Positions 1 through 64,000 of a DNA stretch of 64,000 nucleotides are shown here, piece by piece; the stretch's first letter is position 1, and each line of letters begins with the position of its first letter. The DNA comes from Candidatus Kryptobacter tengchongensis (lineage in GTDB: Bacteria > Bacteroidota > Ignavibacteria > Kryptoniales > Kryptoniaceae). The DNA is taken from positions 62,001 through 126,000 of the forward strand of contig FAON01000004.1 of NCBI GenBank assembly GCA_001485605.1. The letters run 5' to 3'. The notes below the pieces were generated by a model that saw only the letters and a list, made by a program, of their open reading frames with translations, searched no databases and was not told the origin of the DNA. The translations under genes and the position numbers were made by a program.

Positions 1-1087
1 TTCCCTCCCTTTGCCCGTGAATGTCAATCCCATAACAAGCTCTTGCAACCGCATCTTCAAACTTTCGTGCCCGCAATATATCCTCACCAGTTACAATGTA
101 TTCACCTATTGCCCTTCTTGTTTCCCTAACACCAACTTGAATTGCCGATTCAATCAAATACGAATTCTCAAAACCTTGAATTTTTTGCTTCAAAAAATTG
201 AATATCTCCCACATTTGAAAACGCCCTCTTATCTCTGCCTCAGTTAAATCAAATGAACTTGTTCCATCAAGCCCGAGTATATTTGTAGTATTAAAAGAAG
301 CTTCACCTTCTTCTGGCAAAGTTGTGAAGAATATATATTCAATCTCCTCTGGTAGTAAACCCTTCTCTTTTCCCTCTTTTACAAGATCAAAATAACCAGC
401 GATTGAAACTATTTGCCCGGGAACATATATAGATGTTGACCATGGATAAAATTGTTCAGGGTTATCTCTCACAAATTCAATCGCCCTTATTACATCAATT
501 CCTCCAACCCTGAAAAAAAGCGTCATCGCCTGCGTCAAACCTGTTTTTTCGTCACCTTTCATCCAACCAGCATTTGCAAGATAAACAATTTCCGCATCAC
601 CAGTTGTGTCAATGAAAACCTTTCCAGATATACGATAAAATTTTGAGTTACGATTTAAAAGCAAAGAAATAATTTTTCTTTTCCTATTGATATTTTCATA
701 TTCAACACCAAACAAAAGCACATGTCTTATAGTTTTAACTCCAGCATCATGTAAGAGCTCGTTAACAACTTTTCTGAAAGCCCATGCACTGAACCCGTTA
801 TCTATCGTCCCACCGATTTTCTCCATCCCTCTTACAATTTCTTCAAACACACCACCGACAAGAGGTTTAACTTTGTTATCAAACTCATCAAAAATCCAAT
901 ACTTCATAAATGGTGAAACCATTCCAGCGGTGGACATTCCGCCGAAAAATCCATATCTATCAATTAACACCGTCTTCGCACCTTCTCTTGCAGAGGCAAT
1001 TGCCGAGCAAACACCCGCTATACCAGCTCCAGCAACAACGACATCGGTTTCCCCAATTTCAATAATATTTTGTAGAATCCTTTTCAT
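1..1087 (-). CDS. FAD-dependent oxidoreductase, 3' end cut by window edge
   Basis: The reverse strand reads open from an ATG at 1087 to the left edge, giving 362 residues without a stop. The N-terminus has a dinucleotide-binding fold: DVVVAGAGIAG at about residues 15-25, then a beta strand ending in LIDRYGFFGG, which is typical of the FAD_oxidored family (PF12831). The start overlaps the stop of the nanE gene by four bases (ATGA), so the two are translationally coupled. A second, related FAD protein lies on the other side of nanE. The family oxidises diverse small molecules and the substrate cannot be read from sequence. The neighbouring nanE suggests a sugar-derived substrate, which is inference. 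The C-terminus is missing. Confidence 0.85.
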   Translation of the reverse strand, partial: MKRILQNIIEIGETDVVVAGAGIAGVCSAIASAREGAKTVLIDRYGFFGGMSTAGMVSPFMKYWIFDEFDNKVKPLVGGVFEEIVRGMEKIGGTIDNGFSAWAFRKVVNELLHDAGVKTIRHVLLFGVEYENINRKRKIISLLLNRNSKFYRISGKVFIDTTGDAEIVYLANAGWMKGDEKTGLTQAMTLFFRVGGIDVIRAIEFVRDNPEQFYPWSTSIYVPGQIVSIAGYFDLVKEGKEKGLLPEEIEYIFFTTLPEEGEASFNTTNILGLDGTSSFDLTEAEIRGRFQMWEIFNFLKQKIQGFENSYLIESAIQVGVRETRRAIGEYIVTGEDILRARKFEDAVARACYGIDIHGQREG

Positions 1088-1773
1088 TCCCTCATTTTTT
1101 TAATTTCTTCAACAAACCTTTGAACAATCAACCTTGGTCTTGTAACTGCAGAGCCAATCACAACAGCATATGCACCAAGTTCAAACATTTTCCTAACTTG
1201 TTCAACAGTCCATATGCGTCCTTCAGCAATAATTGGGATATTAAGCAAAGCAGCAAGTTTATGAACAAGTTCAAAATCAGGTTCATACTTTTTAAATGAA
1301 TATCTTGTGTAAGGAGTATACCCAGCCAATGTCGTAGCAACAAGATCAGCGCCAAGTTCAGCAGATTTAATTCCTTCTTCAAATGTTGAAATATCAGCCA
1401 TCAAAATTTTATCTTTATAAGCTTCTCTTATCTCCCTGAAAAATTCAAATCTTTTGTCCCTTGAGGTTACATCAACAGCAACTATATCAGCACCTGCTTC
1501 AATTATTTTCTTAACAGAGTCAGAATCTGGAGTTATAAGAACACTCCCATCCGGATATTTACCCTTTATAAGACCAATTACTGGAATTTTAACCTTGCTT
1601 TTTACAGCTTTTATATTCTCCACGCCTTCAGTTCTTATTGCAACAGCTCCGCCAAATTCAGCTGCAACTGAAAATTCAACAATAAACTTAACATCTGAGA
1701 AAAGCCCAACTTCATCAGGTTGACACGAAACTATGATGCCATTTTTCAACCTTTTTAAAATTTCCTCTTTCAA
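1084..1773 (-). CDS. nanE: N-acetylmannosamine-6-phosphate 2-epimerase
   Basis: The 229-residue protein matches the NanE family in length and motifs. It has a TIM barrel with IVSCQ near the N-terminus, AVAIRTEG around residue 45, PVIGLIKG around 65 and a C-terminal phosphate-binding segment with EGRIWT and VIGSAVTRP. NanE converts ManNAc-6-phosphate to GlcNAc-6-phosphate in sialic acid and amino-sugar breakdown. It lies between two FAD oxidoreductase genes, one base from the upstream gene and overlapping the downstream one. No nanA lyase or nanK kinase is visible here, so either they lie elsewhere or this epimerase serves another amino-sugar route. Confidence 0.88.
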   Translation of the reverse strand: MKEEILKRLKNGIIVSCQPDEVGLFSDVKFIVEFSVAAEFGGAVAIRTEGVENIKAVKSKVKIPVIGLIKGKYPDGSVLITPDSDSVKKIIEAGADIVAVDVTSRDKRFEFFREIREAYKDKILMADISTFEEGIKSAELGADLVATTLAGYTPYTRYSFKKYEPDFELVHKLAALLNIPIIAEGRIWTVEQVRKMFELGAYAVVIGSAVTRPRLIVQRFVEEIKKMRE

Positions 1774-1774
1774 C

Positions 1775-3082
1775 TTATACCCTTGCTTTGATTCTGTTCA
1801 AACCCAAATTATTTTTATATGCAAATGCGATAAGATTCCCAATGTTTTCTGATGTTTTTATTGCGAATGGGAAAGAATAAAGTATAAATTTTAAATCATC
1901 ATCTACATCAGCAATTCTTCCAACTGCAACAAGATTTTTTATATCTGTTAAAAAAGATGAAAATGGAATACGAATTACGAGTTTGTTAAATTTTCCATCA
2001 GGAGAGAGAACACACGGGAATAATTTTTCACCTAACACAGATATTTTGACAACAGCAACTTCATCATCAAAACTTTTATCACTAAAAACATCACTGGAAC
2101 TCAAAGAGTAGTGCCCGTTTATTCTATATCCCTCGGTAAAGTAAATTTGCGCGGGAAACATTGAAACCCTCGCTTTTTCAAAAGGTTTAAATTGCCTCAA
2201 ATATTCAATAAAATCGTAAACCTTCAATTGTAAATTCTCTTCCATTGCGCTTATTGATAAAACATCATCTAAATCCACTTCACCATCACCTAATCCGAAC
2301 ACGACACAGTGATTCTCTATCGGTAATTCATAAATTGCATATTTAATCCCTTCCTTCTCAACAACACAAGCGTGATATGTTTTGTTTATAGATTCATCTA
2401 CCACAATAGATTTACATATAATTCTACCATCGTTTTTATTGAAGTCACATCCACCCAGAACGAAGTTATATTTCGGGATTGATTTAACTTTTCTAACTAA
2501 TTTTTCATCTATCGCTTTGAAAACCTCGCAATTTCCAGTCGCATCCACAAAATACCTTCCCCTAACCTCAATTAAACCTTCTTTTCCAAGGACAAGGATT
2601 GATGTAAGAGAGTCACCTTTTAACCTCGGCTTTACAAATGAGGCGTGGAGAAGGAGATTAACTTTAAAGTCAAGCAAAATTTCAAACATTGTAAATTTAA
2701 ATCTTTCAAAATCAAATGGAATCACGGTTTCTGATATTCTCAATGGATCTGGATACGGGTGTTGAGGTATCGCTTTATTTTTTAAGAGATATTTTATCAA
2801 GGTTGAAAAAATTGGGTATTTTATCGTCTCCGTTTCTTCATCTGTGAAAAGTTCTGAAAAATTTTTTTGAACATTGAAAACTCTCAAAGGAAATGCAAAC
2901 GAAGTTGTAATAAGCCCACCTGGAAACCCATATTTTTCAATCAAAAGAGTCTTTAGTCCATTACTAGCGCAGGTAATTGCTGTTACAATCCCACTTAAAC
3001 CGCCACCAACGATGACGACATCTGATTCAATTGTTTGAAACTTTTTGTGTGTCTTTAAAACTGTTTTCTTTTGTTTCACCAT
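1775..3082 (-). CDS. FAD-dependent oxidoreductase (FAD_oxidored family)
   Basis: The protein has 435 residues. A Rossmann motif VIVGGGLSG lies at residues 23-31, followed by LIEKYGFPGG at 47-56, with the acidic residue expected to bind the FAD ribose. The middle contains VDATGNCEVF, a second feature of the family, and the C-terminal third contains VAVGRIADVDDD. It resembles the partial protein at the left edge, including the YGF(F/P)GG segment, so the two look like diverged paralogues around nanE. The start overlaps the esterase gene by seven bases. There is no signal peptide, so it is cytoplasmic. The substrate is unknown. Confidence 0.85.
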   Translation of the reverse strand: MVKQKKTVLKTHKKFQTIESDVVIVGGGLSGIVTAITCASNGLKTLLIEKYGFPGGLITTSFAFPLRVFNVQKNFSELFTDEETETIKYPIFSTLIKYLLKNKAIPQHPYPDPLRISETVIPFDFERFKFTMFEILLDFKVNLLLHASFVKPRLKGDSLTSILVLGKEGLIEVRGRYFVDATGNCEVFKAIDEKLVRKVKSIPKYNFVLGGCDFNKNDGRIICKSIVVDESINKTYHACVVEKEGIKYAIYELPIENHCVVFGLGDGEVDLDDVLSISAMEENLQLKVYDFIEYLRQFKPFEKARVSMFPAQIYFTEGYRINGHYSLSSSDVFSDKSFDDEVAVVKISVLGEKLFPCVLSPDGKFNKLVIRIPFSSFLTDIKNLVAVGRIADVDDDLKFILYSFPFAIKTSENIGNLIAFAYKNNLGLNRIKARV

Positions 3083-3933
3083 TTTTCAGATAACATTTTT
3101 AGAAAATTTTTTATCTCACTATCCCAGAAATACCAGTTATGTCCTCCCGGCAACTCATGATATTCATAACTTATCCCTTTGCGTTGAAACTTTTCAACAA
3201 GTTTTCTATTTGATTCAAGAAGCCCCTCAATTTGATCATCCTTCCCACATGATATATAAAAGTATGGCAAGTTAAAGGACTTAAGGCTATCCACAAGAAC
3301 ATACACATCATTCTTATTCCAATGTTCATCTTTCTTTAAGCCAAATGCATCTTTCAAGCTCTGAGCTAAATGTCCTCCATCTTTTTCAATTAATCTCATC
3401 CAATCAAAAGCGCCACTGAATGATCCAACGAAATGAAACAAATCTGGATATTTTAATGCAATTTTCACAGCTCCATAACCACCCATTGATAAACCCGCAA
3501 TCGCTCTACCGTGCCTCGTTGAAAGCACACGATACTTTCGCTCAACATATGGTATCAGCTCTTTAACAATGTAATCCTCATAATTTCTGTTTCTCACAAC
3601 CGGCGAATTTGAATACCAGCTATTGTCCGCCTCTGGCGTCACAACTATAAATGAATAATTCTTAAGATACTTGACAAGAGAAGTTTTGTATATCCAATCA
3701 TTATGACTTCCCGAATAACCGTGAAGCAGAAAAATCACCTTATATCTTTCTTCGTTTGAGTTATAATTTTCAGGTAGCACCACATTGAATTTTTTATATC
3801 CCCCAACCGATTCCGAATAGAGACTATCAAGAATGACAGAAACTTTCCCTTGTGATAACAATATCTGAATTGGCAAAAAAGTCAATAGAAAAATAACCTG
3901 TGTCAATCTCATACAATTGATATTAACCTTCAT
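3076..3933 (-). CDS. secreted esterase, alpha/beta hydrolase (esterase D/Ag85-like)
   Basis: The 285-residue protein has an N-terminal hydrophobic segment (about residues 9-26) that looks like a signal peptide. It carries the alpha/beta-hydrolase triad of the PF00756 family: an oxyanion region FLLHGYSG at 68-75, nucleophile elbow GLSMGG with Ser149, an acid in CGKDDQ (Asp232 or 233) and His265 in PGGHNW. Family members hydrolyse acyl or acetyl esters, including those on sugars, S-formylglutathione and carbohydrate-linked aromatics. Next to nanE, a sugar O-acyl esterase acting in the periplasm is plausible but inferred. The start overlaps the stop of the HyuA-like gene by four bases. A shorter start at Met8 is possible. 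Confidence 0.8.
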   Translation of the reverse strand: MKVNINCMRLTQVIFLLTFLPIQILLSQGKVSVILDSLYSESVGGYKKFNVVLPENYNSNEERYKVIFLLHGYSGSHNDWIYKTSLVKYLKNYSFIVVTPEADNSWYSNSPVVRNRNYEDYIVKELIPYVERKYRVLSTRHGRAIAGLSMGGYGAVKIALKYPDLFHFVGSFSGAFDWMRLIEKDGGHLAQSLKDAFGLKKDEHWNKNDVYVLVDSLKSFNLPYFYISCGKDDQIEGLLESNRKLVEKFQRKGISYEYHELPGGHNWYFWDSEIKNFLKMLSEKW

Positions 3934-6128
3934 TTTCTTTCCTCAGCTATGATTATAATTTTATTGTCAAGTTGGTCTGAACTTCTCAATTCAGCTCGTG
4001 CAACCGATAGCATTTGCTCTTTAAACATAACTCCTGTCAGATCAATTATCTTAGGTCCGTAGATTAAAAACACATCTGGTGCTATTGCTCCAGCGTCGCC
4101 ATAAATCGTGAAATTATCAATCACCTCTGATAAAACCTTCTCAATTTTGTCAATATCAACCTCAAATACTTCCGCATTTGAAAGTTGAAGTTTTATAGCA
4201 CCTTCTATATCAAAAACTTTAACTGGTTTGATTTTTTCTTTAAGAATGAAAAGTTTTTTTCTTTCAAGCTCAACGGCAAAAACTTTATAAAAATTATTTT
4301 CAGCGATCTTCCTAACATTTATACTTTCATTTCTCTTGAATTTCTTGGATAAACTTTGAAACATTTTCTTAGCTATTTCAAATAACTCGTCATCACTTAA
4401 TTGCTTTTTTAATAGATCACCTGTTTTAAAATCAGGGGTTCCAGTTGCAACAGCTGTAACTCGTTTTGTCTGTCTATCAATTTCAATTGATACTTGAATT
4501 GTTTCGGGTTTTGCACCCATTTTAACTGCGGATGAAACCACCTCATTTCTTAATTTCACAATATCATCTTCAGTTGGATTTGGTATAACCCTTTCAACGC
4601 TTTCTCTTATCATTCCAAGAGCTACTCCGATAGCAGATATAACTTCAGCATTTTCGGCAATTTTATATTCAAAATTCAATTTCCTTGCAAGGTAAGGAAC
4701 TATAACTTCAGCGCCCCCTCCACCGCCTACAAGAGTTATAAGCTCAGGATCAAGTTTATACTCTTTCATCAAACCTAAAACTATATCTTCAACTTTTGAA
4801 ACAGCTATATCAAGTATTTCCCTTGCAATTTGTTCAGGTGATTTTCGCATTAAAGTGGAAAGCTTTGTAAAAACTTTTTCAACGGATTTATAATTTCCCT
4901 TGCTGTATCCATTGGGGCTTATCAAATTTAAAAAATTGGCAGCATCCGTTGTTGTGATTGTAAACTCCGGCTTATTTGAATTTTTTCTCTTAATAGCAAT
5001 GTAATCTGATGGATCGTTTGGCTTCGGTTGTATTAAAACAAATTCAATTTCGTCAAAATTTTCTGGTTCAGAGAACGAAACATATTTTAACCCTGCGATG
5101 TGCGCACTTCTTGGTCCTACATCAATTATATTTTTAAAACCTTCTGATACCCGCAAGATTGAACCTCCAGCAATTCCAACAGTTCTGACATCAAGCGTTT
5201 TAAGATATAACCTATTCCCTCCAACTTCGGCACTTTTAACAATTGGCTTCCCATTTTTTATAACCGATATATCAGTGCTCGTTCCACCAACTTCAATAAA
5301 AACACCATCCGATATTTTAACATACATAAGAGCAGAGGCAACACCAGCAGCTGGTCCAGAAAGTATAGTCATTATCGGTCTTTTTTTCATTTCATCAATG
5401 CTCATAATCCCTCCATCGCTTCTCATTATCATCAAAGGCGCTTTCACCCCAGCACTTTTTACGCTGTTTAATGTCATTTCAGCAGTTTCAATCATTTTGG
5501 GAAGCATACTTGCGTTCACAACAGCCGTTCTCGTCCTGATCTTTAATCCATAAAGCTGGGAAATAAGGGAAGCAGGAGTTGCAATACAACCCATATTTTT
5601 TATTACTTCAACAACCTTTTCCTCTCTATTTGGCTCATCAACTCCAAAAGCTTCGCTTACAACGAAAACTTCAGCACCTTCAGAAGCCAGTTTCTCCACA
5701 GCCTTTTTTATTTCGTCCTCTACATTTCCATCGTCAAAAATTTTGGAATTAACGAAAACATGAGAAGTCTCAATGAATTTTCCCCCACCGAGCGAAATTC
5801 TTCCAATTTCTGTTTCACCTTTTGCTCTTATAGCATCAATTCCCGTCCCCATTCCGATAATACCGACCTTTGCGATATCCCCCTCAAGAAGCGCATTTGT
5901 TGCCTGCGTTGTACTATGTGCGATCAGAACAACATCATCAGAATTTACCGCTCCACTTTTTAAAATTTTATCAATAGCTTGGATAACTCCGAGTGCCACA
6001 CCCTCACTTGCAAAATGGGTTGTTGGAACGCAGCTTTTCGCCACTATTTCAAGTGTATCCACATCAATTGCCACCGCATGTGTAAATGTCCCGCCGACAT
6101 CAATTCCTATTTTTACTTTTCGTCCCAT
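3930..6128 (-). CDS. hydantoinase/5-oxoprolinase-type ATPase subunit (HyuA-like)
   Basis: The 732-residue protein starts with the ASKHA phosphate-binding loop IGIDVGGTFT (residues 7-16). It continues with AHSTTQATNALL around 70, a GGTSTDI phosphate motif near the middle and a glycine-rich VGGGGGAEV segment further on, the order seen in HyuA/acetophenone carboxylase ATP-binding subunits. Such proteins hydrolyse ATP to activate cyclic amides or ketones and usually need a HyuB partner. No HyuB-like gene lies in this window. The C-terminal roughly 170 residues form a separate domain. It sits in the accessory block between a membrane protein and an esterase, four bases downstream of its neighbour. 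The substrate is unknown. Confidence 0.82.
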   Translation of the reverse strand: MGRKVKIGIDVGGTFTHAVAIDVDTLEIVAKSCVPTTHFASEGVALGVIQAIDKILKSGAVNSDDVVLIAHSTTQATNALLEGDIAKVGIIGMGTGIDAIRAKGETEIGRISLGGGKFIETSHVFVNSKIFDDGNVEDEIKKAVEKLASEGAEVFVVSEAFGVDEPNREEKVVEVIKNMGCIATPASLISQLYGLKIRTRTAVVNASMLPKMIETAEMTLNSVKSAGVKAPLMIMRSDGGIMSIDEMKKRPIMTILSGPAAGVASALMYVKISDGVFIEVGGTSTDISVIKNGKPIVKSAEVGGNRLYLKTLDVRTVGIAGGSILRVSEGFKNIIDVGPRSAHIAGLKYVSFSEPENFDEIEFVLIQPKPNDPSDYIAIKRKNSNKPEFTITTTDAANFLNLISPNGYSKGNYKSVEKVFTKLSTLMRKSPEQIAREILDIAVSKVEDIVLGLMKEYKLDPELITLVGGGGGAEVIVPYLARKLNFEYKIAENAEVISAIGVALGMIRESVERVIPNPTEDDIVKLRNEVVSSAVKMGAKPETIQVSIEIDRQTKRVTAVATGTPDFKTGDLLKKQLSDDELFEIAKKMFQSLSKKFKRNESINVRKIAENNFYKVFAVELERKKLFILKEKIKPVKVFDIEGAIKLQLSNAEVFEVDIDKIEKVLSEVIDNFTIYGDAGAIAPDVFLIYGPKIIDLTGVMFKEQMLSVARAELRSSDQLDNKIIIIAEERK

Positions 6129-6132
6129 AATT

Positions 6133-6831
6133 TCAAAGTACGATTTTGATAGCTTCTGTTAATAAATTTAGTAAAACAAATGAACAAATAGAAGTCAAAA
6201 TCGCAAAAACAAGCCCCTTCCAAAAACTTTCTGTTATGTGCTTTAACCCGGATATCAAGAGAAAGAACGAATACACTTTTAAAAGCCAGTTTGTGACAGA
6301 GAAAATGTAAAATGCCAATGGCTTGAGCTCATTAGCTTTAGGCGTTTCAGTGAAATAATAAATTCCAAAAACGGCGAGAATTGATGGCAGGAGAAAAAAT
6401 GTAGACAAAGCTATTGGAAACATTGAATAAGCCACAATAGCAAAGTATGCTCTCAACCCTACGCTCTTGAACCTGTAAAGAAAAATTTTAAGTATAATTG
6501 CCATGGTTAAAACAAATAAAATGCCAAGTGGAACTCCAAAATACAATGCGTTTAAAAATAGAAAAACTAAATTCTCATACTTTTCCCCTGCCCTCGCATA
6601 TCTAAAAATTTCAAATGTAATCGCTATCCCCGAAAGAGAAGAAAGAAAAATTGAAAAATTTTTCCTCTTTGATATAATTATCTTGTGAAACCCTTCATCT
6701 GGATTGAAAATGAGCAAACTTAAAATGTCAAATAAATTCAACACATACACGGGATTTTGAAGATACGCGCCACATGATTTGCATTTAACATCAAACTTTG
6801 AATTTTTAAATCCACATATTGAGCAATACAT
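6133..6831 (-). CDS. zinc-ribbon Yip1-family membrane protein
   Basis: I place the start at the ATG at 6831 because the protein then opens directly with a two-knuckle zinc ribbon (CSIC at residues 3-6 and CKSC at 17-20) and does not overlap the upstream gene. An upstream in-frame ATG at 6903 would add 24 residues inside the permease gene. After the ribbon comes a loop and about five hydrophobic segments in a Yip1-like arrangement. The role is unknown; related bacterial proteins are simply annotated as YIP1 family. The gene is embedded in the accessory block 20 bases after the permease, suggesting co-expression rather than a known joint function. Confidence 0.65.
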   Translation of the reverse strand: MYCSICGFKNSKFDVKCKSCGAYLQNPVYVLNLFDILSLLIFNPDEGFHKIIISKRKNFSIFLSSLSGIAITFEIFRYARAGEKYENLVFLFLNALYFGVPLGILFVLTMAIILKIFLYRFKSVGLRAYFAIVAYSMFPIALSTFFLLPSILAVFGIYYFTETPKANELKPLAFYIFSVTNWLLKVYSFFLLISGLKHITESFWKGLVFAILTSICSFVLLNLLTEAIKIVL

Positions 6832-6851
6832 GATTTTTATTGGGAAATTTT

Positions 6852-8315
6852 TTACAAAAACAAAATAGCGGAAACTATCAATCCAGATGTTGCAAGAACC
6901 CAAACATATGGGAATGTTTTCTTAAGGATTTGATTAACATCTATTCTTAGTTCATTGGCTATCCAGATATTATGTGTATTCGTCGGGTCGCAAACTCCCT
7001 GAATTTGACCAACTGAAAGCAACATCCCCATAACAGATGCAGGGGGAAGCGTCCCAACGGGGTGTGAAATGAGCGTTGCAATTCCATAACCAAGCCCCCA
7101 TACATTTAAAGGACCACGATAAAGCGCAAGTGGGCTTAACAGCGAAAAAATTAACACAAATAGAATAGGTGAATTAGGAACAATAGCCCTGAATAAAGGT
7201 TTTAGCTGAGAATATACTTTCCATTCGCCATTTTCCCAGTTTGATGGACCAAGGATTGCATTCAAGAGCATACCAATTCCGAACATAAGAACGACCGCTG
7301 GAATCACACTGCTCCCACCTTCAATGATTGATTGCATTAATAGATTCAAACTTCCCTTTCTAAATGTTGTTATAAATCCATAAAATAATCCAGCTACAAA
7401 AGCGAAGATGAAATACTGACTTCCAAAGATAAAAATTATAATTAACGGTATGATCGGCGTTAAAAAAGCATACCACTTTAATTTACCCGCCCTTGATGGA
7501 GATAACAATTTGAATAAAAACTCAACGAAAATGTAAATTAAGAAAAGAATAAAGACAATTTTCGCAACTGAACTAACAAAGCTCTTCACCGCATCTGGAA
7601 TTAACTGGTCAGATCTAAGTAAAATTGAAAACGAAACAAACATCAAGCCAAGCGCTATAATAGTAAGTAAAAATTTAAAATTTAAAACATATCTAAAACT
7701 CTTTATCAGCCCCTCACGCTTCAACTCCACAACAATGAAAACAACCGATGTAATCAAAGATAGAAAGAAAAGATAAAACGCAAACATCCGAACTGTTTCA
7801 AATTTAATCTTTAAAACGTTGATGTATAGCGCCCAATTTTGAGCGTTTAAAATCCCACCCATGCTCAATCCAAACAGGAAAACACCAGCTATTACTGTTG
7901 GACTTATTCCAACCGAGCTCATTATTGGAAGAATAATTGTGCCAACCATGATGATTGCCCCAAGACCACCAAGTGTTGTAAACAAAACAGCTGTCAAGAT
8001 CAAGATAATTAGACTTACATAAAAAGGTTCATCTCCCGCAAGCTCTGCACCTTTTCTTATAAAGTTTTCGGCAATTCCGGATTTTTGCATAAAAATGCTG
8101 AGCATACCTCCAAAAATTACCACAGTATATGCTTGATGCAATCTAAAAGCTCCATCGCCGATTACATATACAAAAATGTCATCCAAAGGAATCCCACCAA
8201 TCAAAGCGATAAAAAATGCCATTAATGGAAGGGCAATAAGTGCTGGTATAACACGAAAAAACATAAGCAAAGCCATTACAATAAATATGGCAATTATTCC
8301 AATGATTGAAAGCAT
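6852..8315 (-). CDS. multi-pass permease, ion-transporter superfamily
   Basis: The 487-residue protein is almost wholly hydrophobic, with about twelve membrane segments. Two re-entrant-looking glycine-rich stretches (around GGLGAIIMVGT in the first half and GIGMLLNAILG in the second) suggest two inverted repeats, as in the CitMHS/GntP/DcuC part of the ion-transporter superfamily. The conserved-looking end SPLALYRGPLNVWG followed by a polar GQIQGVCDPTNTHN stretch probably lines the substrate path. I infer an organic-acid or sugar-acid/cation symporter that feeds the adjoining HyuA/FAD/NanE enzymes, but the substrate cannot be read. It follows fmt by a single base and precedes the Yip1-type gene. 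Confidence 0.65.
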   Translation of the reverse strand: MLSIIGIIAIFIVMALLMFFRVIPALIALPLMAFFIALIGGIPLDDIFVYVIGDGAFRLHQAYTVVIFGGMLSIFMQKSGIAENFIRKGAELAGDEPFYVSLIILILTAVLFTTLGGLGAIIMVGTIILPIMSSVGISPTVIAGVFLFGLSMGGILNAQNWALYINVLKIKFETVRMFAFYLFFLSLITSVVFIVVELKREGLIKSFRYVLNFKFLLTIIALGLMFVSFSILLRSDQLIPDAVKSFVSSVAKIVFILFLIYIFVEFLFKLLSPSRAGKLKWYAFLTPIIPLIIIFIFGSQYFIFAFVAGLFYGFITTFRKGSLNLLMQSIIEGGSSVIPAVVLMFGIGMLLNAILGPSNWENGEWKVYSQLKPLFRAIVPNSPILFVLIFSLLSPLALYRGPLNVWGLGYGIATLISHPVGTLPPASVMGMLLSVGQIQGVCDPTNTHNIWIANELRIDVNQILKKTFPYVWVLATSGLIVSAILFL

Positions 8316-8316
8316 T

Positions 8317-9312
8317 TTAGAAGCGTTTATTTTTTAAATACGCTTTAAGTTCGTCCTCACTTAAAACCTTAAATTTTTCTCCCGTTTCAACCTTGAAACC
8401 TTTTAGAAATTCCTCAGCATTTAGTTTTTTCCTTCCCTCAACTTGAATTTCAATTACCTGAACAGGATTTAAATCCGAACATATAACATACAACTTATCT
8501 CTTTTCTTCGTTGTAAAGATTTGCCCGGGTTCGGCTTCTATCGCTTCAAATTCAAATGACTCTGGTATTTTAGTTCTGTAAATTTTCACAAGTTTTTCGT
8601 TTAGAAATGTAAAAGCACCGGGATTTGGTGAAAGACCGCGAACAAAGTTATGAACCTGCAAGGCGCTTTTTTTAAACCAGTTTATCTGACACATCTCTTT
8701 TGTAATTTTTGGAGCGGGTGTAGCAAGCGAGTTATCCTGTGGGAATGTTTGAACCGAACCCGTTTCTATTAATTTTACTGTCTCAAGCAATACCTCTGCT
8801 CCAAGTTTTGCAAGTTTATCATAAAGATCCCCCGCTGTTTCATCCGGATCTATTGGAATTTTCTTTTGTAAAATTACATCTCCAGTGTCAACTTTTTCAT
8901 TTATGAAAAAAGTTGTAACCCCAGTTTCTGTCTCACCGTTAATTATCGCCCAATTTATCGGTGCAGCACCCCGATATCGTGGCAGAAGTGAGGCGTGGAC
9001 ATTTACAGTGCCAAGCGGTGGAATTGTGAAAACTTCTCGTGGCAATATACGGAAAGCTACAACTACAATTAAATCGGGAGATACATTTTTTATCTCTTCA
9101 ATGAACCTCTCATCTTTCAAATTCTCTGGCTGAATAACTCTAAGCCCATTTTCTATCGCAAATATCTTTACAGGTGGGGGAGTTAGCTTATAACCTCTAC
9201 CTTTTGGCTCATCAGGTGCTGTTACAACTAACGGGATTTTGTAATTATTCTTCAATAGTATTTCAAGTGATGGTATCGCAAACTCTGGAGTTCCCATGAA
9301 AACAATTTTCAT
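8317..9312 (-). CDS. fmt: methionyl-tRNA formyltransferase
   Basis: The protein has 331 residues, slightly longer than E. coli Fmt. The N-terminal Rossmann-type formyltransferase domain shows VFMGTPEFA at 4-12 and the catalytic signature with Asn104, His106 and the loop SLLPRYRGAAP. Asp142 in VDTGD completes the active site. The C-terminal OB-like domain follows from about residue 205. It transfers a formyl group from 10-formyl-THF to Met-tRNA(fMet) in initiation. Its place directly downstream of def and gltX is the classic fmt-def pairing, here extended into an accessory operon. Start at the ATG at 9312. Confidence 0.97.
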   Translation of the reverse strand: MKIVFMGTPEFAIPSLEILLKNNYKIPLVVTAPDEPKGRGYKLTPPPVKIFAIENGLRVIQPENLKDERFIEEIKNVSPDLIVVVAFRILPREVFTIPPLGTVNVHASLLPRYRGAAPINWAIINGETETGVTTFFINEKVDTGDVILQKKIPIDPDETAGDLYDKLAKLGAEVLLETVKLIETGSVQTFPQDNSLATPAPKITKEMCQINWFKKSALQVHNFVRGLSPNPGAFTFLNEKLVKIYRTKIPESFEFEAIEAEPGQIFTTKKRDKLYVICSDLNPVQVIEIQVEGRKKLNAEEFLKGFKVETGEKFKVLSEDELKAYLKNKRF

Positions 9313-9330
9313 TAAACCGATACATAAATT

Positions 9331-9924
9331 TTAAATTAAAGTGCCTTTTTCAGATTGAGCTTCTGGAACAACGATTTTCTTTGTTCCGGGCACAATAACC
9401 GGATAATGAGCTTTGATTTCACCTCTTTTAATCTTCGTTAATTTTGGCTTGAGAGCTTTTAAACGAACAGGGGATAAATAATCAATGAAAAATTTACCAT
9501 ATAAATGATCAACCTCATGCTGAACAACTCTTGCAAGCAATCCCTCGCACTCAATTTCATTTACCTTAAAATCAATATCATGATATCTCAGAACAACCTT
9601 TGCAGGTCTTATTATCTCCGCTCTTATTCCCGGGATACTCAAACAACCTTCTTCCATAACATCTTCTCCACTTGAATAAACTATTTCTGGATTTATTATC
9701 ACCATCCTCTTAAAATCTTTATACTCTTCATAAACCGAAACATCAATCACAGCAAAAGAATAAGGAATCCCAACTTGAGTTGCTGCAAGTCCAATACCAT
9801 CTGCCACTTCCATTGTTTCAAACATATCCTTTAATGTTTCAATAAATCTATCGTCAATCTGCTTTACTTTTTGAGCTGGCTTTTTAAAAATCGGATCACC
9901 GTAAAGATATATCGGTAAAATCAT
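9331..9924 (-). CDS. def: peptide deformylase
   Basis: I set the start at the ATG at 9924 rather than 9936. The GGAGG Shine-Dalgarno sequence overlaps the upstream ATG and lies at proper distance from the second one. The resulting 197-residue protein has all three deformylase motifs: GIGLAATQVG at about 43-52, EGCLS with zinc ligand Cys94, and HEVDH with His136, Glu137 and His140. It removes the formyl group from nascent proteins in the cytoplasm, acting after Fmt encoded just downstream. A basic C-terminal tail of about 30 residues extends beyond the last motif. Confidence 0.96.
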   Translation of the reverse strand: MILPIYLYGDPIFKKPAQKVKQIDDRFIETLKDMFETMEVADGIGLAATQVGIPYSFAVIDVSVYEEYKDFKRMVIINPEIVYSSGEDVMEEGCLSIPGIRAEIIRPAKVVLRYHDIDFKVNEIECEGLLARVVQHEVDHLYGKFFIDYLSPVRLKALKPKLTKIKRGEIKAHYPVIVPGTKKIVVPEAQSEKGTLI

Positions 9925-9944
9925 CACTGCCTCCATTGATTTTT

Positions 9945-11381
9945 TTAACTTTCATGAGTGGCTCGTTTAACAGGAATTCTTTCAAGAGCAGTTTTAATCC
10001 TTCTTATTGTTGTTTCTTTTCCAAGTGTTTCCATCACATCAAAAAGCCCAGGACTTACCCTCATACCTGTAATTGCTAATCTTATCGGGTGTATTAACTC
10101 GGAAGCTTTTATACCCTTTTCATTTGCAAAACTTCGTAATTCCCTCTCTAAAATGGATGCAGTAAAATCATCAATCTTCGTTAATCTCTCGGTAAATTCA
10201 ATTAAAAGCTCATCGGTATTAAACTTCCAGTATTTTTCAATTCCTTCACTGTCGTAATTACTTGGGTCTTCAAAGAAATATCTTCCAAAAGTAATGAAAT
10301 CTTCAATAGTTTTGACTCTGTCTTTCATCAAAGATATAACTTTTAAAAGATATGTTTCATCATCAAATTTGTAACCATATCTTTCCACAAACGGTTTTAC
10401 GAATTTCAAAAGTTCTATATTTTCTTTCTTTCGTATATATTCACTATTCATCCACTCAAGTTTCGCCTGATCAAAAATAGCGCTTTTCCTTTGAATTTTC
10501 GTTATGTCAAAAGCCTCTATTAACTCATTAAGGCTCATTATCTCTCTGTTATCTCCCGGTGACCAACCGAGTAAACAAAGATAATTGAACATTGCATCTG
10601 GAAGGAAACCCTTATCTCTATATTCTATAACAGCGGTCGCACCATGTCTTTTGCTCAACCTTTTTTTATCAGGTCCGAGTATCAACGGAACATGAGCAAA
10701 AACAGGTATATCCCATCCAAGCGCCTGATAGATTAAAATTTGCTTTGGAGTATTTGAGATATGATCGTCACCTCGGATTACGTGCGTGATTTCCATATTA
10801 TGATCATCAACAACAACAGCCATATTATAGACTGGCGTGTTATCAGATCTTAAAATTATAAAATCATCAATTTCTGAATTTTTAAACCTTATTTCACCAT
10901 GAACAACATCCCAAAAAACAGTTTCACCTTCGGGCACCTTGAACCTTATCGTTCTACTTCGCCCTTCCCTTTCATATTTTAACTTCTCTTGTTCACTCAA
11001 ATAGAGGCATTTTCTGTCATATTTATACGGTACCCTATTTTCTTCCGCTTCCTTTCTTTTCGCTTCAAGTTCTTCTTCAGTGCAGTAACAAAAATAAGCA
11101 TAACCTCTTTTCACAAGTTCATAACACGCAGATATATGCTCATTTATGTGATGTGATTGAAAATAAATTTCATCATCCCAATCTATCCCAAGCCATTTCA
11201 ATCCGTCAATGATAGATTGCACCATCTCCTCACTTGAGCGTTCTTTATCTGTGTCTTCTATTCTTAAGTAAAAATAACCTTTATTTTTTCGGGAGTAAAG
11301 CCAATTAAAAATTGCAGTTCTTGCTCCTCCTATGTGTAGGTGTCCTGTTGGACTTGGGGCAAATCTTGTTTTTGTTTTCAA
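9945..11381 (-). CDS. gltX: glutamyl-tRNA synthetase
   Basis: The 478-residue class I synthetase has FAPSPTGHLHIGGART at the N-terminus (the HIGH equivalent is HIGG at 16-19), a central HVIRGDDHISNTPKQ segment and the KMSKS equivalent in KKRLSKRHGA. The C-terminal anticodon-binding helical domain is present. The only credible start is a TTG at 11381. It has no Shine-Dalgarno sequence and is directly preceded by an 11-base motif also found before two other genes. It charges tRNA-Glu, encoded at 42253-42325. It lies in operon order trpB2, gltX, def, fmt. No gatCAB genes are visible here to say whether it is non-discriminating. Confidence 0.97.
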   Translation of the reverse strand: MKTKTRFAPSPTGHLHIGGARTAIFNWLYSRKNKGYFYLRIEDTDKERSSEEMVQSIIDGLKWLGIDWDDEIYFQSHHINEHISACYELVKRGYAYFCYCTEEELEAKRKEAEENRVPYKYDRKCLYLSEQEKLKYEREGRSRTIRFKVPEGETVFWDVVHGEIRFKNSEIDDFIILRSDNTPVYNMAVVVDDHNMEITHVIRGDDHISNTPKQILIYQALGWDIPVFAHVPLILGPDKKRLSKRHGATAVIEYRDKGFLPDAMFNYLCLLGWSPGDNREIMSLNELIEAFDITKIQRKSAIFDQAKLEWMNSEYIRKKENIELLKFVKPFVERYGYKFDDETYLLKVISLMKDRVKTIEDFITFGRYFFEDPSNYDSEGIEKYWKFNTDELLIEFTERLTKIDDFTASILERELRSFANEKGIKASELIHPIRLAITGMRVSPGLFDVMETLGKETTIRRIKTALERIPVKRATHES

Positions 11382-11392
11382 TTTGCAATAAC
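11382..11392 (-). repeat. GTTATTGCAAA motif, copy abutting gltX start
   Basis: The motif is immediately adjacent to the TTG start of gltX. No Shine-Dalgarno sequence is present, so the motif may take part in initiation, processing or transcription. It is identical to the copies at 13790-13800 and 20527-20537. Confidence 0.5.
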
Positions 11393-11414
11393 GAGTTAAT
11401 TTTTATTTTTTAAA

Positions 11415-12803
11415 TCAAGGCTTAGGATATGAGGAAAGTTTTCGCGTTAGCTCATTAACATCCTCGTCAGTCAAAACCACATCTTCAAGAACGCCTAAAA
11501 TATAATCATTATAAGCACTCATATCAAAAAATCCATGACCAGATAAATTGAAAAGTATAACTTCTTCTTTTTTCTCTTTCCTTGCCCTTATAGCCTCGTC
11601 TATAACTGCTCTTATCGCATGTGCTGATTCTGGCGCTGGAACTATTCCCTCAGTCTGGAAAAACTTCATAGCCGCATCAAAGATTTCATTTTGAGTATAA
11701 GCCCTTGCTTCAACAAATCCATCAGCATATAACTTACTTATAATCGGGCTCATTCCATGATACCTTAAACCACCAGCATGAATCCTTGGTGGGATGAAAT
11801 CATGACCAAGCGTATACATTGGAAGAAGGGGTGTTAATTTACTTGTATCTCCATAATCATAACTGTAAATTCCTTTAGTTAGAGTTGGACATGCCGCTGG
11901 CTCAACCGCTATTAAACGAAGTGATTTTCTTTTTTCATAAAATTTATCAAGCAAAAATGGAAAAGCAAGCCCTGCAAAATTTGAACCCCCACCGACACAA
12001 CCTATAACTATGGTTGGATATTCTTCAACCTTGTCAAGTTGTTTTTTTGCCTCAAGACCGATGATCGTTTGATGGAGAAGGACATGGTTTAAAACACTTC
12101 CAAGCGAATACTTCGTTTTATCATCGGAGATAGCAACTTCAATTGCCTCACTTATAGCTATTCCCAAACTTCCAGGGGAATCTGGGGTTGATTCAAGGAT
12201 TTTCCTCCCAACTTGTGTTTCCTTACTTGGGCTTGGAACGACATCCGCCCCCCACATCTGCATGAGAACCTTTCTATACGGTTTCTGTTCATAGCTTGCG
12301 CGAACCATGAAAACTTTACATTTTAAACCAAAGTAGCTACATGCGAAAGCTAATGCGCTTCCCCACTGCCCTGCTCCTGTTTCAGTTGTCAATTGCTCAA
12401 CACCTTCAATCTTGTTATAATATGCCTGCGCAACCGCTGTGTTCGGCTTATGGCTACCAGATGGGCTTACGCCCTCATATTTATAATAAATTCTTGCCGG
12501 TGTCTCAAGCGCTTCCTCAAGAAACCTTGCTCTCACAACAGGTGTTGGCCTCCACAACAGGTAAACTTTCAAAACCTCCTCAGGTATATCTATCCACTGT
12601 TTTTCGCTTAGCTCCTGTTCAATCAAACCCTTGGCAAAGATAACTGCAAGCTCATCAATTGAGATAGGTTCAGCTGTTTTGGGATTAAGTGGTGGCTTTG
12701 GCTTTTCAGGCATATCGTGAAGTATATTATACCACCGCTTTGGAATATCGCGCTCACTCAAATAAATACGATTACTTTGCAAGCCTACTCGCTTTTTTCT
12801 CAT
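11415..12803 (-). CDS. trpB2: tryptophan synthase beta chain-like protein (TrpB2 type)
   Basis: The 462 residues contain the fold-type II PLP motif SGSHKPN, with the Schiff-base Lys119. [10 protein letters not shown] follows around 140 and the glycine loop [10 protein letters not shown] around 268. Length and the long N-terminal extension match the TrpB2 branch, common in archaea and thermophilic bacteria, rather than TrpB1, which pairs with TrpA. No trpA or other trp gene is nearby, which fits a stand-alone indole-salvage or serine-deaminating role (inference). It sits 33 bases upstream of gltX and 13 bases after the nuclease gene, with the same direction. Confidence 0.92.
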
Positions 12804-12816
12804 TTCACATTGAATT

Positions 12817-13773
12817 TTATTTATATTTTAATGATTCAGCCATCGCTGTCAACCATAAAGTGGCAAGCCTAACGGAAGCCAAGGTCATCCTGCCGTGGAC
12901 AACTTCACCCAATTTTTTTGACATAATTGAATAATACTCATCTGAATAAATATATCTCGTCCTACCGTTTCTCTTCTCAACCCTATAAAGCTTCTCAGGT
13001 GGAATTTGACTTTTCGCATAATTATCAGCACTTAAAATCTCCTCAAGAAATCTATAACTTTCAAGAACAATGTCAAATGCAAATTTGACCCTGTCTTTTA
13101 TGATTGAACTTTCCTTCAAATTTTCTTTAATTTTCTTTATATCAAATTTTAACTCATCGTTTTGCATCATATATCGGACAAGCTCTGTTTCAAATCTTGA
13201 ATGAATCCCAGGCTGACCTGTTAGCTGACCATCGTAATTTTCAGTTACATGAAGGGGCTGATGTGCATCTTCCACATAATGAGCAAGCCATGAAAGATAC
13301 TTTAACATTTTATCCCTCTCCCATTTGGAAATTGAATAAGCCAAACTGTCCGTAAAATCACTTATCCTCCACGGAAGCAAACCGTTTTTCTGCACCGTCT
13401 CAAAACCAAACTTCTCTATTGCCTTCTGCTTATCTCTTGGCAGTTCATCAAATGGATATTTACCATACCTGTCAATGTCAATGAAATGATTAAATTGTTC
13501 CTCCTTATCCTCATTTCTTATCATATCTGGCTCAATACATCTTTCAATTATTATACTTCTGTTTTCAGAAAGAAATTTCTTTAGCGAGTTTAACTTTGAT
13601 TGGTCAATTCCATTAAATTCATCAATACTTAAAATCAAATCAATGGCGAGTTCAGTTATCTTCTTATGAGCATCAAATCCCCAAGATTGCGCATTTTGAA
13701 ATTTGAGGACAAAGAAAATTAAAATGACGGAGATAAAATAAACAATAAAGTGAAGGTTTTTATATTTTCGCAT
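12817..13773 (-). CDS. secreted S1/P1 nuclease / zinc phospholipase C family protein
   Basis: The protein has 318 residues with a signal peptide ending in NAQS before Trp31. Cleavage there would give a mature protein starting WGFDAH, which places Trp1 and His6 exactly as the trinuclear-zinc enzymes require. Further ligands are visible: an FNHFIDID segment, then [11 protein letters not shown] (His, +4 Asp, +10 His), then an HSRFE motif (His, +4 Glu). Glu in the last position follows the Bacillus phospholipase C pattern rather than P1 nuclease Asp. The enzyme would act outside the cytoplasmic membrane on nucleic acids or phospholipids. It is the first gene of the long minus-strand chain. Confidence 0.85.
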
Positions 13774-13789
13774 TTTGTAATTTTTTTAG

Positions 13790-13800
13790 TTTGCAATAAC
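13790..13800 (-). repeat. GTTATTGCAAA motif, copy upstream of nuclease gene
   Basis: The 11-base sequence GTTATTGCAAA on the minus strand lies 16 bases upstream of the ATG at 13773, between the terminator of the preceding operon and this gene. The same 11-mer occurs at 11382-11392 and 20527-20537, each time on the coding strand just before a start codon. Function unknown. Confidence 0.5.
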
Positions 13801-13811
13801 GGATAAATGTT

Positions 13812-13837
13812 AAAAAGGTTGCCCAAGATGGGCAACC
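13812..13837 (-). terminator. intrinsic terminator after the sppA-HU-TPR-bS22 operon
   Basis: An 8-bp GC-rich stem GGTTGCCC/GGGCAACC with a five-base loop is followed on the minus strand by TTTTTAAC. It lies 12 bases after the stop of the 31-residue protein gene. Confidence 0.9.
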
Positions 13838-13848
13838 CCAATCATTAA

Positions 13849-13944
13849 TTATCTAATTTTCTTTTTGTGCCTCATCTTTCTTCTTCTCTTTTTCCACTTA
13901 TGTTTGTTCATTTTCTTTTTTCTCTTCTTCCTGAGATTTGGCAT
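13849..13944 (-). CDS. 31-residue basic protein, bS22/mS38 (AURKAIP1/COX24) type
   Basis: This tiny gene has an ATG at 13944, preceded at seven bases by a perfect GGAGGTGA Shine-Dalgarno sequence, and a TAA at 13849. The product is 31 residues, of which about 20 are Lys or Arg, starting MPNLRKKRKKKMNKHKWKKR. The pattern, a short basic helix with the (K/R)KM.KHK..KRRRK signature, is that of the AURKAIP1/COX24 domain. Its members are the mitochondrial mS38 and the actinobacterial bS22 ribosomal proteins. It is therefore likely a small-subunit ribosomal protein at the decoding region (inference from family). It ends the sppA operon and is followed by a strong terminator. Confidence 0.8.
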   Translation of the reverse strand: MPNLRKKRKKKMNKHKWKKRRRKMRHKKKIR

Positions 13945-13975
13945 AATTATTTCACCTCCAAATTAAGTTTTTGTT

Positions 13976-14815
13976 TTAAAATTTGTGCTGTTCCAACATA
14001 CGCTTCGCCTTTTGCGCTACATCAGCAGATGGATTAACATCTATACAACGTTTAAAATAATCTTTTGCTCTCTCAATATTTCCAGATGCTAAATTAACAA
14101 TCCCAAGATTATACAAAGCAAGTTGATGATTTGGAGAATAACTCAGGGCTTTTTCCATTTCTTTGATTGCTTCATCAACACGCCCTAATTCAAAAAGACA
14201 AATTCCCATATCAACCCTCGCATCAGGATCAGTTTCATTTTTCTCAAGATACCTTCGGTAATATTCAACTGCCTGATCAAATATATGAACATCGTGCAAA
14301 AGATTAGCCAACCTTAAAGTTGAAGTCATATCATCGGGATTTGAATTCACCCTTTGACGCAATTTTTCTATTTCAGCCATGATTTCCGTATTAACTTCAG
14401 GATGTTGATGAACATCTGGCTTTGTTTTTTCCTTACGGATTATCCCATAAGCAATCAATCCAACAAAAACAACCACAATTCCAAAATAAAAAACTTGGTA
14501 AAAGGACAATTTTATAAATCCGCCTTTTTTCCTCGGCTTTACCTTCGCTTCTGGTTTTTCCTTCTTAACTGCTTCAGGTTCAGTTATCTTATAATCAATT
14601 TCCACGCTTCTTTTCACTTCGGTTGACACAATCTCTCCGCTCAATTTAGAACCGCAACTAACACAAAATTTATATTCAGGCTGATTTTCAAAACCGCAAA
14701 TTTCACAGATGATAACTTTTGCTTGTTCTTCGCTCAGCCTTGCTCCACATTTGAAGCAAAACTTTGCCTCCTCTGGTAAAATTGTGCCACAAACTTGACA
14801 TTTCTTTTCTGCCAT
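13976..14815 (-). CDS. zinc-ribbon, single-pass membrane, TPR protein
   Basis: The 279 residues fall into three parts. Two zinc ribbons come first, with cysteine pairs at 6/9, 20/23, 37/40 and 51/54. A basic linker and one membrane segment at about 102-125 follow. Then come four or so tetratricopeptide repeats from about 155 to the end, with the usual A..YN.G.......A......A pattern. The layout puts the ribbons on one side of the membrane and the TPR on the other; the basic linker before the segment suggests the ribbons stay in the cytoplasm. TPRs usually scaffold protein complexes; partners are unknown. It lies between the HU-like gene and the bS22-like gene. Confidence 0.75.
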   Translation of the reverse strand: MAEKKCQVCGTILPEEAKFCFKCGARLSEEQAKVIICEICGFENQPEYKFCVSCGSKLSGEIVSTEVKRSVEIDYKITEPEAVKKEKPEAKVKPRKKGGFIKLSFYQVFYFGIVVVFVGLIAYGIIRKEKTKPDVHQHPEVNTEIMAEIEKLRQRVNSNPDDMTSTLRLANLLHDVHIFDQAVEYYRRYLEKNETDPDARVDMGICLFELGRVDEAIKEMEKALSYSPNHQLALYNLGIVNLASGNIERAKDYFKRCIDVNPSADVAQKAKRMLEQHKF

Positions 14816-14828
14816 AGTTAAATATAGT

Positions 14829-15170
14829 TTAGTTTAAACTTTCACCTTCACCCTGGTTCTTGATACCCTTCTCCTCAAGGATTTTGTCACGCAAACTTTC
14901 AATGACCATCTGTTTAAATTCTCTTGTCGGTTTAAAATCGGGAACATACCTATCATCAAGTGGAACTATCTCGCCTTTCTTCGGATTTCGTGCAATTCTT
15001 GCCTTCCTTTTAACAACTCTGAATGTCCCGAATCCTCTTATTTGAACATAATCACCTTTTTTAAGTGAATCCATGATTATTGCGATAGCTCCATCAATTA
15101 CCCTCTCAACCTCTTCAACTGTTAAGCCAATTTGTTCCGCCAGAATTCGGACAAGTTCTGTTTTTGTCAA
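14829..15170 (-). CDS. HU/IHF-family DNA-binding protein
   Basis: The 113-residue protein has the HU fold throughout: an N-terminal MTKTELVRILAEQ dimerisation helix, the core GFGTFRV strand at about 46-52 and the minor-groove arm starting RKARIARNPKKGE with its intercalating proline. The C-terminal tail is about 20 residues longer than in E. coli HU and ends in charged residues. It bends and compacts DNA. It lies 15 bases after sppA and is probably cotranscribed with it. Confidence 0.93.
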   Translation of the reverse strand: MTKTELVRILAEQIGLTVEEVERVIDGAIAIIMDSLKKGDYVQIRGFGTFRVVKRKARIARNPKKGEIVPLDDRYVPDFKPTREFKQMVIESLRDKILEEKGIKNQGEGESLN

Positions 15171-15185
15171 TTTCTAATCCTAATT

Positions 15186-16103
15186 TTATTTTAAAATAAA
15201 TTCACTTCTATATTGCAAAATAGGTTGGTTTAGAAGCAAACTTTTTATCTCCTCAATATTTTCAAGAGTTTTTGACTCCAAGAGAATATCCATAAGTCCA
15301 GTTTTTTTCTTCTCTTTGACAATTTTTGGCTCACCTTTTATCCCAGCCATATTAGCAGCGATTTTTATAGCATCCTCAAGTGTTCCAAGTGTATCAACAA
15401 GCCCTATTTCAAACGCTTGTCTTCCTGTAAAGATTCTTCCATCAGCGATTTTTAAAACATCTTCCTTTTTCATCCTCCTCTCATCAGCGACATGATTCAC
15501 AAATTGTTCATATACATCGTTTATCACACCCTGAAAATATCTTTTTTCTTCATCTGTTAACCCGCGATATGGATTCCCCGAATCTTTAAATTTTCCACTT
15601 TTTATAATCTCAAATTCAACTCCAATTTTATCAAGCAATTTTCGCAGGTTTGGGAACTGTGCAATCACGCCTATACTCCCAGTTATAGTCCCCGGGTTTG
15701 CAACGATTTTGCTTCCACCAAGGGAAACATAATAACCCCCGCTTGCTGCAACAGAACCCATTGAAACAACCACAGGTTTTTTCTCTCTTGCCTTTTTCAA
15801 CTCCTGATATATTTCCTCGCTTGCAGAAACACCACCACCTGGAGAATCAACATAGAAAACGATCGCTTTAACCCTTGAACTTTTCACATATTTTTTAATT
15901 TGTTTGACTATATCTTCCGAGCTCAATATAACTCCCTTCAATTCAATCAAAGCAACCTTATCCTTGCCAGTATCAGTTTCCTCATCTTCAGAAACAGGTT
16001 TTAGTGAACTCACAAGTGTAAAAAAACCAAGCGACACAAATAAAACTGATAGTGCCAATATAATTCCAATTATTCCGAGAAACCATCTCGCTTCTTTGCT
16101 CAT
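15186..16103 (-). CDS. sppA: signal peptide peptidase SppA, short form
   Basis: The 305-residue membrane-anchored serine protease has one N-terminal membrane segment at about 8-34. The catalytic Ser121 lies in GSVAASGGYY and the general base Lys173 in SGKFKDSG, 52 residues later as in the Bacillus short form. A VDSPGG segment at 85-90 and ITGSIGV at 140-146 are also typical. It degrades signal peptides left in the membrane. It heads the sppA, HU, TPR, bS22 operon and has a good -35/-10 promoter at 16135-16163 just upstream. Confidence 0.94.
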   Translation of the reverse strand: MSKEARWFLGIIGIILALSVLFVSLGFFTLVSSLKPVSEDEETDTGKDKVALIELKGVILSSEDIVKQIKKYVKSSRVKAIVFYVDSPGGGVSASEEIYQELKKAREKKPVVVSMGSVAASGGYYVSLGGSKIVANPGTITGSIGVIAQFPNLRKLLDKIGVEFEIIKSGKFKDSGNPYRGLTDEEKRYFQGVINDVYEQFVNHVADERRMKKEDVLKIADGRIFTGRQAFEIGLVDTLGTLEDAIKIAANMAGIKGEPKIVKEKKKTGLMDILLESKTLENIEEIKSLLLNQPILQYRSEFILK

Positions 16104-16134
16104 GTTCAGACGATATTTATTTTAATCTTGATAA

Positions 16135-16163
16135 ATTTTACAAAAAATTTAATTAAAAATCAA
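16135..16163 (-). promoter_or_regulatory. predicted sigma-70-type promoter for sppA
   Basis: On the minus strand, TTGATT (16163-16158) and TAAAAT (16140-16135) are separated by exactly 17 bases, about 30 bases before the sppA start codon. Confidence 0.6.
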
Positions 16164-16221
16164 TTAAAAAATTTCAACCGAAACAAGAGACCGAAGGGCA
16201 AATTTAGGTAGATTATTTTGC

Positions 16222-17787
16222 GTGAGATATACAAAACTTGTATATTTTCTTAAAAACAAAGTTTTCTCAACTTGCATTAACGAATCTATGTCAGAAAAAA
16301 TTTTTAATTACCTAACCAAAATACTTGACCCCGAATCGGCAAGACTCGTGTTAAAGATGTATAAACTTAATATACCGCTTACAATTAGAACTAACACGCT
16401 TAAAATATCTTCCTCAAAATTAAAAGAACGCCTTGAAAGCAAAGGCTTTAAACTTCGTGAAATTGCTTTCATTCCAGATTCATTCATTGTAGTTGAAGAG
16501 CCTTTCCCTATTTCAAAAACACTTGAGCATTTTGCTGGTTTTTTCTACATGCAAAGTCTATCCTCAATGCTTCCTTCTCTTGCTCTTGAGCCAGAGCCAG
16601 ATGAATTCGTACTTGATATCGCCTCAGCTCCGGGTTCAAAAACGACACATATAGCGCAACTTATGAAAAACACAGGGATAATTATCGCAAATGATATCTC
16701 CTTTGAGAGATTGAAAGTTGTCGCTCATCAGATAGAACGACTCGGAATCTTGAACACTGCCATAACCTCAATTGATGGGAATAGATTTGGGAATCTTCTT
16801 CCTGAAGTTTTTGATCGTGCCCTCGTGGATGCCCCATGTTCAGCCCTTGGAATAATATCAAAGTCAAATGAAGTTTTAACCTGGTGGAACATTGATGAAG
16901 TTAGACGATTGAGCAACAAGCAATACCAGCTTCTTACAAGCGCAATCAAATCCGTAAAACCTGACGGAGTTATAGTTTATTCAACCTGCACTTTAACCGT
17001 TGAAGAGAATGAGCTGATGATAGATTCAGTTTTAAAAAAATTCCCCCTTGAAATTGAGGAAATAAATTATAAGACGGTTGATTTTGATGAAGGAATAACT
17101 TTTTATGATGGGCTTCCGCTTGATGAAAGACTAAAAAAAGCTGTTAGAATTTATCCGTTTAAATCAAATACGGAAGGTTTCTTCATAGCAAGGTTAAGGA
17201 AAACCGATTCAACTTTTTCTAAATCCCCTGAATTTTCCGATATAGGTAATAGAGTATCTCACGAAAAAATGCGTTTTTTAACCGCCGATGATAAAGATTT
17301 AAAAGAAGCGCTTAAATTCTTAACTGATGAATTCGGAATTGACGAAAATATATGGAGTAAATTTGTATATTATTTCAAGAATGATGAGATATGGTTTTGC
17401 TCACCTGGATGGAAAAAATTCCTAACACTTGATTTTTCAGGCATAGATAAAAATTTCAAGCATCACCTTATGTCAAGCATAATTCAGAGAGTTGGGCTGA
17501 AACTTGCAAAATCAGTTAAAAAAGCGCAGTGGAAAATTTCAACAAGTGCGCTTCAAATTTTATCACCATTCGTTGTTAAAAATATAATTGAACTTCAAAA
17601 CGAAGATCAAGCACGCATCTTCATAAATGGCGGGGTTGTCAAAAACCCAGATTTGAACTTTAGACCTGGCACATATACAGCCGTAAATTTTGACGGAATA
17701 ACGCTCGGTTGCGGGCTCGTGACAAAGGAAGGATTGAAAAGTCAAATTCCAAAAGGAAGACGAACCGTGGAGGTTGAGGTGATGTGA
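16222..17787 (+). CDS. 16S rRNA m5C methyltransferase, NOL1/NOP2/Sun (RsmB/RsmF type)
   Basis: The reading frame from the GTG at 16222 gives 521 residues. An ATG at 16288 is an equally good or better start, since homologous sequence begins about there (MSEKIFNYLTKIL). The SAM-binding motif is LDIASAPGSKTT at 131-142. The two catalytic cysteines are Cys206 in DAPCSALG and Cys256 in STCTL. The last 190 residues form an extra domain as in RsmF/YebU, probably helping rRNA recognition. It methylates cytosine-5 in 16S rRNA. The DNA polymerase gene follows by a single base, so the two are likely cotranscribed. Confidence 0.9.
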   Translation: MRYTKLVYFLKNKVFSTCINESMSEKIFNYLTKILDPESARLVLKMYKLNIPLTIRTNTLKISSSKLKERLESKGFKLREIAFIPDSFIVVEEPFPISKTLEHFAGFFYMQSLSSMLPSLALEPEPDEFVLDIASAPGSKTTHIAQLMKNTGIIIANDISFERLKVVAHQIERLGILNTAITSIDGNRFGNLLPEVFDRALVDAPCSALGIISKSNEVLTWWNIDEVRRLSNKQYQLLTSAIKSVKPDGVIVYSTCTLTVEENELMIDSVLKKFPLEIEEINYKTVDFDEGITFYDGLPLDERLKKAVRIYPFKSNTEGFFIARLRKTDSTFSKSPEFSDIGNRVSHEKMRFLTADDKDLKEALKFLTDEFGIDENIWSKFVYYFKNDEIWFCSPGWKKFLTLDFSGIDKNFKHHLMSSIIQRVGLKLAKSVKKAQWKISTSALQILSPFVVKNIIELQNEDQARIFINGGVVKNPDLNFRPGTYTAVNFDGITLGCGLVTKEGLKSQIPKGRRTVEVEVM

Positions 17788-17788
17788 A

Positions 17789-20086
17789 ATGGATGAGTTA
17801 ATTTATGGACATAACCAAGAGAAAAACATAGTTGCGGTTCAACAGTTTGATGAATCAACCGTCCGAATTTACATAAGGGAAAAAGACACCGTAAGAGAGG
17901 AAATAAGAAAATTTTATCCATTCTTTTTCTTAAGCGATAAATCTTATATTGAGGGGTTTAACAAAAAATTTTGGCTTAAAAAACTTGCCGGTAACAACTT
18001 CTATCAATACGCCTGTGCCTTTGAAGATTTAACCGATATGTGGAATGCGATAAGATACATTTTGCGAAATTACAGCAATAAACATATGATAAAGGTTGAA
18101 TCATATATAGATACGGATATAATTTACCTTCGTCCCGACCCAGTTCATCAATTTTTGCTTCAAACTGGAATCACCCTTTTCAAAGGGATGGAATTTAATG
18201 ATGTGTATCGGATTCAACTTGACATTGAGACATACTCAAAGCATAGATTCAGTAATCCAGAAAGAATTGAAGATAGAATCATTCTCATTTCATTAACTGA
18301 TAACAGAGGATGGGAATATATAATTGACGGTCGCAAAAAATCAGAAAGACAGATGTTAATTGAACTTGTAGAGATAATACGCAAGAAAGACCCTGACATC
18401 ATTGAGGGGCATAACATTTTGAACTTTGACTTGCCTTATCTCATAAAAAGAGCAGAATTAAATGAAGTTGATCTTTCAATCGGAAGAGATGGAAGCAAAC
18501 CCAAAATAACAACAACGACCTATGACCGTGAAACGGTTTTTACAGGAATTGAAATTTATGGAAGACATATAATTGATACACTTATCCTTGTTCAATTGTA
18601 TGATTTTGTAAAGCGTGAGTTTGAAAGTTATTCACTCAAATATGTTTCAAAGTATTTTGGCATTACATCCGAAGATAGAATTTACATCCCTGGAGAAAAA
18701 ATTGCGTGGTATTGGGATAATGACCCAGATAGTTTAGTAAAATACGCTCTTCAAGATGCGCACGAAACAAGAAAACTTTCTGAACTTCTCACACCCCCAT
18801 ATTTTTACCTTACTCAGATGTTGCCATTTTCTTTTTGGCAAGTAATAAAATCTGGCTCCTCATCAAAAATTGAATCATTACTTGTTAGGGCTTATTTGAA
18901 GAGACGACATTCAATCCCCAAGCCTGATACGGGATTTCAAACCACAGGTGGTTACACGGATATATTTTATACTGGGGTATTTGAAAATGTAGCCCATGCG
19001 GATATTGAATCGCTTTATCCATCAATCATGATAAAGTTTAAAATTGCCCCACAAAAAGATGAACTCGGGATTTTCCTTCAAATGCTTGAAAGTTTGACAA
19101 AGATGCGCCTTGAGGCAAAGCACAAGATGAAAAACGCAACGACACCTGAAGAAAAATCAAAATATGACGCGGTACAATCCGCATTTAAAATTTTAATTAA
19201 TTCATTTTACGGCTATCTTGGATATAGCAGAGCTATTTTCAATGATTACGAAAGCGCCGATAAAGTAACCACAACCGGGCAGAAAATTTTGAAAAAACTT
19301 ATACTTGAAATAACAAATAGAGGTGGGAAGGTTATAGAAGCAGATACGGATGGGATTTACTTTATCCCGCCTGAGGAATTTAGCACAGATGAAGAAAAAG
19401 TTAAAGAATTTGTCAAAGATATCGCTTCAACCTTACCTGAAGGAATAAACCTTGCCTTCAACGGTATTTACAAAAAAATGCTAAGTTATAAAAAGAAAAA
19501 TTATGCCCTGCTTGACAAGAACGGAAACATAGAAATTAAGGGTGCTTCACTTATCTCAAGGGGAATGGAACCATTTGCAAGAAAGTATATAAGTGAATGT
19601 GTCAAATTTTTACTTAACAATGAAATTGAAAAAATCCATGAACTTTATAAATCCCTCTTTAAATCAATCGCCGAAAGAAAAATTGATATTTATGAGCTTG
19701 CGAAAACAGAAACATTGCGGGAACGACTTGATAGATACCAAGAACTCGTTAGACTTGGGAAAAGGAATAGAAGTGCAGCTTACGAGCTTGCCATTGCAAG
19801 TGGGCGAAATTACAGACAGGGGGATAAGATAACTTATTACATCACTGGCTCAAGTCCCGATGTTCGGTCATTTGAAAATTGTAAACTTGTTGATGATTGG
19901 AATCCATTAAGAAGAGATGAAAATGTTCAATATTACCTCTTTAAATTGAATGATTACACAAGAAGATTTGAAGTCTTCTTCAAACCAGAGGATTTTAAAA
20001 AAATTTTTTCATTAAAGGATGGGCTAAATTTTGACGATGTGCAGATAGTGACCAGAAAAATTTCAAGGGAAATTGATTTTGATTAA
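17789..20086 (+). CDS. family-B DNA polymerase with 3'-5' exonuclease
   Basis: All catalytic motifs are visible in 765 residues. The exonuclease has ExoI DIET with Asp145/Glu147, ExoII N212-F-D214 and ExoIII Y319...D323. The polymerase has motif [10 protein letters not shown] from Asp405, motif B with Lys467 and YG at 474-475, and motif C DTDG at 519-522. The protein is compact, close in length to archaeal replicative PolB and E. coli Pol II, with no extra domain. In a bacterium such an enzyme probably acts in repair or damage tolerance rather than replication (inference). It starts one base after the rRNA methyltransferase. Its stop overlaps that of the convergent B12-binding gene, so no terminator separates them. 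Confidence 0.93.
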
Positions 20087-20526
20087 GCGACTTTTTGCTT
20101 CTTGTTTTTTTCAAACCATTCTTTAATAAAATTAACGATCTCTGTTGTCAGAGTCCCAGGTGTAAAAATTTCAGCAACACCCATCTCTTTGAGCTTTGGT
20201 ATATCTTCATCTGGTATTATCCCCCCACCGATTAAAAGGACATCATCAAGACCCTTCTCCTTCATCAATTTTATTATTTTAGGAAAAATCGTCATATGCG
20301 CCCCGCTCAAAATACTAATGCCGATAACATCAACATCTTCCTGAATCGCAGCCGAGACTATCATCTCAGGTGTTTGCCTCAATCCTGTATAAATAACCTC
20401 CATTCCAGCATCTCTCAACGCAGCTGCTACAACCTTAGCCCCTCTGTCGTGACCATCAAGCCCTGCTTTTGCAATCAATACTCTTATCTTTCTCTCCATT
20501 TTCTCTTCGGTGGTTTTGTTTTTCAT
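20083..20526 (-). CDS. cobalamin-binding domain protein (methylmalonyl-CoA mutase C-terminal type)
   Basis: The 147-residue protein is a stand-alone B12-binding Rossmann domain. The axial-ligand motif AGLDGHDRG (D24-x-H26-x-x-G29) is the hallmark. ISILSGAH and [11 protein letters not shown] follow, as in the C-terminal domain of methylmalonyl-CoA mutase. It would bind adenosylcobalamin as the small subunit of a split acyl-CoA mutase. The large substrate-binding subunit is not in this window. The start at 20526 abuts an 11-base motif shared with two other genes. It converges tail to tail with the polymerase gene, and it makes the B12 import operon at 57184-60796 relevant. Confidence 0.92.
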
Positions 20527-20537
20527 TTTGCAATAAC
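20527..20537 (-). repeat. GTTATTGCAAA motif, copy abutting B12-binding gene start
   Basis: The motif directly abuts the ATG at 20526, the same geometry as at gltX. It supports that ATG as the true start of the B12-binding protein over the internal Met10. Confidence 0.5.
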
Positions 20538-20581
20538 AATTTAAAAAACAAGCTTGATTTTTTCAAACCTTGAAAATTTAA

Positions 20582-21637
20582 TCATGCTGAATGAAAACGA
20601 ATTACAAATTTATTTCCAACTTGTTCAGAAGGCTCAACAATGATATGACCACCGTTCAATTCAATAATCCTCTGAAAAATTTTCAAGGCAAAAAGATTAT
20701 AACTGGGTTTATATTCAGAAAAAAGGTATGGGCTAAACAAAGTTTTGGCAGATTCAATTGTCAACTTTTTTGCTTCATCACGAATTCCTACAAAAACAAA
20801 TTTACCATCACTCCCCGCCCTTGTAACTTGAGAGATATGGATTTTTCCATTAAATGACATTGCCTCCGCTATCGCCTCAAAAAAAGTTAAAAACCCTATC
20901 TCAATCCAGTTCTCGTTTCCCTTTACGAGCGAATCCCTCCCAAAACTAAACTCAAAATTCACACCAGAAAATTTTTCCCTTATTTGCTCTGCAACTTTCT
21001 TAAGCAATAAGTTAATATCAAAAACTTTGATCTCAATCTCCTCAACCCCAGCTGAAATATCGTTAAGCCGTATAAAATATTCCGAAAGCTCAAACCATTT
21101 TCTCATTCTATTATAGTTCTCACGCAGGATATTTTTCATCTCCTCCCCGATTTCTTCACCTTCCAATATCATTTCAATAATTCCCCTTATAGATGAAAAG
21201 AGCTCTTTAACTTCACTTATAAAGAATTTTTCCGTCATCAATTGAACTTTTTTCGCTTCATTTTCAAGCGAACGCATTCTTAAAACAGATTTTACACGAG
21301 CGACAAGTTCCGTGAACCTTATTGGCTTATAAAGATATTCAACAGCACCGAGGTTAAAGCCACGCTCAAGATTTTCCTCGTCAACATATTGCCCAGTTAG
21401 AATTATAACAGGAATTTCTCTTGTGATGGGATTTTGCTTAAGTTTGAAAAGAGCAGTGAATCCATCCATAACAGGCATGCTTATATCAAGAAGTATAAGC
21501 TCTGGTTTTTTCTCCTGAGCAAGGGTTAACCCCGCAAGTCCATTATCTGCTGTTATGACATCATACCCCTCACTTTCAAGTGCATTTTTAAGTGTTTCTC
21601 TTAGTTCCTTTTCATCATCAACTATAAGGATTGCCAT
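20582..21637 (-). CDS. receiver domain fused to a degenerate histidine-kinase-like core
   Basis: I start at the ATG at 21637, where the receiver begins (MAILIVDDEKE). An upstream in-frame start would lie inside the preceding gene. Residues 1-120 are a complete receiver with Asp7/Asp8, phosphorylatable Asp51 and a Lys in LYKPI. The following about 230 residues resemble a HisKA plus HATPase core, but the expected phosphoacceptor His is absent (ISEVKELFSSIRGI). The N-box Asn is also not seen (FLTFFEAIAEAM), and the C-terminal G-boxes are weak. It ends with ALKIFQRIIELNGGHI as true kinases do. It probably works as a phosphorylation-controlled, non-kinase output or a very divergent kinase. Confidence 0.7.
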   Translation of the reverse strand: MAILIVDDEKELRETLKNALESEGYDVITADNGLAGLTLAQEKKPELILLDISMPVMDGFTALFKLKQNPITREIPVIILTGQYVDEENLERGFNLGAVEYLYKPIRFTELVARVKSVLRMRSLENEAKKVQLMTEKFFISEVKELFSSIRGIIEMILEGEEIGEEMKNILRENYNRMRKWFELSEYFIRLNDISAGVEEIEIKVFDINLLLKKVAEQIREKFSGVNFEFSFGRDSLVKGNENWIEIGFLTFFEAIAEAMSFNGKIHISQVTRAGSDGKFVFVGIRDEAKKLTIESAKTLFSPYLFSEYKPSYNLFALKIFQRIIELNGGHIIVEPSEQVGNKFVIRFHSA

Positions 21638-21647
21638 TTTTAAAATT

Positions 21648-22208
21648 TTATTTTGTTTGGGAAGAAACGGTTTGTTCCTGTGCCGTTCCCACTCCCGCCG
21701 TTTCTTCCCCGATGACAAGTTTCTCCTCAAACTCTTTAACTTCCATCAGAAGTTTCTCTATTCTCCTGCATCCCTGTTCTATTGCCTTAACATCTCTCAA
21801 TGTCTCATTATCATATGGAAATCTTCTCTCTATCCTCGCAGAAGCGCTCATTATTATGGTCAGCGGATTGTAAATCAAATCCCTCAAAGAGAAGGTAAAA
21901 TCCTTCACTGCTTTTAACCTTGCAATTTGAGTTTCATACTGTTTAATCTGTTCCATCCTCATTTTTTCCTCTCTGTGTCTCTGCTCCTGCAAATTAACAA
22001 GCTTCACAAATAAATAAGATAATCCCCATATCCATAACAGCGAATCAAAATGAGTGAATATATCAGAAACTGATACTATCCCCTCTTTTACCCTCTTAAA
22101 AAGATCAAGTGTCGTGAAAAGGTAATAAAGGTAAATTATAACGGCTGAAAAAAGCGCGGGATGTTTCAATATAAACCCTTCTACAAACTCACGCCATATT
22201 TTTTTCAT
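21648..22208 (-). CDS. membrane protein with coiled coil and a His-less HisKA-like helix
   Basis: The 186-residue protein has two membrane segments (about 15-33 and 52-70). A long charged coiled coil follows (KLVNLQEQRHREEKMRM, about 70-98), then FTFSLRDLIYNPLTIIMSA. That last stretch resembles the dimerisation box of histidine kinases (SH.LRNPLT.I) but has no histidine at the phosphoacceptor position. No ATPase domain follows. It lies ten bases before the receiver gene and is preceded by a strong GGAGG site, so the two products probably work together. I do not recognise a named family. Confidence 0.6.
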   Translation of the reverse strand: MKKIWREFVEGFILKHPALFSAVIIYLYYLFTTLDLFKRVKEGIVSVSDIFTHFDSLLWIWGLSYLFVKLVNLQEQRHREEKMRMEQIKQYETQIARLKAVKDFTFSLRDLIYNPLTIIMSASARIERRFPYDNETLRDVKAIEQGCRRIEKLLMEVKEFEEKLVIGEETAGVGTAQEQTVSSQTK

Positions 22209-22211
22209 CTC

Positions 22212-22313
22212 TTAAACCTCCGTTTGATTTTTAGAACTAACGAGCGGAATTTCAACCCTAAAACTTATTTCCTTGTCAATCTTCCTATCATGCTCTTTAA
22301 TTTTTTGCAACAT
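22212..22313 (-). CDS. possible 33-residue protein at the head of the kinase-like operon
   Basis: An ATG at 22313 lies just downstream of a good promoter. It opens 33 codons ending in a TAA that overlaps the spacer after the GGAGG site of the next gene, a common sign of translational coupling. The product MLQKIKEHDRKIDKEISFRV is followed by EIPLVSSKNQTEV. The FRVEIPL end is reminiscent of the last strand of histidine-kinase ATPase domains, so this could be a remnant. It has no Shine-Dalgarno sequence. Real translation is uncertain. Confidence 0.35.
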   Translation of the reverse strand: MLQKIKEHDRKIDKEISFRVEIPLVSSKNQTEV

Positions 22314-22335
22314 ATCAATTCAAGGATCTACTGTT

Positions 22336-22364
22336 AATGTAAATTATTTTTTCGTCAAGGTCAA
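22336..22364 (-). promoter_or_regulatory. predicted promoter for the kinase-like operon
   Basis: TTGACC (22364-22359) and TACATT (22341-22336) on the minus strand are 17 bases apart. The predicted start of transcription lies about 15 bases before the small ORF. Confidence 0.55.
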
Positions 22365-22547
22365 GTGAAATTGAGAACTTCCTCAACTCCAAAAGCATTA
22401 AAACTAAAGGAAAATTAAGAAAATTTAACTTAACATTCAATCTTTTTGGGCTTTGGAATTGAAAAAGTTAGGGGTTAAATTTTAAAAAAGGAAACATAGA
22501 GATTTAAAAAATCTGACAAGGTTGAAACTAAACTTCAAAACTATAAG
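22365..22547. other. divergent intergenic stretch
   Basis: This AT-rich spacer separates the minus-strand kinase-like operon from the plus-strand permease gene. The only signal I see is a weak plus-strand promoter candidate, TTGGAA (22453-22458), 17 bases, TAAATT (22476-22481). No ORF, repeat or stable hairpin is evident. Confidence 0.4.
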
Positions 22548-23765
22548 ATGTCGTTTGAACTTTTCATTACAAAAAGATATATCAAATCAACACGGATAAC
22601 GGGCTTTATTTCACTAATCACTTTGATTTCAATTGTCGGGGTAATGCTTGGGACATCTGCTTTGATAATTGCAATTTCAATTTCAAACGGTTTTGAAAGA
22701 GAACTGAAAGAAAAAGTAATAGGTTTCACATCCCACATCCAAGTTTCAAAATTTGATGTGAGATATTTTGATAAGGACGACTGGCAAAGTTTTGAAAAGA
22801 TAAAGATGATCCCAAATGTCAACGCAGTTTCTCCTTTCGCAGGTAGAGAAGCAATGATAAGATCAAAATATGGAATTGAAGGGGTTTATTTAAAGGGGAT
22901 TTTACCTGAATATGATTTTTCAATAATAAAAAGAAGCATAATTGAGGGTGAATATAATTTTAACGAAAGCGACGGCATACCGAAAATAATAATTGGGAAA
23001 AAACTTGCTAATAAGCTCGGAGTTGAATTAGGTGATAAGGTTATAATTCTTGCAATTGACCCCGACAATCCTTATTTTTCCGCTCCAAGAATTGAACAAT
23101 TTAAAGTTTCTGGAATTTATGAAACAGGGATGGCTGAATATGACGATATTTTCGTTTATGTTTTACTTAAACATGCGCAGTATTTGTTTGACCTTGGGAA
23201 TAAGGTCAGCGGTTTTGATGTGATGGTTAAAAATGTTGATTTTATTAACGAAACAGCCATTTCAATTCAAGATAATCTTGGTTATCCATACTACGCAAGG
23301 ACAATGTATCAAATGTATAGAAATCTTTTCGCTTGGCTTGAACTTCAAAAGAAACCCGTTCCAATTGTCCTTGGGTTGATAATAATTGTTGCGGTTTTCA
23401 ATATAATTGGGACTCTTCTGATGATGGTTCTTGAAAAAATGAAAGAAATAGGTATTTTAAAGTCAATGGGGGTGAATTCAAAAGGTATAATGAAAATTTT
23501 CGTTTATCAGGGTATGTTTATTGGAATTGCTGGGACAACGCTTGGTAATATTCTGGCGTATATTTTATGTTCAATTCAATTGAAATATAAACCTTTATCT
23601 CTCCCTGAAGATATTTATTTTATGAATTCTGTGCCTATTTTACTTCAATTTGAAACTTTCACAATTGTATCCATTGCTTCACTTATTCTTTGCTTTTTTG
23701 CGACGCTTATACCTTCAATGATAGCCTCACGAATTCAACCAGTTGAAGCAATAAGATTTGCGTAA
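22548..23765 (+). CDS. LolC/LolE-type lipoprotein-release ABC permease
   Basis: The 405-residue protein starts MSFELFITKRYIKS, the usual beginning of LolC/E proteins. The topology is one N-terminal membrane segment (21-45), a large periplasmic MacB-like domain (about 50-260) and three C-terminal segments of the FtsX fold (from about 273). EKMKEIGILKSMG at about 297-309 is the coupling region that contacts the ATPase. It extracts lipoproteins from the inner membrane for transfer to the outer membrane. The LolD ATPase gene is not adjacent. No clear Shine-Dalgarno site precedes it. Confidence 0.88.
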   Translation: MSFELFITKRYIKSTRITGFISLITLISIVGVMLGTSALIIAISISNGFERELKEKVIGFTSHIQVSKFDVRYFDKDDWQSFEKIKMIPNVNAVSPFAGREAMIRSKYGIEGVYLKGILPEYDFSIIKRSIIEGEYNFNESDGIPKIIIGKKLANKLGVELGDKVIILAIDPDNPYFSAPRIEQFKVSGIYETGMAEYDDIFVYVLLKHAQYLFDLGNKVSGFDVMVKNVDFINETAISIQDNLGYPYYARTMYQMYRNLFAWLELQKKPVPIVLGLIIIVAVFNIIGTLLMMVLEKMKEIGILKSMGVNSKGIMKIFVYQGMFIGIAGTTLGNILAYILCSIQLKYKPLSLPEDIYFMNSVPILLQFETFTIVSIASLILCFFATLIPSMIASRIQPVEAIRFA

Positions 23766-23820
23766 AATTTGAAACTTTCCCTAAAACTGATTAATTTTTG
23801 ATAAAAAACTCTTCAAGGCT

Positions 23821-24960
23821 TTGAAGCAAACGCTGAAAATAATTTGGAGACATGAGCTATTCAGGATTTTATTTTTGATAACTTTGACATTGTTTTTCAC
23901 TTCATCAATAATTTATCTTATTGAGAGATCAAAAAATGAGCAGTTTTCCTCAATTTTTGATGGTTTATGGTGGGCAATTGTTACAATGACCACGGTTGGA
24001 TATGGTGATAAAGTTCCAGCGACAGCACTTGGAAAGCTCATTGGATTTGTTGTGATGTTTTCAGGGGTTATTTTGGTTTCAATGTTTACCGCAACAATAT
24101 CATCAATTTTTGTCACAAAGAAAATAAAAGAAAGAGAGGGACTTGAAAAAGTGAATGCCTTGGGACATATTGTGATTTGTGGATGGAATAAAGATACCGA
24201 AAGGATGATAAAAGCCCTTGACAATCTCGGGAAAAAAAGAAAAATTCAAATTGTGCTTATCAACAACTTACCGCCTGAAAAAGTTGAACAATTGAAGAAC
24301 ACATATAGAAACATTGAAATAAACTTCGTTCGTGGCGATTTTACACGTGAATCAATTCTTGAAAAAGCCAACATAAAACAGGCGAAAGAAGTTGTAATAC
24401 TGCCTGATGAGACACTTTCACCCCTTCCATCGGATGAAAAAACACTAATAGCCACGCTCAACATAAAATCGTTAAATCCAAAAGCGAAAGTTTATGCTCA
24501 TATAATTGACAGAGACAACGCTGGCAACCTCAAGAGAGCAAACGCAGATGAAATAATTATAAGCAATGAATATCTCCCATCGCTAATTGCAGATCAAATT
24601 GTTTCCCCTGGGGTTGTCCAAATTTTATCTTTGTTATTCAATGAAGATTCAACCATAAGGATATTTCGTATGAAGATTCCACCGAGGTTCATCGGGAAAA
24701 ATTACCTTGAGCTTTTCAATTATCTCAAAACGGAGAAAAATTATCTTTTACTCGGGTTTATCTCAGATGAGGAAGGGATAACGCTTGAAAACATCCTATC
24801 ACATGATTACACGGAGATTGATGCATTTATTGAGAAAAAACTCAAAGAGGCTGGACTAAGTATAAAATCATCTTACATCAAATTGAATCTAAATCCACCG
24901 CTTGATTATATTATCAGTGAAAAAGACGATGCGGTTGTGCTCGGCAATATAACTGAATAA
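23821..24960 (+). CDS. two-segment potassium channel with RCK (TrkA) domains
   Basis: The start is a TTG at 23821. The 379 residues hold a membrane segment at about 15-34, a pore helix and selectivity filter TTVGYGD (57-63), and a second segment ending around 93. A TrkA-N Rossmann domain starts at GHIVICGWN and a TrkA-C-like domain follows from about 270. This is the Kch/MthK plan: a K+-selective tetrameric channel gated by ligand binding to RCK domains. The cyclic-nucleotide-binding gene begins six bases after its stop, so the two may form one regulated unit. Confidence 0.9.
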   Translation: MKQTLKIIWRHELFRILFLITLTLFFTSSIIYLIERSKNEQFSSIFDGLWWAIVTMTTVGYGDKVPATALGKLIGFVVMFSGVILVSMFTATISSIFVTKKIKEREGLEKVNALGHIVICGWNKDTERMIKALDNLGKKRKIQIVLINNLPPEKVEQLKNTYRNIEINFVRGDFTRESILEKANIKQAKEVVILPDETLSPLPSDEKTLIATLNIKSLNPKAKVYAHIIDRDNAGNLKRANADEIIISNEYLPSLIADQIVSPGVVQILSLLFNEDSTIRIFRMKIPPRFIGKNYLELFNYLKTEKNYLLLGFISDEEGITLENILSHDYTEIDAFIEKKLKEAGLSIKSSYIKLNLNPPLDYIISEKDDAVVLGNITE

Positions 24961-24966
24961 ACAAGA

Positions 24967-25476
24967 ATGGAAATTGAAAAAGAAACACTAAAGAAAATAC
25001 CGCTTTTTAACGGACTCAAGGAAGAACACTTTGAACTTTTAAAACAAATAATTCGCATCAGAGAATTTGATGAGGGAACGGTTGTGATAAAGGAAGGTGA
25101 AAGTGGAGAAGAGATTTACATTTTGCTTGAGGGGGAGGTTGAGGTATCAAAATCACTTGTCCTTAAGCTCCCTGGCTATGAGCTTGGACAAAAGGAAAAG
25201 TCGCTTACAAGACTTACCTCTGCTACATTTCCATTTTTCGGTGAGATGGTTTTATTCAATGATAAAGCTGAAAGGACCGCGACAGTGGTAGCAGTCAAAC
25301 ATTGTAAATTTGGAATTATTTACAAAAGCGAATTTATAAAACTTGCTGAGTCAAATAGTGAAATAGGTTATATCCTATACAAAAACATTGCAAATGTCCT
25401 TGCGGAGAGATTGAGAAAAGCAAACAATGACATTTTAAAATTAACAACCGCATTAACTCTGATTTTGAGCAAATAA
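24967..25476 (+). CDS. stand-alone cyclic nucleotide-binding domain protein
   Basis: The 169 residues form one CAP-type beta-roll. The signature GEEIYILLEGEVEV at about 42-55 is followed by the phosphate-binding cassette FGEMVLFNDKAERTATV, which keeps the Arg that holds the cyclic phosphate. An insertion of about 20 residues lies between the strands (around 60-80). The C-terminal helix continues for about 35 residues without a DNA-binding domain. It directly follows the K+ channel gene (six bases), so the simplest inference is a separate ligand-sensing subunit for that channel. Confidence 0.85.
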   Translation: MEIEKETLKKIPLFNGLKEEHFELLKQIIRIREFDEGTVVIKEGESGEEIYILLEGEVEVSKSLVLKLPGYELGQKEKSLTRLTSATFPFFGEMVLFNDKAERTATVVAVKHCKFGIIYKSEFIKLAESNSEIGYILYKNIANVLAERLRKANNDILKLTTALTLILSK

Positions 25477-25489
25477 AAGTGAAAAAATT

Positions 25490-26713
25490 ATGCTTGAATT
25501 TAAAAATAAATTAGCTGCGAAGAAATACGGACTTGACCCCGACAAAATAGCGATGAAAATCAACGCTCAAAAAAACATAGAACTTCTTGGAAACGATTTG
25601 ACATTTATAGGTGTAAGAGAAAAAGAAAGAACAAAACATGTTCATCGTTTACATCCTTATCTTGGCAAATTCATCCCTCAACTTGTGGAAGTTTTTCTTA
25701 AAAAATTTTTCAAACCCGGACAAACTGTCTTAGATCCGTTTTCTGGTTCGGGTACAACCCTTATTGAAGCAAATGTTCTTGGAATAAATTCAGTGGGGAT
25801 AGAGCTATCTTACTTCAATGTTCTGATACAACAGGTTAAAACGAGGAAGTATAATTTAGAAGAGGTAGAACATGAGATAAAAGATGCCTTAAAAAGACTA
25901 CAAAGGTTTTCGCTTGAGTTACAGAAAGACGATCAAACACTTTTTAAGACCGCTTTCCCGAGATTTGAAACGGATAACGAGTATTTAAAAATGTGGTTCT
26001 CAGAAAGGGCTCTTCAAGAAATACTATTTTACAAGTCTATTATAAAGGATTATAAGAATCAAGATGTGCTTATGATTATCCTATCAAGATCTGCAAGGTC
26101 TGCGAGATTAGTGCCTCATTATGATTTGGCTCGACCAAAAGAACCTGTTAGAGAAAGATATTGGTGCATAAAACATAAAAGATATTGCGAACCAATAAAT
26201 GAAGCGTTTAAGTTTATAAAAAAGTATAGCTATGATACTATAAAAAGGCTTAAAGAATTTGATAAGATAAGAACTGATGCTTTCATTAAAATAATTCAGG
26301 GTGACGCAAGGTATGTAAAATTGCCTGAAGAAATAAAAATAGATGGGGTTTTCACTTCACCTCCATATGTCGGACTTATTGATTACCATGAGCAACATAG
26401 ATATGCTTATGAGCTTTTTAACTTCCCGAGGTATGACGATCTTGAGATAGGACCTGCATTTAAAGGACAAAGCGAGCAAGCAAGAAAAGAATATGTGGAA
26501 AGCATGATCAGTGTGTTTAAAAACATATCACAAAATCTTGAAAAAGGCGCCCCCATATTTATAGTGGCTAATGATAAATTCCAACTGTTTCCCGAAATTG
26601 GGCTAAAGTCTGATCTTGAGCTTGCAGAAGTATTCCATAGACCAGTTCTTATGCGCACCGAAAGGGACAATGGTGAATTTTTTGAATCTATATTTTATTT
26701 CAGGAAAAAATGA
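25490..26713 (+). CDS. DNA methyltransferase of a type II restriction-modification system
   Basis: The 407-residue protein has the SAM-binding motif I DPFSGSGTT at 82-90 and the catalytic motif IV SPPY at 290-293. About 200 residues that could hold the target-recognition region lie between them. SPPY favours N4-cytosine methylation, although some N6-adenine enzymes share it. The motif order (I first, IV late) is unlike the common beta class. The stop overlaps the start of the endonuclease gene by four bases, the tight coupling expected of a restriction-modification pair. The modification protects host DNA from that nuclease. Confidence 0.88.
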   Translation: MLEFKNKLAAKKYGLDPDKIAMKINAQKNIELLGNDLTFIGVREKERTKHVHRLHPYLGKFIPQLVEVFLKKFFKPGQTVLDPFSGSGTTLIEANVLGINSVGIELSYFNVLIQQVKTRKYNLEEVEHEIKDALKRLQRFSLELQKDDQTLFKTAFPRFETDNEYLKMWFSERALQEILFYKSIIKDYKNQDVLMIILSRSARSARLVPHYDLARPKEPVRERYWCIKHKRYCEPINEAFKFIKKYSYDTIKRLKEFDKIRTDAFIKIIQGDARYVKLPEEIKIDGVFTSPPYVGLIDYHEQHRYAYELFNFPRYDDLEIGPAFKGQSEQARKEYVESMISVFKNISQNLEKGAPIFIVANDKFQLFPEIGLKSDLELAEVFHRPVLMRTERDNGEFFESIFYFRKK

Positions 26714-27480
26714 AAATTGGGACAAAGGAAGAAATAAAAAATCTTTTACTTGATGTGGTTAGGCGAAAACTCTATGAATACAAACCAGAAACAGAGCATA
26801 TGCCTTTTCATTATAGATTACTCGGGAAAGATAGGTATGCCATGTTTTCGTTTATCCAATCAATGAACACAACTTTTGGCATCTCTATATGGGAACAAGT
26901 TGCTGTTATTTTAGCTAAAGGTGCTGGTTACCATGCAGAAAGGCAATACAAATTGCTCGGTGAGATAGATAGAAAAACCGAAAAAATCATAAATGAAATT
27001 CACTATAGATTAAGAAAAGGAGAAATACCCGCAAATAAGAAAAGTCAGACAGAAAAAATCAGAAAAAATATAAAGAAAGGGCAACCTAAAGAGGATCCAG
27101 ATTCTACAGTGGATTTGTTTGTGAAAATTAGAGATGAGGAAAATTATTTTGATATTACCAGCGCCAAACCAAACATAAAAGAGTTTGTATCACTAAAACT
27201 CAAGCTTCTCAGATGGACTGCCTTAAGGTTAAGTCAGGATAAAAATGCTAATGTCTCTACAAGATTAGCAATACCTTATAACCCATATCATCCGCAACCT
27301 TATGAAAGATGGACATTAAAAGGTTTATATGATTTAGAAAATGGAGAGGTATTGGTGGGAGAAGAATTTTGGAATTTCATTGCGGGTAGCAACATATATA
27401 ACGATTTGCTTGATGTATTCCAAGAAGCCGGAGAAATTCTAAGGGATGAAATTGACGAAAAGTTTAAGGGATTGAAATAG
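26710..27480 (+). CDS. type II restriction endonuclease, TdeIII-like
   Basis: The 256-residue protein follows the methyltransferase with a four-base overlap. I recognise the N-terminal segment MPFHYRLLGKDR and the MNTTFGISIWEQVAV stretch as typical of TdeIII-family endonucleases, which I recall as cutting GGNCC-type sites. The specificity should be treated as unproven. A plausible nuclease core is DPDSTVDLFVKIRD.ENYFDITSAKPN at about 115-155, an Asp...(D/E)xK-like arrangement with Lys before PNIKEF. It would cut unmodified foreign DNA. There is no sign of truncation. Confidence 0.75.
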   Translation: MKIGTKEEIKNLLLDVVRRKLYEYKPETEHMPFHYRLLGKDRYAMFSFIQSMNTTFGISIWEQVAVILAKGAGYHAERQYKLLGEIDRKTEKIINEIHYRLRKGEIPANKKSQTEKIRKNIKKGQPKEDPDSTVDLFVKIRDEENYFDITSAKPNIKEFVSLKLKLLRWTALRLSQDKNANVSTRLAIPYNPYHPQPYERWTLKGLYDLENGEVLVGEEFWNFIAGSNIYNDLLDVFQEAGEILRDEIDEKFKGLK

Positions 27481-27511
27481 TATTAAAAATAAAACACGAA
27501 AAAATCCAAAT

Positions 27512-30169
27512 ATGTCAAAGCGTGAACTTGCTAAAGCATATAACCCACATGAGGTTGAGGACAAATGGTATGAATACTGGATGAAAAACGGATATTTTTA
27601 CGCAAAAGTTAACCCTGAGAAAAAACCTTATACAATTGTAATGCCTCCACCAAATATAACCGGAATGTTAACTCTTGGACATGTTTTAAATAATACAATT
27701 CAAGATATTTACATCAGATGGAAAAGGATGCAAGGATTTGAAGCTTGCTGGATACCTGGAACTGACCACGCTGGGATAGCAACTCAAAATGTTGTTGAAA
27801 AAGCCCTCGCGAAAGAAGGATTGCGAAGAGAGGACCTCGGAAGAGAAAAATTTTTAGAAAGGGTATGGAAATGGAAAGAGGAATACGGAAACACAATAAT
27901 AAAACAACTGAAAAAACTTGGTGTATCATGCGACTGGAAAAGAGAAAGATTTACAATGGATGAGGGACTTTCAAATGCTGTTAAAGAAGTCTTCATCAGA
28001 CTTTATGAAAAAGGTTTAATTTACAGGGGGAAATACATAGTTAACTGGTGTCCAAGATGTCATACAGCCCTCGCTGATGATGAAGTTGAATATAAAGAGC
28101 AAGTCGGGAAACTTTGGTATATAAAATATCCAATTGAAAATTCAAACGATTTCATAGTTGTTGCAACCACGAGACCTGAAACAATGCTTGGCGATACCGC
28201 GGTTGCCGTAAATCCGAAAGATGAAAGATATAAACATCTTATTGGCAAATATGCTATCCTACCACTTGTAGGTAGAAAACTCCCCGTAATTGCCGATGAA
28301 ATTGTTGATATGGAATTTGGAACCGGAGCAGTAAAAGTCACACCAGCTCATGACCCCAATGATTATCTAATGGCAACGAAACATGACCTTGCTTTAGTTG
28401 TTGCGATGGATACATACGCAAGAATGAATGAAAATGTCCCAGAAAAATATCGCGGGCTTGATAGATATGAAGCAAGACGAGAAGTTGTAAAAGACCTTGA
28501 AAAACAAGGATATCTTGTAAAAGTTGAAGATTACACCCACGCTGTTGGAAGATGCTACCGGTGTGATACCATCATTGAACCATATTTATCGGACCAGTGG
28601 TTTGTCAAAATGAAACCGCTGGCTGAAAAGGCTCTACAGGTTGTGCTTGATGGAAAAATTAAATTTTACCCTGAGAGATGGATAAAAGTTTATGAACATT
28701 GGATGAGAAATGTGCGAGATTGGTGTATATCAAGACAGATTTGGTGGGGTCATAGAATCCCTGTTTATTACTGCGATGATTGCGGTGAAATTATGGTTGA
28801 GAGAGAAGAACCTAAAAAATGTAAAAAATGCGAAAGCACCAAGATAAGACAAGATGAAGATGTCCTTGATACCTGGTTTAGCTCCTGGCTTTGGCCATTT
28901 TCAACATTGAACTGGCCCGAGGATAATCCCGATTTGAGATATTTCTATCCAACGGATCTACTTGTCACAGGACCTGATATAATATTTTTCTGGGTTGCAA
29001 GGATGATAATGGCTGGACTTGAATTTATGGGTGAAATTCCATTTAAAGAAGTTTACTTCACAAGCATAATTCGTGATGAATTTGGAAGAAAGATGTCAAA
29101 ATCTCTTGGTAATTCTCCAGACCCTCTGGATGTGATAAAAGAATACGGAGCAGATGCACTTAGATTTACAATTGTATTCCTCGCCCCACTTGGTCAAGAC
29201 ATACTTTTCTCAACAAAAAAATGTGAAATAGGTAGAAACTTCGCAAATAAAATCTGGAATGCAGGAAGATTTTTAATAATTAATTCTGAAGGAATTGAGA
29301 TAAGAGATGAATTGAAATTTGAATACCTTGATCTTGCAGATAGATGGATTCTAAGCGAACTCAACAAAACGATAAATGAACTAAACCGTGCTCTTGAAAC
29401 CTACAGAATAAACGACGCTACAAGGATAATCTACGACTTCCTATGGCATGATTTCTGCGATTGGTATCTTGAAATCATAAAGGAAAGGATTTACTCGCCC
29501 GAATCAGAGGAAGAAAAAATTTCCGTATTAAGCAGAGCAATTTACATATTTGAAACAGCATTGAAACTCTTGCATCCGTTTATGCCTTTCATCACAGAAG
29601 AGATTTGGCAAAATCTTCGGGAGAGAAAAGAAGGTGAAAGCATAATGATTGAATCATTCCCCGTTGCAGACGAGAAGTGGATTGATGAAGCGATCTCAAA
29701 AAACATGAAATTCGTCCAAGATGTGATCATCGCCATAAGATCAATTCGTGGCGAAATGAACATTCCACATACAAAACTTTGTGATGTTATAATAAATATC
29801 TCAAACGATGAAAGAAAGAATTTGATAAATGATTACATCACATATATGAAACGACTTGCAAAAGTTCAAAATGTTACCGTGGGTTCAGGCATTAAAAGAC
29901 CAAAATTTTCCGCAAGCGCTATCGTCCTTGGAGACGAAATTTTTATCCCCCTTGAGGGCTTGATTGATCTTGAAGTTGAAAGAAAACGCCTTGAAAAGGA
30001 AATAAGAAGATATGAGACGATGCTTATTGAAACCGAAAAGAAACTCAACGATCAAAACTTTATAAGCCGTGCCCCTGCTGATGTAATTGAAAAGGAGAAG
30101 CAAAAGTATGAAAACTTCAAACTTACACTTGAAAAACTTCGCCAGAACTACGCTTATCTTGTTGAATAA
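27512..30169 (+). CDS. valS: valyl-tRNA synthetase
   Basis: The 885-residue class I synthetase has the HIGH equivalent in NITGMLTLGHVL near residue 50 and CWIPGTDHAGIATQ around 78. An editing domain with TTRPETMLGDTA follows, then the KMSKS loop GRKMSKSLG around 530. The C-terminal arm ends in a coiled coil (LEVERKRLEKEIRRYE) typical of ValRS. An unpaired zinc-type cysteine cluster CDDCGE...CKKC near 415-440 is also present. It lies 31 bases after the endonuclease with no visible terminator between them. It is complete. Confidence 0.98.
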   Translation: MSKRELAKAYNPHEVEDKWYEYWMKNGYFYAKVNPEKKPYTIVMPPPNITGMLTLGHVLNNTIQDIYIRWKRMQGFEACWIPGTDHAGIATQNVVEKALAKEGLRREDLGREKFLERVWKWKEEYGNTIIKQLKKLGVSCDWKRERFTMDEGLSNAVKEVFIRLYEKGLIYRGKYIVNWCPRCHTALADDEVEYKEQVGKLWYIKYPIENSNDFIVVATTRPETMLGDTAVAVNPKDERYKHLIGKYAILPLVGRKLPVIADEIVDMEFGTGAVKVTPAHDPNDYLMATKHDLALVVAMDTYARMNENVPEKYRGLDRYEARREVVKDLEKQGYLVKVEDYTHAVGRCYRCDTIIEPYLSDQWFVKMKPLAEKALQVVLDGKIKFYPERWIKVYEHWMRNVRDWCISRQIWWGHRIPVYYCDDCGEIMVEREEPKKCKKCESTKIRQDEDVLDTWFSSWLWPFSTLNWPEDNPDLRYFYPTDLLVTGPDIIFFWVARMIMAGLEFMGEIPFKEVYFTSIIRDEFGRKMSKSLGNSPDPLDVIKEYGADALRFTIVFLAPLGQDILFSTKKCEIGRNFANKIWNAGRFLIINSEGIEIRDELKFEYLDLADRWILSELNKTINELNRALETYRINDATRIIYDFLWHDFCDWYLEIIKERIYSPESEEEKISVLSRAIYIFETALKLLHPFMPFITEEIWQNLRERKEGESIMIESFPVADEKWIDEAISKNMKFVQDVIIAIRSIRGEMNIPHTKLCDVIINISNDERKNLINDYITYMKRLAKVQNVTVGSGIKRPKFSASAIVLGDEIFIPLEGLIDLEVERKRLEKEIRRYETMLIETEKKLNDQNFISRAPADVIEKEKQKYENFKLTLEKLRQNYAYLVE

Positions 30170-30216
30170 TTTCATGAAATTCTTTAATTTTTAAAAAATT
30201 CAACAAAGTTTTCAAA

Positions 30217-31119
30217 ATGGATAGAGAATATCTTGAGAGGATAATTGAAGAGCTTTTACTTGAAGTAAAGAAAAATTATCCTGCCCCTGAGATTCCAGGG
30301 GGAGTTTGTGATCCAAGGGAACCCTGCGCAGGTTGTGGCTATTGTGTAGTTCATAAGAAAGAATCTGTTGAAAATATAATTTCAAACGGTGCCGAAAGAA
30401 TAAGCGCAACGCTTGGGGTGACAGACCAAGGACCAATTGATGACAATATCGCCAGAATGATTGACCACACACTTTTAAAACCAGAAGCGACGCCAAAGGA
30501 TATTGAAAAACTTTGTTTTGAAGCAATCCAATATCAATTCGCAAGCGTTTGCGTAAATCCGTGTTATGTTAAGCTTGCTTCAGAAATTTTGAAAGGAAGA
30601 AAAGTTAAAGTCTGCACAGTGATTGGATTTCCACTTGGTGCAAATAGAACAGAAACAAAAGTCTTTGAAACTGAAAAAGCCATTGAAGACGGGGCTCAAG
30701 AAGTTGATATGGTGATGAACATCGGAATGTTGAAAGCTGGATATTATGATTATGTTGAACATGATATAAGAGCAGTTGTAAATGTTGCACATAAACATAA
30801 TGTTCTTGTTAAGGTCATACTTGAAACTGCGCTTTTAACAGATGAAGAGAAAGTTAAAGCCTGTCTTCTTGCAAAACGAGCCAATGCTGATTTCGTAAAA
30901 ACATCAACCGGGTTCAGCAAAGGTGGAGCAACAGCTGGAGATGTCGCTCTAATGAGGAGAGTTGTAGGAAGCGCAATGGGTGTTAAAGCAAGCGGTGGGA
31001 TAAGAACCTATGAAGAAGCTTTACAAATGATAAGAAGTGGCGCAGACAGAATCGGGGCAAGCGCAAGCGTAAAAATAGTAAGTGGGATTAAATCTGAACA
31101 AACATTAACAACATATTAA
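30217..31119 (+). CDS. deoC: deoxyribose-phosphate aldolase with Cys-rich N-terminal extension
   Basis: Residues 79-300 are a complete DeoC barrel: [11 protein letters not shown] at 82-92, catalytic Asp164, Lys199 and the Schiff-base Lys228 in VKTSTGFS. It cleaves 2-deoxyribose-5-phosphate to glyceraldehyde-3-phosphate and acetaldehyde in nucleoside salvage. Ahead of the barrel sit about 78 residues absent from the E. coli enzyme. They contain four cysteines, C31-x5-C37-x2-C40-x2-C43, that could bind an iron-sulfur cluster or zinc, then a helix [16 protein letters not shown]. The start at 30217 keeps the extension in frame and no later start is better placed. It lies 48 bases after valS and 3 bases before the SPOR lipoprotein gene. 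Confidence 0.92.
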
Positions 31120-31122
31120 TAA

Positions 31123-32031
31123 ATGAGCGTGAAAAAGATTCCACTAATTTATCTTGCCCTTTTGATAACATCCTGCGCAGGAAGCAGGATGGAAATTAAA
31201 CCAGAAACAAACAAAAGCTCATTGCAAAATGACACAATATATGCCAAACCCAAGGAAATATTCAGTGCTCAAATGACTGAATCCACAATTGACTCCGTTG
31301 TAATTCCAAAAAGGCAAAAGCAAGAAAAAACACCACAAATAATTGTTGCCCCGATAATTCTACCAATCACAACATATCCAACTCAAGTTCCCGAGCAAAA
31401 ATTTGAAACTAAAAAAATTGAACAAGCCGAGCCGATTTCGGAACCAAAACCTGAGGTAAAAACACCACCAGTTCAACCCGAAATAAAAGAGAAAAAAATA
31501 GAACCAACAGCTGAAATAAAACCACAGCAAATAGCTCAAAGGTCAAAATTTTTCATTCAAATAGGTGCATTTGTCACACAAAGTTCCGCAAATGAACAAT
31601 TGGACAAATTTAAAAAGTTATATCCAGATATAAACGCAGAGGTGATTTTAGACTCAACGCTAAATTTATATAAAGTTCAAACAAACGGAGTTGATGACTC
31701 ATTAAAGATCGTTCAAACCCTTGAAAAAATTCAAGAAAATTTTCCAGACGCCTTTATAACTTCACGAACTGTTTCAACAAATCAAAACATAATGATCAAA
31801 GAGCAAACGAATTCAACATCAAAGCCGCAACTTAAAATTCAAATTGGCGCATATTCCAAACTCTCACACGCTCAAAAAATCAAAGAATACATTCAATCAA
31901 AGTTCAAAGTTAAATCTGAAATCATTGAAGAAAAAGGCATTTTTAAAGTTTTCATTCTCCTAAACGAAGATGATATAACAACTTTGAACGAAATTAAATC
32001 TGAGTTCACCGATGCCTTCATATTAAAATAA
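31123..32031 (+). CDS. lipoprotein with two SPOR domains
   Basis: The 302-residue product has a lipobox at its N-terminus (LALLITSCAGS, Cys17), so it is lipid-anchored, probably in the outer membrane. A low-complexity Pro/Lys/Glu spacer runs to about 140. Two SPOR repeats follow: FFIQIGAFVTQSSANEQLDKF from about 144 and KIQIGAYSKLSHAQKI from about 234. SPOR domains bind denuded peptidoglycan glycan strands and are common in division and cell-wall proteins. The gene pairs with another SPOR gene 17 bases downstream. Confidence 0.85.
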   Translation: MSVKKIPLIYLALLITSCAGSRMEIKPETNKSSLQNDTIYAKPKEIFSAQMTESTIDSVVIPKRQKQEKTPQIIVAPIILPITTYPTQVPEQKFETKKIEQAEPISEPKPEVKTPPVQPEIKEKKIEPTAEIKPQQIAQRSKFFIQIGAFVTQSSANEQLDKFKKLYPDINAEVILDSTLNLYKVQTNGVDDSLKIVQTLEKIQENFPDAFITSRTVSTNQNIMIKEQTNSTSKPQLKIQIGAYSKLSHAQKIKEYIQSKFKVKSEIIEEKGIFKVFILLNEDDITTLNEIKSEFTDAFILK

Positions 32032-32048
32032 ATTCAAATCCCGAAACA

Positions 32049-32471
32049 ATGTTGCGTAAGCCTCTGATCATGCTTCTTATCCTAACGAAATTTGTATTCT
32101 CTCAGAAACCAGATTCGCTTTTATACTACGAAAAACAATTTAATCCGTCAGCATACGATATAAAAGAACTTATTTTCCCCCATAGACTTTTCCTCACCGA
32201 GGACGAAGAAACAATTTCCGGGTTTAGAGTTCAAGTTCTTGTCACAAACCAATTTGACAGCGCAAATACCGTTAAAAATCTTTTACAGTCGCTTTTAACT
32301 TCGTCAACTTTTCAGAATGAAAAGGTTTATATTATTTATGAACCTCCAAATTACAAAGTCAGAGTTGGGGACTTTGAACGCCTTCAAGAGGCAAGCATAT
32401 TGAGAAAATTTCTAATTGAAAATGGATTTAAATATGCGTGGATAGTCAATGATAGAATCAAGAAAAGATGA
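32049..32471 (+). CDS. small SPOR-domain protein
   Basis: The 140 residues begin with a short signal peptide (MLIL.KFVFSQ), and a single SPOR domain covers about 55-138 (ISGFRVQVLVTNQ... YKVRVGDFERLQEASILR). It is probably periplasmic and binds peptidoglycan, like the gene before it. Its TGA stop sits back to back with the stop of ybeY on the other strand inside the palindrome TGATCA (32469-32474). Confidence 0.8.
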   Translation: MLRKPLIMLLILTKFVFSQKPDSLLYYEKQFNPSAYDIKELIFPHRLFLTEDEETISGFRVQVLVTNQFDSANTVKNLLQSLLTSSTFQNEKVYIIYEPPNYKVRVGDFERLQEASILRKFLIENGFKYAWIVNDRIKKR

Positions 32472-32900
32472 TCAAAATCCCACTTTTTTGATATAATAAC
32501 TTTCTTTTCTTCTCATCCTCAATTTTTCTGCGGTAGTTTTGTCATCATATCCAGCAAGATGTATCAATCCATGAGCAACGAGACGAGCAATCTCATTTTC
32601 ACGGGTAACTTTATAAAATCTCGCCTGTTCAATCGCTTTATCAACACTTATATATATCTCAGCAACTTTATCAACAATGGGTATTTCATCCGAAAGTTCA
32701 AAAGAGATCACATCGGTTGGATAATCATGATTTAAAAATTCCCTGTTAATTTTATGGATCATTTCATCATCAGTAAAAATCACATTTACCTCCGTATAAT
32801 TAAGTTTCTCTCCGTTAATAATTTCCATAACGAGGGATTTCAATTTTCGGGTGGGGAGTTTAATTTTTCTGCAAGTCTTGGTTATGTTAATTTTTACCAC
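32472..32900 (-). CDS. ybeY: endoribonuclease YbeY (rRNA maturation)
   Basis: I choose a GTG at 32900, one base past the stop of the upstream gene, giving 142 residues. The longer reading from 32951 would lie inside that gene and adds a sequence unlike YbeY. The zinc motif is HGLIHLAGYDD: two histidines and an aspartate where E. coli has a third histidine. The Asp form with a following KT and MRRKE is, as I recall, usual in Bacteroidota relatives. DYPTDVISF earlier is also characteristic. The enzyme trims rRNA and takes part in ribosome quality control. Confidence 0.9.
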   Translation of the reverse strand: MVKINITKTCRKIKLPTRKLKSLVMEIINGEKLNYTEVNVIFTDDEMIHKINREFLNHDYPTDVISFELSDEIPIVDKVAEIYISVDKAIEQARFYKVTRENEIARLVAHGLIHLAGYDDKTTAEKLRMRRKESYYIKKVGF

Positions 32901-32901
32901 G

Positions 32902-33324
32902 CTATTTTTTAGATTTCTTTTCAAGCAATAATTCCCCAAGTGAGAGAGCAATTCCTGAAATCATTATTTCAGGTTCAAGCTTCGTGAAATCCGATGATAA
33001 AATTTTAGCATCAAGGTTTGCATAAAGATGACAGCCTCCATTTGTTTCAACAATCAATCCCGATACTTTACTATTGAATTCCCCCAAAAAAGCAACCTCT
33101 CCTAAAATTTCACTTACCACATAACCGGTACAAAAGTGGAGTTGGAGATGGGAATAAGGGGTAAAGACTGAGATAAGGGTTCCAAATTTTTCGCCAATTT
33201 TTATTCGCGGATGTATTTCAAGAATTGTTTTTCCAATTTTGAAACGATAAAAATTTTTTACTTTTTGCGCTTTTGTTTTTAAAATTTTCGCAATCTTTTG
33301 TGCATCCGTTTTGGTAAATTTCAT
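32902..33324 (-). CDS. conserved-looking protein of unknown function next to ybeY
   Basis: The 140 residues do not match any family I can name. The N-terminal third is basic (TKTDAQKIAKILKTKAQKVK). The centre is a run of alternating hydrophobic strands with HLQLHFCTGYVV and FLGEF, and a VETNGGCHLYANLD stretch lies at about 92-105. The end is Lys-rich. There is no signal peptide or membrane segment. Its stop is one base before the chosen ybeY start, so the two are translationally coupled, which hints at an RNA-related role (inference). Confidence 0.5.
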   Translation of the reverse strand: MKFTKTDAQKIAKILKTKAQKVKNFYRFKIGKTILEIHPRIKIGEKFGTLISVFTPYSHLQLHFCTGYVVSEILGEVAFLGEFNSKVSGLIVETNGGCHLYANLDAKILSSDFTKLEPEIMISGIALSLGELLLEKKSKK

Positions 33325-33352
33325 GGCAAAATTTTCAAATTTAATTTAAACT

Positions 33353-33404
33353 AAAAAACCCCAATTGCCTGTTCAATCCGAACAAAACAATTGGGGTTTT
33401 AAAA
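33353..33404 (-). terminator. intrinsic terminator after cspA
   Basis: AAAACCCCAATTG and CAATTGGGGTTTT form a 13-bp stem around a 20-base loop. On the minus strand it is followed by a T run. It is symmetrical enough to act in both directions. Confidence 0.85.
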
Positions 33405-33435
33405 TATTCTCACCTTTGCTCAGTTATGCCCTGTT

Positions 33436-33639
33436 TCACACAACAACGACATTAACTGCCTTCGGTCCCTTTGGTCCATCAACAACTTCAAATTCAACAG
33501 TTGCCCCTTCTTCAAGGGTTTTGAAGCGCTTATCGGATTTAATCTCAGAGTAATGGACGAAAACCTCACGCCCATCCTCTGTTTCAATAAATCCGTAGCC
33601 CTTCTTGTTGTTGAACCACTTAACTTTACCGCGTGACAT
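33436..33639 (-). CDS. cspA: cold-shock domain protein
   Basis: The ATG at 33639 gives 67 residues starting [21 protein letters not shown]1 is KGYGFI at 13-18 and RNP2 is VFVHYSEI at 28-35. A GGAGGTAG ribosome site lies about ten bases upstream, so the longer frame from 33678 is not used. CspA-type proteins bind single-stranded RNA and melt structure. The gene is monocistronic: its own consensus promoter at 33765-33793, a leader of about 120 bases with inverted repeats, and a strong terminator. This layout is typical of thermoregulated or highly expressed csp genes. Confidence 0.95.
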
Positions 33640-33695
33640 CTTACTACTACCTCCTAATAAATTTGACTGCTCAAGCAACCACCCAATTACGCACC

Positions 33696-33746
33696 CAGGA
33701 ACTAAATTTAACTCGGGCGGTCACTCTCGCTATTTAACTGTTCCTG
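33696..33746 (-). promoter_or_regulatory. inverted repeat in the cspA leader
   Basis: CAGGAAC and GTTCCTG form a 7-bp stem within the leader of about 120 bases between the promoter and the ribosome site. AT-rich sequence inside it can extend pairing. It may be an RNA thermometer or stabiliser, as in other csp leaders, but that is inference. Confidence 0.4.
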
Positions 33747-33764
33747 AGCGCAAAAGTTATCCAC

Positions 33765-33793
33765 AATATAATAAATTAAATCATCAATGTCAA
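33765..33793 (-). promoter_or_regulatory. predicted strong promoter for cspA
   Basis: A perfect TTGACA (33793-33788) and TATATT (33770-33765) on the minus strand are separated by 17 bases. This is the best-matching promoter in the window together with the one at 52646-52674. It lies 24 bases after the stop of the GT117 gene. Confidence 0.75.
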
Positions 33794-33816
33794 ATTAAGA
33801 ACCCAAATTTACCACA

Positions 33817-36510
33817 TCATTTTCTCTCCTCATTCATCTTCGCCTGGAGCCTTGCGATTCTATCCTTCACAAGGTACTGATATTGCTGAGGATAATAAAC
33901 AAGAACCCTATTCAAAATATCAATCGCTTTTTGATATTCTCCCATCATCTCATAAAGGTTAACAAGAATCACATAAGGATTATATTCACCATAGATATTC
34001 ATCGGATCGCGATTTATCTGTTCAAGTGCTATCGGTTCAATTTCCTTGGCTATTTTCAAGAACTTATCCCTCGCCCCAACAATTTCATATAACCTTGCAA
34101 CATCATAGCGCAAACGATAATCCATGGGCAAAACATTATTCGGAATTTTGCTTTCCATACGATCAAGAACTTCAATGACCTTTGAGGTATCACGATTATT
34201 TTCGTAATAATAAATTGCAAGTTTTAAAAATGCATTCCTATAGTTTTGCATAAGATTTCTATCCGTCTCAAAGAAATGAACCTTTGAGTTATCTAAATTT
34301 CTAAACTTAAATCCATAATACGGGTCACGATAAAAACCCTCTGGCTCGTTAAATAGACACTGTCGCATTATACCTTCGTGAATGAATGTTGGAGAACCTT
34401 TAGGATTCTTAAAAGGAACAACTCTATATGCAAGACCTTCCATCCTTAAATACTCATCAAGTCCAATGAAATTATCAGGTGAAACTGTCACCGCAAAATA
34501 AATTGGTCTTTCCCACTTGTTCGTTTCAATTATATCACGAACCATGACATCTTGAACACGGATCGCTTTTATATCACCAAATTGAATAGTGTTAGGCATT
34601 CTGAATGTTATCTTGCCCTGATTAATAATTGATGTATCAGTGATCCCAAACTTTTCATAAACTTGCCTTGAAACAGGGATACTTACATCTCTCGGTTCCC
34701 ATTGCACAAGCCCAAGTTGTCTTATTATGTTATCACTTAAACTTATCGGAACTTTCTTCGCACCGTATGGCTCTTCATGTTTTAACTGCAAAATATACCA
34801 GTCGGTATTTAATAAACTCAAATTGACAATCCTTATATCTCTTCTCACACCTTCAACCACTTGAAGATACCACAGAGGGAATGTATCGTTATCCCCGTTC
34901 GTAAATAAAATTGCATCTTTCTCACAACTTTGCAATAAATTATATGAATAATCCCACGGGACATAATTACCGCTTCTATCGTGGTCGTCCCAGTTTTGAA
35001 TAAGCAAATTCAAAGGAACCACAAAAGTTGAAACGACCAAAACCGCAACAGCATAAATCTTTCTAATTTCCGTTTTTATGATCTCACTTATAATATCAAT
35101 CAAACCCGAAACACCTATTCCAATCCATATAGCAAAAGCAAAGAATGAACCAACGAAAACATAATCCCTTTCTCTTGGTTGTGGTTCAGGCATATTAAGA
35201 TAGACAGCAAGCCCAAGCCCCGTCACAACAAACAAAGCAAGATAAGCCAAAAACATCTTCCAATCTTTTTTATAATGGTAATACAAACCCCAAAGACCTA
35301 AGATAAGTGGAAGGGCGAAATACCTATTTGGGAATTCATTTGCTTTTCCCCACCCGCTCTCAGATTTTATAAATGCAACAGGCGCATCTTGAATATCACC
35401 AGCACGCCCAACAAAGTTCCATAGAAAGTATCTCAAATACATATGATTCAACTGATATCTTATAAAGAAATCCCAATCGCTACTGTATTTTTGATAATTT
35501 TCCTGATGCGTTGGCTCCTGACTCCACCTTCTTTTGAACGGAGACGGTTGCTCCCCATATTGTTCACGCTCAAGATACTTAACAAAACGAACAAGGTTAT
35601 CAGGGGCGTTCTCATTTATTGCTGGCTTATCATTCGCTCTTATTATAATAAGAGCATATGTGGTATAACCGAGAAAAACAAGCAAAACACCCATCAAAAA
35701 TGTAAATAAAATTCTCTGCCTGTGTTTATAAGCGTAATAAATACCATATGAAACCGCAACTGAAATGATCGCAGGAACAGCAGGCATATCATCAAGCATT
35801 GATGGTATCCAGAAAATTATAACCTTATATATCAGGAAAAATAACCCAACCGCAATCACTCCCATGATCGTAAAACTTTTTAAATCAAACTTTTCTCTGA
35901 ATCTGAAATAAACTATCATCGCAAGTGTAAAGATCGTCAATATACTTAAAAGATGCACCCCAATTGATAAACCTATCACGTAAGCGATGAGAAGAATCAA
36001 CCTATCGCTTTCAATATCCTCTGCTTTCTCAAACCAAACCATCCCAAGCCAGATAGTGAAGCTCATCAAAAACAAACTTGTCGCATATACTTCCGCCTCA
36101 ACCGCATTAAACCAGAATGTATCGCTGAAAGCAAGAGCTAAAGCTCCTACTACAGGCGCTCCATAGACGGAAATTTTTTCAATGAATGTTTGCGGATTTG
36201 ATTTCCATCTCAAAATCAGCCTAACCGTTATCAAATATAAAAACATCACTGTAAGAGCACTTACAAAAGCACTTATAAGATTTACCCTCTTTGCGATGTT
36301 TTCTGCTATTGGTAGAAGAGTCGCTATTCTTCCGATAATTATAAAAAATGGTGCTCCAGGTGGATGAGGAACACCAAGTGAATATGACACAGCTATAAAT
36401 TCACCACAATCCCAAAAAGGAACGCTCGGTTGAACCGTCAATGCGTAAACAATGAACGAAATTAAAAACAAAACAAGCGCGATAACGTGATTGATTTTGA
36501 TCTCTCTCAT
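33817..36510 (-). CDS. DUF2723 family membrane glycosyltransferase (GT117) with TPR tail
   Basis: The 897-residue protein opens with a membrane segment and then FWDCGEFIAVSY and PHPPGAPFF (residues about 33-57), the signature loop of DUF2723/GT117 proteins. These are related to protein O-mannosyltransferases. About eleven membrane segments follow to around residue 500, then a soluble domain. The last 130 residues contain TPR-like repeats (YQKAIDILNRVLVYYP). Members are thought to move sugars from lipid-linked donors to proteins or lipids at the outer face of the inner membrane. It overlaps hemW by four bases at the end of the lepA, lepB, lepB, hemW chain. Confidence 0.85.
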   Translation of the reverse strand: MREIKINHVIALVLFLISFIVYALTVQPSVPFWDCGEFIAVSYSLGVPHPPGAPFFIIIGRIATLLPIAENIAKRVNLISAFVSALTVMFLYLITVRLILRWKSNPQTFIEKISVYGAPVVGALALAFSDTFWFNAVEAEVYATSLFLMSFTIWLGMVWFEKAEDIESDRLILLIAYVIGLSIGVHLLSILTIFTLAMIVYFRFREKFDLKSFTIMGVIAVGLFFLIYKVIIFWIPSMLDDMPAVPAIISVAVSYGIYYAYKHRQRILFTFLMGVLLVFLGYTTYALIIIRANDKPAINENAPDNLVRFVKYLEREQYGEQPSPFKRRWSQEPTHQENYQKYSSDWDFFIRYQLNHMYLRYFLWNFVGRAGDIQDAPVAFIKSESGWGKANEFPNRYFALPLILGLWGLYYHYKKDWKMFLAYLALFVVTGLGLAVYLNMPEPQPRERDYVFVGSFFAFAIWIGIGVSGLIDIISEIIKTEIRKIYAVAVLVVSTFVVPLNLLIQNWDDHDRSGNYVPWDYSYNLLQSCEKDAILFTNGDNDTFPLWYLQVVEGVRRDIRIVNLSLLNTDWYILQLKHEEPYGAKKVPISLSDNIIRQLGLVQWEPRDVSIPVSRQVYEKFGITDTSIINQGKITFRMPNTIQFGDIKAIRVQDVMVRDIIETNKWERPIYFAVTVSPDNFIGLDEYLRMEGLAYRVVPFKNPKGSPTFIHEGIMRQCLFNEPEGFYRDPYYGFKFRNLDNSKVHFFETDRNLMQNYRNAFLKLAIYYYENNRDTSKVIEVLDRMESKIPNNVLPMDYRLRYDVARLYEIVGARDKFLKIAKEIEPIALEQINRDPMNIYGEYNPYVILVNLYEMMGEYQKAIDILNRVLVYYPQQYQYLVKDRIARLQAKMNEERK

Positions 36511-37664
36511 TTTAAAACATATTTTATTTTTGAAACTAAATTAACAGCAATCTCATCGCAAACTGAAAACCCCTTACGGGTCAACCTCACCTTAAAATCA
36601 TCCATTTCAATATAACCGTTTTTTTTCATCTCAACCAATTTTTCTTTAATTTCGCCATCAATGAAATCAAAAGCAAATCTTTCCTTAAATTTTTTCAAAT
36701 CAATACCCGTGCTTCTCAACCCAAGATAAATAAATTCCTCAACCATTTTCTCATCGCTCAAAATTTCAAAATTTGCGATTGGAAGCTTCCCTTGAGCAAT
36801 CAAGTTCAGATATTTTCCAAGATTTGCGACATTCCACCATCTTCTATTATCCCAGAAAGAATGCGCCGAAGGTCCAAAACCAACATAACTTTCATATCGC
36901 CAGTATTTCAAATTATGCCTACATTCAAAACCACTGCGAGCGTAATTTGAAACCTCATAATGAATGTAACCAGCATTCTCAAGTAACTCCATCGTGATCT
37001 CATATAACCCCGCCTGTTCATCATCGGACGGAAGTTTTACTTCGCCACTTCTAACAATTTCATAAAGAGGCGTTCCCTTCTCAACAATTAAATTGTATGC
37101 TGAAATATGAGGAACATTAAGCTTAATCACAGTGAAAAGATTTTCCCTCCATCTCTCTTCACTTTGTCCAGGAAGCCCAAAAATCAAATCAACATTAACA
37201 TTTTCAAATCCAGATTCAAAAGCGAATTCTATACATCTGATCGCATCTTCAGATGTGTGGATCCTCCCAAGAAATTTTAACTCATCATCAAGGAAAGACT
37301 GAACACCAAGACTTAAGCGATTTATCCCTATACATTTGAATTTAGAAAGTTTCTCTTTATCAACAGTTCCGGGATTTGCTTCAACTGTGATTTCAGGATT
37401 ATCCGAGATACAGAAGTTTTCATACAAAGCATTTAAAATTTTTTCAAACTGCGAAACTTTGAGCAACGATGGGGTTCCACCACCGAAATAAATCGTATCA
37501 AAACAGGTCCCTCCCACGAAATCCGATTCACTTTTAAAAATTTTTATCTCTTGCAAAATTGAATTTACAAACAAATCAATTAGGTCAAGGTTTTCTATTG
37601 AATAAAAATCGCAATAAATACATTTTCTCTCACAAAATGGTATGTGGATATAAATTCCGCTCAT
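36507..37664 (-). CDS. hemW: radical SAM heme chaperone HemW
   Basis: The 385 residues begin MSGIYIHIPFCERKC with the radical SAM cysteines Cys11, Cys15 and Cys18 in CxxxCxxC. FGGGTPSLL around 70 and the C-terminal HemN-type domain follow. The spacing is that of HemW, which transfers heme, rather than the longer oxygen-independent coproporphyrinogen oxidase HemN, which has extra N-terminal sequence. The start overlaps the stop of lepB by four bases. Confidence 0.92.
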   Translation of the reverse strand: MSGIYIHIPFCERKCIYCDFYSIENLDLIDLFVNSILQEIKIFKSESDFVGGTCFDTIYFGGGTPSLLKVSQFEKILNALYENFCISDNPEITVEANPGTVDKEKLSKFKCIGINRLSLGVQSFLDDELKFLGRIHTSEDAIRCIEFAFESGFENVNVDLIFGLPGQSEERWRENLFTVIKLNVPHISAYNLIVEKGTPLYEIVRSGEVKLPSDDEQAGLYEITMELLENAGYIHYEVSNYARSGFECRHNLKYWRYESYVGFGPSAHSFWDNRRWWNVANLGKYLNLIAQGKLPIANFEILSDEKMVEEFIYLGLRSTGIDLKKFKERFAFDFIDGEIKEKLVEMKKNGYIEMDDFKVRLTRKGFSVCDEIAVNLVSKIKYVLK

Positions 37665-38596
37665 TTTATCTTTCTACCTATCCTATTCCACCTTATTGAT
37701 TTTATTTTTTCAGGCAAGTTCAAAAACGGGATATCTGAGTTCCAGGACCAGTAAATAAAACTTGCTTTCCCGATGATATTATCAACAGGGACAAATCCCC
37801 AGTATCTGCTATCCAAACTGTTATTCCTGTTATCTCCCATCACAAAGACATAATTTTTCTCAAAAACATAATCACTTGCTTCCACGCCATCTATTAAAAT
37901 TTTTTCATCGGCAAGTTCAACCTTATGTCCTTCCCTCTCAATCATAATTTGCCATTGCTTCAAATTTTCCTTATTTAACTCTATCTTCATCCCTTTAAAG
38001 GGAACTGTAATTGGACCGTAGTTATCTTCATTAAAATCCGAACCTTCAGGGAAGATATATGGGTTTGGCAACCCTCGTGGAGTTATGAACTCATAATTTA
38101 CCTTTACACTTGGAGGTTCTGGAAACCTTGAACCATTTATGTAAATAACTTTATCTATTATTTGAACAACATCGCCTGGCAAACCGATTAATCTCTTTAT
38201 ATAATTAACATTTTCAGATGCCTGAACTTCATTCCTTTCACCTGGAAATTTGAAAACCACCACATCACCATGTTTGAGCGAATAAATTTGGGGCAATACC
38301 TCAATTTGCGGAATTTCAATTCTTGTAAACGGGAGATATTTTGGAGTTTTTACAGGAAAACCAAGTTTTGAAACAATAATAAAATCGCCAGGCAAAAGCG
38401 TATCTTCCATTGAACCCGATGGAATTCGGAAAGCCTCAAATATAAATGATTTGACAATGATCGCAGCGATTATTGCAATAATTAAAGGTTTAAACCAGTT
38501 TTTTGCTTCTACTTTATCTTCTTCGGCGGGTTCACTTGCGATTTTTTCTTGATATTCCTCGCCCGGTGGAAATTTATATCTCACTTTTAATTTCAT
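37661..38596 (-). CDS. lepB: signal peptidase I (second of a tandem pair)
   Basis: The 311-residue protein has a 35-residue charged N-terminus and one membrane segment at about 36-53. The catalytic Ser62 lies in PSGSMEDTL and the base Lys134 in YIKRLIGLPGD. The conserved end GDNRNNSLDSRYWG is also present. It removes signal peptides from exported proteins. It is a paralogue of the next gene upstream, with which it overlaps by four bases, and overlaps hemW by four bases. An insert of about 60 residues separates the Lys box from the last box. Confidence 0.95.
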   Translation of the reverse strand: MKLKVRYKFPPGEEYQEKIASEPAEEDKVEAKNWFKPLIIAIIAAIIVKSFIFEAFRIPSGSMEDTLLPGDFIIVSKLGFPVKTPKYLPFTRIEIPQIEVLPQIYSLKHGDVVVFKFPGERNEVQASENVNYIKRLIGLPGDVVQIIDKVIYINGSRFPEPPSVKVNYEFITPRGLPNPYIFPEGSDFNEDNYGPITVPFKGMKIELNKENLKQWQIMIEREGHKVELADEKILIDGVEASDYVFEKNYVFVMGDNRNNSLDSRYWGFVPVDNIIGKASFIYWSWNSDIPFLNLPEKIKSIRWNRIGRKIK

Positions 38597-39492
38597 TTAA
38601 TTATCATACCAATTCTATTAAACTTAACCGAGGCAAGTTTTGCAAATATATTAAAAATCGGTATATCTGGATTCCATGACCAATAAACAATTATAGGGGA
38701 ACCAACGATGTATTTATCTGGGACAAAACCCCAGAAACGGCTATCTAAACTATTGTCACGATTATCTCCCATCATGAAGTAATAATCATGTTCAATGACA
38801 TATTCGCTCTTTTCCACACCATCAATGTAAATTTTACCGTTTATAATTTCAATTGAATGTCCTTCTCTTTTTATAAATGTTTCCCAGGCATCAAAATTTG
38901 AAAGTTCAAGTTTTATAATATCTCCTTTTTTCGGGACAACGATAGGACCGTAATTATCTTCGTTAAATGGGGCGCCCTTGGGGAAAATTCGGGGATCTGG
39001 TTGATCTTTGGGCAAAACATAAGGTCTTTCAAATTTAACATATTTAGGGTTCGGGAAAATTTGCCCATTTACATAGACAACCTTATCAATTATTTGAACT
39101 GTGTCCCCGGGTAGTCCAATGCATCTTTTAAGATAGTAAATCATCGCCGGATGCTTAACCTCATCCCGATAACCTGGAAACTCAAATACGACGACATCTC
39201 CACGCTTAACCTTCCACAAACTTGGTATCACGATATAAGGGAGACGAATTGATGTTAAAGGTATATTTCTTGGCGTTGCAAGATTGTAAATAAATTTATT
39301 TACAAAAAGGAAGTCCCCAGCCATTACTGTATCCTCCATAGAAGAAGTCGGCACCGCAAAAGAAGCGATTACAAAACTGTTAAGTAAAAGGAAAATCCCA
39401 AATACAACGACGAATTCCTTAACAAAATTATAAATTCGCTCTTTTAAAGTTTTAGGTCTCTTCTTTACTTTTGGATTTTTTTTCTGCAACAT
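38593..39492 (-). CDS. lepB: signal peptidase I (first of a tandem pair)
   Basis: The 299-residue protein carries Ser51 in PTSSMEDT, Lys122 in YLKRCIGLPGD and GDNRDNSLDSRFWG near the C-terminus. A single membrane segment lies at about 27-46. Sequence is alignable along its length to the neighbouring lepB, with differences concentrated in the N-terminus and in the substrate-facing loop after the Ser box. Two active copies may divide the secretome (inference). It lies 18 bases after lepA. Confidence 0.95.
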   Translation of the reverse strand: MLQKKNPKVKKRPKTLKERIYNFVKEFVVVFGIFLLLNSFVIASFAVPTSSMEDTVMAGDFLFVNKFIYNLATPRNIPLTSIRLPYIVIPSLWKVKRGDVVVFEFPGYRDEVKHPAMIYYLKRCIGLPGDTVQIIDKVVYVNGQIFPNPKYVKFERPYVLPKDQPDPRIFPKGAPFNEDNYGPIVVPKKGDIIKLELSNFDAWETFIKREGHSIEIINGKIYIDGVEKSEYVIEHDYYFMMGDNRDNSLDSRFWGFVPDKYIVGSPIIVYWSWNPDIPIFNIFAKLASVKFNRIGMIIK

Positions 39493-39510
39493 TTGAAAAG
39501 AGTTTTTGTT

Positions 39511-41319
39511 TTAATCGTTATCTATTGTGAGAACTGCAAGGAAAGCCTCCTGCGGGACTTCAACTTTACCAATTTGTTTCATTCGTTTTTTACCTTCTTT
39601 TTGCTTCTCTAAAAGTTTTCGTTTTCTTGTGACATCACCACCATAGCATTTCGCCAAGACATTTTTTCGCAATGGCTTTATCACATCTCTTGCTATAACC
39701 TTGCTTCCAATAGCAGCTTGAATTACAACCTCAAAAAGTTGTCTTGGGATGAGTTCTCTTAACTTTGAACACAATTTTCTTCCATAATCATAAGCCTTGC
39801 TTCTGTGGACGACGAAAGAAAGAGCATCAACAGGTTCTCCATTTAAAAGAATATCAAGTTTAACGAGATCCGATTCCCTATAATCAAGAAATTCATAATC
39901 AAACGAAGCATAACCACGAGACAAAGATTTTAATTTATCATAAAAATCAAAAATTATCTCCGAAAGTGGAAGTTCATATTCAAGGATTGCTCTATCTGCT
40001 GAAACATAATGCGTCATTTTGTAAATCCCTCTCCTGTCAGAGCAGAGTTTCATCAAAGCCCCTATATATTCCGAAGGAGTTATAATCTGTGCCCGAACAT
40101 AAGGCTCTTCAATATGGTCAATTTCCCCAGGATTTGGCATATCAGTAGGATTGTTTACGAAAACTATTTCTCCATTTCTCTTCACAACTTTATAAACTAC
40201 ATTTGGAACGGTTGTAACGATGCTAAGTCCAAATTCTCTCTCAAGCCGTTCCTGAACTATCTCCATATGTAATAAGCCAAGGAAGCCACATCTAAAGCCA
40301 TGCCCTAAAGCAGATGAACTTTCTGGCTCAAATACAATAGCAGCATCATTTAACCTCAATTTCTCAAGCGCATCTCTTAATTCCTGGTAATTTTCTGAAT
40401 CCGCCGGAAAGAAACCGGCATAAACCATTGGCTTTACTTCACGATAACCAGGAAGGGGTTCCTTTGCGGGATTATTTGCAAGCGTAATTGTATCTCCAAC
40501 TCTTGTATCGTGGACATCTTTAACACCAGCAATTAAATATCCAACCATACCAGTTGTTAATTTCCCGGTTCTTATTCTATCAAGTTTTAAAATTCCGATT
40601 TCTTCAGCTTCAAAAACTTTGCCATTTGCAAAAAACATAACCTTATCTCCTTCTTTAATCTCGCCGTCAAAAACCCTTAAATAAACAACAACACCACGAT
40701 ATGAATCATATTTTGAGTCAAAGATAAGAGCTCTTAACGGCTCATTTGGATTTCCCCGTGGTGGAGGAATTCTTTTAACTATCGCTTCAAGAAGTTCATC
40801 CACTCCATAACCAGTTTTTGCGCTAACAAGTAAAATCTCATCTTCTTTACACCCAATTAAATCTATAATTTGAGCCTTAACTGTGTCAATCATAGTCTTT
40901 GCTGCTGGTAAATCAATTTTATTTATCACAGGTATTATTTCAAGACCTGCGTCAACAGCCATGTAAAGATTGCTTATTGTCTGTGCTTCAACACCTTGAG
41001 TTGCATCAACCACAAGGATTGCTCCCTCGCTTGCTGCAAGAGCTCTTGAAACTTCATAGGAGAAATCAACATGTCCAGGTGTATCAATCAAATTAAAAAT
41101 ATATTCAGCCCCATCACTTGCGGTGTATATCATTTGGATTGGGTGAGATTTTATAGTTATGCCACGCTCTCTTTCAAGTTCCATATTGTCAAGCACCTGT
41201 TCAACCATTTGCCTTTCAGGAATAGTTCCTGTTTTTTCCAAAAGTCTATCTGCAAGAGTTGATTTTCCGTGATCAATATGCGCAATTATGCAAAAATTTC
41301 TTATCCTATCAATGCTCAT
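39511..41319 (-). CDS. lepA: elongation factor 4 (LepA), ribosomal back-translocase GTPase
   Basis: The 602 residues cover the full LepA layout. The G domain has [14 protein letters not shown] at about 12-25, DTPGHVDF around 79 and NKID around 134. EF-G-like domains II, III and V follow. The LepA-specific C-terminal domain includes [22 protein letters not shown] near 560-580. It acts on the ribosome under stress. It heads the operon lepA, lepB, lepB, hemW, GT117, whose promoter is at 41370-41398. The lepA-lepB order is conserved in many bacteria. Confidence 0.97.
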
Positions 41320-41369
41320 GTCTTACTGAACATGGGTGGCTTTGTTTAAACACTTTAACTTTATTGAAA

Positions 41370-41398
41370 AATATAAGAACAATGAGTTTAAAATTCAA
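41370..41398 (-). promoter_or_regulatory. predicted promoter for the lepA operon
   Basis: TTGAAT (41398-41393) and TATATT (41375-41370) on the minus strand are 17 bases apart, about 50 bases before the lepA start codon. Confidence 0.6.
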
Positions 41399-41412
41399 AA
41401 GTTTACGGCATC

Positions 41413-42060
41413 TTAACAATTTCCTGTGATCAAATTTGTTGTTTTGAAATGAACTTTCGCAACATTTAATAATTCATCTTTGCCAAACTTTTTCACAATT
41501 TCATTTGCGACATTAATTACCCTCGCTGAAACACCCCTCGGAATTTCAACGCCATACTTTTCTGACATTTTCCTCAACTGGGTTAGAAATATCGCTCTTG
41601 CTAAAATAGAAGCAGATGCAACAGCTGGGTCAACTTCAGCTTTATACATCTGAACTAATTGGATTTTTCTACCCCTTTTCATAAGTGAATTTAAGAGGTA
41701 TGATTCATCTCCAAATTGATCAGATATTATCTTTTCAACTTTCAGATTTTCTTCCTCTGCCTTTTCAAGTAAGTTTTCAATTGCACGTGCATGTCCCCAA
41801 GCAAGAAGTTTGTTGAGGTTTAAATTCTCGGTTAGTTCGTTATATCTTTTGGGCTTAATTATAACGATATCATAAATACAAATTTCTTTTATTTTTTCAG
41901 CAAGTTGAAAAATTTTTTTATCAGACAACTTTTTTGAATCTTTCACACCAATCTTGATAAGTTCTTCATTTAAAACTTCACTTGATATAACACCAGCGAT
42001 GACAAGCGGACCGAAGAAATCACCTTTGCCTGATTCATCAACTCCAATGTAAAAACTCAT
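41413..42060 (-). CDS. rnhC: ribonuclease HIII-type enzyme lacking the N-terminal domain
   Basis: The 215-residue protein begins directly with the catalytic domain, GVDESGKGDFFGPLV. The GKGD sequence marks RNase HIII; RNase HII has EAGRGP. Catalytic residues Asp8, Glu9, Asp114 and Asp144 are all present. Standard RNase HIII proteins have about 80 further residues at the N-terminus that form a TBP-like substrate-binding domain, and that part is absent here. Immediately upstream is only the 110-base spacer before the tRNA genes, so it is not simply misannotated. It cleaves the RNA strand of RNA-DNA hybrids. Confidence 0.85.
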   Translation of the reverse strand: MSFYIGVDESGKGDFFGPLVIAGVISSEVLNEELIKIGVKDSKKLSDKKIFQLAEKIKEICIYDIVIIKPKRYNELTENLNLNKLLAWGHARAIENLLEKAEEENLKVEKIISDQFGDESYLLNSLMKRGRKIQLVQMYKAEVDPAVASASILARAIFLTQLRKMSEKYGVEIPRGVSARVINVANEIVKKFGKDELLNVAKVHFKTTNLITGNC

Positions 42061-42128
42061 GGATAATTCAATTTTTTTAAAAAGTTAAAAAATCCCTTTT
42101 GCTTTAGCAAACGAAGAGCGGTTAAAAT

Positions 42129-42157
42129 TTGCAAAACTGGAAAAAAATTTCTATATT
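42129..42157 (+). promoter_or_regulatory. predicted promoter for the tRNA-His/tRNA-Glu unit
   Basis: TTGCAA (42129-42134) and TATATT (42152-42157) are 17 bases apart, about 15 bases before the mature 5' end of tRNA-His. Confidence 0.65.
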
Positions 42158-42171
42158 TGTAATGCTTTGAC

Positions 42172-42246
42172 GGTGAGTATAGCTCAACTGGTCAGAGCGC
42201 CAGGTTGTGGCCCTGGAGGTTGCGGGTTCGAGTCCCGCTACTCACC
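42172..42246 (+). tRNA. tRNA-His (GTG anticodon)
   Basis: A full cloverleaf is present. The acceptor stem is GTGAGTA/TACTCAC with the extra 5' G at 42172, which pairs with discriminator C 42246, a hallmark of tRNA-His. The anticodon loop TTGTGGC has GTG at 42207-42209, in a CCAGG/CCTGG stem. The T arm is GCGGG/CCCGC with GTTCGAG. No CCA is encoded. Confidence 0.97.
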
Positions 42247-42252
42247 CTAAAA

Positions 42253-42325
42253 GCCCCCATCGTCTAGAGGCCTAGGACACAGGCTTTTCAAGCCTGGAAC
42301 GCGGGTTCGAATCCCGCTGGGGGCG
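42253..42325 (+). tRNA. tRNA-Glu (TTC anticodon)
   Basis: The acceptor stem is GCCCCCA/TGGGGGC with discriminator G 42325. The anticodon loop TTTTCAA has TTC at 42287-42289 in the CAGGC/GCCTG stem. The T arm is GCGGG/CCCGC. It starts six bases after tRNA-His and shares its transcript. No CCA is encoded. Confidence 0.97.
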
Positions 42326-42358
42326 CTTCACCTTTTACTTGCCAATAAATTTAAAAAA

Positions 42359-42423
42359 TTTTCAAGCCTTGAAACGCGGGTTCTCCCAAAGGGACTCCTT
42401 CGGAGGAATCCCGCTGGGGGCGC
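42359..42423 (+). repeat. remodelled copy of the tRNA-Glu 3' half
   Basis: This 65-base segment repeats tRNA-Glu positions 42285-42327 with two changes. One base of the T loop is replaced by a 23-base insert made of two back-to-back hairpins (TCCCAAAGGGA and CTCCTTCGGAG). Small changes in the anticodon-arm part make TTTCAAGCCTTGAAA a palindrome. The T-arm pairing GCGGG/CCCGC is kept, so the whole can fold as a three-way junction. It ends four bases from the ubiE stop and may serve as a terminator for both strands, or be the scar of an integration event. Confidence 0.8.
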
Positions 42424-42427
42424 TACT

Positions 42428-43150
42428 TCATTTATAAGCTAAATAAAATGTAACTACCCCGAATGTCAATCTCTGCATTTCAACTTTTTTAAAACCAACT
42501 TTATTCAAAATCCTCACAAATTCAAGCCCCTCTGGAAATTTTAACACTGACTCAGGAAGATATGTATATGCATCGTCGTGTTTTGAAATAATTTTGCCAA
42601 TTAACGGTAAAATTTTGCGAAAATAAAAAAGATAAACTTGTTTTAATGGCGCCCTTGGCAAGGAAAATTCAAGGACAGCGAGTTTACCACCAAATTTTAA
42701 AACCCTGTAAATTTCTTTTAAGCCATTTTCAAGCAAGGAAAAATTTCTCACTCCAAAAGCAACTAAGCAAACATCAAACACATTTTCCTTAAATGGTAAA
42801 TTTTCCGCTTCTGCACATAAAAGAGACAAATTGTTTACCCCGAGCTTTCTCGCTTTAACAGCAAAAATTTTAAGCATATTTAAAGAAACATCAACCCCGA
42901 TTATCTCAACGGGGAATTTCTTATAAGCCGATAGAGAAAAATCGCCAGTTCCACAAGCAATGTCAATTATTTTCTCAGTTCCTGATAAATTTAACTTATT
43001 AACTGCGTACTTTCGCCACCAAATATCAAATCCAAAACTTAACAGATGATTGAGAAAATCATATTTCCTCGCGATGGAATTAAACATTTGTTTCACATAC
43101 TTTCGCTTCAAATCAGTTCTGACTATGTAATTATGATTGAACTTGGACAC
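42428..43150 (-). CDS. ubiE: demethylmenaquinone methyltransferase
   Basis: The 240-residue class I methyltransferase shows the UbiE/MenG signature VKQMFNSIARKYDFLNHLLS near residue 20. The SAM loop is IIDIACGTGDFS at about 61-72, and the second signature RVLKFGGKLAVLEFS is around 145-160. It performs the last step of menaquinone synthesis, consistent with quinone-based respiration. It lies alone on the minus strand between the tRNA unit and the SusD gene. Confidence 0.95.
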   Translation of the reverse strand: MSKFNHNYIVRTDLKRKYVKQMFNSIARKYDFLNHLLSFGFDIWWRKYAVNKLNLSGTEKIIDIACGTGDFSLSAYKKFPVEIIGVDVSLNMLKIFAVKARKLGVNNLSLLCAEAENLPFKENVFDVCLVAFGVRNFSLLENGLKEIYRVLKFGGKLAVLEFSLPRAPLKQVYLFYFRKILPLIGKIISKHDDAYTYLPESVLKFPEGLEFVRILNKVGFKKVEMQRLTFGVVTFYLAYK

Positions 43151-43202
43151 ATCCTGAGATTTTAATTTTTTACAAAATTAAAAATACGGGTTTAAAAATA
43201 AA

Positions 43203-43228
43203 AAAGGCGTGGCTTTTGCCACGCCTTT
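43203..43228 (-). terminator. terminator after the first SusD gene
   Basis: An 11-bp stem AAAGGCGTGGC/GCCACGCCTTT with a four-base loop is followed on the minus strand by TTTTTTATTTTT. The same stem occurs in inverse orientation at 47589-47614 after the other SusD gene. Confidence 0.9.
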
Positions 43229-43255
43229 GTAAATTTAAGAAGTTAAAAATTCACT

Positions 43256-44464
43256 TTACACATTTGGATTCGCATCTTTTTCACGCCTTCCAAGCGGGAA
43301 GAAAGACATCCTGCCCTGCAAGAATGGGTCATTAAATCTTCTTAAGTCCTGTAGATACATACCCTCCAAAAAGAACTCCCTTTTTCTTTCCTCACGAATA
43401 AGATTTAACAAACTAGTAAGATCGCTTACCGTCGTATCGCTCAAACCAACCGCTCTACGATTTGCGTTAATTTCATCAAGTGCAGATGTGATATTTCCCT
43501 GCGAATAATAATATTCTGCTCTTATAAGGTTAGCCTCTTGCCACTTTACTATTGGTATATCAGCTGCACGAGTGGGATACTTTGTTTGCCTCCAGTACGG
43601 TCTTGTAGAAGTCGGTCGGTCAACGGGAACCCGTGGATCCCCAACAATCTGATGCCTTGGACCAACGGCAACTTCTGGTCTATCATAGGCGTAAATATAT
43701 ACAAGGTTATTCTCTCTACCTGTATTTTCCGAGTAAACAGCGTCAAATCTAAGCCCAGTAAATAAAGCTGGATTTGCAACATCATTATAAGCACCTGGTA
43801 AATCACCCTTATGTAATTTCGCCCTTGCTCTTCCAAGATAGGCAATTGCTTTAACTTGATCTTTGTTTAAAGTTTGATGTCCATTTTTAAATGTTCTCGT
43901 TGATGGCAAACCATCAACTATGTTAATTACCTCGGTAAAATGTTCAATAGCCCTATCATAGATTTGCGGTCTTGGAATCAATGGACCACCATCAATCGGC
44001 GAACCATCCCACATATCAGCAAGGTGAATCAAAGCGAACCCGGCGTAGATGTGAGCCATTGCGTATTCAATCATTTTCCTAGCTGAATCCACTCCCACTA
44101 TTTGCTTTATTCTCTCAGCGCCATTCTCTGCAACCCAGCGAGCTCTGTGAATATAACCATACCAATCTTCCATGGTTGTGTTATTGTCTTGAACATTTCC
44201 ATCATACATCTCCCTAAAAGTAGGAAATGAACCAATATGGATAAGTTCATTGCTTAACAATCCAGAGCAAATTATCGTCCATTGATATTCATAAGCAAAA
44301 TCAGCTGCGATACCGGTAACAATTGCTGGAATAGCAGTTGATTGATTTAAATTTTCATCTGTTATTTGGTTTGGATTTTCAACTTGAAGTGATTGCTTGC
44401 AGCCGATATAGAGAAGCACTAAGGCAAAGAGACTAACTATTTTCAAAATTTTCATCATTTTCAT
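43256..44464 (-). CDS. SusD/RagB-type outer-membrane lipoprotein
   Basis: The 402-residue lipoprotein has a lipobox ending at Cys22 (LLYIGCKQS) and the alpha-helical SusD fold. The C-terminal segment with FLEGMYLQDLRRFNDP is characteristic. It is about 80 residues shorter than its paralogue at 47644-49083. It would sit on the cell surface as the lid of the TonB-dependent transporter encoded upstream and capture oligosaccharides or peptides. A strong GGAGGAG site precedes it, and a terminator-like hairpin lies between it and the transporter gene. Confidence 0.88.
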   Translation of the reverse strand: MKMMKILKIVSLFALVLLYIGCKQSLQVENPNQITDENLNQSTAIPAIVTGIAADFAYEYQWTIICSGLLSNELIHIGSFPTFREMYDGNVQDNNTTMEDWYGYIHRARWVAENGAERIKQIVGVDSARKMIEYAMAHIYAGFALIHLADMWDGSPIDGGPLIPRPQIYDRAIEHFTEVINIVDGLPSTRTFKNGHQTLNKDQVKAIAYLGRARAKLHKGDLPGAYNDVANPALFTGLRFDAVYSENTGRENNLVYIYAYDRPEVAVGPRHQIVGDPRVPVDRPTSTRPYWRQTKYPTRAADIPIVKWQEANLIRAEYYYSQGNITSALDEINANRRAVGLSDTTVSDLTSLLNLIREERKREFFLEGMYLQDLRRFNDPFLQGRMSFFPLGRREKDANPNV

Positions 44465-44493
44465 AAACTCCTCCTTAAAAATTTTGTTTTTAA

Positions 44494-44521
44494 AAAAGCG
44501 GGCAGAAAAACGCCCGCTTTT
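44494..44521 (-). terminator. terminator-like hairpin between SusC and SusD genes
   Basis: AAAAGCGGGC/GCCCGCTTTT pairs over an eight-base loop, followed on the minus strand by six T. It lies between the first transporter and its SusD partner, about 30 bases before the SusD start codon, with no room for a new promoter. Leaky termination is the likely result. Confidence 0.75.
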
Positions 44522-44527
44522 CCATTT

Positions 44528-47500
44528 TTAAAATTCAACATTTAAAGTAAAGATATAACGGGTGGCTTGAGGTAAAGTTAAGAAATCAGATCCCTGATTT
44601 AGATTTGGACCTGGACCTGCATAATTAACCTGCGGATCTGGTCCTCCATATTTTGTCCAGAGGGCTACATTCCTAGCAGAAAATGTGAGGCTAACTTTCC
44701 TTGAACCGAAAAATCTAGTCAAACTTGTTGGTAATGTATATGATATTCCGATTTCCCTCAATCTAACAAAATCTCCTTTTTGAACCCAAAGTTCATCAGC
44801 TCTCCAATCATATTTCATCCACTCTCTTAATGCTTGCTCAAGCTCAACAGTATCTTTCGCCATGAATACTTTTTGTTGTGCTTCAATTTCTGGAACATAA
44901 GTATTATATCTGACCATGAATCTTGCAGTATTATTGTAGACATAAAACTTCGTAGCCCATTCAACGAATGCATAAATGCTTATCCTCCTAAACAGGGTTA
45001 ATGTTGCAGAGATTGAACCATTTAATTTTGGATAAGCATTACCAAGAAATTCCTTTTCTGTTCCAACTTGAACAGCAGCATTTGCTATAGCGTTCATTAT
45101 CGTTCGTCTGTGAGATGGGTTCTGGAAGTTGTATGAAGCCGAAGCTCTATATGTGTTGAGGAGATTTAATGCGTTCGTCAATGAACCTGGTTTAATCCCA
45201 ATTAATTTGTATCCCCAGAACGAATTTATAGGATAGCCTTCCCTTACTTCACCAATTCCGCCAAGACCGTATGGCAAAGGCGCTGTCCCACCAAGCGATG
45301 TTACCTTATTATCATTTGTAGATAACATAAAGTTAACATCCAATGCAACTGTTGAAGTTGAGATTGGTATACTTCTTATCGTAAGTTCAATCCCTTTATT
45401 CCTGACCTCACCAACATTTGTAAGTTGAAGATTTAACCATCCTTCAGAAGGAGGATAACGCTTCATAAGTAATGCATCTTTCGTAACTTGCCTATAATAC
45501 GTAAATTCAATCCCAATTCTATCATTAAAGAATCCGGCATCAAATCCAACTTCCAGTTCATCACTTCTTTCTGGTTTCAACTTTTTATTACCGATATTTC
45601 CTGGGGTGACTGCTGGAACACCATCAAGTCCTGCGACGGCATCCCAGGTTCTTTCTTTATCAAAAACACCTGGCGCAAGACCCGCTTGACCCCAAGCCAT
45701 TCTTAATTTCATTGAGTTCCATATATTCTTTGGCCAGAATCCAAGTTCAGAAGCGATGAACGAAGCTTGAGCCTTTGGATAAAGAGCAAGTCCGTAATCT
45801 GGTCCAAAACCACTATTTCCATCAAGTCGCAAAGCACCTGTTACGAAAAACATATTTGCTATCCCAATTTGCTCCTGTGCAAAAAGACCTCCATTGATGA
45901 CTCTATATCTATACTCATCAGCTGTTCTTACAGCTCCAGCAGAAATAACTGAAAGTCCGGGTGCTGGGAAATCCCTCCCTTGACCAAATACTCTGTAATC
46001 TGAATCGGCAAAACCTTGCAATCCAGCGGTCAATGAAGAAGTAATTTTATCCGTTAACGCAACATGCCAAGCAAGCGAATAATCAAGTGTTAACGAATAG
46101 AAAGTTCTTCGTTGATTACCCTTCATACCATAAGGATAATAAATAAATCCAAGACCATATGGAAAGAGTTGTTCGTTTTCTTCTGCAGTAACATCAAATC
46201 CAATTGTTAATTTATGCCTAAATGTTCCAAAAGGTCTATGATTGAATGTCACCCCACCTGTAAAAGCATGAGTGGTTTGCAAATTATTTAATTCACGGGC
46301 TATGCTTAGCGGTGTGAATGGTTCACCATTCGGGTTTGTAGGCGTAGCTAAATTTTTTCTTGCAAGCAGGGCATTCGGGACCACTCCGTAGATATTATTG
46401 TCATTATTTGGTCTTTTCAGCTTAGAATAAGTATAACCAGCAGTAGCTAATATATCCCAATTTTCCCCGCCAACTGCGTTTAGATTACCTCTGAAAGAAA
46501 TGCGCTTGAAATAATTTGATGTAATAGAACCGACCTCATTTTCATATCTACCTGACACATAATAACCGACATTCGGTGTCCCACCTCGTATAGATGCAAA
46601 ATACGCTTCATATGGTCCTGTTGATAGCAAACTATTCGCTAATCCTTCACTCGCTACTTTAACACTATCGGGTGTCCTACGTGCACCAAGAGTTATGCTC
46701 TCCCCGGTTGGGAAAATTCCAATCAAATAACCTGTAGGATAAAGTTTTTTCGGAATAGTTACCCCACCACGCTCAATCATGAAATTAATAGTCGGTTGCC
46801 CTGTGATACCCTTCTTTGTAAAGATTTGAATAACACCATTCGCAGCTTGAGTTCCGTATAATGTAGTAGCTGCTGCTCCTTTTATCACTTCAATTCTTTC
46901 AATATCAGCAGGAATTATATCATTTAATCTTGACGGATGTTGTCCCCCAGTCCAAACGCTTCCATAGTCAATATTTGCATTATCAATTCTGACACCATCA
47001 ACATAAATCAAGGGTTGATTATCCTGAGATACACTTATCAATCCTCTCAATCTAATAGCAGCTGCACTTCCTGCTTGCCCAGAGCTTGGAAGAGCAACAA
47101 GCCCTGAGACTCTACCCTGGAGGACTTCCGTTACGCTTCTAACGGGCGCGATTTCAATATCTTTGATGGTAACGGTCCCAACTGTATTCCCAACGCTTCT
47201 CTTTTCAAGAGCTGTTCCTGTCCCAGTTACAACTATTTCATCAAGCTGAAGCGCAGTTGGTGAAAGATAAAAATCAACTGTGGATGTTTCCCCAGGTCTA
47301 ACAGTTACATCTTTTGTTTGCGAACCGTATCCAACAAATCTGGCTTGAACTTTATATGTTCCAGGTTTAACATTTTTAATAATGTAATTACCGTTAATAT
47401 CCGTAGCCGAGCCAATTTGAGTTCCAACAATTACGACGGATGCAGCTGGCAATGGTGTATTTGTTTCCCTATCGTATACAGTTCCTCTGATTTCACCAAA

Positions 47501-47560
47501 TTGTTGAGCGAAGGAAAACGAAACCAAAACAACAACAAGGGATATAATTAATTTCCTCAT
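44528..47560 (-). CDS. SusC/RagA-type TonB-dependent transporter
   Basis: The 1010-residue protein has a signal peptide (about 1-20), a carboxypeptidase-regulatory-like domain (about 22-105, including TPLPAASV) and a TonB plug (about 120-240, VLQGRVSG and PLIYVDGVR). An outer-membrane beta barrel runs to the end with a terminal aromatic (LNVEF). It imports ligands delivered by its SusD partner using TonB energy. It is the third gene of a four-gene operon and follows a hairpin. The substrate is not evident, since no glycosidase or peptidase gene is part of the unit. Confidence 0.93.
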   Translation of the reverse strand: MRKLIISLVVVLVSFSFAQQFGEIRGTVYDRETNTPLPAASVVIVGTQIGSATDINGNYIIKNVKPGTYKVQARFVGYGSQTKDVTVRPGETSTVDFYLSPTALQLDEIVVTGTGTALEKRSVGNTVGTVTIKDIEIAPVRSVTEVLQGRVSGLVALPSSGQAGSAAAIRLRGLISVSQDNQPLIYVDGVRIDNANIDYGSVWTGGQHPSRLNDIIPADIERIEVIKGAAATTLYGTQAANGVIQIFTKKGITGQPTINFMIERGGVTIPKKLYPTGYLIGIFPTGESITLGARRTPDSVKVASEGLANSLLSTGPYEAYFASIRGGTPNVGYYVSGRYENEVGSITSNYFKRISFRGNLNAVGGENWDILATAGYTYSKLKRPNNDNNIYGVVPNALLARKNLATPTNPNGEPFTPLSIARELNNLQTTHAFTGGVTFNHRPFGTFRHKLTIGFDVTAEENEQLFPYGLGFIYYPYGMKGNQRRTFYSLTLDYSLAWHVALTDKITSSLTAGLQGFADSDYRVFGQGRDFPAPGLSVISAGAVRTADEYRYRVINGGLFAQEQIGIANMFFVTGALRLDGNSGFGPDYGLALYPKAQASFIASELGFWPKNIWNSMKLRMAWGQAGLAPGVFDKERTWDAVAGLDGVPAVTPGNIGNKKLKPERSDELEVGFDAGFFNDRIGIEFTYYRQVTKDALLMKRYPPSEGWLNLQLTNVGEVRNKGIELTIRSIPISTSTVALDVNFMLSTNDNKVTSLGGTAPLPYGLGGIGEVREGYPINSFWGYKLIGIKPGSLTNALNLLNTYRASASYNFQNPSHRRTIMNAIANAAVQVGTEKEFLGNAYPKLNGSISATLTLFRRISIYAFVEWATKFYVYNNTARFMVRYNTYVPEIEAQQKVFMAKDTVELEQALREWMKYDWRADELWVQKGDFVRLREIGISYTLPTSLTRFFGSRKVSLTFSARNVALWTKYGGPDPQVNYAGPGPNLNQGSDFLTLPQATRYIFTLNVEF

Positions 47561-47588
47561 AGTTTTACCTAATTTTTGTTTTTATCAA

Positions 47589-47614
47589 AAAGGCGTGGCA
47601 AAAGCCACGCCTTT
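47589..47614 (-). terminator. terminator-like hairpin between the two SusC/SusD pairs
   Basis: The same 11-bp stem as at 43203-43228 but with the loop reversed. Five T follow on the minus strand. It lies between the first SusD gene and the second SusC gene. Confidence 0.8.
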
Positions 47615-47643
47615 GTAAAGTTTAGAAAAATCTCACAACAACT

Positions 47644-49083
47644 TTACTTATTTCCGCCATTTACACGAGTCTTTGTATATAAATCAGAAGCAGTTTGAAT
47701 CCATGGTATATTTGGATTCGTTGAGACCTCGCTTTGCGGATAGAACAAGCGTTGTGGGAATTGATCCCCACGCTTCGGCGTCAAACGCACCACTTGTCCA
47801 GTTGCGTCTTTATACTGGATTTGATAATCAATTCTACGTAAGAAGTTAAATACTTCAACCTGGTGCATCAAAGACAAATACATCTCGTTAAATATCTCTT
47901 GCAATAAATCCTGCTGAGTAGCAAAATCAGCTGTAGTGTAATTGTTTCTTAAAGTTGTTCCAAAAATATTATTATTATAAGTTTTCGCAAGGTTTAGATA
48001 ATTTACAGCGTTAGTTAAATCATTTTTCCTCGCATAAGCTTCAGCAAGGAGAAGTAATGTTTCAGAAGCTCTTATCACAGGGAAATAAGCATTTACAGCA
48101 TATGCAGCTGTGCCAGTTGTTCTCAAATCATTACTATCAGCAGTGAAATAATAATTAAATCTGCCAGACTCCGCAGTTCCCCTTGCACCAAGCATTTTGA
48201 CAGCAAAACACTTTAAAGCCCTCAGATAACCCGACCTATCTTGAACCAAGAATGAATACCACAAATTCATATTCCCCTGATAGGTTGAACCATGTGTGAA
48301 TACCAAATCGTCAGCTCCATATCCAGCCGCTGGCGGAGTTCCTGTTCTCGTCGTTGATGTAATACCATTCAAAGCTGCTTGAATTACCTGATCCAAAACA
48401 GCTGCAGGATAATTATCCTTTCGTGCAAGGTGCATAAGATAACGAGCTTTTGCAGAGTAACCAGCTTTAATCCACTTTGCAGTGCTTCCACCTGTTGAAT
48501 ATAAATCTTGAGCTAAACTTGCTGGATTTTGAGTCAAAACCTGAATACCCTCATCAATTGCAGCTATTGCAGCGTTATATACATCAATTTGATTATCATA
48601 CTTTGGTGTTAATGTTTTCTCAGGCTGAGCAGCTTCAGAATACGGCACATCTCCCCAAAGCGCAGCAACTGTTCCCATATGAATTCCCTCAAGGATCTTA
48701 GCGGCACCATATATATTTAATAAACCCTCTTCTTGAGCTTTAGCCTGAGCTATCTTAAGATTTGTTAAGACACGAGTATAAGCAAGGAACCAATCGTTGG
48801 AGAAATCATTTGCAGTTATATTGTAAACATCAAAGCTTGCAAATTGTCTATCTGCTCCTGTTGCTTGTTGAGCCCAAACAGCTGCAAGTTGGCTTGGAAA
48901 AGCTTCATAGAACTCTATAAATGCAGCTTGTGCCCCTGCAAATATCTTCACAGCAGGCGCTGATGATGGTAAAAGTGGATCATCTTCATATCCCTTAATA
49001 TAACTTTCCGTCAACTTATTGCAACCAAGAAATGTAACAGATATTATCAAAGCAATTGTTAATAAACCTAAAATTGATTTCAT
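47644..49083 (-). CDS. SusD/RagB-type outer-membrane lipoprotein
   Basis: The 479-residue lipoprotein has Cys21 after ISVTFLG and the TPR-rich SusD fold (VIRASETLLLLAEAYARKND, about 345-365). An EIFNEMYLSLMHQVEVFNFLRR segment near the C-terminus is also typical. Its N-terminal half contains FAGAQAAFIEFYEAF, typical of the SusD/RagB-like (PF12771) type. It is the second gene of the operon and partner of the transporter at 49158-52424. Shine-Dalgarno AAGGAGAG precedes the start. Confidence 0.9.
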   Translation of the reverse strand: MKSILGLLTIALIISVTFLGCNKLTESYIKGYEDDPLLPSSAPAVKIFAGAQAAFIEFYEAFPSQLAAVWAQQATGADRQFASFDVYNITANDFSNDWFLAYTRVLTNLKIAQAKAQEEGLLNIYGAAKILEGIHMGTVAALWGDVPYSEAAQPEKTLTPKYDNQIDVYNAAIAAIDEGIQVLTQNPASLAQDLYSTGGSTAKWIKAGYSAKARYLMHLARKDNYPAAVLDQVIQAALNGITSTTRTGTPPAAGYGADDLVFTHGSTYQGNMNLWYSFLVQDRSGYLRALKCFAVKMLGARGTAESGRFNYYFTADSNDLRTTGTAAYAVNAYFPVIRASETLLLLAEAYARKNDLTNAVNYLNLAKTYNNNIFGTTLRNNYTTADFATQQDLLQEIFNEMYLSLMHQVEVFNFLRRIDYQIQYKDATGQVVRLTPKRGDQFPQRLFYPQSEVSTNPNIPWIQTASDLYTKTRVNGGNK

Positions 49084-49121
49084 AGAGCTTCTCTCCTTTG
49101 ATTTTATTTTTCAAATTGATA

Positions 49122-49150
49122 TTGGGGGAAGCCGTCAAAGCTTCCCCCAA
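49122..49150 (-). repeat. stable hairpin between SusC and SusD genes, no T run
   Basis: An 11-bp stem TTGGGGGAAGC/GCTTCCCCCAA with a seven-base loop. On the minus strand no T run follows, so it is more likely an mRNA-stability or processing element than a terminator. Confidence 0.7.
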
Positions 49151-49157
49151 AAGCTTT

Positions 49158-52100
49158 TTAATAGTTAATGCTAATTGAGAAGATTATACTCTTCATCGGT
49201 GGATTGTTAAAGTAGTCAAGCCCCTGACCATTTGTTGGTCCAGTAAGGTTGGTTTCGGGATCTATACCCGTATACTTCGTCCATATTTTAATGTTTCTCA
49301 TAATTACTCCAAGGTCAATGCTTTCAAGTCCAAATTTTCTCAACGGGAAGTTATATGTAAGCGAAATCTCTCTCAACTTAACATAACCAGCATCTTCCAT
49401 AAATTGTTCAGATGGTCCGGTAAATCCAGAACCGGGTCCACTCCAGAAATAATACTCATCAACGATAACCCTTCCACCACCAAAATCAGTCACATAACCA
49501 CGGAATGAAACACTGCCATCTGGATTCCTCTTGTATGTATTTCTCGTTGGATATAGTGAGATCATTTCATTTGGTGTTCTGCCAAGATAGTTCTTCAAAG
49601 TATTAGCTTCTTCAGCTGAAATCGTTGTCCACCATGTCTGATCACCATGGGTTCCAAAGTAGTATAGAGCTCCTTTGGTCCCATTCCAGATCTTACCACC
49701 TTTTGCGATATCAACAACAACATTGAGAGTTAATCTTCCAAATCTTAATGTATTAATTAAACCAGCTCTCCAGTCAGGATTGGGGTCACCAAGAACACCA
49801 TAAGTTGCAGCTGGAACTGGGAATCCATTTGCATCAAGGACTATTTTACCAGTTGCATCTCTTTCCCATCTTGAACCATAGAGAACTCCCATTGCATAAC
49901 CTTTAACAGCCCTTGAACTTGGGTCAACAAAACCAGCAAGACCTACTGATTCAATTCCAGGGGCAAGTTCTACAACTGTATTTTTATTTTGCGACCAGTT
50001 AACTGTTGTCGTCCAGGAGAAAGTGCCCAATCTTAACCATTCTGCAATAACTTGAAGTTCTGTTCCTTTATTGTCAATCTTTGCGGTGTTAGCCCATCTT
50101 GTTGAAAATCCACTTGATGGTGGAACAGCAACATTCAAAATAGCGTCTGTTGTTTTATTTGTGTATCTTGTCGCACTTATGCTCAACCTATCATTTAATA
50201 ATCTCAAATCTAAACCAAATTCAATCTCCCTTGTCAATTCAGGCTTAATTTCTGGATTGCCAAGCTGAGATGATTGAACTGCGCCACCGCCGTAGTAAAT
50301 AGCATTTGTTACAGGACCCCAACCGTTACCAAATGAAGCGTTGACATAATATGTCTTTGTCACATATGCTGGCGGTCTAACACCAGCAATTCCAACTGCT
50401 GCACGAAGTTTTCCAAATGTGATGATTGGCTGAGTTGCAAAAAATGGAAGCTTTGTGAATTCCCAGGCAACGCTTCCGGATGGGAAGAAATAAGTTTTCT
50501 TTCCTTTCGCTCCATATGTTGAAGCACTTTCATTCCGCCCACTTAAACGGACATAGACCTGATCATACACATCAACGCCAAGCTCGCCATAAAATGCAGC
50601 AGTTCTCACTATCGTTTTGCCTTCATCAGGAAGATAATCAAGGGTATTTAAGATATATGCTGGAGCATCCGAAAGTATAAATCTTGTTCCCTGAATAAAT
50701 GTATTATCTGTTTGCTCATGATCAAGATGGGTACCAATAAGGAAAGAACCAGATAAAAATTTATTAAGTTGATATTTAAACCTGAACATCAAATCTGTAT
50801 TGATCTGATACTGCGATATAACCTGCCGTGTAACTCTACCGGTAGGAACAGCCGCATCTTGATAAGGCCATAACTGATTCCTTCTATCAGTATAATAATC
50901 AGCCCCGATACGATATATGATATTCAGCCACTTCAAAGGATCATAGCTTATCTCAGCGCTACCAAATACTCTATCAGTGTAGAAAAGCGTATTGTTTCTG
51001 TAAATTGTGAAAAATGGATTATTATAACCTACTCCTCTTGTTGGATCACCCTCGCTATTCCTATAAGATCTGTGAGAGTTCGGAAATCTTGCACCTGTTT
51101 GTGATATATATGTAACAACATAAGGTTGGTTATTAAAGTCAGGTGGTGTTCTATATGCACCGAGCAAAAGACCACTTATATTTGAACCCTGTTGAACTCT
51201 ATTGGTTGATGTTTTAACATATACCGCATTTATCCTAGCAGTTATATTCTCAGCAAACCTTCTTGAAACATTCGCTCTTAACGATGTCCTCTTGAAATCG
51301 CTATTTGCAAGAATTATACCTTGTTCTTCAAGGCGCTCAGCGTTCAAATAGAACGAACCCCATTCATCCCCTCCGCTTATTTCAAGCGAGCTATTCCAGG
51401 TTATCGGCTTACGGAATAATTCCGTTGCATGATCATAAGTATCTTTTGATCTTTTAACAACTATCCTTGAATATGGATAATCAGGTCTTGCCAATGAGTC
51501 TGGTCCACCCGGTCTATCAGCAATCCTATCGCCCCAGCTAAGAGCTGAGTTAAAGACAAAGTTTCCATATTGACCTTGTCCAAACTCTCTTTGCAACGGG
51601 AATGGTCTTAAAAGTTCACTTCTATGAATTCTTGATTTTAAAGATAAACGAATTTTTTTAGCAGCGGAGAATGAACCAGATTTCGTTTTGATAACTATCA
51701 CACCATTTGCTGCTCTCGCACCCCAAATAGCTGCTGCTGCAGGACCTTTCATTATCTCAATTGATTCAATGTCTTCTGGGTTTATATCAACATTTCTTGA
51801 AACAGTTGAAACATTACCAACGCTTGCACCAAATGTTGAATTCCATATCGGAACACCATCAACAACTATCAACGGCTGATTTGCCGTTTGAAGCGATCTC
51901 GGACCACGAAGAACTATTCTCGTTGAAGCCCCTGGATCTCCAACTGCTTCAACTGTAAATACTCCTGGAGCTTTAACAGCGATTGATGAGATAACATTTG
52001 TATACCCAGTTCTAAGAATTGTTTCACCAGTCACACTTGAAACCGAGGTTCCAAGTTTTCCTCTCTCCTCTTCAACACCAATTGCGGTGACCACGATCGG

Positions 52101-52424
52101 GCTTACTTGTATAAGCCCTGGTGCCAATCTAACATTTACCGTAATTGTGTCCCCAGGTGTCACAGTAACGCTTTGTCTAAATTCCTGATAACCTACATAT
52201 CTTGCAACAAGCGTATAAGTCCCGGGGACGACATTTCTAATCACATAAAAACCTGCCGCATCACTTGCTGCACCATAAACAGTATTTAACAGAAAAACAT
52301 TTGCCCCAGGCAATGCTTCCCCTGTTTGAGCATCTGTTACCCTACCCCTTATTGCTCCAAGCTGAGCAAAAGCAAATGTTGCAACAGCTAATAACAGAAG
52401 CAAACTGAGAATTAGCTTTCTCAT
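49158..52424 (-). CDS. SusC/RagA-type TonB-dependent transporter
   Basis: The 1088-residue protein has a signal peptide (to about residue 20, AFAQ), a regulatory-like domain with GEALPGANVFLL, and a plug with VVDGVPIW. A barrel with the terminal aromatic strand IIFSISINY follows. It is the first gene of the operon. The ribosome site GGAGG lies nine bases before the ATG, and the mRNA leader is over 200 bases long with a structured element at 52536-52624. It is related to but clearly diverged from the second transporter, so the two pairs probably handle different ligands. Confidence 0.93.
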   Translation of the reverse strand: MRKLILSLLLLLAVATFAFAQLGAIRGRVTDAQTGEALPGANVFLLNTVYGAASDAAGFYVIRNVVPGTYTLVARYVGYQEFRQSVTVTPGDTITVNVRLAPGLIQVSPIVVTAIGVEEERGKLGTSVSSVTGETILRTGYTNVISSIAVKAPGVFTVEAVGDPGASTRIVLRGPRSLQTANQPLIVVDGVPIWNSTFGASVGNVSTVSRNVDINPEDIESIEIMKGPAAAAIWGARAANGVIVIKTKSGSFSAAKKIRLSLKSRIHRSELLRPFPLQREFGQGQYGNFVFNSALSWGDRIADRPGGPDSLARPDYPYSRIVVKRSKDTYDHATELFRKPITWNSSLEISGGDEWGSFYLNAERLEEQGIILANSDFKRTSLRANVSRRFAENITARINAVYVKTSTNRVQQGSNISGLLLGAYRTPPDFNNQPYVVTYISQTGARFPNSHRSYRNSEGDPTRGVGYNNPFFTIYRNNTLFYTDRVFGSAEISYDPLKWLNIIYRIGADYYTDRRNQLWPYQDAAVPTGRVTRQVISQYQINTDLMFRFKYQLNKFLSGSFLIGTHLDHEQTDNTFIQGTRFILSDAPAYILNTLDYLPDEGKTIVRTAAFYGELGVDVYDQVYVRLSGRNESASTYGAKGKKTYFFPSGSVAWEFTKLPFFATQPIITFGKLRAAVGIAGVRPPAYVTKTYYVNASFGNGWGPVTNAIYYGGGAVQSSQLGNPEIKPELTREIEFGLDLRLLNDRLSISATRYTNKTTDAILNVAVPPSSGFSTRWANTAKIDNKGTELQVIAEWLRLGTFSWTTTVNWSQNKNTVVELAPGIESVGLAGFVDPSSRAVKGYAMGVLYGSRWERDATGKIVLDANGFPVPAATYGVLGDPNPDWRAGLINTLRFGRLTLNVVVDIAKGGKIWNGTKGALYYFGTHGDQTWWTTISAEEANTLKNYLGRTPNEMISLYPTRNTYKRNPDGSVSFRGYVTDFGGGRVIVDEYYFWSGPGSGFTGPSEQFMEDAGYVKLREISLTYNFPLRKFGLESIDLGVIMRNIKIWTKYTGIDPETNLTGPTNGQGLDYFNNPPMKSIIFSISINY

Positions 52425-52535
52425 AAATTTTACCTCCGTTAAGTTTTAAAATTAAATTTGCATAATGGTGGAAAAAGGTTTTAACAAGATATGTTCAAAC
52501 GAAGTAATTGGAAGGAATTAACAATGTATTATCAA

Positions 52536-52624
52536 GCGCACCTCCTTAGTTTTTGTTATCACTTACGGAAAGTGCTTTTTAAAGTAGGTTTATAATTTTG
52601 TTTAAATCTATGTTAAAGGTGCGC
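52536..52624 (-). promoter_or_regulatory. structured leader of the SusCD operon, candidate regulatory RNA
   Basis: In the minus-strand transcript GCGCACCT (from 52624) is perfectly complementary to AGGTGCGC (to 52536) across a 73-base loop. Wobble pairs extend the stem to about 13 bp. The distal arm contains AAGGAGGTGCGC, a perfect ribosome-site sequence, so the stem would sequester it. A smaller hairpin CACTT/AAGTG lies inside. The only start near the trapped site is a TTG opening a five-codon frame; the real SusC start is 110 bases further. I cannot assign it to a known riboswitch class. Confidence 0.55.
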
Positions 52625-52645
52625 CTTTCAAGCTGCTTCACTAAA

Positions 52646-52674
52646 AATATAATAAAAAAAATCATTCTTGTCAA
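52646..52674 (-). promoter_or_regulatory. predicted strong promoter for the SusCD operon
   Basis: TTGACA (52674-52669) and TATATT (52651-52646) on the minus strand are 17 bases apart. The leader to the SusC start is about 215 bases. Confidence 0.75.
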
Positions 52675-52728
52675 GACCCCAATCTAAAAACCAAGGGTTT
52701 AAACCCCCTAAAGCATGTTTATAAAAAA

Positions 52729-52757
52729 TTGATAAATACTGTGACTTTTTTTAAATT
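52729..52757 (+). promoter_or_regulatory. predicted promoter for the nucleotidyltransferase operon
   Basis: TTGATA (52729-52734) and TAAATT (52752-52757) are 17 bases apart, about 57 bases before the ATG at 52814. A 12-base perfect palindrome GGGTTTAAACCC lies upstream at 52695-52706 between the two divergent promoters. The rest of the 52425-52813 spacer shows no ORF. Confidence 0.6.
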
Positions 52758-52813
52758 TTAACAACGGCAAAGAAGTTGGAATTAACAAATTTAAAAAACA
52801 AAATGGGTAAATC

Positions 52814-53887
52814 ATGAAAGCTCTGATAGCAAGTGGTGGAAGGGGGACAAGATTAAGACCGCTCACCCATACACAAAACAAACATCTAATTCCCATAGCA
52901 AATAAACCAATGCTTCACTATGCTATTGAAACAATCGCTGAAGCCGGGATAAAAGAAATTGGGATTGTCCATAACGCCGACAGCGATGAAGTCCCAAAAG
53001 CAATCGGTGATGGGAGTCGTTGGGGGGTTAAAATTACATACATCCCACAGGAAGCCCCACTTGGACTTGCCCATGTCGTAAAAATCGCTGAAAATTTCAT
53101 CGGTTCAGATAAATTTGTTTTTTATCTCGGTGATAACATGTTCGTAGGAGGCATTAAAAAATTTGTTGACGAGTTTGAAAAAAACAACTACAACTGCTTT
53201 CTTACGCTTGCAAAAGTAAAAGACCCACAAAGATTCGGAGTTCCTGAGATAGTTGATGGAAGAATAATAAAAATTGAAGAAAAACCAAAAGTTCCAAAAA
53301 GTAATTTCGCGGTTGCTGGAATTTATTTTTACGATAGCTCAATTTTTGAAGCTGTTAAGAACATAAAACCAAGCTGGCGTGGTGAACTTGAAATTTCAGA
53401 TGCCCATACCTATCTAATTGAAAAAGGTTATAAGATCGGCTTTGCAGAAATAACTGGATGGTGGAAAGATACGGGAAAACCTGAAGACCTACTTGAAGCA
53501 AATCGCCTTGTGCTTGACTCACTTGAACCAAAAGTTGAAGAAAATGTTGAAGTTGATCAACATACTAAAATTGAAGGCAAGGTAATCCTTGAAAAAGGAG
53601 CTAAGATAAAAAATAGCATCATCCGTGGTCCTGCAATCATCGGGAAAAACTGCGTCATAGAAGGAAGTTACATTGGTCCATATACATCAATTGATGAAAA
53701 CACGCTTGTTTTAAACAGCGAAATAGAATATAGCATAATTATGAAAAATTGTAAAATATTAAATGTTGGAATTAGGATTGAAAGCAGTCTACTTGGGAAC
53801 GATGTTGAAATAGTTGAAGCCACTGGCAAACCGAGGGTCCATAAATTCATGCTCGGGGATCAATCAAGAGTTGAAATTGCATGGTAA
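52814..53887 (+). CDS. long-form glucose-1-phosphate thymidylyltransferase-like nucleotidyltransferase
   Basis: The 357 residues comprise an N-terminal nucleotidyltransferase domain with GGRGTRLRPLT at 8-18 and LGDNMFVGG around 106-114. From about 245 a left-handed beta-helix of hexapeptide repeats follows (IEGKVILEKGAKIKNSIIRG). This is the long RmlA-like class, which makes dTDP-glucose or a related NDP-sugar. The downstream rmlB, C and D genes are absent, so the final sugar is unknown. It heads a three-gene operon with a crotonase and a beta-mannosidase. Confidence 0.85.
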   Translation: MKALIASGGRGTRLRPLTHTQNKHLIPIANKPMLHYAIETIAEAGIKEIGIVHNADSDEVPKAIGDGSRWGVKITYIPQEAPLGLAHVVKIAENFIGSDKFVFYLGDNMFVGGIKKFVDEFEKNNYNCFLTLAKVKDPQRFGVPEIVDGRIIKIEEKPKVPKSNFAVAGIYFYDSSIFEAVKNIKPSWRGELEISDAHTYLIEKGYKIGFAEITGWWKDTGKPEDLLEANRLVLDSLEPKVEENVEVDQHTKIEGKVILEKGAKIKNSIIRGPAIIGKNCVIEGSYIGPYTSIDENTLVLNSEIEYSIIMKNCKILNVGIRIESSLLGNDVEIVEATGKPRVHKFMLGDQSRVEIAW

Positions 53888-53910
53888 AAATAAAAAATTA
53901 GGAGGGCAAA

Positions 53911-54690
53911 ATGTATCAGAATATTTTATTTGAAAAAAAGGACCATATCGCTTTCGTCACAATCAACAGACCTGAAAAATTAAATGCACTTAACAATCAA
54001 ACAATGCTTGAGTTAAGAGATGTTTTCCTGAAAATTAAGACAGACGATGATATTTATGCGGTTATAGTAACTGGTGCAGGCGAAAAAGCTTTTGTAGCAG
54101 GTGCTGATATTTCAGAACTTAACAAACTTGACGCCGTCTCAGGCAGAGAATTCGCGGAAAGAGGTCAAGAAATTTTTAATCTGATTGAGAACCTCGGGAA
54201 ACCCGTAATTGCAGCTGTAAATGGGTATGCCCTTGGTGGCGGAAGTGAACTTGCATGGGCTTGCCATTTCAGAATCGCATCCGAAAATGCTATCTTTGGA
54301 CAACCTGAAATTGACTTGGGAATAATCCCTGGATACGGCGGAACTCAAAGATTAACACGACTTGTGGGGAAAACAAAGGCAATGGAACTTATATTAACAG
54401 GTAGAAAATTCACCGCTAAAGAAGCTTATGAAATGGGAGCTGTTAATAAAGTTGTCCCGCAATCTGAACTTTTAAAAGAAGCGGAAGAACTTGCAAAAAC
54501 GCTAACATCTAAACCTCAAATTGCAGTCCGAATGGCAATAAAAGCAATAAACATGGCACACGAGACAACACTAAGCGATGGGCTTCACCTTGAAGCAACT
54601 CTGTTTGGAATATGCTGTGGAACTGAAGATTTCAAAGAAGGAACATCAGCATTTCTTGAAAAAAGAAAACCCGCGTTCAAAAACAAATGA
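53911..54690 (+). CDS. enoyl-CoA hydratase/isomerase family protein
   Basis: The 259-residue crotonase has the oxyanion-hole segments AFVAGADISEL at about 61-71 and the NGYALGGGSELAWAC region around 104-118. The catalytic glutamates sit in the EL of the latter region and in GQPEIDLGIIPGYGGTQRL. This is the full active-site set of short-chain enoyl-CoA hydratases such as crotonase. It hydrates crotonyl-CoA or longer enoyl-CoA in fatty-acid or butanoyl metabolism. AGGAGGGC precedes the start, and the stop overlaps the next gene by four bases. Confidence 0.92.
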   Translation: MYQNILFEKKDHIAFVTINRPEKLNALNNQTMLELRDVFLKIKTDDDIYAVIVTGAGEKAFVAGADISELNKLDAVSGREFAERGQEIFNLIENLGKPVIAAVNGYALGGGSELAWACHFRIASENAIFGQPEIDLGIIPGYGGTQRLTRLVGKTKAMELILTGRKFTAKEAYEMGAVNKVVPQSELLKEAEELAKTLTSKPQIAVRMAIKAINMAHETTLSDGLHLEATLFGICCGTEDFKEGTSAFLEKRKPAFKNK

Positions 54691-57149
54691 AAAAATTTAA
54701 CTTAACCGGTGAATGGGAATTTAAAGCGAACCCCAATAGCTTTCTCCCCAAGGATATAGAAACAAAACTTCTAAACTGGAATAAGGCTAATGTCCCGGGA
54801 ACAGTCCATCTTGACTTAATGGCAAATGGCTTCATACCCGACCCTTACTTTGAAACAAATGAACTCAATTTACAATGGATTGATAAAGTTGACTGGATAT
54901 ATCGCAAAAAATTTACAATTGACTTTGACCCTTTAAAATCCGAATTTGATTCAATCAAAATTGTTTTTGAAGGACTTGACACCATTGGAGATGTTAAGGT
55001 GAATGGTCAATATATCGGTTCTTTTGATAATATGTTCGTTGAGTATACATTTGAAGTTAAAGAAATTTTGAAACCCGGTGAAAATGAAATTGAGATATAT
55101 TTTAAATCTCCAACATTTGCTGGTAAGGCGCTTGAATCAAAATATGGGAAATTGCCAGTTGAACTTGCGTCTCATAGAGTCTATCTAAGGAAGGCACAGT
55201 ATTCCTTTGGCTGGGATTGGGCTCCAACACTTACAACATCAGGGATCTGGAAACCTGTTTACCTTGAATTTATCAAATGTGCTAAAATAAAGAATGTCTG
55301 GTTTAAAACTATCTCAATTTCAGATTCAAAAGCTCAAATCGCAACTGAAATAGAAATTGAAAAATTAACAGATGAGGACATTGAGCTTTCACTTGAAATC
55401 TTTTTTGAAAACGAGAAAATATACGAGCGAAATTTCACTCAAAGAAAGGGTGACAGAGTAAGGGTTCACCGCTTTGAGATAAACTCGCCAAACCTGTGGT
55501 ATCCAAATGGATTTGGGAAACCAACGCTTTACAAAGCACAAATCAAACTCCTGAAAAATGGGGAAACCCTTGACGAAACCGTGAAAAAATTCGGAATAAG
55601 AACAGTCCAACTTATACAAGAAAAGGATGAAGATGGTGAAAGTTTCATTTTTGAAATAAATGGCGAAAAAATTTTTTGCAAGGGTGCAAACTGGATTCCC
55701 GCCGATTGTTTTTTACCAAGAGTTAAGAAAGAAGATTACGATATTCTACTTGAGATGGCAAAGGAAGCTAATCTAAATATCTTAAGGGTTTGGGGTGGTG
55801 GAATTTACGAAGATGAATATTTTTATGAAAAATGCGATGAACTTGGGATAATGATATGGCAAGATTTTATGTTTGCATGCGCGGGATATCCAGAATTTGA
55901 CGATTTCGTTGAAAATGTTAAAAACGAAGCAATTCAAATTGTAAAGAAATTAAGAAACCACCCTTCTATTGTCATCTGGTGTGGGAACAACGAAAATGAA
56001 TGGATATGGGTTGATAAAACTGGAAAACATCCAGACGAGATGCCTGGAGCAAAAATTTTTAAAGAGCTCTTAAAACAAATCTGTCAGGAATATGATGGCA
56101 CAAGACCCTATTGGCGAAGCTCCCCGTGGGGGAAAAATTACCCAAACTCTGAAACAGATGGAAATCATCACCAGTGGAAGGTTTGGAGCCAATGGGTTGA
56201 CTACAAAAACTACGAAAATGTTAAAGCAAGGTTTGTAACGGAATTCGGTTTTCAATCGCCACCACACCCCGAAACCCTTAATGAAGTTTTAAAACCAGAA
56301 AATAGAAACTTTAATTCCTTTTCAATTCAACATCATAATAAACAGGAAGATGGAATCCCAAGACTTTTCAGATTCTTAACAGCACATCACAAAATCACAT
56401 CTGATTTTGACGATTTGATTTATAAGATGCAATTAAATCAGGCTGAGGCAATTAAATTCGCTGTTGAGAATTGGAGAATAAGAAAATTTAAAACTGCTGG
56501 GACGATATTTTGGCAATGGAACGACTGCTGGAACGTGATAAGCTGGTCAGCTATTGATTACAGAAAAAGACCGAAGGCATTATACTACTATGCAAAAAAA
56601 TTTTTCCACCCAGTTATTATCGTCGTTAAAAAATCTGATGACAAAGTAAAAATTTTTGGAGTGAATGATTACCCTACCCCAATTGATGGAAACTTAATAA
56701 TAACTACATTTACCATCCACGGGCTTAAAAAATTTGAGAAAAAAATTCCCGCAACCCTTGAGAAAAATTCCGTCGCAATTATATTTGAAGGAAAACTTGA
56801 AAATTTAGAGATTTCAAAACCCGAGACTGACTATATTAGGGTGAAGTTTGAATCAAATGGTAAAATAATTAGTGAAAATTCACTTTTTCTAACCGAACCA
56901 AAATTTTTAAACCTCCAAAAGTTTGGAATTGCATATAGGTTTTTAAAAGCAGGCGAAGATGAGTATATCTTAAAAATGAGCTCAAAGAATTTGATCAAAT
57001 CTCTTTTCATCTATTTTGAGGGGCTTGATGCAAAGTTAAGCGATAACTTTTTTGATTTGCACCCCGACGAGCCAGTTGAAATAAAAATAAATTCCACCGC
57101 AACTCTACAGCAACTTTTAAATTCAATAAGAATGAAAATGCTAACATAA
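54687..57149 (+). CDS. beta-mannosidase, glycoside hydrolase family 2
   Basis: The 820-residue protein has the GH2 order: sugar-binding domain (about 1-185, with FGWDWAPTL), immunoglobulin-like domain (about 190-310) and TIM barrel (from about 320). The acid/base is Glu436 in WCGNNENEW and the nucleophile is Glu519 in VTEFGFQS. RVWGGGIYE at about 367-375 and the Trp-rich pocket WQWNDCW favour the beta-mannosidase branch. There is no signal peptide, so it works in the cytoplasm on imported mannosides. It overlaps the crotonase gene by four bases, an unexpected partner. Confidence 0.93.
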   Translation: MKKFNLTGEWEFKANPNSFLPKDIETKLLNWNKANVPGTVHLDLMANGFIPDPYFETNELNLQWIDKVDWIYRKKFTIDFDPLKSEFDSIKIVFEGLDTIGDVKVNGQYIGSFDNMFVEYTFEVKEILKPGENEIEIYFKSPTFAGKALESKYGKLPVELASHRVYLRKAQYSFGWDWAPTLTTSGIWKPVYLEFIKCAKIKNVWFKTISISDSKAQIATEIEIEKLTDEDIELSLEIFFENEKIYERNFTQRKGDRVRVHRFEINSPNLWYPNGFGKPTLYKAQIKLLKNGETLDETVKKFGIRTVQLIQEKDEDGESFIFEINGEKIFCKGANWIPADCFLPRVKKEDYDILLEMAKEANLNILRVWGGGIYEDEYFYEKCDELGIMIWQDFMFACAGYPEFDDFVENVKNEAIQIVKKLRNHPSIVIWCGNNENEWIWVDKTGKHPDEMPGAKIFKELLKQICQEYDGTRPYWRSSPWGKNYPNSETDGNHHQWKVWSQWVDYKNYENVKARFVTEFGFQSPPHPETLNEVLKPENRNFNSFSIQHHNKQEDGIPRLFRFLTAHHKITSDFDDLIYKMQLNQAEAIKFAVENWRIRKFKTAGTIFWQWNDCWNVISWSAIDYRKRPKALYYYAKKFFHPVIIVVKKSDDKVKIFGVNDYPTPIDGNLIITTFTIHGLKKFEKKIPATLEKNSVAIIFEGKLENLEISKPETDYIRVKFESNGKIISENSLFLTEPKFLNLQKFGIAYRFLKAGEDEYILKMSSKNLIKSLFIYFEGLDAKLSDNFFDLHPDEPVEIKINSTATLQQLLNSIRMKMLT

Positions 57150-57155
57150 ACCCAG

Positions 57156-57175
57156 CGGGGGCAAGTTTGCCCCCG
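57156..57175. terminator. bidirectional terminator between convergent operons
   Basis: A 9-bp stem CGGGGGCAA/TTGCCCCCG with a two-base loop lies between the beta-mannosidase stop (57149) and the btuG stop (57184), with short A and T runs on either side. Confidence 0.8.
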
Positions 57176-57183
57176 TTTAAAAA

Positions 57184-58230
57184 TTAATATGCAAACGCAA
57201 ACGAACTTGGAATTATACCTGCCTGAAACTTTTTAACGAATTTACCGCTTAAATCGTAAATGTAAACCTCACCCTTCTGAACATAATCTTTTGCATCTGA
57301 GCAATATAAAAGCCTATTCAAGGGATCAAAACCAAGTGAATAAAAGTTCCCCTGAATGAAATTTTCGTTTTTATCTTTCGTTTTTAAGTTTATCCTCATA
57401 ATATTCCCGTCTTTGATCGTATAAGCAAAGTCATCAACTATTAAAAGCCTTGATGGATGCCCTCCAATCAAAATTGAATCAACGACCAAATCAGTTTTAA
57501 CATCTATTGCAAATAATTTCCCATCTGTGTCATCATTTGGATCCTGCCAATTACCATACGAACCATAACATAAAACCCATAACCTTCCCATTGCATCAGG
57601 CGCAAAAGCATCCGGACCATCTCCAACAACTATCGTCTTGATCACTCTATCTGTGGATGGATCAATAACCGACACAGTCTTCCCATAACCAAACCCAGAA
57701 TTCGCAACATAAATCTTGTTGTTAAAAGCATAAATCCCCGTTGGATTATGCCCAACTCTTATTGTATCAACTAAGACTGAATGTGTTGTAAGATCAATTA
57801 CAGTTACCGCATTTCTATATAGATTTGTCACATAACCTTTATTTGCGTATAATGTAATTTTGTAAGGACTTGCTTGCGGGAGAAGAATGGTTGCAAGTGA
57901 TTTATGGGTTTTTGACGCAATTACCTCTATTTTATCCGAATTATTAACCACTATATAAACCTTGCCCCCATCAATACTCATTACAATATCATTTCCAGTA
58001 TCACCAAGTTCCCGACCGTTGACCTGTGAGAAAACATCTTCATAAACACGATTTGAATCAGGGACATAATAACTCAAAGTTGAGTTATTCCTTCCGAAAT
58101 TACCTTCATTTAGGACATATACGCCCCTTAAAACTGGGACTTCTTCGCTAATTGTCTCGCTTTTCTTGCAACCGATGAAGACGAAAAGAACAGTTAAGGA
58201 CAAAACAAAGATGAGTTTAATTTGCCTCAT
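57184..58230 (-). CDS. btuG: surface beta-propeller lipoprotein, BtuG-like vitamin B12 capture protein
   Basis: The 348-residue lipoprotein has Cys21 after LFVFIG and seven-bladed YncE-like propeller repeats (for example GHNPTGIYAFNNKIYVANSG and GGHPSRLLIVDDFAYT). It overlaps btuB by 14 bases downstream of a cobalamin riboswitch. In Bacteroides the BtuG protein is such a propeller and binds B12 on the outer face of BtuB with very high affinity. By position and fold this protein very likely does the same. Other possible readings are generic DUF5074/YncE surface proteins. Confidence 0.82.
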   Translation of the reverse strand: MRQIKLIFVLSLTVLFVFIGCKKSETISEEVPVLRGVYVLNEGNFGRNNSTLSYYVPDSNRVYEDVFSQVNGRELGDTGNDIVMSIDGGKVYIVVNNSDKIEVIASKTHKSLATILLPQASPYKITLYANKGYVTNLYRNAVTVIDLTTHSVLVDTIRVGHNPTGIYAFNNKIYVANSGFGYGKTVSVIDPSTDRVIKTIVVGDGPDAFAPDAMGRLWVLCYGSYGNWQDPNDDTDGKLFAIDVKTDLVVDSILIGGHPSRLLIVDDFAYTIKDGNIMRINLKTKDKNENFIQGNFYSLGFDPLNRLLYCSDAKDYVQKGEVYIYDLSGKFVKKFQAGIIPSSFAFAY

Positions 58231-60400
58231 TTCTTATCTCCCCTTTTTGTTTATAGTTTAGCCCAGTTGAAAATTCAACCATAAAACTTCTCAACGGCAT
58301 TGGATAGCCAACCATGCTTTCATAATTTTCGTTAAAGATGTTTTTCACAGTGAACTTCACTTGACCATTAAAAAACTGATTTTTTACAGATAACCCACCT
58401 GTAAAATCAACCACAAGGTAAGGTTGAAGCCATCTATCGTTTACCTCCGTTGTATATCTTAAACCCACATAATTTGCTTGGGCAACGAAAAAGAACTTAT
58501 CAAAATTCAATTCGGCTTTAATGTATCCGTTTGACCTTGGGATATAAATTAAATATTTGTTCTGTGTTGCGTCATCCTGGGCTCTTTTATTCGTGCGAAT
58601 GCTTTTGACAATTGAAAAATTTCCAGAAATGAACAATTTGTTAAATAAAACCAACTCACCTGAAAACCCACTTCCTCGTGAATTGACATGATCTATATTT
58701 ATCGGTCTCCATACACTTTGATTTTCTTGTGATGGCAACCATATGATCCTATCTTCAATGTCAATGTTGAAAAAAGAAAGTTCAAATTTTAATTCAGATA
58801 AAACTTTAACATTTGATCCAGCGATCACAACGAAGCCGAAATCATAACTTTTTGATTTTTCAGGTTTAAGATCTCTATTTCCACTGCCATGCCAGTAAAG
58901 ATCATTAAATGTTGGGGCTCTAAATCCTGTCCCATAACTGAATTTAATGTTTAAAGAGGGCACATTAAGAATTTGAGAATTAACACCAAGTTTATAGACA
59001 AATTTGTTCCCAAAATCGGAGAAGTAATCATTTCTCAACATCGGATAAATTTTTAAAGATGGCAATGAACCTATATCAATCTTTTTTTCCCCACTCAAGA
59101 ATAAAGCAATGTTAAATCTTTTGGCATTTTCAAATGAATTTCCCCTTGCAACCCCAAACGAAGATTCAAGCCCAAATGATAAAATAAAGTCTGAACCAAG
59201 TTTAAAAATTGAATTTAAAACACCTGTGTAAAATATGTTATGTGAATAACTGTCAATTCCAGAACCCGATATAAGCACATCATTATTTACATAGCGAAGG
59301 TATGAATTTCTGAACATTGCACTTGCTTTTAAAACGAAGGTCGGAAATGTTTTTAGAGTTGAAATTGAAAAATTAAAATCTTCATCAAACTGCCATGCGG
59401 TGCTTATTGGGTCAAACTTTGTAACCTGCGCTGGAATCCCACGATTTGAACGAGTGTAAAAAGTAGAAATTGAAAAATTTTGATATGAGATGTTAAGATA
59501 CATATTTGAGATGTTGAAATATGCATTCCTTCTCTTCAGCGTTATGTATTTATCCGCAAGTTTGTATTTATAATTAAAGTCGCCAGAACCATAGATTTTT
59601 GAAAATGATGAAAGATAGGACAAATTTTTAAAACTACTTGAGATACCTGCGTTAAATTTTCTCAACCCGAAAGAACCAAACCCAAGATTAACTTTAACTG
59701 TTTCTTCTTCTTTTTTCGTAATGACATTGACAACTCCGCCAATTGCATCAGCTCCATAAAGTGAGGATAAATTTGAATGAATGATTTCAACTCTTTCAAT
59801 TATATCAACAGGGATCAGGCTTAAATCCAGAACCCCATTTTGATAACTTGAAAACCTCATTCCATTTAAGAGAAAAACAGTATGCTCTGAACCAGTGCCA
59901 CGAAGAGAAATTGTCTTTAATACAGCGGGGGTTCCTCCGTAATCTCTTATATAAATTGATGTGGCATTTTTCAATACATCGGAAAAAGAAATCGGAGAAG
60001 TTTTTTCAATTGTTTTTGAATTTATAACCTCAACGAAATTTGAAATTTCTGCCGTGTTTGCCTGATATCTTGTAGCTGTGACTGTGATCTCATTAAACTT
60101 GATGAACCAAGTTGAAAGTTGGATAAAAATAAGTGTATCTGAATGGACATTTAACTCCTTGTCAAATTGTTTGAACGAGAGATGTTTAACGGAAATTTTA
60201 ACTTTTCCGGATTTGATTTTAAAATTGAAAAAACCCAACGAATCAGATATTTTACTATTTTTGAGGTCGCCCTGAATTAACTCAACGATGGCATTTTTAA
60301 CTGGATTTTTACCCTCATCAACGATGTAGCCTTTTAAAATTATTTCCTGTGCAAAAATTTTTGCGGAAAGCAACAACAAGATAAATATAATTTGAGGCAT
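58217..60400 (-). CDS. btuB: TonB-dependent vitamin B12 receptor
   Basis: The 727-residue protein has a signal peptide (about 1-17), a carboxypeptidase-regulatory-like domain (about 20-105) and a plug (ITVTATRYQ at about 106-114, then FLLNGMRFSS and VVNVITKKEE). The barrel ends in FMVEFSTGLNYKQ. It is shorter than the two SusC transporters and has no SusD partner. The cobalamin riboswitch just upstream (60547-60737) identifies the ligand as cobalamin. It imports B12 across the outer membrane together with the BtuG-like gene. The inner-membrane BtuCDF genes are not in this window. Confidence 0.92.
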   Translation of the reverse strand: MPQIIFILLLLSAKIFAQEIILKGYIVDEGKNPVKNAIVELIQGDLKNSKISDSLGFFNFKIKSGKVKISVKHLSFKQFDKELNVHSDTLIFIQLSTWFIKFNEITVTATRYQANTAEISNFVEVINSKTIEKTSPISFSDVLKNATSIYIRDYGGTPAVLKTISLRGTGSEHTVFLLNGMRFSSYQNGVLDLSLIPVDIIERVEIIHSNLSSLYGADAIGGVVNVITKKEEETVKVNLGFGSFGLRKFNAGISSSFKNLSYLSSFSKIYGSGDFNYKYKLADKYITLKRRNAYFNISNMYLNISYQNFSISTFYTRSNRGIPAQVTKFDPISTAWQFDEDFNFSISTLKTFPTFVLKASAMFRNSYLRYVNNDVLISGSGIDSYSHNIFYTGVLNSIFKLGSDFILSFGLESSFGVARGNSFENAKRFNIALFLSGEKKIDIGSLPSLKIYPMLRNDYFSDFGNKFVYKLGVNSQILNVPSLNIKFSYGTGFRAPTFNDLYWHGSGNRDLKPEKSKSYDFGFVVIAGSNVKVLSELKFELSFFNIDIEDRIIWLPSQENQSVWRPINIDHVNSRGSGFSGELVLFNKLFISGNFSIVKSIRTNKRAQDDATQNKYLIYIPRSNGYIKAELNFDKFFFVAQANYVGLRYTTEVNDRWLQPYLVVDFTGGLSVKNQFFNGQVKFTVKNIFNENYESMVGYPMPLRSFMVEFSTGLNYKQKGEIRNEAN

Positions 60401-60431
60401 AAACTTTTAAAGCCAAATTAGTTTTGAAAAC

Positions 60432-60478
60432 AAAAAACCCAACCAACTCTCGGATAGACCCCAAGAGAAGGTTGGGTT
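60432..60478 (-). terminator. expression-platform terminator of the cobalamin riboswitch
   Basis: On the minus strand a long stem closes with AAACCCAACC/GGTTGGGTT and inner pairs around a TCTATCC loop, followed by six T, about 30 bases before the btuB start. It fits transcription-termination control by the riboswitch. Confidence 0.85.
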
Positions 60479-60485
60479 TGAGAAT

Positions 60486-60512
60486 TTCAAAAACTTTTCT
60501 AATGTTTTTGAA
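60486..60512 (-). promoter_or_regulatory. 9-bp hairpin between aptamer and terminator
   Basis: TTCAAAAAC and GTTTTTGAA pair around a nine-base loop. It lies between the aptamer and the terminator and may be the antiterminator partner or a spacer. Confidence 0.5.
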
Positions 60513-60546
60513 TCCTCAACCTCCCCTCGGAGGTCTTGGATTCGCT

Positions 60547-60737
60547 GGGATTCTGGCAGGTCTCCTGGCTTTCCCGAAACTTCGGCTTGCCTTCCCATCC
60601 CATGATCTGGGACAGTGGCTTTAGCGTCAAACAAGACGCTTTGCCGAAGTTTACACTCCGGGATCACAGTTGCGGGGCAGCGCCGGACTTTCACCGGACT
60701 TCCCTTTTGACCCCTTGAAAAAGGGGACCAGAACCCC
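60547..60737 (-). ncRNA. cobalamin riboswitch (adenosylcobalamin class)
   Basis: The minus-strand RNA carries the conserved core: GGTGAAAGTCC and GCCCCGCAACTGTG within 60661-60701, and the B12 box GCCAGGAGACCTGCC at 60569-60555. The closing helix P1 is GGTTCTGG with CCAGAATCC (60728-60735 and 60548-60556). Together with the terminator at 60432-60478 it forms an OFF switch: B12 binding promotes termination before btuB. A small hairpin CCTCC/GGAGG sits inside a GAATCC/GGATTC stem just after the B12 box. Confidence 0.95.
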
Positions 60738-60767
60738 GATGTTAAAGAACAAACTTAAATCTGCGTA

Positions 60768-60796
60768 AAAATAATTACAATAAAAACAAAAAACAA
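60768..60796 (-). promoter_or_regulatory. candidate promoter for the riboswitch-btuB-btuG transcript
   Basis: TTGTTT (60796-60791) and TATTTT (60773-60768) on the minus strand are 17 bases apart, just after the sirtuin stop codon. AT-rich context makes this weaker evidence. Confidence 0.45.
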
Positions 60797-60801
60797 ATCT
60801 C

Positions 60802-61536
60802 CTACACTTGTTCTTTTAATCTTTCAACAAGCTTTGGTAAAACTTCGCCTGACTTCCCAATTATTACCTCATCCATAAACCAAGATAGATCCGTTCTTTC
60901 AATGTTGATCTCAACGGTGTAAGCACCATTCATCTTTGCAATCTGAGGAAGCGACGCAGCTGGATAAACCACACCCGAGGTTCCGATGGAGAAAAAAACA
61001 TCGCAATTTGAAGCTGACTCTTCCGCCTTTTCCCACGCTTCAACTGGTAACATTTCTCCAAACCAAACAACATCTGGTCTTATCAAACCTCCACATTCAC
61101 ACTTTGGCACTTTCATTTCAAGAGCAAGATTTACATCGTCATATCTTTTCCCACACTTTATACAATAATTTTTTTCAATGTTCCCGTGAAGCTCAATTAC
61201 ATTCCTGCTCCCAGCTCTGCGATGAAGGTTATCAACATTTTGAGTTATAAGTGTAAAATTCGGGAATAGATTTTCAAGTTCAACAAGTGCATAATGTCCC
61301 GGATTTGGTTTAACATCCTGAATGAGTTTCCTTCTGTAGTTATACCACTCCCAGACAAGTTCAGGATTGCGAATGAACGCATCAAAAGTCGCAAGCTCCT
61401 CAGGTTTAAATTTTTTCCATAATCCTTCTTGTCCCCTGAATGTCGGAACCCCGCTTTCAGCTGAGATTCCCGCTCCAGTCAACACAACAACAGATTTTGC
61501 TGATTTTAACTTTTGTAATAACTTCTCAGAAAACAT
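60802..61536 (-). CDS. cobB: NAD-dependent protein deacylase, sirtuin (class III type)
   Basis: The 244-residue sirtuin has the NAD motif GAGISAESGVPTFRG at 21-35, TQNVDNLH with the adjoining catalytic His117, and a zinc site Cys125/128/146/148. WYNYRRK at about 64-70 contains the Tyr-x-x-Arg pair that in class III sirtuins such as SIRT5 and E. coli CobB accepts malonyl- or succinyl-lysine. Both deacetylation and desuccinylation are thus likely. It regulates acyl-CoA-using enzymes. It follows the response-regulator terminator with no clear promoter of its own. Confidence 0.93.
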   Translation of the reverse strand: MFSEKLLQKLKSAKSVVVLTGAGISAESGVPTFRGQEGLWKKFKPEELATFDAFIRNPELVWEWYNYRRKLIQDVKPNPGHYALVELENLFPNFTLITQNVDNLHRRAGSRNVIELHGNIEKNYCIKCGKRYDDVNLALEMKVPKCECGGLIRPDVVWFGEMLPVEAWEKAEESASNCDVFFSIGTSGVVYPAASLPQIAKMNGAYTVEINIERTDLSWFMDEVIIGKSGEVLPKLVERLKEQV

Positions 61537-61564
61537 TTCAGTTTCTTCAAAATTTTTATTTTAA

Positions 61565-61611
61565 ATAAAAAACCGATCTCCCCGGGCTAAGACCCAAAGG
61601 TGAGATCGGTT
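61565..61611 (-). terminator. intrinsic terminator after the response regulator
   Basis: AACCGATCTC/GAGATCGGTT pairs over a longer loop with inner GGG/CCC, followed on the minus strand by six T. It lies 24 bases after the response-regulator stop. Confidence 0.88.
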
Positions 61612-61635
61612 AGGGGGGAAGTTCAGCTGGTTAGC

Positions 61636-62004
61636 TCACCTTCCAAGAGCACGGTTAATTGAAGTTAAAATATCCTCAAGATCATAAGGTTTGCTTACAA
61701 AATCAGAAGCACCAAGTTTTAACGCCTCAATTGCATTTTTCACATCTGCATACGCAGTAAGCATTATTACCTTGATCTCGGGCTTATTTTGTTTTATAAA
61801 CCTTAACACTTCAAATCCATCAACTCTTGGCATTTTAATATCAAGCAAAACAACATCATAATCTTTTTGCTTTATTGCCTCAATTGCCTCATCTCCATCA
61901 CCGGCTGTTTCAACTTCATAACCTTCAGCAGCGAGTTCAGAGCTTAACAAATATCTCAACGCCTCTTCATCATCAACGACAAGAACCCTTGATTTCTCTG
62001 GCAT
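61636..62004 (-). CDS. single-domain response regulator
   Basis: The 122 residues form one receiver domain with Asp11/Asp12, phosphorylation site Asp55, Thr83 and Lys105 in SKPYD. There is no output domain, so like CheY or Spo0F it works through protein contact. A GGAGGCG site precedes the start. It follows the secretin and Ig-like lipoprotein genes by 31 bases, which suggests control of a surface system by a kinase encoded elsewhere (inference). Confidence 0.9.
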   Translation of the reverse strand: MPEKSRVLVVDDEEALRYLLSSELAAEGYEVETAGDGDEAIEAIKQKDYDVVLLDIKMPRVDGFEVLRFIKQNKPEIKVIMLTAYADVKNAIEALKLGASDFVSKPYDLEDILTSINRALGR

Positions 62005-62035
62005 CTTAATTTCGCCTCCATTTTTTATTTTGTTT

Positions 62036-63415
62036 TTATCTCGCTATCCCAGAGATATTAACAGTTGCAGAACCATTTGGACCACTTGTAGAAATACGAA
62101 CAAGAATAGGTCTGCGAGTAGTATCAGCCGTTGTATCCTGAATTGCAAATGAAAATCTTGTCCAGCTTCTGTCCCTTGTATCCGGCAAAGTTATATTAAG
62201 ATCTCCCAGTGCTCTTATATCCTTGCCATCAATTGAAACGGAAATCGTAGTTCCACCCGCAAGCGGATTCCCATTTTGATCACTTACAATATAATTGAAA
62301 ACTTGAGAGCCTAAGTTGGGAATATCAAATGTTGCTGGTTCAACAGATATTTGTGGTATTCCTGAAAATAAAACAATTGTTTCAGCTTTTATAGTATTTT
62401 GATTTTCATCTGCGGTCGTCGCAGTTATAACTGCATAACCTGGACCGAGAACTGGATGAACAGGTCTTGGCTCTGCCGAAATTAAATTAACACTACCTTG
62501 CCCTTTATCGTCAGTCAAAACAGAACCCTCAATTATACCACCTGTAGTTGTAAAATATACAGCTGTCCCCGGTTTAACTGGATTACCATATTTATCTCCA
62601 ACATAAGCAGTTATCTTATTCGTAAGCCCAAAGATGTTATACCCTGGGAAATTCAACTTTTCCGGCGCTATGCTAAAATGCGCTGAATCAGGCAAACCAC
62701 CGTGAATTACAATCACCACAGGAAGAGATCTTACGGTTTTCGTCCCAACGAAAGATTCAGCCACAATTTGCACCACTCCCGCTTTTGTCCCACTTACAAC
62801 ATTTACAGAAACACGCCCTTTGCCGTCTGTTCTCGCTTTTGGAGGATATACAAATTCACCACCACCTGGACCTGAACCAATCCTGAAATTAACCTCAACC
62901 GAATGGGCAAGATCAACTGGCTTGCCACTTGAATCCTGAACCTCAAAAACAAGTTGAGCTGTCTCCACAGAACCACTTCCCTTCACACCAATGCTTTTTG
63001 ATGTTTGAGACACAAGAACTATACTTGCCGCTTCACCACTAGTTGGAACTTCTGAAGTAACACGCTTCAACATCAAAGTTGGAACATCAATCGTTCTTCC
63101 AGGAACAGCCAACACTCTACTTGTATCAGGGTCATAACCTTCCTTAAATGCAACTATCTGAAGCTCGGTTTCAACATCAACCTCAAAATTAAACTGATAT
63201 TTTCCCACTGAGTCAGTATAAGCTATAAGCGCTGGGGTTATGCCAAGAACTCGCACAACAGCATTAGGAATTGGGGCATTTGTTGTTAACTCAAGTACTT
63301 GCCCATTTAATATAACTGTTTTTTGTTGCTTCCCCGACTCCGGTTCAACCGCTTTTTTACATCCCGAGATAATCAAAGAGAACAAAACAATGTAAATGAA
63401 GATTTTTTTCATCAT
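62036..63415 (-). CDS. lipoprotein with carboxypeptidase-regulatory and Ig-like (Big) domains
   Basis: The 459-residue lipoprotein has Cys19 after FSLIISG. A carboxypeptidase-regulatory-like domain covers about 33-110 (TTNAPIPNAVVRVLG). Three invasin/Big-type immunoglobulin repeats then follow, each with the pattern D..G.P......V.F....G.......T...G.a...v.s (for example at about 170-225 and 270-330). It is probably displayed on the outer membrane. It lies 12 bases after the secretin gene, so it could be an accessory of the secretin complex. No enzyme motif is present. Confidence 0.82.
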   Translation of the reverse strand: MMKKIFIYIVLFSLIISGCKKAVEPESGKQQKTVILNGQVLELTTNAPIPNAVVRVLGITPALIAYTDSVGKYQFNFEVDVETELQIVAFKEGYDPDTSRVLAVPGRTIDVPTLMLKRVTSEVPTSGEAASIVLVSQTSKSIGVKGSGSVETAQLVFEVQDSSGKPVDLAHSVEVNFRIGSGPGGGEFVYPPKARTDGKGRVSVNVVSGTKAGVVQIVAESFVGTKTVRSLPVVIVIHGGLPDSAHFSIAPEKLNFPGYNIFGLTNKITAYVGDKYGNPVKPGTAVYFTTTGGIIEGSVLTDDKGQGSVNLISAEPRPVHPVLGPGYAVITATTADENQNTIKAETIVLFSGIPQISVEPATFDIPNLGSQVFNYIVSDQNGNPLAGGTTISVSIDGKDIRALGDLNITLPDTRDRSWTRFSFAIQDTTADTTRRPILVRISTSGPNGSATVNISGIAR

Positions 63416-63427
63416 AGAAACTCTGAT

Positions 63428-64000
63428 TTATTTTTCGGGTTTTAGCTGCTTTTTATAATTTTCAAGCGCCTTCAAAAATTCCTCTCTACCTTCTTTTAAT
63501 GCCGGGCGTTCGCCAACTTTGAAAGATCTTTCTTTTAACCTTTCCGCAAGAGTCGGCAGAATTTCAGCTTTCAAAAGTATTATGAGCTCTTTCTTAGTTA
63601 TGGTTTTAACATCAAAACCAAATAAATATCTCAAACCGAAAAACCACCAGGGCAAATCTTTAAGTATTGGAACTCCTTCACGAGTTGCCCTTTCCTCATT
63701 TATGTAAAGACCACCAATTACTGTTTCTTCTCCATCAAGTAGTAAAATTTTGGTCTGAGCGGATGATTTGTTTATCGTTATCTGCGGAGCTACACCTGCT
63801 ACATTGCTTCTTTCAATGTTAAGTTCAAGTGAAATAAAATAAACAGTGTCAAACTTTATAACCTCAGGTTTAACCCTAATAATTGAACCAGTTGAATAAA
63901 ACTGAGTTATAGCATTGCCAGCGAAATCTCTAACCGTAACAGAAATATCGCTTCCGACTTGAATTTGACCTTGTTCCCCCGACCTAACGGTAATTCTTGG
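63428..64000 (-). CDS. secretin (type II/III secretion or pilus, GspD/PilQ family), 5' end cut by window edge
   Basis: The reverse strand reads open from the right edge to a TAA at 63428, giving 190 residues of the C-terminal secretin domain. Visible features are VGSDISVTV, an amphipathic strand set and the family signature LLLDGEETVIGGLYINEE...GVPILKDLPWWFFGLRYLFG. The end TKKELIILLKAEILP is the last transmembrane strand, and a Lys-rich tail follows. It forms the outer-membrane gate of a type II secretion system or type IV pilus. The usual VPxLxxIPxLGxLF is modified here to DLPWWFFGLRYLF. Confidence 0.85.
   Translation of the reverse strand, partial: PRITVRSGEQGQIQVGSDISVTVRDFAGNAITQFYSTGSIIRVKPEVIKFDTVYFISLELNIERSNVAGVAPQITINKSSAQTKILLLDGEETVIGGLYINEERATREGVPILKDLPWWFFGLRYLFGFDVKTITKKELIILLKAEILPTLAERLKERSFKVGERPALKEGREEFLKALENYKKQLKPEK

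Follow-up and report, generated by a model that had tools for sequence, protein, structure and literature searches.

A conserved Kryptonia gene pair joins a membrane-anchored DHp protein carrying Asp at the phosphoacceptor position to a receiver fused with a degenerate kinase core

The window, a stretch of 64,000 nt of DNA from Candidatus Kryptobacter tengchongensis, carries on its minus strand a pair of genes, MP and then RR, which the original prediction had described as a signaling module built from pseudo-kinase parts. The features of the locus are as follows.

20582 to 21637, minus strand: RR, 351 aa, a receiver plus a degenerate DHp and a degenerate CA domain (pseudo Rec-HK; Pfam, alignment, and structure model, in 7/7 genomes)
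21290 to 21631, minus strand: receiver domain of RR, residues 3–116 (PF00072, E 7.7e-29), with Asp51 at 21485–21487
21023 to 21274, minus strand: DHp-like helical hairpin of RR, with S, N, G, or R in the His column (model and alignment)
20585 to 21022, minus strand: CA/HATPase-like domain of RR, in which the N, G1, and G2 box residues are lost (Pfam, structure match, and alignment)
21648 to 22208, minus strand: MP, 186 aa, a membrane-anchored DHp-only protein from a class-wide family with 96 analyzed members
21993 to 22157, minus strand: hydrophobic helices of MP, about residues 18–37 and 55–72 (hydropathy of MP and of the family average; low-confidence model)
21909 to 21992, minus strand: putative coiled-coil linker of MP, residues 73–100 (sequence and model)
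21711 to 21908, minus strand: HisKA-type hairpin of MP, with Asp110 (21879–21881) at the His position and Asn114 (21867–21869) at the phosphatase position
22212 to 22313, minus strand: relic of 33 codons left by a deleted sensor histidine kinase, whose C-terminal tail it represents, with the homologous part at about 22212–22283 (synteny and alignment test)

We found that MP and RR are adjacent and co-directional in all seven genomes sampled from the genus (the window's own genome, G000, and relatives including Candidatus Kryptonium, Chrysopegis, and Thermokryptus, with relatedness given by labels that the search tool assigned), with 5 to 11 bp between the MP stop codon and the likely RR start; the two-gene order thus recurs in relatives, as would be expected from the original prediction. 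Identity to the window copy ranged from 86% to 92% for MP and from 59% to 76% for RR, and no broken copy of either gene was found among the seven genomes. MP was absent from all 13 genomes searched in a family of the same order (f2). A scan of the locus for promoters and terminators returned weak consensus matches only.

The receiver of RR is complete, with Asp51 intact as originally noted: this residue shows no variation across the 7 genomes, and neither do the acidic pair and the Lys-Pro, which gives RR the full set of features of a response regulator receiver. The predicted fold of the part behind the receiver is that of a DHp followed by a CA domain, although its Pfam HATPase_c score (19.9 bits) falls below the cut-off (26.4 bits) and HisKA gave no Pfam match in RR. 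Alignment (MAFFT) of the seven RR sequences with intact REC-HisKA-HATPase homologs from related families revealed that the catalytic residues are lost in all seven. Specifically, the His column holds S, N, G, or R, the N-box Asn is replaced, DxGxG has become DE[AT]xK, and GxGLGL is gone. The absence of the phosphoacceptor His and the N-box Asn from this region had been predicted, and the loss extends to G1 and G2, leaving RR with none of the catalytic hallmarks of a histidine kinase; because the N, G1, and G2 residues are lost, no ATPase is left in the window pair. Measured against a Rec-HK of the LvrB type, the structure model of RR keeps the REC-DHp-CA order, with neither the catalytic His nor an active CA domain. 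This model (built, as was that of MP, with five close sequences as input) had LvrB as its best Foldseek match (8vc9, E 2.2e-16), followed by ZraS, HK853, and DivL, while VIA-align gave Z-scores of 18.5 to the CA domain of ThkA (3a0z) and 18.0 to DivL (4q20); the pseudo-core structurally matches both DivL and RetS. Residues and predicted fold together make RR a pseudo Rec-HK whose receiver is of the working type. In a tree of the post-receiver part, RR stands beside a second Rec-HK from its own genus (e.g., G000:C8:230830). This second protein (L055:6816–7871; G000:C8:230830–231858), also a pseudo Rec-HK, has Gln in place of His, has lost the G1 box, and is present in 6/7 genomes.

MP agrees well with the membrane partner originally described, i.e., two segments, a coiled coil, and a dimerization box without His: hydropathy places the segments at residues 19–37 and about 55–72, the box reads SLRDLIYNPLTII, and the only His residues of the protein (16, 53, and 78) all lie outside it. 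In a profile comparison, Asp110 is placed opposite the kinase His (hhalign to kinase DHp, E 3.1e-05), so that comparison with kinase relatives sustains the original description for both proteins. Asp110 is present in the MP of 7/7 genus genomes, in which MP therefore has no phosphoacceptor His of a kinase. The hairpin also lacks the His of a phosphotransferase of the Spo0B or ChpT type (a DHp-like dimer with His), Spo0B being a DHp-like His phosphotransferase, and no ATPase (HATPase) domain was found in MP. The notion of a pseudo-kinase module is accordingly right in that the parts are kinase-derived and devoid of His and ATPase motifs, but MP, having no HATPase region, is not a full pseudo-kinase. 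Against Pfam HisKA (PF00512; cut-off, 26.9 bits), the window MP scored 17.2 bits; among its relatives, L107 (29.8), L111 (35.4), and L105 (31.4) scored above the cut-off and L110 (15.9) below it. NCBIfam holds no family for MP, the Pfam HisKA cut-off is reached by some members only, and the family seemingly lacks a name. The structure model of MP is weak (pLDDT 70.6), and Foldseek returned nothing for it at E ≤ 0.001, with DHp domains as the best matches (E about 1.4).

Full-length MP relatives are confined to the window's own class, as revealed by a profile search with 21 strong matches in 395 phylum genomes, and the family is present in 78 of the 391 class genomes searched by profile; a scan with the single MP protein retrieved four loci, all in Kryptonia. 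The phosphoacceptor column of the 96 complete members holds 54 His, 38 Asp, 3 Glu, and 1 Gln. In the MP tree (rooted at the midpoint), one branch with a support of 99/97 parts a His clade (54/54 His) from an acidic clade comprising all Asp, Glu, and Gln members, and MPs of both clades sometimes co-occur in one genome. Within the acidic clade, 41 of 42 members have an acid in the His column, which ranks 17th of 177 columns by conservation. Across the family, Asn is found at position +4 in 92/96 members, Pro at +5 in 96/96, and an acid at +1 in 21/96. The missing His of MP, far from being a local oddity, reflects an Asp (or Glu) that is conserved within a large family. His is taken as the ancestral state of the column because it is the rule among HisKA domains, independently of the MP tree. 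Since the change maps to one branch, the column is conserved, +4 and +5 are kept, and the +1 acid is mostly lost, the His-to-acid change is, as far as sequences tell, an old and selected state. According to Willett and Kirby (PMC3510030), HisKA kinases such as CrdS require the +1 acid for kinase activity alone and the +4 Thr/Asn for phosphatase activity alone, and the residue pattern in MP would be that expected for docking or phosphatase function minus kinase function. In one relative (L117:3376–4368, genome G271), the membrane hairpin of MP is fused to a complete histidine kinase; this fusion is probably a later event, since it is nested in the His clade.

Among the 96 members, which are not independent and whose neighbor counts track family lines, tadA adjoins MP in 37 of the 54 His-clade cases, and prfA lies farther out together with one more conserved gene (L053, L105, L111, L113, L116, and others), and 12 His-clade MPs lie beside two-component genes. 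A same-strand two-component neighbor accompanies 17 of the 38 Asp-type MPs (7 from the window's genus, 5 from family f24, and others with hybrid kinases) and is missing for the remaining 21 and for all Glu and Gln members. In family f24, a stand-alone REC gene lies immediately upstream of MP in 5/5 cases, at distances from a 4-base overlap to 11 bp. In family f13 (L054:5857–8343, L104:3937–6433, L177), an Asp-type MP comes after two genes, one with sigma-70 region 2 and one that is zinc-finger anti-sigma-like, these domains coming from a Pfam run on L054 only.

The order of the window pair is found again in family f17 (L114:2848–4569, L181, L198, L204), where the gene directly after a His-bearing MP encodes a REC-HK of 367–370 aa that has Asn in the His column but seemingly intact N, G1, and G2 boxes. 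These motifs suggest that the f17 pair represents complementary halves of a split histidine kinase. In the split histidine kinases CheA3/CheA4 and Hik36/Hik43, the kinase parts are spread over two neighboring proteins (PMC3591291, PMC7656254), a pattern that f17 fits by motif, whereas both halves of the window pair are devoid of His and ATPase motifs. RR and the f17 partners were considered as orthologs and rejected as such, as they fall into separate, strongly supported tree groups, with RR beside its genus paralog. Because the f17 partners are separate from RR in this tree, the arrangement of a His-less REC-HK beside an MP gene is best read as having originated at least twice, independently.

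Upstream of MP lies the 33-residue frame, which the original prediction had placed before the membrane protein and had described as ending in FRVEIPL. Its actual end is FRVEIPLVSSKNQTEV, and rather than being a part of the module, it is the surviving tail of an ordinary sensor kinase, deleted here but complete in two relatives. Specifically, the gene immediately upstream of MP in G002 (Chrysopegis) and G006 encodes a full-length sensor kinase, which by longest frame measures 571 aa in the former and 603 aa in the latter and combines six or seven hydrophobic segments and PAS with a HisKA that contains AHNIKNPL and an intact HATPase; in G002, MP lies on one side of this gene and a divergent FtsX-like gene on the other. 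A 79-codon frame in G005 matches the last part of this kinase (58 aa aligned, 76% identity), and the window frame aligns with the kinase tail at a score reached by 1 of 4,083 translated window stretches (presumably the frame itself) and by 2 of 5,000 shuffles. No recognizable kinase remnant was found at the syntenic site in G001, G003, and G004, and the gap between MP and the FtsX-like gene measures 263–339 bp in these three genomes and G000. A search for the kinase ortholog elsewhere in the genomes that lack the full gene found none, the best matches being paralogs of about 40% identity (G005 is 71% complete). Two other identities were rejected: the frame is not a small regulatory protein, since it is not conserved in G001, G003, and G004 and matches the syntenic kinase tail, and MP did not arise by duplication from the DHp of the lost kinase, a domain with which it shares no BLASTP similarity and just the general DHp relation seen in profile comparison. 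The simplest history of the locus would be a three-gene operon (kinase-MP-RR) that later went without its kinase, the loss of His in MP and RR predating, on the same comparisons, the loss of the kinase. The unusual split noted originally is thus real as a two-gene pair, but the pair is what remains of a three-gene operon.

Within the genus, dN/dS ranged from 0.02 to 0.05 for MP, from 0.02 to 0.09 for the receiver, and from 0.10 to 0.23 for the RR pseudo-core, the receiver evolving more slowly than the pseudo-core. Between kinase-less genomes (G000/G004 and G001/G003), the corresponding values were 0.02–0.03, 0.04–0.06, and 0.10–0.17. Since dN/dS is low between kinase-less genomes, the MP–RR pair appears to be functional without the upstream kinase.

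We infer that MP and RR are in contact, and our preferred reading, to which we assign a probability of roughly 45%, is that MP acts as a membrane dock for phosphorylated RR, with or without phosphatase action, while RR acts by its shape. MP would be a membrane-anchored DHp hairpin that, having no ATPase domain or phosphoacceptor, has been retained so that the phosphorylated receiver of RR can dock on it. The phosphate donor for Asp51, no longer encoded in the operon, would be a different cellular kinase or a small phosphodonor; phosphorylation would alter the helical core that follows the receiver, with the output being the shape of RR, kept at the membrane by MP. The acidic residue in place of His precludes autokinase and His phosphotransfer reactions by MP; because the Asn used by HisKA kinases for hydrolysis of receiver phosphate is retained, MP probably also dephosphorylates RR or sets the lifetime of RR~P. 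The ordinary sensor kinase upstream would have been the original input, deleted later in the window lineage.

Both the shape switch of RR and its reading by MP at the membrane are proposed because of the precedents of LvrB and DivL. In LvrB of Leptospira, phosphorylation at the N-terminal receiver changes the shape of the helical core that follows (PMC13269768); RR shares its architecture, as its best Foldseek match indicates, but LvrB has His161 and is an active kinase, whereas RR has lost the His and the N, G1, and G2 box residues. In DivL, a His-less DHp recognizes a phosphorylated receiver, binding DivK~P with no phosphatase activity (PMC4211667). DivL resembles the window pair in its replaced His, its retained kinase fold, and its docking of a phosphorylated receiver (proposed for MP), but it is one PAS-DHp-CA protein with Tyr at the His position, while MP has no CA domain, two membrane helices, and Asp, and RR is separate. 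By analogy, control of a partner by a shape change of RR is plausible.

Docking of phosphorylated RR by MP is consistent with the close, same-strand arrangement of the pair in 7/7 genomes, with purifying selection on both genes, also between kinase-less genomes, and with the combination of a held acid, near-constant +4 and +5 residues, and a mostly missing +1 acid, read in the light of the CrdS and HisKA mutants; MP relatives also adjoin receivers, as in f24, and the DHp of DivL binds its phosphorylated receiver without His. On the other hand, about half of the acidic-clade members have no same-strand two-component neighbor, the model of MP is weak, and the residue before Asn114 is Tyr in the window's genus versus Asn in most of the MP family. 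As to phosphatase action, DivL binds DivK~P yet shows none, and the H371A change in CrdS reduces phosphatase activity (PMC3510030). A broader view, which we advance tentatively as a possibility below even odds, is that the acidic-clade MPs make up a widespread class of phosphatases or phospho-sensors that dock receivers at the membrane, a class derived from a kinase by ATPase removal and acid fixation, and that with a pseudo Rec-HK they may form a signaling module that has no catalytic kinase part and still works after deletion of its own kinase gene.

The alternative that survives best, although we consider it somewhat unlikely, is that MP or RR serves as a pseudo-kinase antagonist or activator that tunes a true sensor kinase in mixed dimers or clusters, in the style of RetS, which acts on GacS, or of RocA-CsrS and DivL-CckA, with the RR receiver just gating this effect. 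The original kinase-MP-RR order of the locus, the structural match of the RR pseudo-core to DivL and RetS, and about 20 other kinase-like matches in G000 as possible targets all speak for such a role; however, four genomes have lost the syntenic kinase and a fifth retains a truncated form, yet MP and RR are constrained, and no other kinase partner is indicated. RocA is a pseudo-kinase that sits in the membrane with seven segments and carries an ATPase-like domain at its C-terminus (PMC6635533). Like RocA (membrane-bound) and RetS (hybrid), which are kinase relatives without kinase activity that act on a partner kinase, MP and RR are probably regulatory; they differ from RocA in its seven segments and ATPase-like domain, and MP–RR has no known partner kinase.

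We find it doubtful that MP is a mere membrane anchor or scaffold that localizes RR, with its Asp and Asn being structural. MP is indeed better conserved than RR, and the same hairpin is joined to a complete kinase in G271, but the near-invariant Asn and Pro and the held acid suggest more than a tether. The Corynebacterium pseudokinase ChrS, in which the CA domain was lost by frameshift and the membrane part plus DHp alters signaling (PMC9491836), resembles MP in this composition; ChrS, however, is laboratory-evolved and retains its His, whereas MP belongs to an old natural family.

Decay, with MP and RR as leftovers of the lost kinase operon, is highly improbable: the kinase has decayed in 5/7 genomes and the pseudo-core evolves faster than the receiver, but dN/dS lies far below 1 in every part, with purifying selection between kinase-less genomes by which decay was rejected, all seven genomes have unbroken copies, and the loss of His is older than that of the kinase. 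Least probable of all is a split kinase or relay in which MP or RR would take phosphate on another residue (e.g., Asp110) and pass it onward, for which the f17 pair, with the same order and apparently complementary halves, offers a model, but the RR of the window's genus has also lost its N, G1, and G2 box residues.

A description of the MP–RR arrangement was not found in the open-access literature, and MP–RR would be a new type among the known pseudo-histidine-kinase modules (DivL, RetS, and RocA). Whereas these have so far been known singly, the MP family provides nearly 100 sampled members, a single old, selected His-to-acid change, and a sister clade that keeps His; the two clades amount to a natural experiment on the role of a DHp without kinase chemistry. 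The complementary halves of f17 offer a testable path from a split kinase to a kinase-less module, and the 33-codon relic is a direct sign that the MP–RR pair outlived its own kinase.

Beyond RR, the window hosts a gene for a family B DNA polymerase of 765 aa (17789–20086, plus strand; PF00136 and an exonuclease domain), which is convergent with a B12-binding mutase-subunit-like gene (20083–20526).
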